Assembly: GCA_028705215.1 (NCBI GenBank) | Contig: JAQWDY010000005.1 | Location: 1 to 53,530 of the forward strand | DNA from: Patescibacteria group bacterium | Lineage (GTDB): Bacteria; Patescibacteriota; Patescibacteriia; Patescibacteriales; UBA12465 | Length of the DNA: 53,530 nucleotides | Direction of reading: 5' to 3' | In this document: positions 1 to 53,530 of the stretch, one piece after another | How the letters are laid out: every line of letters begins with the position of its first letter | Numbering within the stretch: position 1 is the first letter of the stretch | Notes under the pieces: generated by a model | What the model was told of the DNA's origin: nothing | The model's database searches: none | What the model saw: only the letters and a program-made list of their open reading frames with translations | Made by a program: the position numbers and the translations under genes

Positions 1-11
1 GGACTGCTAAG

Positions 12-45
12 AAAAAAGAACGCTTTTAGTTTGCGTTCTTTTTTA
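12..45. terminator. bidirectional Rho-independent terminator
   Basis: aaaaaagaacgc-ttttagttt-gcgttcttttttt: perfect stem with T tract. Confidence 0.75.
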
Positions 46-57
46 AATTTTAAATAA

Positions 58-372
58 TTAAAACGTTTTTGCTATTTCCGAAAGCGCCCTTTGAATTGAT
101 GCCGCTAAACTCGGATTCAGATGTTCTTTTTCCAGAGCCAAAATTCTTTTTGCTTCTCCAATTATATTTTTGAGCTTATCTTGCGCATTACTGCTCATCC
201 TCCTTACCACTGGCAAAGCGCAAAGCTCGCTTTTGCACAAGGCATACCATACTTCTAGCCAATTTTTTTCGGCTAGCTCATCTTGCAAAACAACAAGACT
301 CTTTTCCGCTCTTCTTATTACTGCATCCTCTGAAACAATTACCTCCTCTGAATTTTTTTCTAATACTTCCAT
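58..372 (-). CDS. hypothetical protein, mostly helical
   Basis: ORF track 104 aa followed by a terminator; no family recognised. Confidence 0.5.
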   Translation of the reverse strand: MEVLEKNSEEVIVSEDAVIRRAEKSLVVLQDELAEKNWLEVWYALCKSELCALPVVRRMSSNAQDKLKNIIGEAKRILALEKEHLNPSLAASIQRALSEIAKTF

Positions 373-618
373 GGCTTAATTATTTATTATTTTAAAATGT
401 TCTAAAAATAATACTGCCATATTTTTAATAAAAAAGCAAGAACCACTAAACAATCGGTGAAATTGTAAGCTAAGTGTTAAACTTTACTTTTTTCTTAAAT
501 TATGCTAGATTATTATAATATAGTTCTTTTAAAAGTATTAAAAAGTGGGTAAATCCAGCGATTATAATTTAATCGGGGGCCAAAAAGAATTAATCTTTTG
601 CCCCTAACATCAAATTAT

Positions 619-774
619 ATGCTAAAATTATTAAACAGCTTTTTTGCTTTCATTTTAGTAATGCTAGCATTTAAATGGTTTACCCCTCCTGAAATAACTA
701 ACTCTTTTAATGAGATTATACTTAAAATACTAAGTATTATAAGTATCTTATTAAATAGTGTTAGTCTTCCTTAA
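619..774 (+). CDS. putative small hydrophobic (single-TM) peptide, 51 aa
   Basis: ATG..TAA read from sequence: MLKLLNSFFAFILVMLAFKWFTPPEITNSFNEIILKILSIISILLNSVSLP; upstream TATAAT-like box and leader hairpin, downstream terminator-like hairpin. Confidence 0.35.
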   Translation: MLKLLNSFFAFILVMLAFKWFTPPEITNSFNEIILKILSIISILLNSVSLP

Positions 775-780
775 AACACA

Positions 781-810
781 AAAGGTCTTCATCAAGAAGG
801 CCTTTTCTTA
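781..810. terminator. terminator-like hairpin
   Basis: aaaggtcttc-atca-agaaggccttttctt. Confidence 0.55.
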
Positions 811-881
811 TAAAAAATAATATAATATATTTTTTCAAATATTATATTTTATGCTATTATAATGTTGTAAATAATAATTAT

Positions 882-1151
882 ATGAAAATACTAAAATTTG
901 GCGCCGAATGGTGCTCTGGCTGCATTATCATGAAGCCACGTTTTAAAGAAATAGAAACAGAAAATCCTTGGCTTGAAACCGAATACTATGATTTTGATAT
1001 CGCTAAAGACGTGGTTGAAAAATATAAAATAGATGAAGTTCTGCCAACCTTTGTCTTTCTTGATAAGAAGGGCAAAGAATTTCTCCGTCTTCAAGGAGAA
1101 GTTCAGAAAAAGAAAATCATTGAAATTATAAACGAAAATAAAGAAAAATAA
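882..1151 (+). CDS. thioredoxin-family protein (WCSGC active site)
   Basis: FGAEWCSGCIIMKPRF, cis-Pro region VLPTFVFLDKKG. Confidence 0.85.
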   Translation: MKILKFGAEWCSGCIIMKPRFKEIETENPWLETEYYDFDIAKDVVEKYKIDEVLPTFVFLDKKGKEFLRLQGEVQKKKIIEIINENKEK

Positions 1152-1154
1152 TTT

Positions 1155-2384
1155 ATGAAATTATACTATAAAGCGCTTTTTAGCCTGCTGTTTTTATTTT
1201 TGCTATTTTTTGCCTCTCCTTTAAAAGCACAAAACGAAAATGTCACTATTTATCTTTTTTATGGAGATGGTTGTCCTCACTGTGCTCAGGAAAAAGAATT
1301 TATTTATCAAGAATTAAAACCAGACTATCCTAATCTAGAGATAAAGGAGTACGAAATTTATAAAAATCGTAAAAATGCAATCTTTCTTCAAAAAGTTGCT
1401 CGCATTTTAAATGCACGAGTTGATGGCGTTCCCTTTTCAGTGATTGGCGATCAACCTTTTGTCGGTTTTGCGAGCGGAATCACTTCTCGTGAAATAAGGG
1501 ATAGAGTAGAGGTTTGCTCTTCTGTCAGTTGCCCCGATTCTATTGCTGAAGTTGCTGTTGATTATATCGCTGATGGTGAAACAAAAAAAGAAAAGACAAA
1601 GGAAACTGCCCCCATAAACTCCACTGAATCTAAACAAAAAATAATGGACTTGCCTTTTCTAGGAGAGGTCGACATCTACAGCTTTTCCTTGCCTGTTTTA
1701 ACTGTTATACTAGGCGTTCTTGATGGTTTCAATCCTTGTGCAATGTGGGTACTGCTATTTTTAATCAGCTTGCTTTTAGGAATGAAAGACAGAAAAAGAA
1801 TGTGGCTATTAGGCGGCGCCTTTATTATCACTTCAGCCTTTGTCTACTACCTATTTATGGCCGCCTGGTTAAATCTAATCATATTTCTAGGTTTTATTTC
1901 CTGGGTAAGAATTATTATTGGTCTGGTTGCATTATTTGGTGGTGGTTACAGCATGCGTGAATTTTTTATAAATAAAAATAGTGGTTGCAAAGTAATAGGC
2001 GCAGAAAAGAAACAAAAGACTTTCGGCAAATTAAAAAAGGCGGTTTCTCAAAACAGTCTTTGGCTCGCACTTGGTGGCATCATCGCCCTTGCCTTTGCTG
2101 TTAATTTAGTTGAATTAATTTGTTCTGCTGGTTTACCTGCCGTTTATACCCAGGTTCTTGCATTAAATGATATGAGCACCTGGAAGTATTATCTTTATAT
2201 TTTAGGTTATGTTTTCTTCTTCATGCTTGATGACTTAATAATCTTTTTTATTGCCATGACCACTCTCCGCATTACTGGCCTTACTACAAAATATACCCAC
2301 GCCTCTCGTTTAATCGGCGGTGTGCTAATGTTAATTATTGGCCTTTTGATGATATTTAAACCAGAATTATTAATGTTTGGCTAG
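1155..2384 (+). CDS. membrane thiol-disulfide carrier: N-terminal signal + thioredoxin/glutaredoxin-like domain (CPHC) fused to CcdA/DsbD-like transmembrane domain
   Basis: FYGDGCPHCAQEKEFI; GFNPCAMWVLLFLISLLLG and NLVELICSAGLPAVYTQ, the paired-Cys TM motifs of CcdA/DsbD. Confidence 0.85.
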   Translation: MKLYYKALFSLLFLFLLFFASPLKAQNENVTIYLFYGDGCPHCAQEKEFIYQELKPDYPNLEIKEYEIYKNRKNAIFLQKVARILNARVDGVPFSVIGDQPFVGFASGITSREIRDRVEVCSSVSCPDSIAEVAVDYIADGETKKEKTKETAPINSTESKQKIMDLPFLGEVDIYSFSLPVLTVILGVLDGFNPCAMWVLLFLISLLLGMKDRKRMWLLGGAFIITSAFVYYLFMAAWLNLIIFLGFISWVRIIIGLVALFGGGYSMREFFINKNSGCKVIGAEKKQKTFGKLKKAVSQNSLWLALGGIIALAFAVNLVELICSAGLPAVYTQVLALNDMSTWKYYLYILGYVFFFMLDDLIIFFIAMTTLRITGLTTKYTHASRLIGGVLMLIIGLLMIFKPELLMFG

Positions 2385-2394
2385 AGAAATAAAC

Positions 2395-2427
2395 AAAAAA
2401 ACGATGGTCTAAAAACCATCGTTTTTT
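2395..2427. terminator. bidirectional terminator between convergent genes
   Basis: aaaaaaacgatggtctaaaaaccatcgtttttt. Confidence 0.8.
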
Positions 2428-2444
2428 ATATCTAAATAAAATTT

Positions 2445-2750
2445 CTAATGACAATTACAATTACCACTGCAACCGGCACAAGGATGGTGACTCTCCTCAT
2501 TATAAGTATTTAATAATTCAACTAAATCATCAACCGTTAACAGCTCCCCCTTTAAAGTAACCTCATCGTTTATAATTAAAATCGGCGCCGATTGTAAGCC
2601 AATATCAATAATCCTTTGAATATCATTACTATATAAAATATCAGTATCTAGTTTTAACTTTTTAGCAGCTTCAACTACTCTCTTATATAGTTCCTGACAA
2701 GCAGGACACTCTGAGCCTAAAACTTCAAGTTTATAAATCGTTGTTTTCAT
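2445..2750 (-). CDS. small thioredoxin-like protein (CPAC) with Cys/His-rich C-terminal tail
   Basis: KLEVLGSECPACQELYKRVVEAAKKL, SAPILIINDEVTLKG; tail HHPCAGCSGNCNCH. Confidence 0.8.
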   Translation of the reverse strand: MKTTIYKLEVLGSECPACQELYKRVVEAAKKLKLDTDILYSNDIQRIIDIGLQSAPILIINDEVTLKGELLTVDDLVELLNTYNEESHHPCAGCSGNCNCH

Positions 2751-2872
2751 AAATTATAATTTTAATATCATTATTACCTAATATTCTGACAAAAACTTAT
2801 TAATTAGACAAGTTTTATATAAAAAAGAGCAATATCATACTGCTCTTTTTTATTTATTTTAAGGCCTTATTA

Positions 2873-4534
2873 CTATTCAATAATCATTTCAATTGGTGCA
2901 ATAGCTTCCTCGCTTTGTCCCTGAGAAATGTCATCAATTGTTATTGTTTTTTCTAAAATCAAGCCCGTATCTATTGCCGCCTGCGGTTCAGTGCGCAATA
3001 TATTAAAATCTTGCTCTTGCTTTTCAATATCGCTTATTAATTCCTTTACCAATGGTAAAACAACAAAATTGTTGCCATAATATCCAGTTTCTGGGCGCTT
3101 GGTAACTGGAAAGATTAAAGCTGGTACAAATAGTTCAATATTTTCATTGTTTTTATAGCGCCACATTTGAACATATGAAAATTCCGGAGTACCTAATTCA
3201 ACTATTTCTCTATCTTGGGCTTCGCTTCCATAAAAACCAAAGCTACGATTCCAACCACCTTTTTCTGCTAAAGCAATTATACGCTCACTACTTGTTTCTA
3301 AATCATAAGCCGAGGCCTCATAATTATAAGGGATTAAGCCGTTTAAACTAGACACTTTATTATGAAATAAATTAATCCCGACACGTAATCCAGTATAATT
3401 TCCGCTTTGGTCTCTTGCCGGTTCATCCTCTATTAAAGTTGGATAAATTACCGTTGCTTGTTCTGGGATATAATAGTTTGCTTTATCTTCACTATATTCA
3501 TAATATCTGCGCCATTGATTATCAACTTGTGGCTCACCATACTTGGCTATATCAATTTTGTGTTCACTAAGAAAATTATTAGCGATAGAGATTAACTCAC
3601 TATCAGCAGGGACATCCTCTATTTTAATTTTGAACCGATCCCAACAGGCCTGATCATTGCCGCAAGCTTCACGTTCAGCAATGCGCCATTTTTCCCAATC
3701 TTCATAAATGTAAATACCTCCCTCTTTTAATTCAAAGTTAATCATCAGACCCTGCTCTTTATCTTCTACAAAGGAGATGCTATTAACCTTAAGATTGGAA
3801 AAAGTATTTAAACTAACTTGGGGAAAATTAAAAGAATTTAAAGTACGCGCTAAATCTTTCCCTAAATTTTCTTCATTTTTTAAACGTTTGTACACTAAGG
3901 CGTTCTCTTGTTCTAAATTAAGCTCATTACCAGTATAAACGTAATCAAAATTATTAAAAATAGGAAGTATCATTCTAGTGTCAACATCCATGCCGCCACC
4001 CATTCCAACAACAGCTGTAACTGATGAGTAATCAGCCTCTGTTTGCTCTGGGGCGGGGGCTTGCAGACTATCTCTACTGACTTCGTTAATCGCCACCTCT
4101 CCTTTAGGAGCGTCACTGCTTGTCATGCTTAAATCAGATAAATCGCCAAAAGAACCAGAGGGCAGATAACTTATCTTACTTTCCTCTTTTTTATTAAACA
4201 AAGGGGCAATTTGCCATGGAGCATCCTCTGTCTGGTTGGGGCCAAAAATATTAATGGCAGCAATAAATAATAAACACGCCACCACCAATGATCCGGCCGC
4301 AATAAAAATCTTTTTGTTCATAATATTAAAATTAAATTTATTATTTTTCTCTACAGGCGCTTGTGATAATAAGCGTTGTCTGAGATTTAAAGCAAAGTCC
4401 TCATCAAACTTAATATCAGGACGACTACTTTTCATCTCCTTGATTAAAACAATAAGTTCCCTCTCTTTTTGTTTTAATTCGGGATAGAAGCGATATAATT
4501 CACTTAATATATTTTCTAATTCATCTTTTTCCAT
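2873..4534 (-). CDS. anti-sigma-factor-like single-pass membrane protein with large extracytoplasmic domain
   Basis: Overlaps 3' end of an ECF sigma gene; cytoplasmic N-terminus ~75 aa, TM IFIAAGSLVVACLLFIAAINIF, then ~450 aa. Confidence 0.6.
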   Translation of the reverse strand: MEKDELENILSELYRFYPELKQKERELIVLIKEMKSSRPDIKFDEDFALNLRQRLLSQAPVEKNNKFNFNIMNKKIFIAAGSLVVACLLFIAAINIFGPNQTEDAPWQIAPLFNKKEESKISYLPSGSFGDLSDLSMTSSDAPKGEVAINEVSRDSLQAPAPEQTEADYSSVTAVVGMGGGMDVDTRMILPIFNNFDYVYTGNELNLEQENALVYKRLKNEENLGKDLARTLNSFNFPQVSLNTFSNLKVNSISFVEDKEQGLMINFELKEGGIYIYEDWEKWRIAEREACGNDQACWDRFKIKIEDVPADSELISIANNFLSEHKIDIAKYGEPQVDNQWRRYYEYSEDKANYYIPEQATVIYPTLIEDEPARDQSGNYTGLRVGINLFHNKVSSLNGLIPYNYEASAYDLETSSERIIALAEKGGWNRSFGFYGSEAQDREIVELGTPEFSYVQMWRYKNNENIELFVPALIFPVTKRPETGYYGNNFVVLPLVKELISDIEKQEQDFNILRTEPQAAIDTGLILEKTITIDDISQGQSEEAIAPIEMIIE

Positions 4535-5106
4535 ATGTTTTCAATTTGTGGAGAAGTAATAATTAGCAATAACAAGGCTTCTCCTTTAATTTTTTCTAAA
4601 ATCCTTTTTAAAGACATCTTGACCGCTCCCTCATTTTTAGATAGACGCTGCGCTATTTCCTTAAAGGGCAAATCCAACCAAAAACGCATAATAATTATAT
4701 CTCTTTCCTCACTTTTTAAATCAACCATCAAATTTTTTATTTTTTGCAATTGCAAGCTGTTATTTGCCTGAGATAACAGGTCATCATTACTTGCTAGGTC
4801 CCAAAAATCATCAATATTTTTATTATTTTTATCTTGTCGATAAAAATCTATTACCGCATTTCTAGCAATTTTATATAACCAAGCAGAAAAACTATTTTGC
4901 TTATATGAATTTATATTTTTCCAGGCCTTTAAAAATACTTGACTTACAATATCTTCCGTCTGCTCTTTTTGCATTGTTTTAAAGAAAACAAAATCATAAA
5001 TTTTGCGTAGATAAAAATCATAGAGTTTAGCAAAAGCGTGCCTATCTCCAACTTGCGCTAATTTTACTAATTCATCTTCAGTTTGAACTGTGTTTTCTAT
5101 GGCCAT
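4516..5106 (-). CDS. RNA polymerase sigma factor, sigma-70 family (ECF type)
   Basis: Region 2 TEDIVSQVFLKAWKNI..FSAWLYKIARNAVIDFYR; region 4 RDIIIMRFWLDLPFKEIAQRLSKNEGAVKMSLKRILEKIK. Confidence 0.9.
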   Translation of the reverse strand: MAIENTVQTEDELVKLAQVGDRHAFAKLYDFYLRKIYDFVFFKTMQKEQTEDIVSQVFLKAWKNINSYKQNSFSAWLYKIARNAVIDFYRQDKNNKNIDDFWDLASNDDLLSQANNSLQLQKIKNLMVDLKSEERDIIIMRFWLDLPFKEIAQRLSKNEGAVKMSLKRILEKIKGEALLLLIITSPQIENIWKKMN

Positions 5107-5165
5107 ATATAAAATCGCTATACTAAACGTCTAAATTCTAGAAAAGTAACAAATGAGCCCACCTT

Positions 5166-6401
5166 TTAAATAAAAATATGCTTGTTTTCTTCTTTTTTAT
5201 TTAAATAAATATCAAAGCCAAATTCTGTTTTTGCCCTTATTTTATCAGCCACATCACTTTTTTCGACAATTAAATAAAGTGGCTTATTTTTATACTTCTT
5301 AAGAATTTCTTTTTGATATTTTTTCTCTTGTTGCAAGGATAAATTACGCAATATTCGTGCTCGATCATTAATTATAGTTTTATTAATCTTTCCCGCTAAA
5401 CGATACGCAGCGGTTATTTCATGGGCAGAAAAAGGAAATACATGAATCTTGCTAAAATTTAAACTACGAGCAAATTCATAAGTCTCCTGAAAATTAGCCT
5501 CACTTTCCTGAGGGAAACCAACAATAATATCAGTAGAAATTGCGATCTCAGGAATTTGCTCTTTAATTTTTAAAACACGATTTCTGTAATAAGAAGCAGT
5601 ATAGGGCCTATTCATTAGGTGCAAGATTTTAGTACTACCTGATTGCAAAGAGATGTGCAAATGCTTACATAGCCTTTCTTCTTGTGCTATTAATTTAACT
5701 AATTCTGAATTAACTTCATTTATTTCAATAGAACTAAGACGAATGCGCCCTATTTCTTTAATCTTTAATAATTCTTCTATTAGGTTGCTTAAATTAACTT
5801 TCTTAGTTTTTATATCCTCACCATAGCGGCCCAAGTGAATTCCGCATAAGACAATTTCCCGATATCCAGCTTCACTTGCTTCTTTTGCTTCTTTTAATAG
5901 CTCTTTAAGCGCCCGACTTTTTAAACGACCACGTGCATGTGGAATTATGCAATAGGAACAAAACTGATTGCAACCATCAGCTACCTTTAAAAAATAACGG
6001 CTTCTATCAGTTAAAACTAAGGAAGATTTTTTCTTATCAGAAGCAGACTTTAAAGTAGGCTTAAATTCTCCGACCAACTTTTTCACTAAAGCATTTAAAT
6101 TGCCCACTCCCCAAATAATAGCCTTTTTATCAGCTATAATCTCAGCTACGTCGCCTGCAGTTTGTGGCCAACAGCCCATAATAACTAAACGAGCTTGGGG
6201 ATTTTCCTTTTTTATTTTACTGATAAGCTGCTTGTCTTTTACTATCGCCTTTTTTGTCACCGAACAGGTGTTGACAATAACAAAGCTTGGTTTTAGTCCT
6301 AAATTAAAACCAGCTGATAATAATAATCGTTGCAAATTGGCGCCATCATAATGATTAACCTTACAACCAAGTGAATAAAGTTTAAAATTTATATTTGCCA
6401 T
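5166..6401 (-). CDS. mtaB: tRNA (N6-threonylcarbamoyladenosine(37)-C2)-methylthiotransferase MtaB-like
   Basis: LGCKVNHYDGANL, NTCSVTKKA, radical SAM CNQFCSYCIIPHARGR. Confidence 0.88.
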   Translation of the reverse strand: MANINFKLYSLGCKVNHYDGANLQRLLLSAGFNLGLKPSFVIVNTCSVTKKAIVKDKQLISKIKKENPQARLVIMGCWPQTAGDVAEIIADKKAIIWGVGNLNALVKKLVGEFKPTLKSASDKKKSSLVLTDRSRYFLKVADGCNQFCSYCIIPHARGRLKSRALKELLKEAKEASEAGYREIVLCGIHLGRYGEDIKTKKVNLSNLIEELLKIKEIGRIRLSSIEINEVNSELVKLIAQEERLCKHLHISLQSGSTKILHLMNRPYTASYYRNRVLKIKEQIPEIAISTDIIVGFPQESEANFQETYEFARSLNFSKIHVFPFSAHEITAAYRLAGKINKTIINDRARILRNLSLQQEKKYQKEILKKYKNKPLYLIVEKSDVADKIRAKTEFGFDIYLNKKEENKHIFI

Positions 6402-6501
6402 AATAAATTAACTACTTTAAATCTCTAAAAGTATTCTATCAAATTATTACCCTTATTAACAACTTAACAAAAAGATAGTCTTTACAGAAGTTTAAAAAAG
6501 C

Positions 6502-6530
6502 TTGCCAAAAAAATTATCTTTTGTTATTAT
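6502..6530 (+). promoter_or_regulatory. putative sigma70-type promoter upstream of tRNA genes
   Basis: TTGCCA (6502-6507), 17-bp spacer, TATTAT (6525-6530). Confidence 0.5.
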
Positions 6531-6571
6531 CAAAAAAGATAATATTTGGCTTTATAAGCCTTTATTTATTT

Positions 6572-6644
6572 GCGCCTATAGCTCAGCTGGTAGAGCAGCT
6601 CCCTTTTAAGGAGAAGGTCGTAGGTTCGAATCCTACTGGGCGCA
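6572..6644 (+). tRNA. tRNA-Lys (anticodon TTT)
   Basis: Cloverleaf GCGCCTA..TGGGCGC, anticodon loop CTTTTAA, T arm GTAGGTTCGAATCCTAC; no encoded CCA. Confidence 0.95.
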
Positions 6645-6648
6645 CATT

Positions 6649-6721
6649 GCCGACTTAGCTCAGCTGGTAGAGCAGCTGTCTTGTAAACAGCAGGTCGTCG
6701 GTTCGAGCCCGACAGTCGGCT
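6649..6721 (+). tRNA. tRNA-Thr (anticodon TGT)
   Basis: Cloverleaf GCCGACT..AGTCGGC, anticodon loop CTTGTAA, T arm GTCGGTTCGAGCCCGAC; no encoded CCA. Confidence 0.95.
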
Positions 6722-6750
6722 CAAAAACCGCTCAAATGCGGTTTTTTTGT
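6722..6750 (+). terminator. Rho-independent terminator after tRNA pair
   Basis: aaaaaccgctcaaatgcggttttttt. Confidence 0.75.
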
Positions 6751-6850
6751 TTTATGTGCACAGAAAGCGGAAAAACTGTGCTTTATTAAGCTTGAATAAA
6801 ATATCAGCTTAAGATAATATAAAGTAATTATAAGTTAAGTGCCAAAAGCT

Positions 6851-8245
6851 ATGGAAAACAAAAAAGAACTACTTGAAAAAATGCCTCCTCACAGCCTCGA
6901 AGCTGAAGAATCGTTACTTGGCTCTCTTTTAATTGATAAAGACGCTATTATTAAAATTGCTGATATTTTAGTTGCCGATGACTTCTATCGTGACAGCCAT
7001 AAAAATATTTTTGAAGCTATAAAAGATCTTTATTCTGCTCAAGAACCAATTGATATTATTACGCTGGCTAATAAATTAGACGATCGTAGTCAATTAGCTT
7101 TAATTGGCGGCCGTAGTTACCTGGCAAAATTATCAAATACCGTTGCTACCTCAGGTAACATTGTTCACTACGCTAATATTATTCAAAAGAAAGCTACTTT
7201 AAGACGCTTGCAACAAGCCGCTGCTGAGATTTCCAGTATTAGCTTTAACGAAGAAGGCGATATTGATAACACTCTTGATGCTGCTGAAAGTAAAATTTTT
7301 AGCGTTTCTCGTAAATATTTAAAAAATACTTTCACTCCGATTGATAGTTTATTAACTGAAGCTTTTGATAGAATTGACGACTTACATAAATACAGTGGCA
7401 AGTTGCGCGGACTGCCAACTGGTTTTAATGATTTAGACAACATTCTTGCTGGTTTACAAAAATCAGATTTAATAATTTTAGCCGCGAGACCCAGTGTGGG
7501 CAAAACTTCGCTCGCCCTTGATATTGCTCGACAAGCGGCAATAAAAAGCAAACAAGGCGTTGGTATATTCTCCTTAGAAATGAGCAAGGAACAACTAGTC
7601 GATCGTATGCTTTGCGCCCAAGCTAATGTTAGTCTGTGGAAAATGAGAACTGGTAATTTATCTGATAAAGATGAAGATAATGATTTTGGTAAAATTGGTG
7701 AAGCAATGGGAAAATTAGCCGAAGCGCCTATTTTTATTGATGACTCAGGGACTCTTTCGATTATGGAAATAAGGACTAAGGCCCGTCGTTTAAAAATGGA
7801 AAAAGGCTTGGGACTAATTGTTATTGATTATTTGCAATTAATGGAAGGTCGTGGCAAATATGGTGATAATCGTGTTCAAGAAATTGCGGAAATAAGTCGC
7901 GGACTTAAATCAATTGCTCGAGAACTTGATATTCCTATATTAGCCTTAGCCCAGCTTTCGCGTGCTGTCGAGCAAACAAGTCCCGCTATTCCTAAGTTGT
8001 CCCACTTAAGAGATTCTGGCTCAATTGAACAAGACGCTGATATTGTTCTTTTCCTTTATCGTAAGGCTGCTGACAGAAGTTTTAACCCCAATGATTTACC
8101 TGAAGAAGAAAAACACAGCGCCAATATTTTTATCGCTAAACATCGTAACGGTCCCACTGGTCAGATTAATCTATTTTTTGATGAAACAACAGCCAGTTTT
8201 AAAAGTCTAAGTAAGCATCATCAGATGGATAATGCCACTGGTTAA
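6851..8245 (+). CDS. dnaB: replicative DNA helicase DnaB
   Basis: PPHSLEAEESLLGSLL; Walker A AARPSVGKTSLALDIA; VIDYLQLM; track start 6839 is GTG, ATG at 6851 fits better. Confidence 0.95.
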   Translation: MENKKELLEKMPPHSLEAEESLLGSLLIDKDAIIKIADILVADDFYRDSHKNIFEAIKDLYSAQEPIDIITLANKLDDRSQLALIGGRSYLAKLSNTVATSGNIVHYANIIQKKATLRRLQQAAAEISSISFNEEGDIDNTLDAAESKIFSVSRKYLKNTFTPIDSLLTEAFDRIDDLHKYSGKLRGLPTGFNDLDNILAGLQKSDLIILAARPSVGKTSLALDIARQAAIKSKQGVGIFSLEMSKEQLVDRMLCAQANVSLWKMRTGNLSDKDEDNDFGKIGEAMGKLAEAPIFIDDSGTLSIMEIRTKARRLKMEKGLGLIVIDYLQLMEGRGKYGDNRVQEIAEISRGLKSIARELDIPILALAQLSRAVEQTSPAIPKLSHLRDSGSIEQDADIVLFLYRKAADRSFNPNDLPEEEKHSANIFIAKHRNGPTGQINLFFDETTASFKSLSKHHQMDNATG

Positions 8246-8298
8246 TATTATTTCTGCTATAATATAAATATAATTTTAAAAAATAACGATATAATTTT

Positions 8299-8574
8299 AT
8301 GTTCAGCAAATTAAAACAGTTTAAAGATTTAAGAAGCCAAGCAAAAACTATGCAAGAAAACTTGGCAAAAGAAGAGGTTAGTGAGGAAAAAAATGGTGTC
8401 AATATTACTTTAAATGGAAATCTTGAAGTTATTTCCCTTTCTCTTAATGAGAGTTTAAATAAATCCGCCCAAGAAGAGGCTCTAAAAAATTGCTTTAATG
8501 GCGCCGTTAAAAAAGCACAACGTGTCATGGCAAAGAAGATGCAAGAAATGGGTGGCATCCCTGGTCTAAATTAA
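8299..8574 (+). CDS. ybaB: YbaB/EbfC family nucleoid-associated protein
   Basis: Length, position between dnaB and recR, AKTMQENLAKEE..ITLNGNLEVISLSLN. Confidence 0.75.
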   Translation: MFSKLKQFKDLRSQAKTMQENLAKEEVSEEKNGVNITLNGNLEVISLSLNESLNKSAQEEALKNCFNGAVKKAQRVMAKKMQEMGGIPGLN

Positions 8575-8584
8575 AAAGATAAAC

Positions 8585-9181
8585 ATGCATTACCCACGGG
8601 CTTTACAAAACTTGATTAATAAGCTGGCCCATTTACCTGGCGTTGGCCCAAAAACGGCTGAGCGCTATGCTTTTTATTTACTTAGCAAAAGTGAAGATGA
8701 GTTAAAGGAGTTATCTGATTTAATTTTAAACCTAAAAAAAGAAGAAAAGATTTGTCACCAATGCTTTGCTTGGACAGAATCTGATCCTTGTGAGATTTGT
8801 GCTGACGCTAATCGATCCTCTAAGCAACTATGTATAGTAGAAAACATCCAAGACTTAATTGCAATTGAACAAACTGGTCAATACAAAGGAAAATACTTTG
8901 TCTTAGGTGGTTTAATAAGCATGATTGATAAAATTGGTCCTCAAGACTTAAACATTTCTGCTTTAAATTTAAAAATAAAAAAAGATAAAACAGATGAAAT
9001 AATTATTGCTCTTAATTTTACCCTGGAAGGAGAAACTACTAGTCTTTATTTACAAAAATTATTTAAAGATAGAGTAAAAATAAGCCGCTTAGCCAAAGGC
9101 CTGCCCGCTGGATCAGACCTAGAATACGCTGATTTAAATACCTTAAAAAGCGCCTTACAATACCGCAGTGAAATCAAGTGA
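8585..9181 (+). CDS. recR: recombination mediator RecR
   Basis: LPGVGPKTAERYAFYLL; zinc motif CHQCFAWTESDPCEIC; Toprim LCIVENIQDLIAIE. Confidence 0.93.
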   Translation: MHYPRALQNLINKLAHLPGVGPKTAERYAFYLLSKSEDELKELSDLILNLKKEEKICHQCFAWTESDPCEICADANRSSKQLCIVENIQDLIAIEQTGQYKGKYFVLGGLISMIDKIGPQDLNISALNLKIKKDKTDEIIIALNFTLEGETTSLYLQKLFKDRVKISRLAKGLPAGSDLEYADLNTLKSALQYRSEIK

Positions 9182-9212
9182 TAGTTTTACAACTTCCCTG
9201 CAATGAACTTAA

Positions 9213-9248
9213 CAAAAACCCGCTTAAATTATTTAAGCGGGTTTTTTG
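9213..9248. terminator. bidirectional terminator between convergent recR and rplU
   Basis: aaaaacccgcttaaattatttaagcgggttttttg. Confidence 0.85.
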
Positions 9249-9263
9249 TTTTCTTTTTATACC

Positions 9264-9569
9264 TTAAGCAATTTTGGTAATTTTGATAGAAGAAAATTCT
9301 TGACGATGACCAATAGTTCTTTTATAACGAGTTTTATTCTTATATTTAACAACTGTTACCTTATCCCCCTTACCATTTTCTAAAATTTCTGCTTCTACCT
9401 TTTCGCCTAAAGACGGTTCCCCAACTTCAACTTTATCGCCATCGGCAATTAACAAGGTATCTAACTTTACTTTTTTGTCTTTATCATCTAATTTTTCAAC
9501 TGATAAAGTCTGGCCCTCAGCTACCTTATACTGTTTGCCACCTGTTTTAATAACCGCTATTTTTGACAT
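9264..9569 (-). CDS. rplU: 50S ribosomal protein L21
   Basis: MSKIAVIKTGGKQYKVAEGQTLSVEKL..KYKNKTRYKRTIGHRQEFSSIKITKI; start placed at the internal Met. Confidence 0.93.
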   Translation of the reverse strand: MSKIAVIKTGGKQYKVAEGQTLSVEKLDDKDKKVKLDTLLIADGDKVEVGEPSLGEKVEAEILENGKGDKVTVVKYKNKTRYKRTIGHRQEFSSIKITKIA

Positions 9570-9763
9570 ATTCAAAATATTAGCATTTTGTTTCAAAACT
9601 CTAATTTCTTGATAACAAATGCATTTAACTAATAAAAAACAGAATTGAATCTGAACATGACTATATTATACAAATATTTGAAAAATGTCAATAAATGCTT
9701 TATAGTTAATAAGGAGTTAAGTGTATAAGAAAAAATAATAAATTAAACTTAATTTTTGTTAAT

Positions 9764-11035
9764 ATGGCTAAATTTATAATCCAAGGCGGAGCTAAATTAT
9801 CGGGCGAAATAGCTGTTGGCGGCGCAAAAAATAATGCTCAAATTATGATACCCGCCTCCCTTCTTTCAAGGGAAAAAATGACTATTACCAACCTCCCCCT
9901 TATTGATGGCGTTGAAAAATCATTTGAATTATTAAGCTATTTAGGAGCAAACATAGAAAGAAAAGGTAATGAAGCTATAATTGACACAAGCGATATCACC
10001 AAAATTGAACTCGATCCAAAAATCGCTGATAAATTCAGAACTTCGGTTATGTTTGTAGGACCAATTTTAGCGCGTTTTAAAGAAGTTAAATTTCCCCATC
10101 CCGGTGGTTGTGTTATCGGTGCCGCTGGTCGCCCCATCGATCTTTTTCTTGAAGGTTTTACCGCCCTTGGCGCCAAGGTGGAAACTGATGATAAATATTA
10201 TCATATTAGTGCATCTGAGCTAAAAGGGGCTGATTATTTTTTCTCAACTATTTCAGTGACTGGCACCCAAAGCCTATTAATGACCGCTTGTTTAGCAAAA
10301 GGTAAAACGATTCTACGTAATTGCGCCATGGAGCCTGAAATTAAGGCTCTAGCTGACTACCTTAATAGTCAAGGCGCTAAAATTGATGGCGCAGGCACGC
10401 CCACTATTTCAATTACTGGAGTTTCGCAACTGCGAGCTGGTCATTGCCAAATTATCCCCGATCGTATCGAAACCGGTTCATTTGCCTTAATGGCCGCTGC
10501 CACTAAATCAAATTTAAAAATTACAAATTGTAACCCCAACCACGTTCTCAACCTTCTAACTATTTTTAAAAAGATTGGAATTGACTTTGCACAAGGTCAA
10601 GATTGGCTAGAAATAAAAGAATCTGGCAAAATTAAAGCTTATAGCATTAAAACTCATGAATATCCTGGCTTCCCCACTGATCTGCAATCCCCCTACCTTG
10701 TTTTAATGACTCAAGCTGAAGGAAATTGTTTAATTCAGGAAACTATTTATGATCGTCGCTTAATTTGGACCGACATGCTTTCCCAGATGGGGGCAAATAT
10801 CATCACTTGTGACCCTCATCGAGTTGTTATCAATGGTCCCAGCAAACTTTACGGCAAAAAATTAATTAGCCCTGATATTAGAGCTGGGATTGCTTTAGTA
10901 ATCGCTGCTTTAATAGCCGAAGGAACAACGGAAATAGATAATATTTATCAAATAGATCGTGGTTATGAAAAACTCGACGAAAGATTACGCTCTATCGGCG
11001 CACTTATAGAAAGAAAAGAAGAAAGTTATGCCTAA
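9764..11035 (+). CDS. murA: UDP-N-acetylglucosamine 1-carboxyvinyltransferase
   Basis: GGAKLSGEIAVGGAKNNAQIM; GGCVIGAAGRPIDLFLEGF; DIRAGIALVIAALIAEGTTEIDNIYQIDRGYE. Confidence 0.95.
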   Translation: MAKFIIQGGAKLSGEIAVGGAKNNAQIMIPASLLSREKMTITNLPLIDGVEKSFELLSYLGANIERKGNEAIIDTSDITKIELDPKIADKFRTSVMFVGPILARFKEVKFPHPGGCVIGAAGRPIDLFLEGFTALGAKVETDDKYYHISASELKGADYFFSTISVTGTQSLLMTACLAKGKTILRNCAMEPEIKALADYLNSQGAKIDGAGTPTISITGVSQLRAGHCQIIPDRIETGSFALMAAATKSNLKITNCNPNHVLNLLTIFKKIGIDFAQGQDWLEIKESGKIKAYSIKTHEYPGFPTDLQSPYLVLMTQAEGNCLIQETIYDRRLIWTDMLSQMGANIITCDPHRVVINGPSKLYGKKLISPDIRAGIALVIAALIAEGTTEIDNIYQIDRGYEKLDERLRSIGALIERKEESYA

Positions 11036-12356
11036 AAAAATTAGAGATTTAATATTTTATCTCTTTATTATAATTTTTATAATAGCATCTACTGCCACCT
11101 GCTTATACGCCTCAGGCTATAAGTTTAATTTAAGTTGGCCATTGGAATTTAATCGACTATTGCAGAAAACAGGTAATTTAAATATTTCAACTTCACCTAA
11201 GGGAGCTGCTATTTTTTTAAACGATAAAAAACAAGTCGTTCCAGGATTTAAGTTGATAAAAAAAGATTATCTAAGCACTCCTGCTAAAATAAGAAATCTA
11301 ATGCCTGGTGATTATTATTTGCGAATAGAAAAAGAAAATTATTGGCCATTGGAAAAAAAGATAAACATTGCATCAGGCTTGACCACTTTTGCTGAAGATT
11401 TAAATTTATTTCGTTCAGATCTGCCAATCATAATATCTCCTTCTTCAGAAAGCTCTATTTATCTTAATAACGATAACAGTTCCCTTTATTTAAAGCAGGC
11501 TAAAAGTTGGATTGATTTAAATCATTACGAAGTTAATTTACTTAAAGGTGATAAAAATGGCGCCTGGATTAATAATTGGGAAATATTTAGCGCCGGCCAA
11601 ATTATAAATATCAATACTAAAAATACACTCGACCTTAATTCCCTTCTTACAACAAAAAATGTTTTAAACTGGAAATATGACAAAGATAACAACAGTATTT
11701 ATGCTTATTTAGAAAGTGGAGAAATTTTAAAAATAGATGAAAATCTTAATTCAAGTTCAGAAATATTCACCCTCCCTAATATTCAAGATTTCAAACAAGA
11801 CCAAAAAATATTATTCACAATCGAGAAGGAAGGTGAAAAACAATATCTTAAAGAATACGACCTGGAAACGAAGAAAGAAATAAAAAGAATGGAGCTTCCT
11901 AGTGTTGGTCGCTACTTATTCTTTGCTAATTATAAAAATGATTATATCTCTCTTTATGATCAAGAAAACGGATCACTTTATATAATTTATAAAAATGATT
12001 GGCAAAAATCTTTTATTTTAACGCAAGTAAAAGACTGGTCATTTATTAATAAAAACCATCTTATCTACCATAATGGCTGGGAAATAATCTTTTTTAATTT
12101 AGAAAATAATTCTTCAAATTTAATTTCTCGTGTTAGCGATCCAATTAAAAAAATCATCTGGCATGAAAAAGAGGATTATTTTATCTTTTCCACCCAAAAT
12201 AGTATTCAAGCGGGCGATCTGAAAACTAATATTTTTACTACTTTATTTAAGACAGAAAATATCGGCGACTTAGCGCTTGATACAAAAAATAATATTCTTT
12301 ATTTCTATGCACAAATAGGGCAACAGGCTGGCATTTATAAACTACTTTTAAAATAA
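11028..12356 (+). CDS. membrane-anchored PEGA-domain protein
   Basis: N-terminal TM; TGNLNISTSPKGAAIFLNDKKQ...LMPGDYYLRIEKENYWPLEKKI; overlaps murA by 8 bp. Confidence 0.7.
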   Translation: MPKKIRDLIFYLFIIIFIIASTATCLYASGYKFNLSWPLEFNRLLQKTGNLNISTSPKGAAIFLNDKKQVVPGFKLIKKDYLSTPAKIRNLMPGDYYLRIEKENYWPLEKKINIASGLTTFAEDLNLFRSDLPIIISPSSESSIYLNNDNSSLYLKQAKSWIDLNHYEVNLLKGDKNGAWINNWEIFSAGQIININTKNTLDLNSLLTTKNVLNWKYDKDNNSIYAYLESGEILKIDENLNSSSEIFTLPNIQDFKQDQKILFTIEKEGEKQYLKEYDLETKKEIKRMELPSVGRYLFFANYKNDYISLYDQENGSLYIIYKNDWQKSFILTQVKDWSFINKNHLIYHNGWEIIFFNLENNSSNLISRVSDPIKKIIWHEKEDYFIFSTQNSIQAGDLKTNIFTTLFKTENIGDLALDTKNNILYFYAQIGQQAGIYKLLLK

Positions 12357-12366
12357 ATAATAAGCA

Positions 12367-12398
12367 CAAAAAAATCGTCTAGCTGAGACGATTTTTTA
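12367..12398. terminator. bidirectional terminator
   Basis: aaaaaaatcgtctagctgagacgatttttt. Confidence 0.8.
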
Positions 12399-12427
12399 TA
12401 TCTAAATTTTACTTTACAAGAATGCTC

Positions 12428-13306
12428 TTAAGACTTGTCTGCTAATTCATTTATCAAAAGTTGCAATCTGTCTTTGACCTCCTCATTCTTTAAACCTAAT
12501 TTTAAGGTTGCTTTAATAAAATTGAACTTATTGCCAGTGTCTAACCATTCGCCGTCTATTTTTTTGCCATAAATAGATTTCCCTTGTTGAAGCATTTCAT
12601 CATAAGCGTCAGCTAGCCTAATTTCTCCTGACTTTCCTTGCTTCATGTTTTTTAAACTACTGATTATTTCTGGGGTAATAACATTTATACCAACTTGAAC
12701 CAAATTTGAAGGCGCCTCACTTATTTCTGGCTTCTCAATAAATTGTTTAATTTTATAAACACCTTTTCCTAAATCAACGCCACCCATTACTCCAAATTGA
12801 CTAACTTCTTCAGGTTTAACTTCTGACAAGCCAATCACAGTATCGCCATACTTTTGATAAACATCAATTACTTGTTTAACCGGTGAAACCGCTGCATCAT
12901 ACAATGTGTCACCAAACATAACTAAAACAGCTTCATCCTCGCCAATTAAATGGGAGGCACACAAAACTGCGTGCCCATCTCCAAGCGGAATAGGTTGGCG
13001 AACATAAGAAAATTTAGCCAAACCAGATATTTCCTTCACTTTCTTGACCAAATCCATTTTGTTTTTTTCTACTAATGTTTTTTCAAGCTCAAAGGAATAA
13101 TCAAAATGGTCCTCAATCGCTCTTTTGCCGCGCCCAGTTACAAAAACTATTTCTTCAATGCCTGCCGCTACTGCTTGTTCTACTAAATATTGAATAACTG
13201 GCTTATCAACCACGGGCAACATCTCTTTAGGTTGAGCCTTGGTGGCGGGCAGAAATCTAGTGCCAAAACCCGCAACTGGCATAATTGCCTTTTTAATTTT
13301 TTTCAT
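12428..13306 (-). CDS. galU: UTP-glucose-1-phosphate uridylyltransferase
   Basis: KKAIMPVAGFGTRFLPATKAQPKEMLPVVDKPVIQYLVEQA. Confidence 0.94.
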   Translation of the reverse strand: MKKIKKAIMPVAGFGTRFLPATKAQPKEMLPVVDKPVIQYLVEQAVAAGIEEIVFVTGRGKRAIEDHFDYSFELEKTLVEKNKMDLVKKVKEISGLAKFSYVRQPIPLGDGHAVLCASHLIGEDEAVLVMFGDTLYDAAVSPVKQVIDVYQKYGDTVIGLSEVKPEEVSQFGVMGGVDLGKGVYKIKQFIEKPEISEAPSNLVQVGINVITPEIISSLKNMKQGKSGEIRLADAYDEMLQQGKSIYGKKIDGEWLDTGNKFNFIKATLKLGLKNEEVKDRLQLLINELADKS

Positions 13307-13307
13307 A

Positions 13308-14126
13308 TTAACTCTTTTTACTAGGGAGACTAAAGCCCCATTTTATAAAATATTTAAACCAAGATGCAATATGCACCCAAGTTAAACGATCTTTAAACAC
13401 CGCCATGTACCAAGGATGCTTGGCGCTTTGGCGAGCGTGATTATGAATAACTATAGCCTGCGGATTATACACAACCTCCAAGCCTTGGTGATGAAAAGTT
13501 CGCGCTAAATCAATATCTTCAAAATACATAAAATAGCGTTCATCAAAATAGGGCCTAAATACGCTTGTTGCATCTAAATTGATAGCTCTTTTAAACAGCA
13601 AGCAAGAACCCATTAACCAATCAACCTTAACTATTTTATCATGGTCAAAATCACTCATGGTAAAACTGTCGCGATGTTTTTTAAAATAATCCCCCAAAAA
13701 AGTACGTCGCAAAATTGGCATGAAGAAGCTAGGAAAACGCGCACAAGATAATTGCAAGGTGCCATCGGGATACAATAATTTTGGCCCCACCATACCAACC
13801 TGCGGATTTTTCTGCAAATAAGATAACAGCACTTTAATTGCCTCTTTTTTAAGTATGGTGTCTGGGTTAAGAATTAAGACATAATCACCACTTGCCGCCT
13901 TTATGCCCAAGTTATTGCCCCCACCCATTCCTAAATTACGCTTTGACAATATTAACTTAACATCATTCTCAGATGTTAAAATATCGCTTAAATCATCGCC
14001 CGAATTATTCTCCACCAATATCACTTCGTGATTAATCCCAGTTAAATCTGCCTCCTTGATTGATTTAAGACAATTTATTAAAAGCGCCTTACTTTTATAA
14101 TTTACAATAATTATTGATAAGTCCAT
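13308..14126 (-). CDS. glycosyltransferase family 2
   Basis: MDLSIIIVNYKSKALLINCLKSI, GDYVLILNPDTIL, YFMYFEDIDLARTFHHQG. Confidence 0.9.
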   Translation of the reverse strand: MDLSIIIVNYKSKALLINCLKSIKEADLTGINHEVILVENNSGDDLSDILTSENDVKLILSKRNLGMGGGNNLGIKAASGDYVLILNPDTILKKEAIKVLLSYLQKNPQVGMVGPKLLYPDGTLQLSCARFPSFFMPILRRTFLGDYFKKHRDSFTMSDFDHDKIVKVDWLMGSCLLFKRAINLDATSVFRPYFDERYFMYFEDIDLARTFHHQGLEVVYNPQAIVIHNHARQSAKHPWYMAVFKDRLTWVHIASWFKYFIKWGFSLPSKKS

Positions 14127-14127
14127 A

Positions 14128-15189
14128 TTAAATAATTTTTTTTACTGCTCGCCAGTATAATTCCAATAAGGGATTACCTAAATAACGAAGCAAAAAGTTA
14201 TCAATCTCTAAAAATTCTAATTTTGCTACTAATAATTCAGAAAAATCTGAATTACTTAATCGACCCAATTTCTTTAACTTACGTCGAGTTCTAATAATTT
14301 TTATTATACTTAAAGGATTTAAAAAATAAAAATTAACTTTTAGCCAAGTTTTAAACCAACCCTTAAACAAGGCGTAAAACATCATGGCAAAATTCATTAT
14401 AGCAAGAGCGGGTAAGACTAGAAACAAAAGCTTGGTGGGATAAAAATGGGAAATTAATAAATGCCTATTTCTTTCCATAAAATAAAGCATTTTAACACTT
14501 CGAGAAAACTCATACTTATGATAGATACAAGAGCGGGGCGCTAATCTAATTTTATAGCCACTAAATATTGCCTTTAAACTAAACTCTATATCATCATGAT
14601 ACATGAAATATTCCTCATTCCAACCATTGATATCACTAAATACTTCGCGTCTAGCAATAAAAGAGCAGCCGCTGGCATAGCCTCTTATCTCTGGGTAACC
14701 ATTAATTTCATAATCATCCTCCTGATAAGAAGTCGTTGTACCAAAACCAAGAAAATGAATAACATTGCCTAAAGTATTAATTTTCTTTTCTGTCTTATCT
14801 GATTGATATAACAAAACCTTAGATTGCACTATGCCTGTATCCGGATTATCCTCTAAACCCTTAACTAATTCTGTTAACCAAGAAGAATCAAGCTCTGTAT
14901 CCATGTTTACCGTCACCACATATTTACAACCATCTAAAATTGCCCTTCGACAACCAAGATTGCAGGCAGCACTATAATTGCCATTCGCTCGCGGTATAAT
15001 CTCTGCTTCTGGGTAAATACTATGCAAAGCCTTTAAGCTTTCTGAGCTGGCACAATTATCAATGATATAAGCTTGCAAATTTTCCAATCCATAATCTTGC
15101 TGATTCAAAGATTTTTTAAAATCAAGCAAAAAACGATTGGCATAATCCTTATAATTTATTAATATAATTCCTACTTTTGCCTTTCTCAT
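14128..15189 (-). CDS. glycosyltransferase family 2
   Basis: KVGIILINYKDY.., VVTVNMDTELD, EEYFMYHDDIEFSLKAIFSG. Confidence 0.88.
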   Translation of the reverse strand: MRKAKVGIILINYKDYANRFLLDFKKSLNQQDYGLENLQAYIIDNCASSESLKALHSIYPEAEIIPRANGNYSAACNLGCRRAILDGCKYVVTVNMDTELDSSWLTELVKGLEDNPDTGIVQSKVLLYQSDKTEKKINTLGNVIHFLGFGTTTSYQEDDYEINGYPEIRGYASGCSFIARREVFSDINGWNEEYFMYHDDIEFSLKAIFSGYKIRLAPRSCIYHKYEFSRSVKMLYFMERNRHLLISHFYPTKLLFLVLPALAIMNFAMMFYALFKGWFKTWLKVNFYFLNPLSIIKIIRTRRKLKKLGRLSNSDFSELLVAKLEFLEIDNFLLRYLGNPLLELYWRAVKKII

Positions 15190-15191
15190 AA

Positions 15192-16028
15192 CTATCTAAT
15201 AAAAACTCTTAACAAGTTCCAAGCAAAACGCAAAACAAATACTTGATTCGGCTTTCCCCATTTTTTAAAATATTTAAGCATAGAATCTCTAAAATAACCT
15301 TGCGCCTGACGTCTTTTAAGTAAGGAAAAACTTTGTCCTACATAATCTAAAGCTTCAGATGCTGGGCTATACCAAACTTCTCCCCCTAAACTTTTTACCT
15401 GACGACAAAAGTCCACTTCCTCAAACCAAACAAAGTATCTTTCATCTAAATATGGCTTTTCTTTTCCACTTAAATCCTGCCAGCTTTTAACATTAATCAA
15501 AAAAAATGAACCTCTGATTGAATCAACCACCTGTGCCTTGTTGTAATTGAAATCTTTCTGAAGATATGAATTTAAAACAAAGGGGAAAAAATGAGGAATT
15601 TTTAAAATAATCATTAACTGATCAAAAAGCTTAGGAAATTTCCTTACCTGCGCTACTAACTTGCCATTCTCTGATAATAATCGAAAACCGGAAACTACTG
15701 CTTGTGGATTTTTTTCGGCCCACAAAAGAGCTTTTTCTAGTGAATTTGAGTACAATTTCATGTCAGGATTAAGCAATAGAATAAAGCGCCCCTGCGCTTT
15801 TTGAATAGCGCAGTTATTTGCTTTAGCAAAACCTTCATTTTTTTCATTCCTTATTAACTTAACTTCTGGGAATTCACTTGCCACCATCTCAGCGCTTTTA
15901 TCACTTGAATTATTATCAACCACAAAAACTTCAAATTTAAAATCACCCTCTGATAAAAAGAGGGCCTTTAAATTGTGTCGCAATTTTTCTCTAGTCTCCC
16001 AGGAAACAATTATAATCGATAAATCCAT
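15192..16028 (-). CDS. glycosyltransferase family 2
   Basis: MDLSIIIVSWETREKLRHNL, GRFILLLNPDMKL, DERYFVWFEEVDFCRQV. Confidence 0.9.
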   Translation of the reverse strand: MDLSIIIVSWETREKLRHNLKALFLSEGDFKFEVFVVDNNSSDKSAEMVASEFPEVKLIRNEKNEGFAKANNCAIQKAQGRFILLLNPDMKLYSNSLEKALLWAEKNPQAVVSGFRLLSENGKLVAQVRKFPKLFDQLMIILKIPHFFPFVLNSYLQKDFNYNKAQVVDSIRGSFFLINVKSWQDLSGKEKPYLDERYFVWFEEVDFCRQVKSLGGEVWYSPASEALDYVGQSFSLLKRRQAQGYFRDSMLKYFKKWGKPNQVFVLRFAWNLLRVFIR

Positions 16029-16030
16029 AA

Positions 16031-16309
16031 CTAACGTGATATTTTTATGGTTTTCAAGCGATCAGTTAATCCTTTTACAATTTCAACTTGATAACGGCGC
16101 AAACCCAAAACAGAGGCTAAAACCTTAACAATTGCAATATTGGCCTTGCCGTCAGTGGCGCTAGCTGTTACTCGAACCTGAATATCGCTATTTATTGTTT
16201 CTTTTACTGAGTTTTCTCTCGCATTAGCAATAGCCTTGATTGTAAAAAAAACTTCTTTATTATTAGCGATTTCTTCCTGTAAAACTGCTAATTTTTTTAT
16301 TTTTTTCAT
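16031..16309 (-). CDS. DUF167 (YggU) family protein
   Basis: VRVTASATDGKANIAIVKVLASVLGLRRYQVEIVKGLTDRLKTIKI. Confidence 0.85.
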   Translation of the reverse strand: MKKIKKLAVLQEEIANNKEVFFTIKAIANARENSVKETINSDIQVRVTASATDGKANIAIVKVLASVLGLRRYQVEIVKGLTDRLKTIKISR

Positions 16310-16485
16310 ATATTTCTTCCTTAATCATCCTATTTCTATTATAACCTCTTTCTTTCTTTTTTGAAAGGGTAAAAATATTAATTTTGTTATTTGTCAATGG
16401 TTATTTTCCCCCTTTCTGTCAACGTTTATTTTATTCTCTTTTTATACTAGAATATAAGTAAATACATAAATAAATACGAGACAAT

Positions 16486-17004
16486 ATGAATCAAGACAAC
16501 CTTTCTGATAATGAACAAAAAAATCATTATAAGCGTCCTTCCTGGGATGAATATTTTTTAAAAATTACAGAGATGGTTGGTACTCGCGGCTCCTGTGATA
16601 GAGGTAGGGCTGGCTGTGTTATTACAAAAAATAATCGTATAGTCGCCACTGGTTACGCTGGCTCACCAATTAGCCTGCCTCATTGCGATGAAGTAGGACA
16701 TGAAATGCACACTGTTATACACGAAGATGGTTCAAAAAGTCAACACTGTATTCGCACCACTCATGCTGAACAAAATGCAATTTGTGAAGCAGCGCGCATG
16801 GGAATAGCCTTAGAAGACGGCACACTATATTGCAAAATGACTCCTTGTTATACCTGCGCTAAGATGATAATTAATGCTGGAATCAAAAGAGTGGTTTGCG
16901 CCCAAGATTATCACGCCGGACAAAGAAGTAAGGAGATATTTCAAGAAGCAAAAATAGAGTTTAAACTTGTTTCAACTGATGAGGTAAAATATGATAAGCA
17001 ATAG
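16486..17004 (+). CDS. dCMP deaminase (ComEB-like)
   Basis: [30 protein letters not shown]; zinc site [32 protein letters not shown]. Confidence 0.92.
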
Positions 17005-17039
17005 ATCGTTTTTCTATATTATTTAATTACAATAACATT

Positions 17040-17852
17040 ATGAAGACGTATTTAGATTTACTTAAGGATGTTAACGAAAACGGAGTAGGCAAAGATGACA
17101 GAACTGGAACTGGTACCCGTAGTGTTTTTGGACGTCAAGTGCGTTATGATTTAAGCGCCGGTTTCCCTCTTTTAACCACTAAAAAGGTGCACTTAAAATC
17201 AATAATTTATGAATTATTATGGTTTTTAAGTGGTGATACTAATGTTAAATACTTAAACGAAAATGGCGTTACCATTTGGGATGAGTGGGCAGATGAAAAT
17301 GGGGATTTAGGTCCGATTTATGGCAAGCAGTGGACAGCCTGGGAAGGTAAAAATGGTGAAAAAATCAATCAAATCGCACAAGCTATTGATATGATAAAAA
17401 ATAATCCCAATTCTCGTCGTATCATTGTCAGCGGTTGGAATGTAGCTGATTTGCAAGGCTTGGTAAAAGGAAAAAAATCAGCCCCACCACCTTGCCACTC
17501 CCTATTTCAGTTTTATGTTGTAAATGGCAAATTATCCTGCCAATTATACCAAAGAAGTGCTGATATATTTCTAGGCGTTCCTTTTAATATTGCTTCCTAC
17601 TCCCTACTTACTATGATGGTAGCTCAGGTGTGTAATCTAGAGCCAGGTGAATTTATTCATACTTTTGGTGATTTGCATATCTACAACAATCATAAGGAAC
17701 AGGTCAACTTGCAACTTGAAAGAGAGCCCCGTCCTTTACCAAGAATGTTAATTAATCCAGCAGTAGGTGATATTTTTTCTTTCAAATTTGAAGATTTTGA
17801 ACTTGAAGGGTATGATCCGTACCCTGGCATTAAAGCGCCGATTGCTATTTAA
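17040..17852 (+). CDS. thyA: thymidylate synthase
   Basis: [30 protein letters not shown]; catalytic [33 protein letters not shown]. Confidence 0.97.
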
Positions 17853-17862
17853 AACTTAATAG

Positions 17863-17886
17863 ACCGTTTAAAAAACGGTTTTTTAT
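17863..17886 (+). terminator. terminator-like hairpin between thyA and the downstream reductase gene
   Basis: aaccgtttaaaaaacggttttttat. Confidence 0.5.
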
Positions 17887-17892
17887 AAAAAT

Positions 17893-18396
17893 ATGATACC
17901 TGTTACCATGATGATGGCAATTACCGTTGATGGGAAAATTGCCAAAAATAAAGACCAATTTGCTAATTGGACTAGCCCTCAAGACAAAAAGCTATTTGTT
18001 GAGACTTCTAAACGCCACGGAGTAATTATAATGGGGGAAAATACCTTTAAAACCTTTCCCTCTCCCTTAAAAGGCCGCCTAAATGTTGTTTTTTCTTATG
18101 AGAAAAATAGTCCCGAGATAGAAGGGGTGAAATGGGTATCAGGAGAGGCTAACAAGGTGTTAGAAGATTTGGCTAAATTAGGCTACAAGTCCGCTCTTTT
18201 AGGCGGAGGGGCCGCAATTAATTCCCTATTTTTAAAAGAAAAGTTAATTTCTGAAATAATTCTCACAATTGAGCCAAAAATATTTGGCGCCGGCCTTTCT
18301 CTTTTTAATCAAGACTTTGATATTGACTTAACTCTTAAAGAAGTGAGAAAATTAAATGAAAACACTTTAATGTTAAGATATAGGGTAAATTATTAA
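17893..18396 (+). CDS. dihydrofolate reductase / RibD C-terminal-like reductase
   Basis: MMMAITVDGKIA, GVIIMGENTFKTFPSPLKGRLNVVFS, SALLGGGAAINSLFL. Confidence 0.85.
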   Translation: MIPVTMMMAITVDGKIAKNKDQFANWTSPQDKKLFVETSKRHGVIIMGENTFKTFPSPLKGRLNVVFSYEKNSPEIEGVKWVSGEANKVLEDLAKLGYKSALLGGGAAINSLFLKEKLISEIILTIEPKIFGAGLSLFNQDFDIDLTLKEVRKLNENTLMLRYRVNY

Positions 18397-18400
18397 GCTT

Positions 18401-18964
18401 ATGTCTCAATTTATCATCGCCTTAGTTGGCCCACAAGCAAGCGGTAAAGAGGTAGTTAAAAAATACTTGATAGAAAAACATCAAGCAGAGGGTTATAAGT
18501 TTTCACAAGTATTACGAGATGTTCTGGGACGTTTATACCTGCCACAAACAAGAGAGAATTTACAAAATCTATCACTTGATCTTCGTAACCGTTTTGGCCA
18601 AGACTTATTAGCCAATATTATTTCTGTTGACGCTCAAAATAGTAAAAGCCCCCTACTTGTCATTGATGGAGTGCGTCGTCTTTCTGATATTAGTGCTTTA
18701 AGAAAATTAGAGAACTTTAGACTGATTAATTTAGAAGTTGATCCTCAGATACGCTACAGGAGGCTTTGTAAACGTAATGAAAATGAAGGTGATAAAGAAA
18801 AAACTTACACTGAATTTCTTGAAGATGAAAACCGTGAATCAGAGAAAGGTATACCCGAAGTTGCCCTTACCGCTGATTATAGTATTGATAATAACTCTGA
18901 CTTAGAAAATCTATATCAACAAATAGACTTAATAATGAATAAAATTAATCATTATGGAGAATAA
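18401..18964 (+). CDS. P-loop nucleotide/nucleoside-phosphate kinase-like protein
   Basis: ALVGPQASGKEVVKKYL P-loop; LLVIDGVRRLSDISAL; overlaps the TMK-dUTPase start by 11 bp. Confidence 0.6.
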   Translation: MSQFIIALVGPQASGKEVVKKYLIEKHQAEGYKFSQVLRDVLGRLYLPQTRENLQNLSLDLRNRFGQDLLANIISVDAQNSKSPLLVIDGVRRLSDISALRKLENFRLINLEVDPQIRYRRLCKRNENEGDKEKTYTEFLEDENRESEKGIPEVALTADYSIDNNSDLENLYQQIDLIMNKINHYGE

Positions 18965-20276
18965 AACAGGAAAATTTATTGTTATTGACGGTACCGATGG
19001 TAGCGGAAAAACTACACAATTAAGCCTACTTAAAGAGAAGCTTGAGTCTGAAGGCTACAGTGTCGCTGTTGCTGACTTTCCTCAATACAATACTAAATCA
19101 GCTGGCTTAGTCGAGGAATATTTATCTGGAAAATATGGTGAAGCTGACGAAGTTGATCCCTACAAGTCATCCATATTCTACGCTGTTGATCGTTTTGATG
19201 CCAGTGCTAAAATAAATAATTGGTTAAAGGAAGGCAGAATTGTCCTTGCTAATCGCTACACCAGCGCTAACTTGGCCCATCAAGGCGGAAAAATTAATAA
19301 TCCTTTAGAGAGAAAAATATTTTTCAATTGGCTTTTTGACTTAGAGTATAAAATATTTGAAATACCAAAACCAGATTTAACAATCATATTACAAGTTGAA
19401 CCAGAAATATCTTTTAAATTAGCTCGCGATCGACAGAGAGAAGATTGGAAAGGAAAAACAAAGGATATTCATGAAAATAATTTAGATCATTTACGCAAAG
19501 CGGAACAAACTTATCTAGAAATTACTTCGAGTTTACCAGGATTTAAATTAGTAAAATGTACTCACAAAGGAGAAATCCTTAGCCCTGAGGCAATCCATTT
19601 TTTAGTTTGGCTAATTACTAATCAGATAGTAAAAACTGTAAATAAAGCAGAGAAAAATTTTCAAGCAATTTCTAATATTATTGGTTCTAATAAACAAATA
19701 TTAAACAATCGTGATTTAATTTTAAAGAAAAAAGATGCCCCAGGGCCCACACCAGCTACTGAAGAAGAAAATAGCGATGCAACAAAAGACTTGCCTATTT
19801 CAACAACGTCCTACGAGAAAGCTAAAATGAATGATAATATAAAATCTTTAGACACTGAACTTATAGTAGAAAAATTAATAGACAATGCTAAATTGCCGCG
19901 CAAAGCTTTAGCAAGCGATGCTGGTTATGATTTATTTTCTAATGATTATTATTCTCTGCCCGCTTATGGACAGGCTTTAGTTTCAACAGGTATTAAAATA
20001 AAATTACCAAAGTCTCACGTCGGCCTTGTTTGGGATAAAAGCGGTTTAGCTACCGAGGGCATTACCACTATGGGGGGCGTGATCGATGAAAACTACCGTG
20101 GTGAAATTAAAGTTGTTATAAAAAATTTAAGTGAAGATATGTTCAATATTGTTCCTGGACAAAAAATCGCTCAACTACTTATTCAAAAAATAGAACACTT
20201 AGAAATAAAAGAAGAAAAAATAAATGATACTACTGAACGCCAAGGCAACGGTTTTGGTAGTACTGGTAAATTTTAA
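18954..20276 (+). CDS. bifunctional thymidylate kinase (N-term) - dUTPase (C-term) fusion
   Basis: TMK: FIVIDGTDGSGKTTQLSLLKEKL, ANRYTSANLAHQGGKI; dUTPase motifs: ASDAGYDLF, DKSGLA, GGVIDENYRGEIKV, GQKIAQLLIQ, RQGNGFGSTGKF. Confidence 0.92.
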   Translation: MENKTGKFIVIDGTDGSGKTTQLSLLKEKLESEGYSVAVADFPQYNTKSAGLVEEYLSGKYGEADEVDPYKSSIFYAVDRFDASAKINNWLKEGRIVLANRYTSANLAHQGGKINNPLERKIFFNWLFDLEYKIFEIPKPDLTIILQVEPEISFKLARDRQREDWKGKTKDIHENNLDHLRKAEQTYLEITSSLPGFKLVKCTHKGEILSPEAIHFLVWLITNQIVKTVNKAEKNFQAISNIIGSNKQILNNRDLILKKKDAPGPTPATEEENSDATKDLPISTTSYEKAKMNDNIKSLDTELIVEKLIDNAKLPRKALASDAGYDLFSNDYYSLPAYGQALVSTGIKIKLPKSHVGLVWDKSGLATEGITTMGGVIDENYRGEIKVVIKNLSEDMFNIVPGQKIAQLLIQKIEHLEIKEEKINDTTERQGNGFGSTGKF

Positions 20277-20282
20277 AAAAAT

Positions 20283-21791
20283 ATGACTAAATATCAAGCC
20301 ATAATTGGCCTTGAAATTCATGCCGAACTAAGTACTAAAAGTAAGATGTTTTGTGCTTGCGACAATGATGCTAACGGGAAAAAGCCAAACACAAATGTTT
20401 GTCCTATTTGCTTGGGTCATCCCGGCACACTACCCGTTCCTAATAAGAAAGCAATAGAATATGTATTGGCAACTGGCCTAGCTTTAAACTGTGAAATTAA
20501 TTTCAATTCTAAGTTTGATAGAAAAAATTATTTTTATCCCGACCTTCCTAAAGGTTACCAAATTTCACAATACGACCAACCCTTAGCTTTTAATGGTCAG
20601 CTAGAAATTAATGGCGAAAAAATTACTATTACCCGTATTCATTTAGAAGAAGATACTGGAAAATTGTCTCACCCAAAAAATAGTGATTATACTTTAATTG
20701 ATTTTAACCGTGCTGGTACTCCCCTGCTTGAGCTTGTAACTGATCCCGTTATAAAAGATGCCACTTCTGCTAAAAAATTCTGTCAAAAATTTCAGCAAAT
20801 ATTACGTTATCTAGAAGTTAGTCAAGCAGATATGGAAAAAGGAGAAATGCGCTGTGAAGCAAATGTTAGTGTTCAGGATGCAAATCAATTTAGTATTATA
20901 GATGGCCAAATTAAGACTAAGAAAAACTACAAATTAAATCCCAAGGTAGAAGTAAAAAATATCAATTCATTTAGGGCCTTGGAGAAAGCGATTAACTACG
21001 AAATTAAAAGACAAAGTAAGGCGCTAGATAACGGAGAGGAAATTATTGCTGAAACCAGAGGTTGGGATGATAAAAAAAACAAAACTATCAGCCAAAGAAT
21101 TAAGGAAAATTCAGCTGATTATCGTTATTTTCCCGAACCAGATATACCTCCATTGGAAATAGATGGTAAGTGGTTAGCTGACATAAGAGCTACTCTCCCT
21201 GAACTACCTTTACAAAAAATAGCTCGTTTTTCCATTGAATATGGTCTTAGTGCAGAAATGGCTGAAATAATAACAAATGATAAAAAAATCGCCAACTGGA
21301 CAGAACAGGTTATATCGGAATTAAATGCTTGGATAGAAGCAAATGGTGATAGCGCCCAACGACAAGATAAAAAATTAGCGAAAACTGCTTGTAACTGGAT
21401 AAGCAGTGAACTAATAAGACATCTAAATAAGACGAAAGAGAAAATTACAGATTTGCGATTTAGTGCCGAAAACTTTGCAGAATTAATTTGTTTAATCTAT
21501 CAAAATAAGATTAATTCTTCAGCTGGTCAATTAATTTTAGAAAGAATGTATCAAACAGGTGGCGACCCTACCAATATCATGGAAGAGATGGGACTAGAAC
21601 AGATTGATGACCGTGATAAATTAAAAGAAGATATAGAAAAAACTTTAAATCATTACCCAGAACAAGTTGAGCAATACAAAAAAGGAAAAACTAATGTAAT
21701 CCAATTTTTACTCGGCAAAGTAATGGCTGATAGTAAAGGAAAGGCCAACCCCCAAACTGCCAGAGAAATACTTGAAGAGATGTTAAAATAA
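20283..21791 (+). CDS. gatB: aspartyl/glutamyl-tRNA(Asn/Gln) amidotransferase subunit B
   Basis: YQAIIGLEIHAELSTKSKMFC, PICLGHPGTLPVPNKKA, KMRCEANVSV-like motif. Confidence 0.96.
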   Translation: MTKYQAIIGLEIHAELSTKSKMFCACDNDANGKKPNTNVCPICLGHPGTLPVPNKKAIEYVLATGLALNCEINFNSKFDRKNYFYPDLPKGYQISQYDQPLAFNGQLEINGEKITITRIHLEEDTGKLSHPKNSDYTLIDFNRAGTPLLELVTDPVIKDATSAKKFCQKFQQILRYLEVSQADMEKGEMRCEANVSVQDANQFSIIDGQIKTKKNYKLNPKVEVKNINSFRALEKAINYEIKRQSKALDNGEEIIAETRGWDDKKNKTISQRIKENSADYRYFPEPDIPPLEIDGKWLADIRATLPELPLQKIARFSIEYGLSAEMAEIITNDKKIANWTEQVISELNAWIEANGDSAQRQDKKLAKTACNWISSELIRHLNKTKEKITDLRFSAENFAELICLIYQNKINSSAGQLILERMYQTGGDPTNIMEEMGLEQIDDRDKLKEDIEKTLNHYPEQVEQYKKGKTNVIQFLLGKVMADSKGKANPQTAREILEEMLK

Positions 21792-21798
21792 TTAAATT

Positions 21799-21827
21799 AA
21801 AAAACGAAGTTCTCACTTCGTTTTTTT
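21799..21827. terminator. bidirectional terminator between convergent gatB and miaA
   Basis: aaaaaacgaagttctcacttcgttttttt. Confidence 0.85.
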
Positions 21828-22763
21828 ATTATCTTTTATAAATTTTTTTACTTCTTTTAAGCTAGACTCATAATCTTCTACCCAATTAATTTTTTTTCCT
21901 TGTTTCTCCCAGCGCTTAAACCAAGTTTTTTGCTTTTTTGCGAATCGATAAATTGCCGTTGCTAAATCAGTTTTCATTTTTTCTTCATTTATTTTTCCTT
22001 GAAGATAAAGGGCAATATACTTATATTCTAAGCCAAAAGAAATTAAGCGTTTATATGACAAACCCGAGTTTCTTAAACCGCGCACTTCCTCTATCATCTC
22101 TTGCTCGTTAAATCTTTGGTCTAATCGTTTTTTAATATTAGTTTTCATTTTCTCATCACTAATATTCTTCCCTAAAATAAAAAAATCTGCAATTGGCTCA
22201 CCCTTTTTCATTGTTAAATCACGACCCTTTTCAATTAACTCTAAATAACGACTTAGTCGCCGTGGATTACTTTGATCACTTAAGGTAATTCTTTGGCTAA
22301 AATCTAAATTAAGTTTTTTTATTTTAGCGTATAATTTTTCTGCTCCTAATTTTTCCAGTTTTGTTCGATATTTCTTATCGCTCTTATAATCTGATAATTT
22401 ATAATTATCGACTATAGCTTGCAGGTAAAGGCCACTACCACCAACAATAATGGGCAACTTTCCTCTTTCGGTAATATTTAAAATAGCCCTCTTAGCTAAC
22501 TTCTGATAACGCGCTACACTAAAATTTGTTCGCGGGTGAGCGATATCTATTAAATGATAAGGGATATTATTCCCCTTGTAATTATAATCGGGTAAATCTT
22601 TGCCCGTGCCAACATCCATTCCTAGATAAACTTGGCGGCTATCAGCACTTATTATTTCACCATCAAAATGATGAGCTAGTCTAACTCCCAGACTAGTTTT
22701 GCCACTAGCTGTTGGGCCCAAGATTACAACAACTTTTACTTTGTTTTTTTTATCATTGTCCAT
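21813..22763 (-). CDS. miaA: tRNA dimethylallyltransferase
   Basis: VVVILGPTASGKTSLGVRLAHHFDGEIISADSRQVYLGMDVGTGK; internal Met (MDNDKK) likely start. Confidence 0.95.
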   Translation of the reverse strand: MDNDKKNKVKVVVILGPTASGKTSLGVRLAHHFDGEIISADSRQVYLGMDVGTGKDLPDYNYKGNNIPYHLIDIAHPRTNFSVARYQKLAKRAILNITERGKLPIIVGGSGLYLQAIVDNYKLSDYKSDKKYRTKLEKLGAEKLYAKIKKLNLDFSQRITLSDQSNPRRLSRYLELIEKGRDLTMKKGEPIADFFILGKNISDEKMKTNIKKRLDQRFNEQEMIEEVRGLRNSGLSYKRLISFGLEYKYIALYLQGKINEEKMKTDLATAIYRFAKKQKTWFKRWEKQGKKINWVEDYESSLKEVKKFIKDNKKTK

Positions 22764-22767
22764 AATA

Positions 22768-24069
22768 CTAAAGCAAGTCACCACTTAAACGAAAAGCAGA
22801 AACTTTGTTTATTTTTACAGCCACAAAAGAACCAATTAATTTCGAATTAGCTTTTTCTTTGCTTAAAATATCTACTATTTTATGTGCCGCATTTCTTCCC
22901 CAATAACTACCTGCTTTATTTACTCCTTCAATTAAAACTTTTTCCGTTTTTCCTATATAGAACTGATTATTAGAAAGGGCGGTTTTGGCCAAAATTATTT
23001 CTAGTTCTTTTGCTCTTCTCTTTTTCTCCTCCATGCTTACATCATCGGACATAAAAGACGACGCCGTTAAAGGGCGTGGGCTATAAAGCGAAACATAAAC
23101 TAAATCAAATTTTACTGTCTTAAATAACTTTACCGTATTTTCAAAATGTCCTCTCTTTTCCCCGGGGAAGCCAACGATAACATCACTGGTAATGGAAATA
23201 CCGGGACGCGCTGCCCTAATTTTATCTACTAACTGTATAAAATGCTTAGCTGTATAACCACGATTCATTGCCCGCAATATGTCATCATCACCAGACTGCA
23301 CTGCTAAATGAAAATGTGGACATATCTTTTTTTCCTCACCTAAAACCTTAATTAAATCCAAGCTAACATCTTTCGGATGGCTAGTAGAAAAACGTAACCA
23401 AAAATCTCCTTTTATCTTAGCAGTCTGTGCTAAAAGTTTAGCAAAATCATAATTTTTACTCTTATAACTATTTACATTCTGGGCTATTAAAGTAATTTCC
23501 TTATAACCATTTTTAACTAAATCCCTTACCTCCTTAATAATTGAAGAGGCTGGCCGATACACTTCACGCCCGCGCGCATAAGGAACAACGCAATAAGAAC
23601 AAAAATTATTACATCCATTACCTATTGGAACAAGAGCACTAAAAAAACTTGGATTTTTAGGAGTAATATTTAAATACTGCTCCCCATCTTTTAATCTCAC
23701 CTCATCTAAGCTTAGCTTGCTTTTAAAATCTCTATTTTCTAACAATTTCATCATATCGGGAATAACGTTGATTGGCATGAAAAAATCAACCTTACCAGCC
23801 AATCTTTTTTGCACATCAACTCGCTGACTAAGACAGCCAGTAATTATTATCTTCGCTTTTTTATACTGCTTACGCATTGTGTGCACTAAACTATACACTT
23901 TATTTTCAGCCGATTGCCTAATTCCACAAGTATTTAAAATAATTAAATTAGCCTTTCCCTTATCATCTGTTTGCTTATAATTATTGCTATCTAAAAAACC
24001 TGCTAGACGTGAACTATCAGCCACATTCATCTGACAGCCAATTGTAATAATATGATATTTTTGTTGCAT
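22768..24069 (-). CDS. miaB: tRNA-2-methylthio-N6-dimethylallyladenosine synthase
   Basis: ITIGCQMNVADSSRLAG, LNTCGIRQSAENK, CNNFCSYCVVPYARGRE; start placed at MQQKYH. Confidence 0.94.
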   Translation of the reverse strand: MQQKYHIITIGCQMNVADSSRLAGFLDSNNYKQTDDKGKANLIILNTCGIRQSAENKVYSLVHTMRKQYKKAKIIITGCLSQRVDVQKRLAGKVDFFMPINVIPDMMKLLENRDFKSKLSLDEVRLKDGEQYLNITPKNPSFFSALVPIGNGCNNFCSYCVVPYARGREVYRPASSIIKEVRDLVKNGYKEITLIAQNVNSYKSKNYDFAKLLAQTAKIKGDFWLRFSTSHPKDVSLDLIKVLGEEKKICPHFHLAVQSGDDDILRAMNRGYTAKHFIQLVDKIRAARPGISITSDVIVGFPGEKRGHFENTVKLFKTVKFDLVYVSLYSPRPLTASSFMSDDVSMEEKKRRAKELEIILAKTALSNNQFYIGKTEKVLIEGVNKAGSYWGRNAAHKIVDILSKEKANSKLIGSFVAVKINKVSAFRLSGDLL

Positions 24070-24097
24070 ATTTAAAACCTTCTTATGTTTAATAATT

Positions 24098-25966
24098 TTA
24101 TTCAAGCGCCCCTTCTATTTCTGGCGGCGTCTTAACTTGAGAGAATTTATAAAGAGCAAAATCATGACTTATTCTTTTTGTAAATTCAAGATTTAGATTA
24201 TAGGCTAGCAATTTACGTTCATTTAGATAAGCAATATCAGCTTCATTTAAATAAAAATTATAATAATAAATTGGATAATAATTTGCTAATTTTTGGCTAG
24301 ATCGAAAGATTTCATCATTGGGCAATGTGCCCATAATAACGCGTCTTTCAGGAAAAATAAACTTATCATAATACTTTGTTATAATAATAGCCTCGTTTTC
24401 AGTTAAACTAAAAATCTCTTCCGCCGATTGCTTTTCCCTTAAATTATTATAATAAAGATGCACCAAGCCTTCTTCTGAACCAAATAAAACAAAATTTATG
24501 CTCCAGGCTGAAAAAAATAATAACACTGATATTTCAAACGCGGAAGCTACTCTTTTTCCTAAAATCTTTAATTCACCTTTAAACAAATATTTTATCGCCT
24601 TACTAAAACGAGCGATAAGTAAGGCGACAATGGGCATCATCATCAAATAAATTGGTAACCAATAACGAGTATAGGAGTTCCCTATTGTAAAACGATTAGG
24701 GTTAGGATTATCATTAAATATCCAACTTCCGTAATAAAAAATTAAAATTGTGGAGATTAGAACAAAAAGAGAAAAATAGGCTATATATTTAAAGTGCCAT
24801 TTTCGCAACAAGGAGCCTAGAATTAAAAGTGAGCCCAATAAAAACAAAAGAGAAAGCCAGGGAAACATCTCTAATATGTAATGTTGTGCCATCTGCAATG
24901 ATTGACTTTTATTAAAACCAAAATAAAAAATATTATGATAAATACTTTTTAAATAAACCGTTATATCCTGGCCCTCAACAACGGATTTTACAATTCCTGA
25001 TCCCGCTTGCGAAATATCATCTATAGATCGATTCATTTCATTGTAACCTCCGTATATCGGTGATGAATACAATAGCTGATTGTAATATATGTTTGGCAAA
25101 ATAGCTAAAAATAAACCACTAAAAATTAAAATTATTTTTGTAATACTATATCGCTTAAAATATATTAACCAAGCGAATAATAAAGCTGGCGCCAACCATA
25201 TCAACTCTGAAGTTCGGGTAATAATTCCTAATCCTAAGAAAATGCCCGCTAAAAATGAATAAAATAATTTAAGCCATGTTTCTTTTTTTAATTTAAAAGT
25301 AAAAAAGCTATATTTTTTATTTTTTATCTCACTTTCATTAACTTTATTTTCAGCAATAATTTTTAATTTTTTTCCTCTTTTTCGATTGGCTGCTAAGACT
25401 ATAAAATAAACCGCGGTTAAAACCATAACAATAAAGAGAACATTATGAAACATGCTACGCACAGTATAATAAATATAGACTGGGAAAAAAGCTAGTAAAA
25501 AAGCAGCAATAGTTCCAATTTTACGCGAAAATATTTTAGTTATCAAAAGATAGAAGATGATAATACCAAAGGCGGCAAAAAAGGGGGTTAAGAAAGGAAT
25601 TACAGCGGTGCCAAATATGGCGCCTAGGCTACCATATAATAAAATTATACCCAAAAACGAAACTGGCTTTAGCCAGCCAAAATCACTACGAAAACTACGA
25701 GGCATAACCATATTATCGCCTATTATTGCAGCTTCATCAAAATGAGCAATATCAAGCCCCCTGCTTAAACGGCTAGCAAAAAAATAATTAGCGCTTTCAT
25801 CCGGAGAAGTCCATTTTATATAATCCTTGCTCTGTGTTAAATAGTTAAAACTTGATGTTGCCACAAAAAAAACAGCTGCTAAAACCAGTATAGTAAGGAG
25901 GGACCAATTGATCTTAAATTTTTTTTTCATCATTTTAATGTTAGCCGAAATTACCAATTTTAGCAA
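24098..25966 (-). CDS. multi-pass membrane protein, ArnT/PMT-type glycosyltransferase-like
   Basis: Many TM helices; N-terminal loop WTSPDESANYFFASRLSRG resembles the acidic motif of GT-C enzymes. Confidence 0.6.
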   Translation of the reverse strand: MLKLVISANIKMMKKKFKINWSLLTILVLAAVFFVATSSFNYLTQSKDYIKWTSPDESANYFFASRLSRGLDIAHFDEAAIIGDNMVMPRSFRSDFGWLKPVSFLGIILLYGSLGAIFGTAVIPFLTPFFAAFGIIIFYLLITKIFSRKIGTIAAFLLAFFPVYIYYTVRSMFHNVLFIVMVLTAVYFIVLAANRKRGKKLKIIAENKVNESEIKNKKYSFFTFKLKKETWLKLFYSFLAGIFLGLGIITRTSELIWLAPALLFAWLIYFKRYSITKIILIFSGLFLAILPNIYYNQLLYSSPIYGGYNEMNRSIDDISQAGSGIVKSVVEGQDITVYLKSIYHNIFYFGFNKSQSLQMAQHYILEMFPWLSLLFLLGSLLILGSLLRKWHFKYIAYFSLFVLISTILIFYYGSWIFNDNPNPNRFTIGNSYTRYWLPIYLMMMPIVALLIARFSKAIKYLFKGELKILGKRVASAFEISVLLFFSAWSINFVLFGSEEGLVHLYYNNLREKQSAEEIFSLTENEAIIITKYYDKFIFPERRVIMGTLPNDEIFRSSQKLANYYPIYYYNFYLNEADIAYLNERKLLAYNLNLEFTKRISHDFALYKFSQVKTPPEIEGALE

Positions 25967-25989
25967 GAATTTGCTATCATATTATTATT

Positions 25990-27981
25990 ATGAAAAAGTT
26001 GCCAAAATATCTTAATATTTTAAAAATTAATGACTTATTATTAATATTTTTAAGTCTTTTTATTTTTTTTTCTAGTCTTTTGTACTGGTTTACAAGTTTT
26101 AGTTTTTTACTTCTTATCATCTCATTTTTTTTAACTACAGTTAGCTTAATTGTCCTCAATAAATATCAACTTTTACCTTCTAGAGAAAAAATTAAATCAA
26201 AATCTAATCAAATTAACAAAAAAAACAAACTCCTACTATTAGCCTTCTTCTTATTTTTTGGCGCAGCTATCTTGGAACTAATGATTAACGCAACAGGTAA
26301 ATCTCTAATCTCGCCCTGGGAAGTAGTTGGCGCTCATTTCTTTTTCTTTTATGTCTTATCGCTAGTATCACTATTTTTTATCATCAAAGAAAATGTTCTA
26401 ACAAAAAAAACAAATCTACTTCTTATTTCCATCCATCTCTTCCTTAGTCTCAGTGTTGCTTTAATTATCTATCGTCTCGGCTATGGCTTTGATCCTTTCA
26501 TTCATCAAGGGGCCATGGAAATGATTGCCAAAGAAGGAGAAATTAATCCTAAAACACCATATTACCTAGGTCAATACAATTTAATTGTCTCATTAAATTA
26601 CTTAAGCGGCATCTCAATTGCTTTTTTAAACAAAATTCTTGTTCCCTTACTCGCTGCATTTTTATTACCATCAACTGTCGCTAATTTACTACGGAAAATT
26701 ATTAACCACTCAACAGAAAAAAAGGAATTAATAGTACACTACAGCACTATTATCGCGACTGCCTTAGCTTTTAGTCTTTTTATCGTTACTACTCCTCAGA
26801 ATTTAAGTTATTTATTTTTAATTATCGCCATCTTCTCTGGCCTAGGAGAAGAAAGGCCCACCAAAACCCTAATTTTTGCCTTAGCAACGGCCGCCATACA
26901 CCCCATATCCGGGATTCCCGCCTTCATTTGGAGTGGCTGGCTACTATTTAAAGCCTATAGACATCGCCTTTCTACTAAAGGACAAAAGATAATTTCAGCA
27001 ACCTTGCTTTATCTGGGCGCCGTCATTATTCCCCTAGCCCTTTTTATTAGCAGTGGCGCAAAAATAATCAATCTAAAATTTTCTTTTAACAAAATTTTTC
27101 TCCCATTAAACAATATTATCAGCTACAAATATGCAGGAAGTGAAGACTGGCTTTTAAATCTTACCTATTTATTATTTAACAACTATTCCCTTTTGCTTTT
27201 CATTCTAATTATTTCTGGTATTATTATTTTTCAACGAAATCGCGGCGATTTGCGCGCTTCAAGCCTGAAAAACTATTCTTGGCGAGGATTGTTAAACGTT
27301 AATATTTCTTTAGTTATTGCCTATATTTTAAGTGTTCAAATAAATTTTCCTGAATTAATAAATTATGAACAGGGTGATTTCGCCAATCGCATACTGATTA
27401 TTATTTTACTTTTTTTGTCACCCTTTGCTCTTATTACTATTGCCCAACTATTAAAAAAAATAATCCTCTACCATAAACCTGCGTTAAAAATATGGTTTTT
27501 GATACTTGCATTATTTTTTATTAGCGCATCTTTATATCTTGCTTATCCTCGAATTGATAAATATCATAATTCCCGCGGTTACAGCACCAGTGATAATGAT
27601 ATAGAGGCAGTTAAAACTGTTGCCGGAATAGCGCAAAATAATAAATACATAGTACTGGCAAATCAACAAGTTTCTGCCGCCGCTCTTAAAAGTTTTGGTT
27701 TTGATAATTACTACCCCTCCGAATATGGCCCGATTTTTTTCTATCCGATACCAACTGGTGGCACTCTCTATCAATACTATTTAGACATGGTTTATAAAAG
27801 CCCCAGCCGTGATACTATGCAACAAGCAATGGCACTAGTTGGGGCTAAAGAAGCTTATTTAATTATTAACTCCTATTGGAATGATAGTGGCAAAATTATC
27901 AAAGCAGCTAAATTAAGCGCCGATAATTATTTCGAAATTGGCAATAAAGACATCTTTATTTTTCAGTATAAAAACTACTAA
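25990..27981 (+). CDS. multi-pass membrane protein, possible GT-C glycosyltransferase
   Basis: More than 10 hydrophobic helices; divergent from the previous gene. Confidence 0.5.
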   Translation: MKKLPKYLNILKINDLLLIFLSLFIFFSSLLYWFTSFSFLLLIISFFLTTVSLIVLNKYQLLPSREKIKSKSNQINKKNKLLLLAFFLFFGAAILELMINATGKSLISPWEVVGAHFFFFYVLSLVSLFFIIKENVLTKKTNLLLISIHLFLSLSVALIIYRLGYGFDPFIHQGAMEMIAKEGEINPKTPYYLGQYNLIVSLNYLSGISIAFLNKILVPLLAAFLLPSTVANLLRKIINHSTEKKELIVHYSTIIATALAFSLFIVTTPQNLSYLFLIIAIFSGLGEERPTKTLIFALATAAIHPISGIPAFIWSGWLLFKAYRHRLSTKGQKIISATLLYLGAVIIPLALFISSGAKIINLKFSFNKIFLPLNNIISYKYAGSEDWLLNLTYLLFNNYSLLLFILIISGIIIFQRNRGDLRASSLKNYSWRGLLNVNISLVIAYILSVQINFPELINYEQGDFANRILIIILLFLSPFALITIAQLLKKIILYHKPALKIWFLILALFFISASLYLAYPRIDKYHNSRGYSTSDNDIEAVKTVAGIAQNNKYIVLANQQVSAAALKSFGFDNYYPSEYGPIFFYPIPTGGTLYQYYLDMVYKSPSRDTMQQAMALVGAKEAYLIINSYWNDSGKIIKAAKLSADNYFEIGNKDIFIFQYKNY

Positions 27982-30338
27982 CGCTTTTCTTGATAATCCC
28001 AAATAGGCCCAATTACGATTATTTTTTGCCCCTCCTGTTGATGGACTATAGCCAATAACTTTAGTCTTCTTAAATCAAGTTCCAAGCCTCTTCGTGCTTG
28101 GGAATTGAATTTTAAAACATTATCATTGATGCTACTTTGACTAACTTGAAACTTCATTGCAAAATCTCTAATATTTTGTCCATCTTTTTCATTTAATTTC
28201 TCCCCTCTTAATTCTTTTTTAATAATATCACGAATCATATTTAAATCTTCATCAACAGCACGCATCACTTGAGCGGCTAAATTAGTTTCGCGATTTAAAT
28301 TAAGCGCATGAAACATTTCTGAAACCATTTGATTGGTGGCTAATAATTCATTAACTAAATCAAGATTAGGCTCAACATAGGCATTCTCACCATAGTTAAA
28401 ATACTCTCCCAAAGTTTGCCCCTCAAAAACTGGAGTAAGGGATAATTCATCAAGTGGTAGCTGAAGGTTAGCCCAAGCAGAAACAGCGCTATTAATTTCC
28501 CGCTTTTCCCACTTAGAAGATTGAGCAAAAATCGGCATCTTCTTCTTATCAGAAATCATCTTATTCATTTGAGAAATTGTAGTCCAATAATTAGAGGTGT
28601 GCCACATTCCATCTCTATCAATTTGGTCTTTTAAAATAGTTGCTTCACGCTGATAATTTAAATAACTAGCATTTTCTATAAAGACCTCATTATTATCAAG
28701 CGGTATTACTAGATTTGCAATATCTAAAGAAAAGCCGTTACAACGTACAATTTGATTAGATATTTCACAGGCGGTAAGATTGCTATCACCTACTTTTGTG
28801 CCAATATAATTTCCTACTGCCGGATAAGTTAAACGTTTAAAAATATAGTCATTAGGCCAATAAGGTCCAGTTAACATTTTAAAACCAAGCAATCTTTTAT
28901 TAGCCAGGTTGTTTTTATCAATTGCCCCTCTTATTTCTGAAAAGTTATAGGCTAATAATTCTTCTTTTAGTTTATCCAAATTATCCATAGCTTCCGGATT
29001 TTTATCATCAAAAAGTACCTCTATATCATAGTCTTTATCAAAAACAGCAATTAAAGCATCGCGGAAATCAACATAATCTATTTCCTCGCGCAAGCCTTGA
29101 AAAAAAGCCATTAGTTTATAAATCATAGCCCAGCCTCCTTTTAAACTATCGCGATTAGAAAAATCTGTTGATATTAAGCTCGCTGCAATCATACTTAAAC
29201 GCCAATCTTCTTGGTCAAGCAAACAATCTGAACAATTGCCATTATTATACTCTAAAGGAAATAAAGAGTTCAACCAAGTTGAAGCTAAATAAAAATTATT
29301 TAATTTAGCATCAGAGCGATAATCTGTCGGCACAGAAAATTCCTTATAATCACGGACATAAAGAAGATTAGGAGACTTAGCGGTCTCACGGGCTGCTCGA
29401 ATAAGCTGGACCTCTCTTAAAACGTCATCACGTAGATAAGGTGGAGGATTAAAGTAAAATGTTTCAACATCGCCTTCGGTAAACTTTGTTTTATCCTCAA
29501 TCGCCCCTTTTATCGCAATCTGATCAGGGGCCGGTTTCAATAACTCCAGAGAAACCGCAAAAAAGGCCATTTCCATTCTTTGTCCTTCTAAAATAGCATC
29601 ATTTACATTACCAATTGCTGCTAAGCGTGATTCATAACGATTTTTTGATATTTCATAAAGCTCCTTATTAATTCGCCAAAGATTATCATAAAAAACAGTT
29701 TCTTCTATGCCCTTAAACACCTGTTTGAACATGTTCTGTTGATAATAAACTAGAAAATCAGAAGTTATTAAAAAAGGAATTTGCCTTTCTTCTAAACGAC
29801 TATATAGACTATAGAAATCATTTGCCTCATTTAACCAAGGATTTTCTAATATTGCAAAACCGTCATTATTTAAATCATCAATAACTGGATCTAAGTTTAT
29901 TTTTCGAGAAAGATCGTAATAATTCATGCCATCAATTTTAACATTAAGTGGCAATTCATAGTCATCTATATTTAAATTAATATCATCCTTTATTGGTTTA
30001 TAGAAATCAGAAAATGACAGATATTCAATTTGAGCATCACTTAAATTAGAGTATTCGGTATCAGTATCATCATTTTCTCCTTCTCCGTTCAAATTGGGCA
30101 GGGTGGCATTTTCTGGGGCCACATTTTCAACTTCATCATTTTCATTAATAACAATGGGGTCAATTTTTGCCTCTTTTTTTTGTATTATGATAAAAATTAC
30201 TAGACCAACAATGACTAATAGAGAAATGCCAGCAATTAAAAATAACCACTTTTTATTATTACGTGGTGGTTCATCATTTGAAGTGACATATTTCGACTCT
30301 TGATTAGAATCTATAATTGTAGCCTCATCAGAAAACAT
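27978..30338 (-). CDS. membrane-anchored DUF3160-family protein
   Basis: N-terminal TM WLFLIAGISLLVIVGLVIFIII; body NDGFAILENPW..FLITSDFLVYYQQNMFKQVFKGIEE resembles DUF3160. Confidence 0.7.
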   Translation of the reverse strand: MFSDEATIIDSNQESKYVTSNDEPPRNNKKWLFLIAGISLLVIVGLVIFIIIQKKEAKIDPIVINENDEVENVAPENATLPNLNGEGENDDTDTEYSNLSDAQIEYLSFSDFYKPIKDDINLNIDDYELPLNVKIDGMNYYDLSRKINLDPVIDDLNNDGFAILENPWLNEANDFYSLYSRLEERQIPFLITSDFLVYYQQNMFKQVFKGIEETVFYDNLWRINKELYEISKNRYESRLAAIGNVNDAILEGQRMEMAFFAVSLELLKPAPDQIAIKGAIEDKTKFTEGDVETFYFNPPPYLRDDVLREVQLIRAARETAKSPNLLYVRDYKEFSVPTDYRSDAKLNNFYLASTWLNSLFPLEYNNGNCSDCLLDQEDWRLSMIAASLISTDFSNRDSLKGGWAMIYKLMAFFQGLREEIDYVDFRDALIAVFDKDYDIEVLFDDKNPEAMDNLDKLKEELLAYNFSEIRGAIDKNNLANKRLLGFKMLTGPYWPNDYIFKRLTYPAVGNYIGTKVGDSNLTACEISNQIVRCNGFSLDIANLVIPLDNNEVFIENASYLNYQREATILKDQIDRDGMWHTSNYWTTISQMNKMISDKKKMPIFAQSSKWEKREINSAVSAWANLQLPLDELSLTPVFEGQTLGEYFNYGENAYVEPNLDLVNELLATNQMVSEMFHALNLNRETNLAAQVMRAVDEDLNMIRDIIKKELRGEKLNEKDGQNIRDFAMKFQVSQSSINDNVLKFNSQARRGLELDLRRLKLLAIVHQQEGQKIIVIGPIWDYQEKR

Positions 30339-30344
30339 GTTTTT

Positions 30345-31274
30345 TTATTTTAAATACTTATACTTATTATTTAAATGCTCTTGATAAGTTTTAGCGTAAT
30401 AAATATTTCTTCCTTTTAAATCGGTAAGAAAATAATTGTAATCGCTTTCAATTGGATAAATAGCTGCCTCTATTGCTCTTATCCCTGGATTACAAATTGG
30501 AGTCGGCGGCAAACCTCTGTATTTGTAGCTATTATATGGCGTATCGACTAAAAGCTCTTCTCCGCTATGCGCTGGGTTTGTATCTTTAAACCAGTACGAT
30601 AAAGTCGCGTCTGATTCAAGCGCTTGACCAATTGCTAGCCTACCCCAAAAAATACCTGACACAATTCGCGCGTCCTTATTTTCCGGATCAGAATAATCTA
30701 TTGGCGCCTCTTTTTCTATCAATGAGGCCATAGTAATTATTTCATATATACTTTTGCCCTGACGAGCAATCTCTTCCCTTAATTCTGGTCTTAACTTTTT
30801 ATCAAAATTCTCCAGCATCTTTACTATCACATCTTCAGTATTAGCGGAAGCATAAACACGATAAGTGTCTGGAAAAAGAAAGCCTTCTAAGCTGTAATAT
30901 TCTGGCTTATCTGCTAAAAAAGCGAAACGCTCAGAAAAATCCATCGGATACGTGCCCCCTTTGCGATAATCAACCTTTGCTTTACCCACTAAAGAATTAA
31001 AATCAGATTCTGCAAAACCAAGTTCAACTAAATAGTCTCTAACATCTTCTATTGTCCAACCTTCTAATATCTTTAAAGTTTTCTCTTCTTTATAAACTAT
31101 AGGACTAGGGGCCTGTCTTTGTTCGCGTTCGCTTATCATGTCAGTGATAAAGCGTGGAAACATTTCTTTATTAGGCCTGATAAAACGATGATATATTAAA
31201 CGAAAATTCACAACAATAATAAGAATAATCACTAATCCCAAAAACCAAAATATTTTTTTTCGACTAATTTTCAT
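30345..31274 (-). CDS. mltG: endolytic murein transglycosylase MltG (YceG)
   Basis: LEGFLFPDTYRV, ITMASLIEKEAP, SGIFWGRLAIGQALESDATLSYW, SYKYRGLPPTPICNPG. Confidence 0.94.
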   Translation of the reverse strand: MKISRKKIFWFLGLVIILIIVVNFRLIYHRFIRPNKEMFPRFITDMISEREQRQAPSPIVYKEEKTLKILEGWTIEDVRDYLVELGFAESDFNSLVGKAKVDYRKGGTYPMDFSERFAFLADKPEYYSLEGFLFPDTYRVYASANTEDVIVKMLENFDKKLRPELREEIARQGKSIYEIITMASLIEKEAPIDYSDPENKDARIVSGIFWGRLAIGQALESDATLSYWFKDTNPAHSGEELLVDTPYNSYKYRGLPPTPICNPGIRAIEAAIYPIESDYNYFLTDLKGRNIYYAKTYQEHLNNKYKYLK

Positions 31275-31284
31275 TATATTAATT

Positions 31285-31743
31285 TTATTTTTTTATTTTC
31301 TTAGTTGCCGCTGCCTGTGCAATCATTTTCGAACTAGCTCTGATTTTACGCCCCAAGCCATCAACCATTTTTATTCCCATTTTTTCACATATTGGATACT
31401 CTGGCACATCATTTATATTTTTTCTATCTCCACCATTGGCAAAAATGTCAGGATTAATTATTTTCAAAGATTTACATACTGACTTATCCCTATCTACAGC
31501 TAAAAACACCTCATCAACATCACGCAGAGCCCCTATTATTCGAACTCTATCAGCCGCTGACATAAAAGGGACGCTTCCTTTGATTTTTACCTGATAATCA
31601 TTATTAACAATCGCCACTAATTTATCACCCAATTTTTTGGCTTTTTCTATCATTTCTATATGCCCCACATGAAGTGGGTTAAAATAACCGGAAACAGCAA
31701 CTACAATTGGTTTCTTTTTTTTTATTTTTTTAGAGTTTATCAT
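31285..31743 (-). CDS. cytidylyltransferase-like nucleotidyltransferase (HxGH family)
   Basis: VAVSGYFNPLHVGHIEMIEKAKKLGDKLVAIVNND; NGGDRKN. Confidence 0.85.
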   Translation of the reverse strand: MINSKKIKKKKPIVVAVSGYFNPLHVGHIEMIEKAKKLGDKLVAIVNNDYQVKIKGSVPFMSAADRVRIIGALRDVDEVFLAVDRDKSVCKSLKIINPDIFANGGDRKNINDVPEYPICEKMGIKMVDGLGRKIRASSKMIAQAAATKKIKK

Positions 31744-31803
31744 AATATACTAACTATTTTATTATTGATTTAATTATAACAAAAAATCACTTAAATTAAA
31801 ACC

Positions 31804-31837
31804 AAAAAAAGACCTGTTTAAAAAGCAGGTCTTTTCC
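31804..31837 (-). terminator. terminator downstream of groEL
   Basis: aaaaaaagacctgtttaaaaagcaggtctttt. Confidence 0.8.
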
Positions 31838-31855
31838 GATATTCTTTATTTTAAT

Positions 31856-33526
<1,671 letters not shown>

Positions 33527-33538
33527 TTATAAATTTAA

Positions 33539-33829
33539 TTATCCTAAAATCGCTACTATGTCGTTTTCACTTAAAACAAGATAGTCTTCATTTTCAATTT
33601 TTATCTCATCGGGTGAATATTTTTTAAAAATTACCTTATCGCCAACTTTTACCGACATCTTTATAAGATTTCCTTGTTCTGTCATTTTGCCGGGACCACA
33701 GGCTATGATTTCTCCTTTTTCTGGTCTTTCTTTTTCATTGGTTTCAGGCAAAACTATTCCTGATTTAGTGACTTCTTCAACCTTTAATGGTTTAACAATT
33801 ACGTTGTTAGATAATGGTTGTACTTTCAT
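33539..33829 (-). CDS. groS: co-chaperonin GroES
   Basis: MKVQPLSNNVIVKPLKVEEVTKSGIVLPET..KGEIIACGPG. Confidence 0.97.
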   Translation of the reverse strand: MKVQPLSNNVIVKPLKVEEVTKSGIVLPETNEKERPEKGEIIACGPGKMTEQGNLIKMSVKVGDKVIFKKYSPDEIKIENEDYLVLSENDIVAILG

Positions 33830-33857
33830 ATTTTTAGCTTAAATTAAATAATTTATA

Positions 33858-33884
33858 TTAGCAATCAAGACCATTGAGTGCTAA
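33858..33884. promoter_or_regulatory. CIRCE element (HrcA operator) upstream of groES
   Basis: TTAGCAATC-N9-GAGTGCTAA; one mismatch to TTAGCACTC-N9-GAGTGCTAA. Confidence 0.92.
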
Positions 33885-33987
33885 TTCTGTTATTATTTTA
33901 GCCCTTTGCCATTAGTCTGTCAAGATATAAGCCAAAGCCTTTATTTATTATTAAATTTTAGGTAAAATTAAAATATAACAAAAAAAT

Positions 33988-34773
33988 ATGACAATTTTTC
34001 AATCTATTATTCTTGGGCTCATTGAAGGCCTAACTGAATTTTTACCCATCTCTTCAACCGCCCATCTTATCATTGCCTCAACTTGGTTAAAAATTCCCGA
34101 AAGCGAGTTTCTTAAAAACTTTCTAATTTCTATTCAACTTGGCGCCATTTTATCAGTAGCTGTTTTATATTTTAAAACTCTAATCAAAAGTCCGCGCCTG
34201 ATTCTAAAAATTGCTGCCGCCTTTATCCCTACCTCTATTATTGGACTTGCTTCCTATAAATTAGTAAAGAATCTATTTATGGAAAGCTTATTTATTATTG
34301 CTATTGCTTTAATTGTCGGTGGTGTAATTTTAATTATCCTTGAAAAAAGATTTTCTTTAAAAAATAAAGAAAAAAATGAAGCCGAAGGGGGGCTGGCAAC
34401 CATAAGTTATAGGCAATCAGCTCTAATTGGTATATTTCAAGCCCTAGCGGTTATTCCTGGAGTTTCTCGCTCCGCCGCTACCATCATGGGGGGGTTGTCA
34501 CTTGGTATAAGCCGCAAAAATATAGTCGAATTTTCCTTTTTACTAGCACTACCTACTATGGCTGCTGCTACCGGTTATGACTTATACAAATCACCACCAG
34601 CATTTTCTCCGGAAGAAATTACTGTTTGGATAATCGGTCTTATCGTTTCTTTTGTAACCGCAATTTTAGGGATTAAATTTTTCCTTAAATTTATTAAGAA
34701 AAATAATTTCATTTCCTTTGGCTGGTATCGAATTATTATTGGTTTAATTGTCTTAAGTTATTTATTTATCTAA
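33988..34773 (+). CDS. uppP: undecaprenyl-diphosphatase UppP (BacA)
   Basis: IILGLIEGLTEFLPISSTAHLIIAS; VIPGVSRSAATIMGGL. Confidence 0.96.
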   Translation: MTIFQSIILGLIEGLTEFLPISSTAHLIIASTWLKIPESEFLKNFLISIQLGAILSVAVLYFKTLIKSPRLILKIAAAFIPTSIIGLASYKLVKNLFMESLFIIAIALIVGGVILIILEKRFSLKNKEKNEAEGGLATISYRQSALIGIFQALAVIPGVSRSAATIMGGLSLGISRKNIVEFSFLLALPTMAAATGYDLYKSPPAFSPEEITVWIIGLIVSFVTAILGIKFFLKFIKKNNFISFGWYRIIIGLIVLSYLFI

Positions 34774-34779
34774 AGACGA

Positions 34780-34812
34780 AAAAAAAGAACTTCTTATAAG
34801 TTCTTTTTTTGT
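34780..34812. terminator. bidirectional terminator (uppP / ATP synthase operon)
   Basis: aaaaaaaagaacttcttataagttctttttttg. Confidence 0.8.
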
Positions 34813-34819
34813 TACATTC

Positions 34820-35257
34820 TTATATATTTTTTAATCGACGCCAACGCTTCAATGCTTTTTCACGAGCTAAAGCTGACTCCAACTTGATTGCAACTTGCGA
34901 CAGGTCATAATGATCATCGGTTTCTGCTTTTATCTTTGCTTGTTCTGCTTTCTTTCTTGCCAGCAATACTTTTTCCTCATTAAGCTCAAAGGCTCTTTCC
35001 GCGCTATCTGCTAAAATTACAATCTTATCACGCAAAACCTCAATAAAACCACCGGAAATAGACATGATTTCTGTTTCCCCATTTGCATCACGGGTTTCAA
35101 TTACACCTGGTTTTAGAATGGATACCAAGGGTATATGATCAGGCAAAACGGTTATTTCGCCCGCCTTGGTAGGCACAGTTATTTGCGTAATCTCCTGCCT
35201 TAAAACAACCTTCTGCAAAGTTACAATTTCAAATTTAATTGTTTTTTTAGCGGCCAT
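34820..35257 (-). CDS. atpC: ATP synthase F1 epsilon subunit
   Basis: EITVLPDHIPLVSILKPGVIE; last gene of atp operon. Confidence 0.93.
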   Translation of the reverse strand: MAAKKTIKFEIVTLQKVVLRQEITQITVPTKAGEITVLPDHIPLVSILKPGVIETRDANGETEIMSISGGFIEVLRDKIVILADSAERAFELNEEKVLLARKKAEQAKIKAETDDHYDLSQVAIKLESALAREKALKRWRRLKNI

Positions 35258-35276
35258 AGTAATTATTTATTCTTTC

Positions 35277-36680
<1,404 letters not shown>

Positions 36681-36683
36681 TTA

Positions 36684-37634
36684 TTAATCTGCTAAAGCAT
36701 TGGCGCCCGCACTAATTTCTGCAATTTCTGCAGTAATGCTCGCCTGTCTTGCCTTGTTATAAAATAAATTTAATTCCTTTACCATATCAGTCGCCGCCTC
36801 AGTTGCTTGATGCATAGCTGTCATTCTAGCGCTATGCTCAGACGCATTAGACTCTAAAAGTGCTTGATAAATTTGAACTGCTAAAAGTCGAGGTATCATT
36901 CCATCCAAAACTTCCTCTGGACTAGGTTCAAAAATATAATTATAGCCAGAAGAGGTATTTAAATGTTTTTTTTCTTTCTCTGCTAATAATTTTTTATTAA
37001 CACTAATTTTTTCATCTACAACTATTCCCAAATAATCATCTTCAACATCAATATCAACTGGTAGAAGCTGTTTCATTCGTGGTATCTGCTTAACTGCACT
37101 AACAAAATCAGTGTAAGCAACAAAAATTTTATCATACTTGCCACTTATAAAATCAGCAATCGCTAAGTTAATAATTGGCTCTATTTCCGTTGTCTCTGAT
37201 ATTAAATCATCTTTTGGAAATTGGGCAGCCACCTTATATTTTTGACCATAAATAACTTCCCCCTTTTTTCCTACTAAAATAAATTCAATCGGCACTTCGC
37301 TGTGCTTTTTAATAGAATCTTTTACCTTATTAATAATCGCGGAATTATAGCCACCACACATTCCCCGGTTTGAAGTAATTAAAATAACCGCCACCTTATT
37401 AATCTTGGTTCTTTTAACTAACAAGGGGTGTAAAGTGTTAGAATCTGATTGCTTTATATTTTTAGATAAATGCAAAACCGTCTCCCAACTTAAATTAGCA
37501 TAAGTTCGTGTTTTTAAAACCATCTCCACCGCCTTTCTCATTTTTGACGCCGCCACCATTTCCATTGCACGAGTAATTTTTTTTGTGCTACTTATTGATT
37601 TAATGCGTCTTTGTATTTCTTTAGTTTTAGCCAT
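36684..37634 (-). CDS. atpG: ATP synthase F1 gamma subunit
   Basis: IQRRIKSISSTKKITRAMEMVAASKMRKA; C-terminal LFYNKARQASITAEIAEISAGANAL. Confidence 0.97.
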   Translation of the reverse strand: MAKTKEIQRRIKSISSTKKITRAMEMVAASKMRKAVEMVLKTRTYANLSWETVLHLSKNIKQSDSNTLHPLLVKRTKINKVAVILITSNRGMCGGYNSAIINKVKDSIKKHSEVPIEFILVGKKGEVIYGQKYKVAAQFPKDDLISETTEIEPIINLAIADFISGKYDKIFVAYTDFVSAVKQIPRMKQLLPVDIDVEDDYLGIVVDEKISVNKKLLAEKEKKHLNTSSGYNYIFEPSPEEVLDGMIPRLLAVQIYQALLESNASEHSARMTAMHQATEAATDMVKELNLFYNKARQASITAEIAEISAGANALAD

Positions 37635-37635
37635 A

Positions 37636-39156
37636 CTAACTTAGGTAATCGAGCGTATCTTTATAGTTATTAATTGTATTTTTGAGCAAAGTTTCCATCT
37701 CTTCATCTAATTCTGTTTTTGTAGCAAATAATTTTTCTAGCTCACCACTGGTTTCCGCTACTTGATACAATCCCATTTCAAATTCACGCACTCTCTCAAC
37801 TGGGACATTATCCATAAAACCGTTAATTAAGGCGTAATAGATTAAAACCTGTTTATATATTGCCAGTGGTTGATACTGATCTTGCTTGAAAACTTCATAC
37901 AACCTTTTTCCTCTTTCTAACTTACGTGAAGTTTCCTCATCTAAGTCTGAGCCAAACTGAGCAAAAGCTGCCAATTCTCTAAACTGTGCTGCTTCAAGTC
38001 GCATCTTACCCGCCACTTTTTTCATTGCCTTCACTTGAGCGCTAGAGCCAACACGAGAAACAGAAAGACCGGCATTAATCGCTGGCCTATTTCCTTTATA
38101 AAATAAATCGGGTTCAAGAAAAATTTGACCATCAGTAATGGAAATAACATTGGTGGGGATATAGGCAGAAATATCACCCGCTTGAGTTTCAATAATTGGC
38201 AGCGCGGTAATTGAACCGCCCCCGTTTTCCTTATTTAATTTACAAGCTCGTTCCAATAATCGAGAATGGAGATAGAAAACATCTCCTGGATAAGCTTCGC
38301 GTCCTGGTGGACGACGGAGTAATAAGGAAATCTCTCGATAAGCCACAGCGTGCTTTGACAAATCATCATAAACAATTAAAACATCATCTCCTTTAGCTAA
38401 AAAGTATTCTGCTACCGCACAACCAGCATAAGGAGCGATATATAAAAGTGAGGCTGGGTTAGAAGCACCGGCTAAAACAACGGTAGTGTATTCCATCGCT
38501 CCAGCTGCTTCTAATTTTTTTACAATTGTTGATATTTTAGATTCTTTCTGACCAATCGCTACATAAACACACTTAACATTTTTACCCTTCTGATTCATTA
38601 TAGTATCAATTGCGATTGCTGTTTTTCCAATTTGACGGTCACCAATAATAAGCTCACGTTGTCCCTTGCCAATTGGCACCATCGCATCAATTGCTTTAAT
38701 ACCAGTTTGCAAAGGCTCATTTACTGACTCTCTTGTAATTACCCCCGGCGCGATTTTCTCAACGGGATATGACTCTTTAGTCTCTGGTTTCCCCTTACCA
38801 TCAAGTGCCTCCCCTAAAGGATTAATTACACGCCCTAATAAAGCTTCCCCTACCGGAATACTTAAAATTTTCTTTGTGCAAACAACCTCATCATTCTCTT
38901 TAATATGCTCACCTTCACCTAAGATAATTGCTCCTACTAAATTATCTTCCAAGTTTAAAGCGACGCCCGCAATTTCTCCCTGCTTACTTTTAAATATTAA
39001 AATTTCACTCATCATCGCTTCACGCAAACCTGATACCAAGGCAATACCATCAGCAATTTTTAAAACGCGCCCCACGCTCTGTTCTTTAAGTTCAGCTTTA
39101 AATCCGGAGATCTGTCGCTTTAGCTCTTCAATGATGAAATCTTTTTTATTCTCCAT
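37636..39156 (-). CDS. atpA: ATP synthase F1 alpha subunit
   Basis: [35 protein letters not shown]. Confidence 0.98.
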
Positions 39157-39165
39157 ATGTATAAA

Positions 39166-39567
39166 TTAATTATTTAAAGTCCTTTTAAAATTTATTAGAT
39201 TTTGTTTTATGCTACCGTCGATTATTTTATCACCATAACGAATAATAAATCCTCCTAAAATCTCAGGATCAATTGTCTCCTTTATATTAATTTTACTCAA
39301 CTGGCTTTGTTTTTTTAAAAAATTAGTAATAATATTTTGTGATTCAGCACTTAACTTTCTGGCGCTAATTATTTCAACCTCCAATTCTCCTTCTTCTTTT
39401 TTTATGTCCGCCTGCAATTGCTCCACAATTTCAGTGAATCGATGCCCATCATTGTTTTTAGCAACTAGAGCGACAAAGTCAGCAATTATCTTTTTTGCAG
39501 CCGTTGGTTCACTATCAGCTAGTAAATCTTTAAGGGCTTGAGCGTATTGTAACACACTTATTTTCAT
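39166..39567 (-). CDS. atpH: ATP synthase F1 delta subunit
   Basis: Operon position; KETIDPEILGGFIIRYGDKIIDGSIKQNL. Confidence 0.9.
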   Translation of the reverse strand: MKISVLQYAQALKDLLADSEPTAAKKIIADFVALVAKNNDGHRFTEIVEQLQADIKKEEGELEVEIISARKLSAESQNIITNFLKKQSQLSKINIKETIDPEILGGFIIRYGDKIIDGSIKQNLINFKRTLNN

Positions 39568-39573
39568 ACCTTT

Positions 39574-40071
39574 TTAGGCTAAATCTTTTACAATTTTTTC
39601 TATTATTTTCTTATCAGACTCGTTATCCATTTTTTCCTGCAAAAACTTTTCTAAACTAACAATTAATAAAGAAGAGATTTCTTTTTTTACATCATTCATT
39701 AATCTGTTTTTTTCTTGAACTATTGCCTCTTTTTCCTTGTCAGTTTGTTTTTGTATATCATCCTGCGCTTTGTCTACTATCTCTTGGTATCTTCCCTCTG
39801 CTTTTTTCTTCGCCTCCTCAATAATTAAGCCTGATTCTTTTCTCGCCTGGGAAATAATCTCCTTGCTCTCTTCCATGGTAGTCTGCAGACGAGTTTCTGC
39901 TGCCTGAGCATCAGCTACTCCTTTTTCAATCTTTTTTCTTCTTTCTTCAAGCATGTTTAATATCGGGCGATAAGCAAAGCGCCACAGTACTAAAACTAAA
40001 ATAGAAAAATTAACAAATTGTGCTATTAATATTCTGACATCAAGACCAAGGGCCTGTATTAGTCTATCCAT
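39574..40071 (-). CDS. atpF: ATP synthase Fo b subunit
   Basis: N-terminal TM then long charged coiled coil; operon position. Confidence 0.93.
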   Translation of the reverse strand: MDRLIQALGLDVRILIAQFVNFSILVLVLWRFAYRPILNMLEERRKKIEKGVADAQAAETRLQTTMEESKEIISQARKESGLIIEEAKKKAEGRYQEIVDKAQDDIQKQTDKEKEAIVQEKNRLMNDVKKEISSLLIVSLEKFLQEKMDNESDKKIIEKIVKDLA

Positions 40072-40091
40072 AAAAAATAAAATTAAAAAAC

Positions 40092-40138
40092 AAAGTAATC
40101 TAACTCTTTGCTACAAAGAGTTAGACCGTCATTACTTT
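40092..40138 (-). terminator. strong intercistronic hairpin with T tract between atpE and atpF
   Basis: TCTAACTCTTTG-CTA-CAAAGAGTTAGA perfect 12-bp stem, extended by AAAGTAAT/ATTACTTT; minus strand continues GTTTTTT. Confidence 0.75.
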
Positions 40139-40144
40139 CTAATA

Positions 40145-40402
<258 letters not shown>

Positions 40403-40411
40403 TTATCATTT

Positions 40412-41167
40412 TTATATATTCACCTTTTCTTCTGCTTCAACTTCCATTTCTGACGCCATAGAAATAAAAACTAGAGTTAAAACAGCAAAAACAAAAGCTT
40501 GGACAACGGCTGTTAATAATCCTAAAAACAAAAACGGTAAGGGTACAAAAAAGGGCGCTAAAAATAACATAACGGCACCCAATACTTCTCCCGCAAAAAT
40601 ATTCCCAAATAAACGAAATGACAATGAAACTATTTTAGCAATTTCACCAATTAAGTCCATTAAACCAAGAAAAAAATTCAAAGGGCTAGTGATATTAATA
40701 AACTTTTTTAAATAAGCAAAGGGGCCACTAACAACAATTGCTACTATTTGAATGGTAATAACAGTGATTATAGTCATCATAAATACAAGGCCATAATCAG
40801 CCACAACGGATCGAAAAAGGGGCACCATCAGCTCACCGTTATTTATAGATACTGCTGCTTGGCCCGGAATATATGCTAATAAATTACATATTAAAACTAA
40901 AAAAAATTGGGTAGCAACTAAAGGAAAGATTCGTTTCGCTTTTTTACCCTGACCAATTATTGATTCGGTAAAATCATAAGCGGCAGAAATTAACATCTCA
41001 ATTATATTTTGCACCTTGCCCGGTACTAATTTTAAATTTTTTCTTAAAAAAAATGAACCGATTATTAAGGCTAACCACACCCAAAAAAACCAAAAAAAAG
41101 TATTGGTAATTGGCCATGACCCGATATAAAAAAGCACCTCTGGCGCTAAAGAAATGTTTAATCCCAT
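40412..41167 (-). CDS. atpB: ATP synthase Fo a subunit
   Basis: SLSFRLFGNIFAGEVLGAVMLFL; FVFAVLTLVFISMASE. Confidence 0.96.
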   Translation of the reverse strand: MGLNISLAPEVLFYIGSWPITNTFFWFFWVWLALIIGSFFLRKNLKLVPGKVQNIIEMLISAAYDFTESIIGQGKKAKRIFPLVATQFFLVLICNLLAYIPGQAAVSINNGELMVPLFRSVVADYGLVFMMTIITVITIQIVAIVVSGPFAYLKKFINITSPLNFFLGLMDLIGEIAKIVSLSFRLFGNIFAGEVLGAVMLFLAPFFVPLPFLFLGLLTAVVQAFVFAVLTLVFISMASEMEVEAEEKVNI

Positions 41168-41205
41168 ACACCTTAAACTAGCCTATAAACTAGATAATTT
41201 TTTGT

Positions 41206-41514
41206 TTAATCAATCCCCTTTTCCGACTCAGTCTCTTTTTCGTTAATTTTTTTAGAAATTATTTCTTGACGATAATTGTCCATTAGTCTATTAATTTTTT
41301 TAATCTTTTTAAATAATAGTACATTTGTAACAATAAAGGCAAGCAGAATGCTGCCTAACAATATCCAGGGATAAGTTCCCAATAATTTATCAAGTAATAA
41401 ACCCGTTCCGCCAATAAGCAAAAGCGGGCCAAGAATAGACCCTAAACTATACATCGCACTAGCGACCACTATTTCTCTTATTGTTTTTTTATCCATTATT
41501 AAAGCAATTAACAA
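41206..41514 (-). CDS. AtpZ/AtpI-like small membrane protein
   Basis: Two TM helices, first gene of atp operon. Confidence 0.75.
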   Translation of the reverse strand: MLIALIMDKKTIREIVVASAMYSLGSILGPLLLIGGTGLLLDKLLGTYPWILLGSILLAFIVTNVLLFKKIKKINRLMDNYRQEIISKKINEKETESEKGID

Positions 41515-41585
41515 ACAACCAACACTATATTTTATAATTCACTCCAGAAAAAAAGTCAAGGTAAGAAAAAAAATTAAATAAATTA

Positions 41586-42440
41586 TTAAATTCTAAATAA
41601 ATTTCGAGCTGTAGCAGTGGTTTTCTCTGCCACCTTCTCCATTTTTATTCCTTTAATATCAGCTATTTTCTGTGCCACATATTGCACCAGTAAAGGCTCA
41701 TTTCTTTGACCACGATATGGTTCTGGGGTCATATAAGGAGAGTCCGTTTCAATCATCATTCTGTCAAGAGGAGTTTTACGAATTAAATCATCCCAATTAC
41801 GAGAAAAAGTAATAAGGCCAGTAAAAGAAATGATAAGCCCTAGATTAAAGTATTTCCAAGCTAAGTCTTCGTTACCAGAAAAACAATGGAGCACGCCCCA
41901 AGGACGGTTTGTGGGTAAAAGATGTCCATATTCCTTTTTAAAGTCTTGTAACATTTCCAATAGATCATCATGGGCCTGACGACAATGAATTATAACCGGC
42001 AAATCAAGATTGCGCGCTAAAAAAATCTGAGCAGCAAAAACTTCTTGCTGTTTTTTCTTTAAATCATTTTGATTTTTAGCTGGATCAAGATGATAATAAT
42101 CAAGACCAATTTCGCCAATTGCTACAACTTTTTCAAACTTTGCTAACTTCTCATAACTCCCATAATCAAATTCTTCACTTTTTAAATTTGTTTCATATTC
42201 ATCACTCTTGCTAGTATCAGAAGTTGCCAAATTTTCTTGCAAATAAATAGGGTGCAAGCCAACTGCGGCATAAACACCTTTTTCGTATTTGTTTGCATAA
42301 TTTAAAGCCCGATTTGATGTTTTATACTCTGAGCCAACCAGTATCATCCAGGTATCATTGTCTAAAGCTCGCCTTATAGTCTCGTCCGAGTCATCTTTAT
42401 AATCATCAAAATTAATATGAGCGTGTGTATCGATTAACAT
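41586..42440 (-). CDS. tatD: TatD family metal-dependent hydrolase
   Basis: MLIDTHAHINFDDY; VGLHPIYL; AIGEIGLDYYH; VIIHCRQAHDDLLEML; IETDSPYMTPEPYRGQRNEP. Confidence 0.94.
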   Translation of the reverse strand: MLIDTHAHINFDDYKDDSDETIRRALDNDTWMILVGSEYKTSNRALNYANKYEKGVYAAVGLHPIYLQENLATSDTSKSDEYETNLKSEEFDYGSYEKLAKFEKVVAIGEIGLDYYHLDPAKNQNDLKKKQQEVFAAQIFLARNLDLPVIIHCRQAHDDLLEMLQDFKKEYGHLLPTNRPWGVLHCFSGNEDLAWKYFNLGLIISFTGLITFSRNWDDLIRKTPLDRMMIETDSPYMTPEPYRGQRNEPLLVQYVAQKIADIKGIKMEKVAEKTTATARNLFRI

Positions 42441-42452
42441 TATTTTTCATTT

Positions 42453-42480
42453 AAAAAACGCGTATAACGCGTTTTTTACT
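42453..42480 (-). terminator. Rho-independent terminator
   Basis: aaaaaacgcgtataacgcgtttttt. Confidence 0.75.
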
Positions 42481-42497
42481 TATTAAAACCATTTTCT

Positions 42498-42704
42498 TTA
42501 ATCTTCTTTATTTAGGTCAACATCACCTGACTCCTCATTATAATTTGCCTCTTCTTCTATAATTTCTTTAACATTTTCTGGCTCAGTTTGATCGCTGATA
42601 ATGTCTTCTGAAGCTTCAGTTTTTAAATCAGATAAAGATGCCGTTTCCGGCCTTTCTTCATTTTTTGACGTCCCCTTAAAAAGCTTAGTAAACCAATTTG
42701 CCAT
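42498..42704 (-). CDS. small acidic hypothetical protein
   Basis: MANWFTKLFKGTSKNEERPE... amphipathic N-terminus, highly acidic C-terminus. Confidence 0.55.
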   Translation of the reverse strand: MANWFTKLFKGTSKNEERPETASLSDLKTEASEDIISDQTEPENVKEIIEEEANYNEESGDVDLNKED

Positions 42705-42778
42705 AAAATTAATAGTTAGTTAATAACTACTTTTATTTTAGCATTTTAGCCTTAAAAGTCAATAAAAATACTCTTTTA

Positions 42779-43861
42779 TTATAAACCAAGCTCCACTAGA
42801 GTATTTTTTTGTTTTTTTGTCAAATTCTTAGGTATTTTTACCTTAACTCTTACATAGTGGTCCCCTTTCCCGTTAGCTCTTAAGCGACTTACTCCTTTTT
42901 CTTTAAGTTTAAAAATTGTGCCCGACTGTGTTCCTTCAGGGATTTTCAATTTCACCTTTCCCTCTACTGTGTCAATTTCAATTTTATCTCCTAGTATAGC
43001 TTGCGTAACAGAAATCTCCTCTTCAGTTTTTATATCATAATCATCACGTTGAAATTTTTTATGGGGTAGAACTTGTATTCGCAAAAACAAATCACCAGCT
43101 GGCGCCCCCTTTTCTCCAGCTTCGCCCTTGCCGCTTAAACGGATTGATTCGCCACTATTTATCCCAGCAGGTATCTTTACTTTCAAGTCTTCCTGTTTTT
43201 TATAAACACCGCTGCCACCACATTTTGAACAATTTTCACTATAAGTCTTACCTTCACCACCACACTGAGAGCAAGCTTGCTTTGTTTGAATATTTCCTAA
43301 AATAGTGCGCTGCAACTTAACAACAAAACCGGAGCCATGACAACTAGGACAAGTTTCTACCTTGGCCCCCGGCTCAGCGCCACTGCCATCACACTTATCA
43401 CATTTTGATTTTTTAGAAAAACTAATTTCTTTTTCTCCACCAAAGACAGCTTCTAAAAAATCAAGTTTAACAAGTATTTCTATATCACGACCAGCAGTTT
43501 CTCGTCTTGAGCGTGAATGAGATCTGCCAAAACCAAATATATCTCCAAAACCGCCAAACATATCACTTATATCATCAAAGTCAAAATTAGCTCCATTTTG
43601 AAATCCAGAAAATCCGCCCCAATTTTGTCCACCAGAAAAACCGCCACCATTATTATTAAAGGTGGTTCCAAATTGATCATATTGCTTACGTTTAGTCTCA
43701 TTTCCCAAAACCTGATAAGCTTCATTTATTTCTTTAAATTTCTCCTCATCGCCGCCTTTATCAGGATGATGCTCATGTGCCTTTTTACGAAAAGCGGTTT
43801 TAATTTCATCGCTGCTTGCGCCCTTAGAAACACCCAAGACGCTATAATAGTCCTTAGACAT
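42779..43861 (-). CDS. dnaJ: chaperone DnaJ
   Basis: J domain DYYSVLGVSKGASSDEIKTAFRKKAHEHHPDKGG; four CxxCxGxG repeats. Confidence 0.97.
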   Translation of the reverse strand: MSKDYYSVLGVSKGASSDEIKTAFRKKAHEHHPDKGGDEEKFKEINEAYQVLGNETKRKQYDQFGTTFNNNGGGFSGGQNWGGFSGFQNGANFDFDDISDMFGGFGDIFGFGRSHSRSRRETAGRDIEILVKLDFLEAVFGGEKEISFSKKSKCDKCDGSGAEPGAKVETCPSCHGSGFVVKLQRTILGNIQTKQACSQCGGEGKTYSENCSKCGGSGVYKKQEDLKVKIPAGINSGESIRLSGKGEAGEKGAPAGDLFLRIQVLPHKKFQRDDYDIKTEEEISVTQAILGDKIEIDTVEGKVKLKIPEGTQSGTIFKLKEKGVSRLRANGKGDHYVRVKVKIPKNLTKKQKNTLVELGL

Positions 43862-43900
43862 AATAATTTCAAACCTATAACCTATTAATTAATTTAACAA

Positions 43901-43928
43901 GCCGCCCCTTAGATGAAAAGGGGCAGCC
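43901..43928 (-). other. GC-rich stem-loop between dnaK and dnaJ
   Basis: gccgcccctt-agatgaa-aaggggcagcc; about 10-bp stem with one G-U pair. Confidence 0.7.
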
Positions 43929-43944
43929 TATAAATAAACTAAAT

Positions 43945-45861
43945 TTATTTATTTTCCTCTACTTCACCTTCAACAACTTCTTCATCCGCTTTTTTCTCAT
44001 CTTCCTTTTTATCCTCTTTTCCTGACTCTTTTCCTGCTTCTTGTGCATTCTCAGGATTTGGCTGCGCCTGGTACATCGCTGCTCCAATTTTTTGCGCCAC
44101 CACGTTGACCTCTTCTAGCTTCTTTTTTATTTCATCAAGATTATCAGTTTCTTTTACCTTCTTAAGCGCCTCTATCTTTTCTTCTAATTCTTTTTTATCT
44201 TCCGCCTTCATTTTATCGCCTGATTCCTTTAACATCTTTTCTGTAGTGAAGACAACGGCATCCGCCTGATTCTTAGTTTCAACAGCTTCTTTCTTCTTTT
44301 TATCTTCTTCAGCGTGCATTTCTGCTTCTTTTTTCATTTTCTCAATCTCTTCCGAAGATAGACCGGACGAGGCAGTGATAGTTATTTTCTGTTGCTTATT
44401 CGTTGCCTTATCGGTTGCTGAAACATTTAATATTCCATTGGCATCAAGATCAAACTTAACTTCAACTTGTGGTACTCCTCGTGGAGCTGAAGGAATGCCA
44501 TCTAAAATAAAGCGTCCTAAGGTCTTATTATCTCCTGCCATTGGCCTTTCTCCCTGAACAATGTGTATTTCTACACTAGTTTGGCCATCAGCAGCTGTGG
44601 AGAAAACTTGAGATTTTGAAGTGGGGATAGTAGTGTTTTTTTCAATCAAAGGCGTCGCCACCCCTCCCATGGTTTCAATACCAAGAGTAAGCGGAGTCAC
44701 ATCAAGAAGCAAAACGTCTTTAACATCACCTTGAAGAACACCAGCTTGAACAGCGGCGCCAAGCGCTACCACCTCATCAGGATTGACAGTTAAGTTAGGT
44801 TCTTTTTTAAAGTAATCTTTAACAATCTTTTGCACTAAGGGCATACGAGTCATGCCACCAACTAATAAAATCTCATTAATTTCTTCTAATTTAAAGCCTG
44901 AATCAGCAATTGCCTTCTTGCAAGGCTCAATAGTTTTTTCTATCAAATCTTCTACTAATGACTCCATTTTAGAACGAGACAACTTCATCATTAAATGCTT
45001 GGGTCCGTTAGCATCAGTTGTGATAAAGGGTTGATTAATTTCTGTTTCTTGAGAAGTAGAAAGCTCAATCTTCGCCTTTTCTGCTGACTCCTTTATTCTC
45101 TGCAAGGCTAATGTGTCCTGTGATAAATCAATACCTTGCTCACGTTTAAACTCTTCAATAATCCAATTTATAATCCTTTGATCAAAATCTTCTCCTCCTA
45201 AATGAGTGTCTCCATTGGTAGCCTTCACTTCGACTGTATCTGAAGAAATATCAAGGACAGAAACGTCAAAGGTTCCTCCTCCTAAATCGTAAACAACAAT
45301 TTTTTGTCCACTTTTTTTATCAAAACCATAGGCAAGCGCTGCTGCTGTTGGCTCATTGATAATACGCTTTACCTCTAAACCAGCGATTTGCCCCGCATCT
45401 TTGGTGGCTTGACGTTGAGAGTCGTTAAAATAAGCGGGCACAGTTATAATTGCCTCAGTTATCTTTTCACCTAACTTCGCCTCAGCGTCAGCTTTTAACT
45501 TTGATAAAATCATAGCTGATATCTCTTGCGGAGTATAATCTTTATCTCCCATTTTTACTTTAACGCCTTCTCCTGCTTGCACAATTTTATAGGGCGCAGT
45601 TTTTAAATCACGCTGCACCTCTTCTTCGTTAAAATGACGACCGATTAAACGTTTCACCGCATACACGGTATTTTCGGGATTAATAACCGCTTGTCTTTTA
45701 GCGGCACCGCCAATTATTCTTTCCGCATTTTTTGATATTGCAGCCACCGAGGGAGTTGTACGATTACCCTCTATGTTTTCAATTATTTTTGGACTACCGC
45801 CTTGCATAATCGCCATAGCGGAGTTCGTGGTTCCCAAATCGATTCCTAATATTTTTCCCAT
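43945..45861 (-). CDS. dnaK: molecular chaperone DnaK (Hsp70)
   Basis: [50 protein letters not shown]. Confidence 0.98.
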
Positions 45862-45925
45862 ATTTTTATTATTTTATTTAAACTTTTTTAATTATTTAGC
45901 TATTTTCTTTTTTAAACTATTATTA

Positions 45926-45964
45926 GCTCAAACCTGGTCCCAAACAAGGACCAGTTTTTGAGCC
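45926..45964 (-). other. long stem-loop between hsp20 and dnaK
   Basis: gctcaaacctggtcc-caaacaa-ggaccagtttttgagc: about 14 bp with one mismatch and one bulge. Confidence 0.7.
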
Positions 45965-45969
45965 AACAA

Positions 45970-46398
45970 TTATTTTTTACTTTGAATTTTAATTGACTTT
46001 GGCTTCACTTCAGCTGCTTTTGGAATGCTAATCCTTAGAATTCCTTCTTCATTCACAGCGCTGGCGCTATCACCATCAACCTTGGTTGGTAGTGGAATAG
46101 AGCGAAAAAATGAGCCTCGACGAATTTCCTTACGATAATAATTTTTATCATCAACCTCACTTTTCTTTTCACTTTCCCCTTTAATGCATAAAACATTATT
46201 CTCAATTGAGATATCAACCTTATCGGGGTCAATGCCCGCCAATTGTGTTTCGATAATGATGTTATCATTATCTTCATACATATCAACTGCGGGGGTAAAA
46301 CCAAATTGATTTCCTCGAATAGTTGGTAACATGGATTCAGCAAGCTTATCCATGTCGTCAAAATCCGAGAAGAATGGTGTCCATTTTATTAGTGACAT
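45970..46398 (-). CDS. Hsp20/alpha-crystallin small heat shock protein
   Basis: PAVDMYEDNDNIIIETQLAGIDPDKVDISIENNVLCIKGESE..EEGILRISIPKA. Confidence 0.95.
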   Translation of the reverse strand: MSLIKWTPFFSDFDDMDKLAESMLPTIRGNQFGFTPAVDMYEDNDNIIIETQLAGIDPDKVDISIENNVLCIKGESEKKSEVDDKNYYRKEIRRGSFFRSIPLPTKVDGDSASAVNEEGILRISIPKAAEVKPKSIKIQSKK

Positions 46399-46409
46399 AG
46401 ATTTAATAC

Positions 46410-46455
46410 ATCTTTCTATAAAACTGAATTAATTACTCAGTGGATATAGAAAGAT
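46410..46455 (-). promoter_or_regulatory. inverted repeat / stem-loop in the hsp20 leader
   Basis: ATCTTTCTATA (46410-46420) and TATAGAAAGAT (46445-46455), perfect 11 bp; inner ACTGA/TCAGT; ends 11 nt before the hsp20 ATG. Confidence 0.7.
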
Positions 46456-46470
46456 TTTTATTAATAATTT

Positions 46471-47088
46471 TTATTTATTTTTAACTGTTACTTTAGCTGG
46501 CCTAATAATGCGACCGTTTAATTTATAACCTGGCATTATTTCCTTATCAATCATCTCACCTTCTCCCTCTATTGCCTCCATGGTATTATGATCAAATTTC
46601 TCGTCCTTAGTTTTTATCTCCTCTATTCCTCTGTTTGCTAATACCTTTTTAAATTGCTTTAACACATGATTAACGCCAATTGCCCAAGGATTTTTTGCCT
46701 CCTCTTCTGATAAGCCATTAATTGATAATTTTAAATGATCATAAACTGGTAAAAGATCATAGAGAAAATCGGAAATAGCATATTTTACAAACTCCTCTTT
46801 TTCCCTTGCTGTTTGCTTTAATAAGTTCTGATTATCCGCTAAAGCGCGCAAGTATTTTTTTTCAAAAGAATCATCATCTTCTTTTATAAGCTCAAAACGT
46901 GGTTTCTTGCCTTCTTTTGTTTCAATTTCTTCAGAAAACATTTTCTTCGGTCGACACCAAATTTTCTCATCTTCTAAACTTTGATAAACTACCTGTTCCT
47001 GCTTATCTTCTGAATTTTGCGCCTCACCAATAACTTTATACTTTGAACCTTTATAATGCTTATAAATTCCTGGTTTAATAATATTCAT
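46471..47088 (-). CDS. grpE: GrpE nucleotide exchange factor with N-terminal DUF1653-like domain
   Basis: N-term PGIYKHYKGSKYKVIGEAQNSEDKQEQVVYQSLEDEKIWCRPKKMFSEEIETKEGKKPRFELI; GrpE ALADNQNLLKQTAREKEEFVKYAISDFLYDLLPVYDHL..GYKLNGRIIRPAKVTV. Confidence 0.88.
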   Translation of the reverse strand: MNIIKPGIYKHYKGSKYKVIGEAQNSEDKQEQVVYQSLEDEKIWCRPKKMFSEEIETKEGKKPRFELIKEDDDSFEKKYLRALADNQNLLKQTAREKEEFVKYAISDFLYDLLPVYDHLKLSINGLSEEEAKNPWAIGVNHVLKQFKKVLANRGIEEIKTKDEKFDHNTMEAIEGEGEMIDKEIMPGYKLNGRIIRPAKVTVKNK

Positions 47089-47094
47089 AGTTTT

Positions 47095-47787
47095 TTATTC
47101 AAATTTCTTTTTAATATATTCTACCAACGCTAAGTTGCGCTCATAATTCATTCGCATTGGCCCCAGTATCCCCAGAATGCCATGAGAATTATTATGTTTA
47201 TATTTTACCAACGCAGTGCTTAAAAAATTACCAAAAGGATTGTCTTCCCCAATTAGAATTTGTTCCCCTTCTGCTAAATCTTCAAAAATTTCATCAATAA
47301 TTTCTTCTAAACGATCAATGATACTAGAGACATCGTAAACTGCTGTTGTTTGTTTAAATTCCGGCTGAGAAAATAGATTAGAAAGCCCGGTGTAATACAA
47401 ATCATTTTTGTGAAATGCCCAGAAAACAGCGCTATCAGCTAGTTCTGCAATTAATTTTGCTGTCTGCCGAAAAGAATCTTCTTCGCCATTAAAAGCATTA
47501 TCTAACAATTTTATTTCAGTTTCTTTTAAAGACTTCTCTCTTTTCTTGGACTTTATATCCTCTAATACTAAACGATAAGCTAGTTCAGTAGGAATGCGGC
47601 CCGATGAAGTATGCGGCTGATAAATAAAACCATCGTCTTCAAGCTCCATCATTTCGTTGCGAACTGTAGCGGGTGATATATCTAAATTGTATTTCTTCAC
47701 TAAATACCCAGATGATACTGGTTGAGCAGTTTTTAAATATTCATTAACAATGGTGTTTAAAATAAATTGTTTGCGCTCAGAAATCAT
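47095..47787 (-). CDS. hrcA: heat-inducible transcriptional repressor HrcA (short form, 230 aa)
   Basis: RKQFILNTIVNEYLKTAQPVSSGYLVKKYNLDISPATVRNEMMELEDDGFIYQPHTSSGRIPTELAYR; GILGPMRMNYERNLALVEYI. Confidence 0.95.
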   Translation of the reverse strand: MISERKQFILNTIVNEYLKTAQPVSSGYLVKKYNLDISPATVRNEMMELEDDGFIYQPHTSSGRIPTELAYRLVLEDIKSKKREKSLKETEIKLLDNAFNGEEDSFRQTAKLIAELADSAVFWAFHKNDLYYTGLSNLFSQPEFKQTTAVYDVSSIIDRLEEIIDEIFEDLAEGEQILIGEDNPFGNFLSTALVKYKHNNSHGILGILGPMRMNYERNLALVEYIKKKFE

Positions 47788-47833
47788 ATCTATTTATATC
47801 TTAATCTAAAAATAATATTTTAGATCTGTCTCT

Positions 47834-47862
47834 ATTATAAACAAAATTAGCACTCAAGTCAA
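47834..47862 (-). promoter_or_regulatory. sigma70-type promoter of hrcA operon
   Basis: Minus strand TTGACT (47862-47857), 17-bp spacer, TATAAT (47839-47834); -35 lies within the CIRCE element. Confidence 0.85.
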
Positions 47863-47873
47863 GAGAGTGCTAA
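47847..47873. promoter_or_regulatory. CIRCE element (perfect), upstream of hrcA
   Basis: TTAGCACTC-AAGTCAAGA-GAGTGCTAA. Confidence 0.97.
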
Positions 47874-47907
47874 ATATGATATAATTTATTGAATATTAGT
47901 ATAATAA

Positions 47908-48399
47908 TTAAATACCTAATTCTTCTTTATAATTTAAATTCGCCTGATAGGCAGAAGATGATAATAAATTAGGTGCCAAGAATTCTTGTCGATAACGATA
48001 GATTATTGAATAATAACGAAAATAATAACCATTGATAAAAATATCAGACACAAGATGAATGGCGCCAGCAAAGGCTAGGGTAATAAGAGCGACTTTAACG
48101 TTTTTCCATTTTCGCAAAAAGTAGGCAAGTAACAAAAGCACTGGAACATATTCCCAGGCATGAAACACTAACCTTATTTTATCACTAATTAAAAATTGAC
48201 GACTTTCAAAAAAATATAATAAATTAAAACGGATACCAAAAACTAAAAAATATTCAATAACATGATCTAAATCTATTAAAAATCCCCCTAAAATACCAAA
48301 TATAATTCCTATTTTCTTTTTTTTAAAAAAACTTCCTATTAAATAACCTGACAATAGAGCAACAATAAAATGAATTGAAAGATGAATATAAAGTGGCAT
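47908..48399 (-). CDS. membrane-bound metal-dependent hydrolase-like protein (YdjM/DUF457-like)
   Basis: GGFLIDLDHVIEYF, FHAWEYVPVLLLLAYF, GAIHLVSDIFING: His/Asp motifs in TM context. Confidence 0.55.
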   Translation of the reverse strand: MPLYIHLSIHFIVALLSGYLIGSFFKKKKIGIIFGILGGFLIDLDHVIEYFLVFGIRFNLLYFFESRQFLISDKIRLVFHAWEYVPVLLLLAYFLRKWKNVKVALITLAFAGAIHLVSDIFINGYYFRYYSIIYRYRQEFLAPNLLSSSAYQANLNYKEELGI

Positions 48400-48402
48400 A
48401 AA

Positions 48403-50496
48403 CTAATTATTAATATCTTTTTCGCCAAAATACCATTGTAAAATTTCATAAGCAATAGGGACAGCCGTAGAACTTCCCTCTCCCCCCTCTTCTAAAAGAA
48501 TCGTAAAGGCTAATTCAGGATTTTTGTAAGGAGCAAAGCCGATAAACCAAGCGTGCGTATTTTTCACGCTAGACCACTGTGCCGTGCCAGTCTTTCCCGC
48601 CACTTCAACTGGCAAGGAATTTAAATAACGAGCCGAACCGATCGTAACAGTCTGTCGCATGCCTTCACGAACTACTTGCATATTATAATCAGAAATAAAA
48701 TTATCTCGAATAATTTCTGGCTCAATTTTTTGAATTAAATTATTCTGACTATCTAAAATTTCTGAAACCAAATGTGGTTTATAAAAAGTGCCACCATTAG
48801 CTAAAATGTTGGTATAATTAGAGACTTGCAGGGGAGTAACTAAAACGTCTCCCTGGCCAATTGCAACATGGTACGTGTCACCTATATACCAAGATTCATT
48901 TTTTGTTTCCTCCTTCCATTCACGTGTAGGCACCAAGCCTTTAGCCTCTCCATTCAAATCAATTCCACTTTTTTCCCCCAAACCAAATAAACGCGAGTAC
49001 TTAACCAATCCATCTAAACCAAGTCCAATAAAATCCCCATAGCCACCACCGATATAATAGAAAAAAGTATTAACAGAATTAGCAATAGCACTACGAACAT
49101 TAGTTGTGCCGTGCCCACCTGCTCGCCAATCAGGGAAAAACCATTGACCTATGCGCAATCCACCCGTACTTAAAAAACTAGTATTTTCTGTAATCACGCC
49201 TTCCTCTAAAGCGCCAGCGGCAAATATAGGTTTAATAGTTGAGCCTGAAGGAAACTCGCCACTTATTGCCCGATTAAATAAAGGATTATTAATATCGGAT
49301 AAAAGCGCTTGGTATGAAGCGTGATCAATTCCTTGAGCAAATTCATTATTACTATAAAAAGGCCAACTAACAATAGTTAAAATCTCACCATTTTGGGGAT
49401 TAGTAATAATTACTGAAGCTTTTTCAACTTTATTTTTTTCTAAATGTTTAGCTAATATTTCTTCAGTCTTCTGTTGTAATTCTAAATTAAGAGCTAGACG
49501 AAGATTGTTTCCATCCAGCGCCAACTCCTCGTCGATAATCTTTTTTCTACGACCTAAAGCATCAACTTCAATATTTTTTTTACCTGGAACCCCTCTTAAT
49601 TCTTTTTCCCAAAAATATTCCAAGCCTTCTTTACCAACATAATCAAGCACCGAATAATTGTTGCCAAGCAATTTTAATTCTTTATCATTTATCTTGCCTG
49701 TATAACCCAAGATGTGCGCTAGGCTAGTTGAGCTAGCCACCTGCGGAGTTTTGTTTTCACTTACTAAATACTCTCGCCTTATTTTATTACTCAAAGCAAC
49801 CCCGGGCCAATCAGCTAATTTTAAATGAAGACGAAGAGCTGTTTCATAATCAATGTTATCTGCTACAAATAAAGGCTGATATGATTCCAAGGAACCAATT
49901 TTAATCTTAGCAAGTAAATCTTTAATTTTATAAAAATATTCTGGATCCTTACTTAAATAAACGGCCCCATCATCTTCTCCATGCCACTTCTCTGTTTCTT
50001 GACTAAATTGCTCACCTTCTAAAATTAGAGAAATCTGGCGAATTAAATTATCACGCTCTAATTCATCACGCGGCAAATCAATGGGGCGCAGAGATAAAAC
50101 AAAGTTAGCCTTATTTCTTACAAGTGGCTGAAAATTGCGATCATAGATAATACCTCGCCTTGGCTCTATTGTTTCTTGACGCAAACGATTTCCTTCTGAT
50201 AAAAGATGGTAATTTTCACCTTTTACCACCTGCAACCAGAAAGCGCGACCTAGTAGTGTCATTAAAGCTAAGGTTGCAATAAGAGAAAACAGTCTTAATT
50301 TTTGCATATTAAAACTACGACTAACGACCTCTTTATTACCACTATCGGATAAGAAGGACTCTTCAGTCCAGCCAGAACGATAGACAGAATCCTTTAAACG
50401 ACCAAAGCTAAACTTGCCCTCTTTAACAGCAAAGGGGTTATTTTTCTTGTCTTTTAAGGCATTTAATAGCCTTTTTGTATGGTTATTTTTTATCAT
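48403..50496 (-). CDS. mrdA: penicillin-binding protein 2 (transpeptidase)
   Basis: RRGIIYDRNFQPLVRNK; SxxK FPSGSTIKPIFA; SxN ANSVNTFFYYIG; KTG VAGKTGTAQW. Confidence 0.94.
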   Translation of the reverse strand: MIKNNHTKRLLNALKDKKNNPFAVKEGKFSFGRLKDSVYRSGWTEESFLSDSGNKEVVSRSFNMQKLRLFSLIATLALMTLLGRAFWLQVVKGENYHLLSEGNRLRQETIEPRRGIIYDRNFQPLVRNKANFVLSLRPIDLPRDELERDNLIRQISLILEGEQFSQETEKWHGEDDGAVYLSKDPEYFYKIKDLLAKIKIGSLESYQPLFVADNIDYETALRLHLKLADWPGVALSNKIRREYLVSENKTPQVASSTSLAHILGYTGKINDKELKLLGNNYSVLDYVGKEGLEYFWEKELRGVPGKKNIEVDALGRRKKIIDEELALDGNNLRLALNLELQQKTEEILAKHLEKNKVEKASVIITNPQNGEILTIVSWPFYSNNEFAQGIDHASYQALLSDINNPLFNRAISGEFPSGSTIKPIFAAGALEEGVITENTSFLSTGGLRIGQWFFPDWRAGGHGTTNVRSAIANSVNTFFYYIGGGYGDFIGLGLDGLVKYSRLFGLGEKSGIDLNGEAKGLVPTREWKEETKNESWYIGDTYHVAIGQGDVLVTPLQVSNYTNILANGGTFYKPHLVSEILDSQNNLIQKIEPEIIRDNFISDYNMQVVREGMRQTVTIGSARYLNSLPVEVAGKTGTAQWSSVKNTHAWFIGFAPYKNPELAFTILLEEGGEGSSTAVPIAYEILQWYFGEKDINN

Positions 50497-50630
50497 TTCT
50501 TCTATTTATCTTAATAATACCCTAATTTTTTTAATTTATAAAGATAAATTACAAAAAAAGCATTTGTCTGTTTATTTTTTGTTCATCCTAATTGGTTTAT
50601 AATATAAATAGTTATATTTAAAAAAATTAT

Positions 50631-51302
50631 ATGAAAATACTACTTATTGAAGATGATAAAGAAATCTCTAAATCAATTGCCTTTTTTCTCAAAGAAAAGG
50701 GTTATCAGACTGAAGTTATCCATGATGGCCTAATTGGACTTGAACTGGCACAAAGAAATCATTACGGCGCTATTATTCTAGACTATAATTTGCCTCATCT
50801 TAATGGTTGGGAAATAGTGTGCAAATTACGAAAAGAAAAAAACATGATTCCAATTATCATGCTAACTGTGAGAAATGAGCTCGAAGAAAAAATTAAATTA
50901 TTAGAAGCAGGGGCAGATGATTATTTAACCAAGCCTTTTTCTTTAAGCGAACTCTTAGCTCGACTAAAGGCAATAACAAGGCGTCCAAGAGAAATAAAAA
51001 ACAACTATTTACGAGTAAAAAATCTAACTCTTTATCCTGATCAATTTTTAGTTAAAAAAGATAAGGAGAACATCAGATTAAAATACAAGGAATTTGCTCT
51101 TTTGCAATATTTAATGGAAAATAAGGGATTTTATAAAAGCAGACAAGATATATTAGATAACGTTTGGGATGAAAATGCCGACCCCTTCTCTAATACTGTT
51201 GAGGTCCACATTATGAAAATTCGTAAAAAAATCGAAACTAATAATGATAAATATATTTACACGGTTTCAAACCGTGGCTATAAAATTGATAGTCAAATTT
51301 AA
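50631..51302 (+). CDS. OmpR-family DNA-binding response regulator
   Basis: MKILLIEDDKEISKSIAFFLKEKGY; ILDYNLPHLNGWEI; winged helix NTVEVHIMKIRKKIE..YTVSNRGYKI. Confidence 0.95.
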   Translation: MKILLIEDDKEISKSIAFFLKEKGYQTEVIHDGLIGLELAQRNHYGAIILDYNLPHLNGWEIVCKLRKEKNMIPIIMLTVRNELEEKIKLLEAGADDYLTKPFSLSELLARLKAITRRPREIKNNYLRVKNLTLYPDQFLVKKDKENIRLKYKEFALLQYLMENKGFYKSRQDILDNVWDENADPFSNTVEVHIMKIRKKIETNNDKYIYTVSNRGYKIDSQI

Positions 51303-51307
51303 ATCAT

Positions 51308-51336
51308 AAAAAACTCTTAAAACAAAGGGTTTTTTA
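51308..51336 (+). terminator. terminator-like hairpin between response regulator and histidine kinase
   Basis: aaaaaactctt-aaaac-aaagggtttttt (one G-U pair) with T tract. Confidence 0.5.
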
Positions 51337-51348
51337 TTTTATAAAAAA

Positions 51349-52752
51349 ATGAAATTAAAAGAAAATTTTAAACGTTTTAAGGTTTACATTAAAAATTTTT
51401 GCACGATCACTAACATTAAGTCCGAGAAAGGACAAAAGACAAAAATTTTACATAACCTTACCTGCCTTCTATTAGGCTGCTTTATTTTAATTATTTTAAT
51501 TAAAATCAAAACACTTGCTTTTAAACCAGATGGGCAATTAGCCCCTCTTCTTATAATTAGCGCGATCGTGTTATTTTTTTTCATCCTTCTTTTCTTAGAA
51601 AAAACTCATCGGTGTAAAAACGTCGCCAAGATATTGATTATTCTCATCACCATCCCAACAATACACGCCTTATTTTATTGGGGCGCAGATCTTCCTGTTG
51701 CTTTAATATTATCAATTCTGATAATTACTTTAAGTGGCGCCTTACTTAACACACGCGCTGTTATTATTAGCGCCGCCTCTTTTACTGCCTTTATTATCGC
51801 TCTGACTTATTTCCAGCAAAAAAACCTTATCGTCATTAAAGATAAATGGCGACAAACAGGGCCACAACTTGATGATTCAATGATTTGTGCCCTCTTAATA
51901 CTTATCATTTCTCTGATTATAATTATCTTCACAACTAATTTGCGACAAGCATTAAAGACGGCCGAAAATAGTCGCAAAATGTTACAAAAAGAAACTAATT
52001 TGCTAGAAATTAAAATACAGGAAAGAGCGAAAGAGATAGAAGAAATGCAATCAGAAAAAATAAGTCAGCTATATAGACTCGCTGAATTCGGAAGAATATC
52101 AGCCGGCATTTTTCATGATTTAATTAACCCTTTAACAGCAATTTCTTTAAACTTAGAACAAATTAATGGCCAAGAACAAGAAAAATTAGAAAGCACAAGA
52201 ACTTGTCTTAGCCAAGCCATCATTGCTTCAAATAAAATGGCTGACTTGATAAGTTCAATTAAAAAATCTATCGCTGCTGAAAATGAAAAAAAACAATTTT
52301 TACTTATATCAGAAATTAAAAATATTGCCTCCCTTCTCAAATACCAAGCCCAAAAAGCCAACGTTACTATTTCTGTTTTCGGTGACAGAAACGCGTGTCT
52401 TTATGGCGATGTTCTAAAATTTCACCAAATCATGACCAATTTGATTGTAAATGGCATTGAGGCCTGTGTGGCCTCTAGTAATAGAGAAAGTAGAAAAGTA
52501 ATAATTAAAATTAAACGAATTAAAAATATTTTGCTTATAAAAGTAATTGATAATGGCGTGGGTATAAAAGTAAAAAATGTAAATCAAATTTTTGAACCAT
52601 TTTTTTCCACAAAAAATAAGAGAGGCTTAGGTTTAGGCCTCTCTTCCACTAAAAATTTAATTGAAAAAGATTTTAAAGGCAATATCAAAGCTTATACTTC
52701 ACCGCAAAGATTAACCACCTTTATTATTAAAATCCCTTTAGCGGTTAGCTAG
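51349..52752 (+). CDS. membrane sensor histidine kinase
   Basis: 5-6 N-terminal TM helices; H-box FHDLINPLTAISLNLEQI; N box LIVNGIEACV; DNGVGIKVKNVNQIFEPFFSTKNKRGLGLGLS. Confidence 0.93.
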   Translation: MKLKENFKRFKVYIKNFCTITNIKSEKGQKTKILHNLTCLLLGCFILIILIKIKTLAFKPDGQLAPLLIISAIVLFFFILLFLEKTHRCKNVAKILIILITIPTIHALFYWGADLPVALILSILIITLSGALLNTRAVIISAASFTAFIIALTYFQQKNLIVIKDKWRQTGPQLDDSMICALLILIISLIIIIFTTNLRQALKTAENSRKMLQKETNLLEIKIQERAKEIEEMQSEKISQLYRLAEFGRISAGIFHDLINPLTAISLNLEQINGQEQEKLESTRTCLSQAIIASNKMADLISSIKKSIAAENEKKQFLLISEIKNIASLLKYQAQKANVTISVFGDRNACLYGDVLKFHQIMTNLIVNGIEACVASSNRESRKVIIKIKRIKNILLIKVIDNGVGIKVKNVNQIFEPFFSTKNKRGLGLGLSSTKNLIEKDFKGNIKAYTSPQRLTTFIIKIPLAVS

Positions 52753-52754
52753 TA

Positions 52755-52816
52755 TAAAGAAAGAGGTTTTTATTTTAACCTTTATGTTTTTATAAAAAAC
52801 CAATTTCTTTCTATCT
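52755..52816. terminator. imperfect inverted repeat, bidirectional terminator
   Basis: ataaagaaagaggtttttat...ataaaaaaccaatttctttctat between convergent genes. Confidence 0.55.
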
Positions 52817-53530
52817 TATATACATATGAAACAGCCAAGATTGATTATCCATTAATCCTGTTGAGCGAGTTGGCCAATAAGCATTCACATCATTTTGATC
52901 CTTCGCTGTTCTATAACTTGAAAAATTTACTATATCATCATTATAATTAGAAAAGTGCCAATTATTAGAGTGCCCAATAATAGCATACCAATTACCATCA
53001 GCGTATCTATAAAATTCTTGAAATGAACCACTCGGTCTATCTACATAATGAAAATTAGAAAACCAGTAATTATTTATAAAATCTTCAGAATATCTCATTT
53101 TTATATATTCACCTGTACTTTTTCTCCATAACAATTCTCTGTCCCCAGACAACCAAATATTTTTAAAAGTGCTGTCTGCATACTTTCCTTCAGCTGTACT
53201 CCAAGAATTATTTAACAAAACAGTCGTATTTATGTCCTCTGTGCTAGACACTGGCACAGTGCTAGATCCGCCATAATCTTTTTCAACAAGAGTCCAACCC
53301 CCACCATCAGTTGTCATGTCACAATATGCTTGAAAAGTCTCAGATCCACTAGAGTTAATCCAATACAAACCATCAAGGCCTTGAGCTGAAGGATTAGTTT
53401 CTAATATATCTTTACAAGATAAACCCGGACTATCTTGACTGGAGCCATACGGCCTAAATACAATACCTGTATCACCTCTTCCTCTATCATATAAAGTTTT
53501 TACTTCTTCATCAGATAGGGCGCGGTTATA
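52811..53530 (-). CDS. partial surface protein: LamG/concanavalin A-like C-terminal end followed by fibrinogen-like domain; 5' end outside window
   Basis: Reading frame stays open from the TTG at 53368 to 53530: YNRALSDEEVKTLYDRGRGDTGIVFRPYGSSQDSPGLSCKDILETNPSAQGLDGLYWINSSGSETFQAYCDMTTDGGGWTLVEKD. Confidence 0.8.
   Translation of the reverse strand, partial: YNRALSDEEVKTLYDRGRGDTGIVFRPYGSSQDSPGLSCKDILETNPSAQGLDGLYWINSSGSETFQAYCDMTTDGGGWTLVEKDYGGSSTVPVSSTEDINTTVLLNNSWSTAEGKYADSTFKNIWLSGDRELLWRKSTGEYIKMRYSEDFINNYWFSNFHYVDRPSGSFQEFYRYADGNWYAIIGHSNNWHFSNYNDDIVNFSSYRTAKDQNDVNAYWPTRSTGLMDNQSWLFHMYIR

Follow-up and report, generated by a model that had tools for sequence, protein, structure and literature searches.

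Results

A heat-shock operon with a DUF1653-GrpE fusion gene

The window, the whole 53,530-nucleotide stretch of Patescibacteria DNA analysed here, carries a heat-shock operon in the order hrcA-grpE-hsp20-dnaK, in which grpE encodes an N-terminal DUF1653 domain joined to GrpE within a single uninterrupted ORF (Table 1). A search of the whole genome found one GrpE and one DUF1653 (4.2e-23), both of them in this fusion gene. A perfect CIRCE operator precedes hrcA and a second site precedes groES-groEL, whereas only 0.02 CIRCE matches would be expected by chance in the window with three or fewer mismatches allowed. These operator sequences make it most likely that GrpE is controlled by HrcA as a heat-shock protein, and the site upstream of groES-groEL indicates that both chaperone operons probably belong to the HrcA regulon. 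HrcA proteins are usually roughly 340 amino acids in length, and the shorter window HrcA therefore suggests that its C-terminal part is reduced; the CIRCE sites are nevertheless near perfect.

Table 1. Coordinates of the fusion gene, its domains and associated heat-shock features in the window
Feature	Coordinates	Strand	Basis
grpE (DUF1653-GrpE fusion, 205 aa, ATG start)	46474..47088	-	Uninterrupted ORF and Pfam; stop codon 46471-46473
DUF1653 domain, aa 7-66	46891..47070	-	Pfam PF07866; AF2 model vs 3be3
Short linker between DUF1653 domain and GrpE helix, aa 67-74	46867..46890	-	AF2 secondary structure and alignment of 25 fused homologues
GrpE long helix, aa 75-124, N-terminal end shortened	46717..46866	-	AF2; alignment to E. 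coli GrpE
GrpE helix bundle and C-terminal beta domain (DnaK-binding), aa 125-205	46474..46716	-	Pfam; structure match to GrpE of 1dkg/9bls/4ani
hrcA, heat-shock repressor, 230 aa	47095..47787	-	PF01628 1.5e-17; stops 6 bases before grpE
hsp20, small heat-shock protein	45970..46398	-	PF00011 9.9e-20
dnaK, 638 aa, presumed partner of GrpE	43945..45861	-	ORF sequence; Hsp70 by direct reading of its start
CIRCE operator, perfect	47847..47873	.	0 mismatches; about 60 bases upstream of hrcA
Second CIRCE, 1 mismatch, upstream of groES-groEL	33858-33884		

Sequence and fold of the fusion protein

When the ORF was searched against Pfam, the DUF1653 family was matched at 2.7e-22 and 79.3 bits (curated cut-off 23.5), confirming the family assignment that a preliminary description had made by eye and had proposed to check over residues 1-70. 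That description also placed the domain correctly to within a few bases, although the peptide it quoted omits the first residues, MNIIK. The GrpE family (PF01025) was matched across aa 53-203 (2e-34, 119 bits, profile positions 8-164 of 165). By itself the DUF1653 domain matched 3be3 from Bordetella bronchiseptica, the sole solved DUF1653 structure found, at 1.5e-6. An AlphaFold2 model built with 25 fused homologues (mean pLDDT 84) contained a separate beta-rich domain at residues 7-70 (pLDDT about 90) followed by the long helix, the GrpE bundle and the beta domain; pTM was low (0.43) and the relative placement of these parts is therefore not predicted by the model. The modelled DUF1653 domain corresponds to 3be3 with an rmsd of 2.0 Å, a TM score of 0.83 and 31% identity, the only other folds near it in the fold search being weak SH3/KOW-like matches. 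Both the Pfam score and the fold thus identify it as a DUF1653 member. The GrpE part of the model gave Foldseek matches of 5e-8 to 9bls_C and 6e-7 to 1dkg_B, with 4ani also matched.

The window protein has the PF01025 match, the GrpE fold, the hrcA/dnaK neighbourhood and the single copy per genome, and is a GrpE by every core feature tested. A full-length N-terminal coiled coil following a disordered tail is absent, this being the variable part of GrpE and no criterion of family membership, and the helix begins at aa 75 straight after the folded domain. In E. coli GrpE the long helix starts near residue 40. Window residue 79 aligns to E. coli residue 62, and hence the DUF1653 domain takes the place of the disordered tail together with some 20 residues of the long helix, in agreement with the earlier proposals that the domain stands in place of the disordered N-terminus and that the long helix is shortened.

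The fusion itself, also proposed earlier, is shared over its whole length by relatives at 85-47% identity and is therefore not an accident of assembly, many independent genomes carrying it. Compared with the nearest relative, dN/dS of the DUF1653 part was 0.23; the domain is under purifying selection, looser than that on the GrpE part, where synonymous sites approach saturation.

Distribution of N-terminal modules

GrpE was found in 106 of the 111 genomes of the order, and the suggested survey of related GrpE proteins found a folded N-terminal module in 53 of these and none in the other 53, as counted from fetched frames, with frames shorter than about 200 residues (not all fetched) taken as module-free because they leave no room for a module, and with one genome (G027) scored as module-free although its gene is split at contig ends and probably fused. 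The modules comprised DUF1653-GrpE (27 genomes), Nudix-GrpE (18), degenerate Nudix (five) and DUF1653-Nudix-GrpE (three). Since half of the order is without any module, the module is dispensable for GrpE function. Among 40 relatives most GrpEs from the genus of the window carried the fusion and some did not, and several longer GrpE N-termini that seemed unfused were Nudix domains. Outside the order, modular GrpE genes are rare among the matches listed, with at least six loci in other orders of the class (L144, L145, L158, L235, L237 and L240).

The RExxEE catalytic box was intact in 22 of 23 non-degenerate fused Nudix domains. Nudix-GrpE proteins (L018, L019, L026, L074, L078 and L086 among others) mostly have an intact box; they are widespread in the order and occur in a few other families of the class as well. 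Degenerate Nudix domains that have lost the catalytic residues were present at the GrpE N-terminus at L023, L024, L081, L087 and L092, from two genera, all within family f1. Genus g2 has DUF1653, Nudix and GrpE in one chain at L043 (1474-2514, +), L045 and L051, modelled with three confident domains; this triple form is possibly an intermediate from which the DUF1653-only forms of g2 arose by deletion.

Other peculiarities were seen in single sequences. At L083 (1992-2861, -) the linker between DUF1653 and GrpE, aa 75-145, consists of near-perfect repeats of SENPPTPLCQGGEN, apparently an expanded DNA repeat read as protein, and L026 has a PSAGSGQGG insert within the GrpE beta domain. At L236 (2845-3399, +), a 170-kb viral contig (IMGVR_UViG_3300028591_003737) has a gene for plain GrpE, about 184 aa long; a phage origin of the modules was considered and set aside, this one viral contig having only the plain form.

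Exchange of modules between GrpE genes

Three sister loci of genus g15 (L026, L063 and L084) have a common hrcA end (about 84-97% DNA identity), a common start, ATGAGTGAAGA, a common hsp20 and a GrpE core at about 80-91% DNA identity, whilst the region between start and core encodes DUF1653 in one of them and mutually divergent Nudix domains (48-64%) in the other two. The exchanged interval is flanked by the start codon and by the conserved KYxRALADYQNL helix. The same swap was seen within one genus of another family, f231 (DUF1653 at L158, Nudix at L235), and within the genus of the window (DUF1653 at L004, plain tail at L017). The window GrpE represents one state of an exchangeable module.

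On a tree of the GrpE core the architectures required 22 changes by parsimony, of which supported branches force only 4-6 (main states), a consequence of the short alignment of 137 columns that leaves many forks open. The 27 fused Nudix domains formed one clade relative to the sampled free ones (support 89), and when one of them was searched against the order, its best 21 matches were all GrpE fusions, ahead of any free Nudix. Likewise, the fused DUF1653 domains formed one group (support 95), which also held three other rows: a pair of long branches and a fragment from a contig end, this last probably a fusion too. The domain trees conflict with the core tree. L085+L088+L095, joined at 97 by the GrpE core, is rejected by the Nudix data (p 5e-116), and L063+L067+L158, a grouping of the DUF1653 domains, is rejected by the GrpE core (p 4e-4). 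Taken together, the single fused lineages and the conflicting trees suggest that each module type had one source and then moved between GrpE genes.

Other histories were weighed. Many independent captures of unrelated domains can be rejected, since the fused Nudix and the fused DUF1653 domains are one lineage each. Vertical loss from a single DUF1653-Nudix-GrpE ancestor is plausible within genus g2 and is insufficient for the whole, given the conflicting trees and the swaps between sister genomes. A second DUF1653 was present in 0 of 30 fused genomes and in 13 of 76 others (p 0.018, the genomes sharing ancestry). Plain relocation of a free DUF1653 gene into grpE fails as a sole explanation, the fused domain being a distinct, diverged group.

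Residues and genomic company of DUF1653

Fused DUF1653 domains keep G7, Y9, H11, K13, Y17, Y35, W44, R46, R64 and F65. They are relaxed at H25, S26, T28, P47, E53 and G59, positions that free-standing members hold at 85-100%: position 25 is N, D or Q rather than H, and P47 and E53 are retained in 61% and 58%, respectively. The window domain reads NSEDKQ and RPKKMFSE where HSETxE and RPxxMFxE are typical of free-standing members, these motifs being a subgroup trait of free-standing members in the phylum and partly missing from 3be3 itself. Loss of residues conserved in the free-standing proteins makes it doubtful that the original ligand site is kept in fused DUF1653, and the relaxed residues, together with the catalytic box lost from five Nudix domains, indicate that at least some modules no longer work in the ancestral way. 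The ligand- or RNA-binding sensor role suggested in the preliminary description is accordingly conjectural, and no support was found for RNA binding by the DUF1653 module.

A Nudix gene lies within 1.5 kb of 13 of 63 free DUF1653 loci compared with 2 of 90 GrpE loci (p 2e-4, an optimistic value as the loci share ancestry). DUF1653 was also found joined to Nudix without GrpE (L143, L245 and L246), and to a nucleoside 2-deoxyribosyltransferase-like domain without GrpE (L243, 1450-2088, +; L244, 1453-2097, +). Together with the interchange of DUF1653 and Nudix on GrpE, this company points to a context in nucleotide metabolism. At L124 and L164 DUF1653 is joined to a KLVRDxI-type MazG/PRA-PH-like region, the motif having been recognized by eye and the Pfam match being sub-threshold or absent.

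Discussion

The disordered N-terminal tail of E. coli GrpE binds the substrate site of DnaK via an IIM motif and aids client release (PMC12915176). In mycobacterial GrpE, deletion of the tail blocked substrate release. We propose that in the sole, heat-shock GrpE of this organism a folded DUF1653 domain has taken over the place of the tail and of the beginning of the coiled coil. Within this order the GrpE N-terminus is a modular site that holds DUF1653, a GrpE-specific Nudix, both in tandem or a plain tail, and recombination in the stretch bounded by the conserved start and the KYxRALADYQNL helix has let lineages swap modules. The conserved GrpE core would still open the nucleotide-binding domain of DnaK, and nucleotide exchange is expected to persist. 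By homology each protomer would hold its own module where the coiled coil ends, near the DnaK substrate-binding domain, and there the module may take over or tune the client-release role of the tail and so set the time for which DnaK holds its clients. The modules may derive from nucleotide-pool proteins, and client hold time might, more speculatively, respond to a nucleotide-like metabolite. From the role of the tail in the E. coli and mycobacterial proteins and the homologous position of the module, we infer with moderate confidence that a folded, exchangeable cap replaces the GrpE tail and tunes client release, perhaps with a nucleotide-like ligand.

A further-reaching version is possible though doubtful. 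In Patescibacteria the GrpE N-terminus would be a cassette site, fed by recombination, that mounts nucleotide-handling Nudix and DUF1653 domains on the DnaK machine and so makes nucleotide exchange and the release of clients depend on a nucleotide signal or on the load of damaged nucleotides, with turnover of modules selected by stress niche or by phage/host pressure.

Alternatively, the modules may be catalytic or binding units for nucleotides carried on the DnaK machine, hydrolysing or sensing a nucleotide next to DnaK during heat stress, for example a damaged one or an alarmone of the dinucleoside polyphosphate class, with DUF1653 as a non-catalytic version. The nearly universal intact box of non-degenerate fused Nudix domains is consistent with this, as are the Ap6A/Ap4A hydrolases 1vc8 and 3i7u, which rank among the nearest solved structures in sequence and among the top matches in fold, and the association of DUF1653 with Nudix and deoxyribosyltransferase-like domains. 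Ap4A cross-links to the DnaK of E. coli (Johnstone and Farr 1991, cited in PMC10148737), which points the same way, and the PilZ-DnaK chaperones CsdK1 and CsdK2 of Myxococcus xanthus offer a precedent, with a domain of nucleotide-messenger type likewise placed on a component of an Hsp70 machine (PMC10313047). However, the fold specifies no substrate, NudI and MutT-like structures matching equally well; degenerate Nudix domains persist in two genera; conserved residues are lost in fused DUF1653; and the window GrpE has no enzyme-like module at all. We think such a function rather improbable.

Neutral or near-neutral capture, in which the tail tolerates any soluble cap and modules hitch along after recombination without any specific function other than stability or support of the dimer, would account for the repeated gain, loss and replacement of modules, plain tails included, for the degenerate Nudix domains and relaxed DUF1653 residues, and for the module-free half of genomes. 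It is nevertheless unlikely: just two domain types, one lineage each, have been reused again and again rather than random domains, most Nudix boxes are intact, the DUF1653 part has the low dN/dS given above, and 60-200 extra residues have been kept in reduced genomes of about 0.6-1.4 Mb.

Separate products, with DUF1653 as a distinct protein and a stand-alone GrpE made by internal initiation, as the preliminary description had allowed for, are highly improbable: an in-frame ATG does exist at codon 50, the only internal ATG ahead of the GrpE helix in the window ORF, but no convincing Shine-Dalgarno sequence was seen before it, it is Asn in the nearest relative (L003), fewer than half of fused domains (48%) have Met there, and no stop or frameshift separates the domains in any fused relative.

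The folded, exchangeable domain sits on an otherwise familiar protein. Like the GrpEs of E. coli (1DKG) and M. tuberculosis (8GB3) and human GRPEL1 (9BLS), the window protein has the core bundle and beta domain, and it resembles known GrpEs in its operon with hrcA and dnaK, CIRCE control and single copy; it differs in the folded domain that takes the place of the N-tail and adjoining helix, for which relatives have Nudix or both. What sets it apart is the N-terminal architecture and its exchange, the GrpE core itself being known. The DUF1653 domain shares the fold and core residues of 3BE3, a protein of unknown function, whereas free-standing members of 70-100 aa have the HSETxE and RPxxMFxE motifs and the fused members form a group of their own in which these are relaxed. 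The Nudix module of relatives, absent from the window grpE, shares its fold, and in most cases its catalytic box, with Nudix hydrolases (PF00293; NudI and the Ap6A hydrolase Ndx1) and is a dedicated GrpE-fused lineage. In CsdK1 and CsdK2 the PilZ domain is on DnaK itself, whereas here the module is on the sole nucleotide exchange factor, and exchange of modules is not seen there in the accessible part of that source. No earlier description of a DUF1653-GrpE or Nudix-GrpE fusion, and no mention of DUF1653 together with GrpE, was found in the literature searched, whose coverage was thin for subscription journals and preprints; InterPro may show the architectures.

GrpE is among the most conserved co-chaperones, and action of its N-tail on the DnaK substrate site has been shown only recently. 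Closely related GrpEs with DUF1653, an intact Nudix, a dead Nudix or a plain tail provide a ready-made test of the tail region, a natural set found in ultra-small bacteria that have only one GrpE and a genome of about 1 Mb. The fusion also supplies a functional context for DUF1653, a family with almost no literature, and the module suggests a hitherto unsuspected control point on the Hsp70 chaperone.
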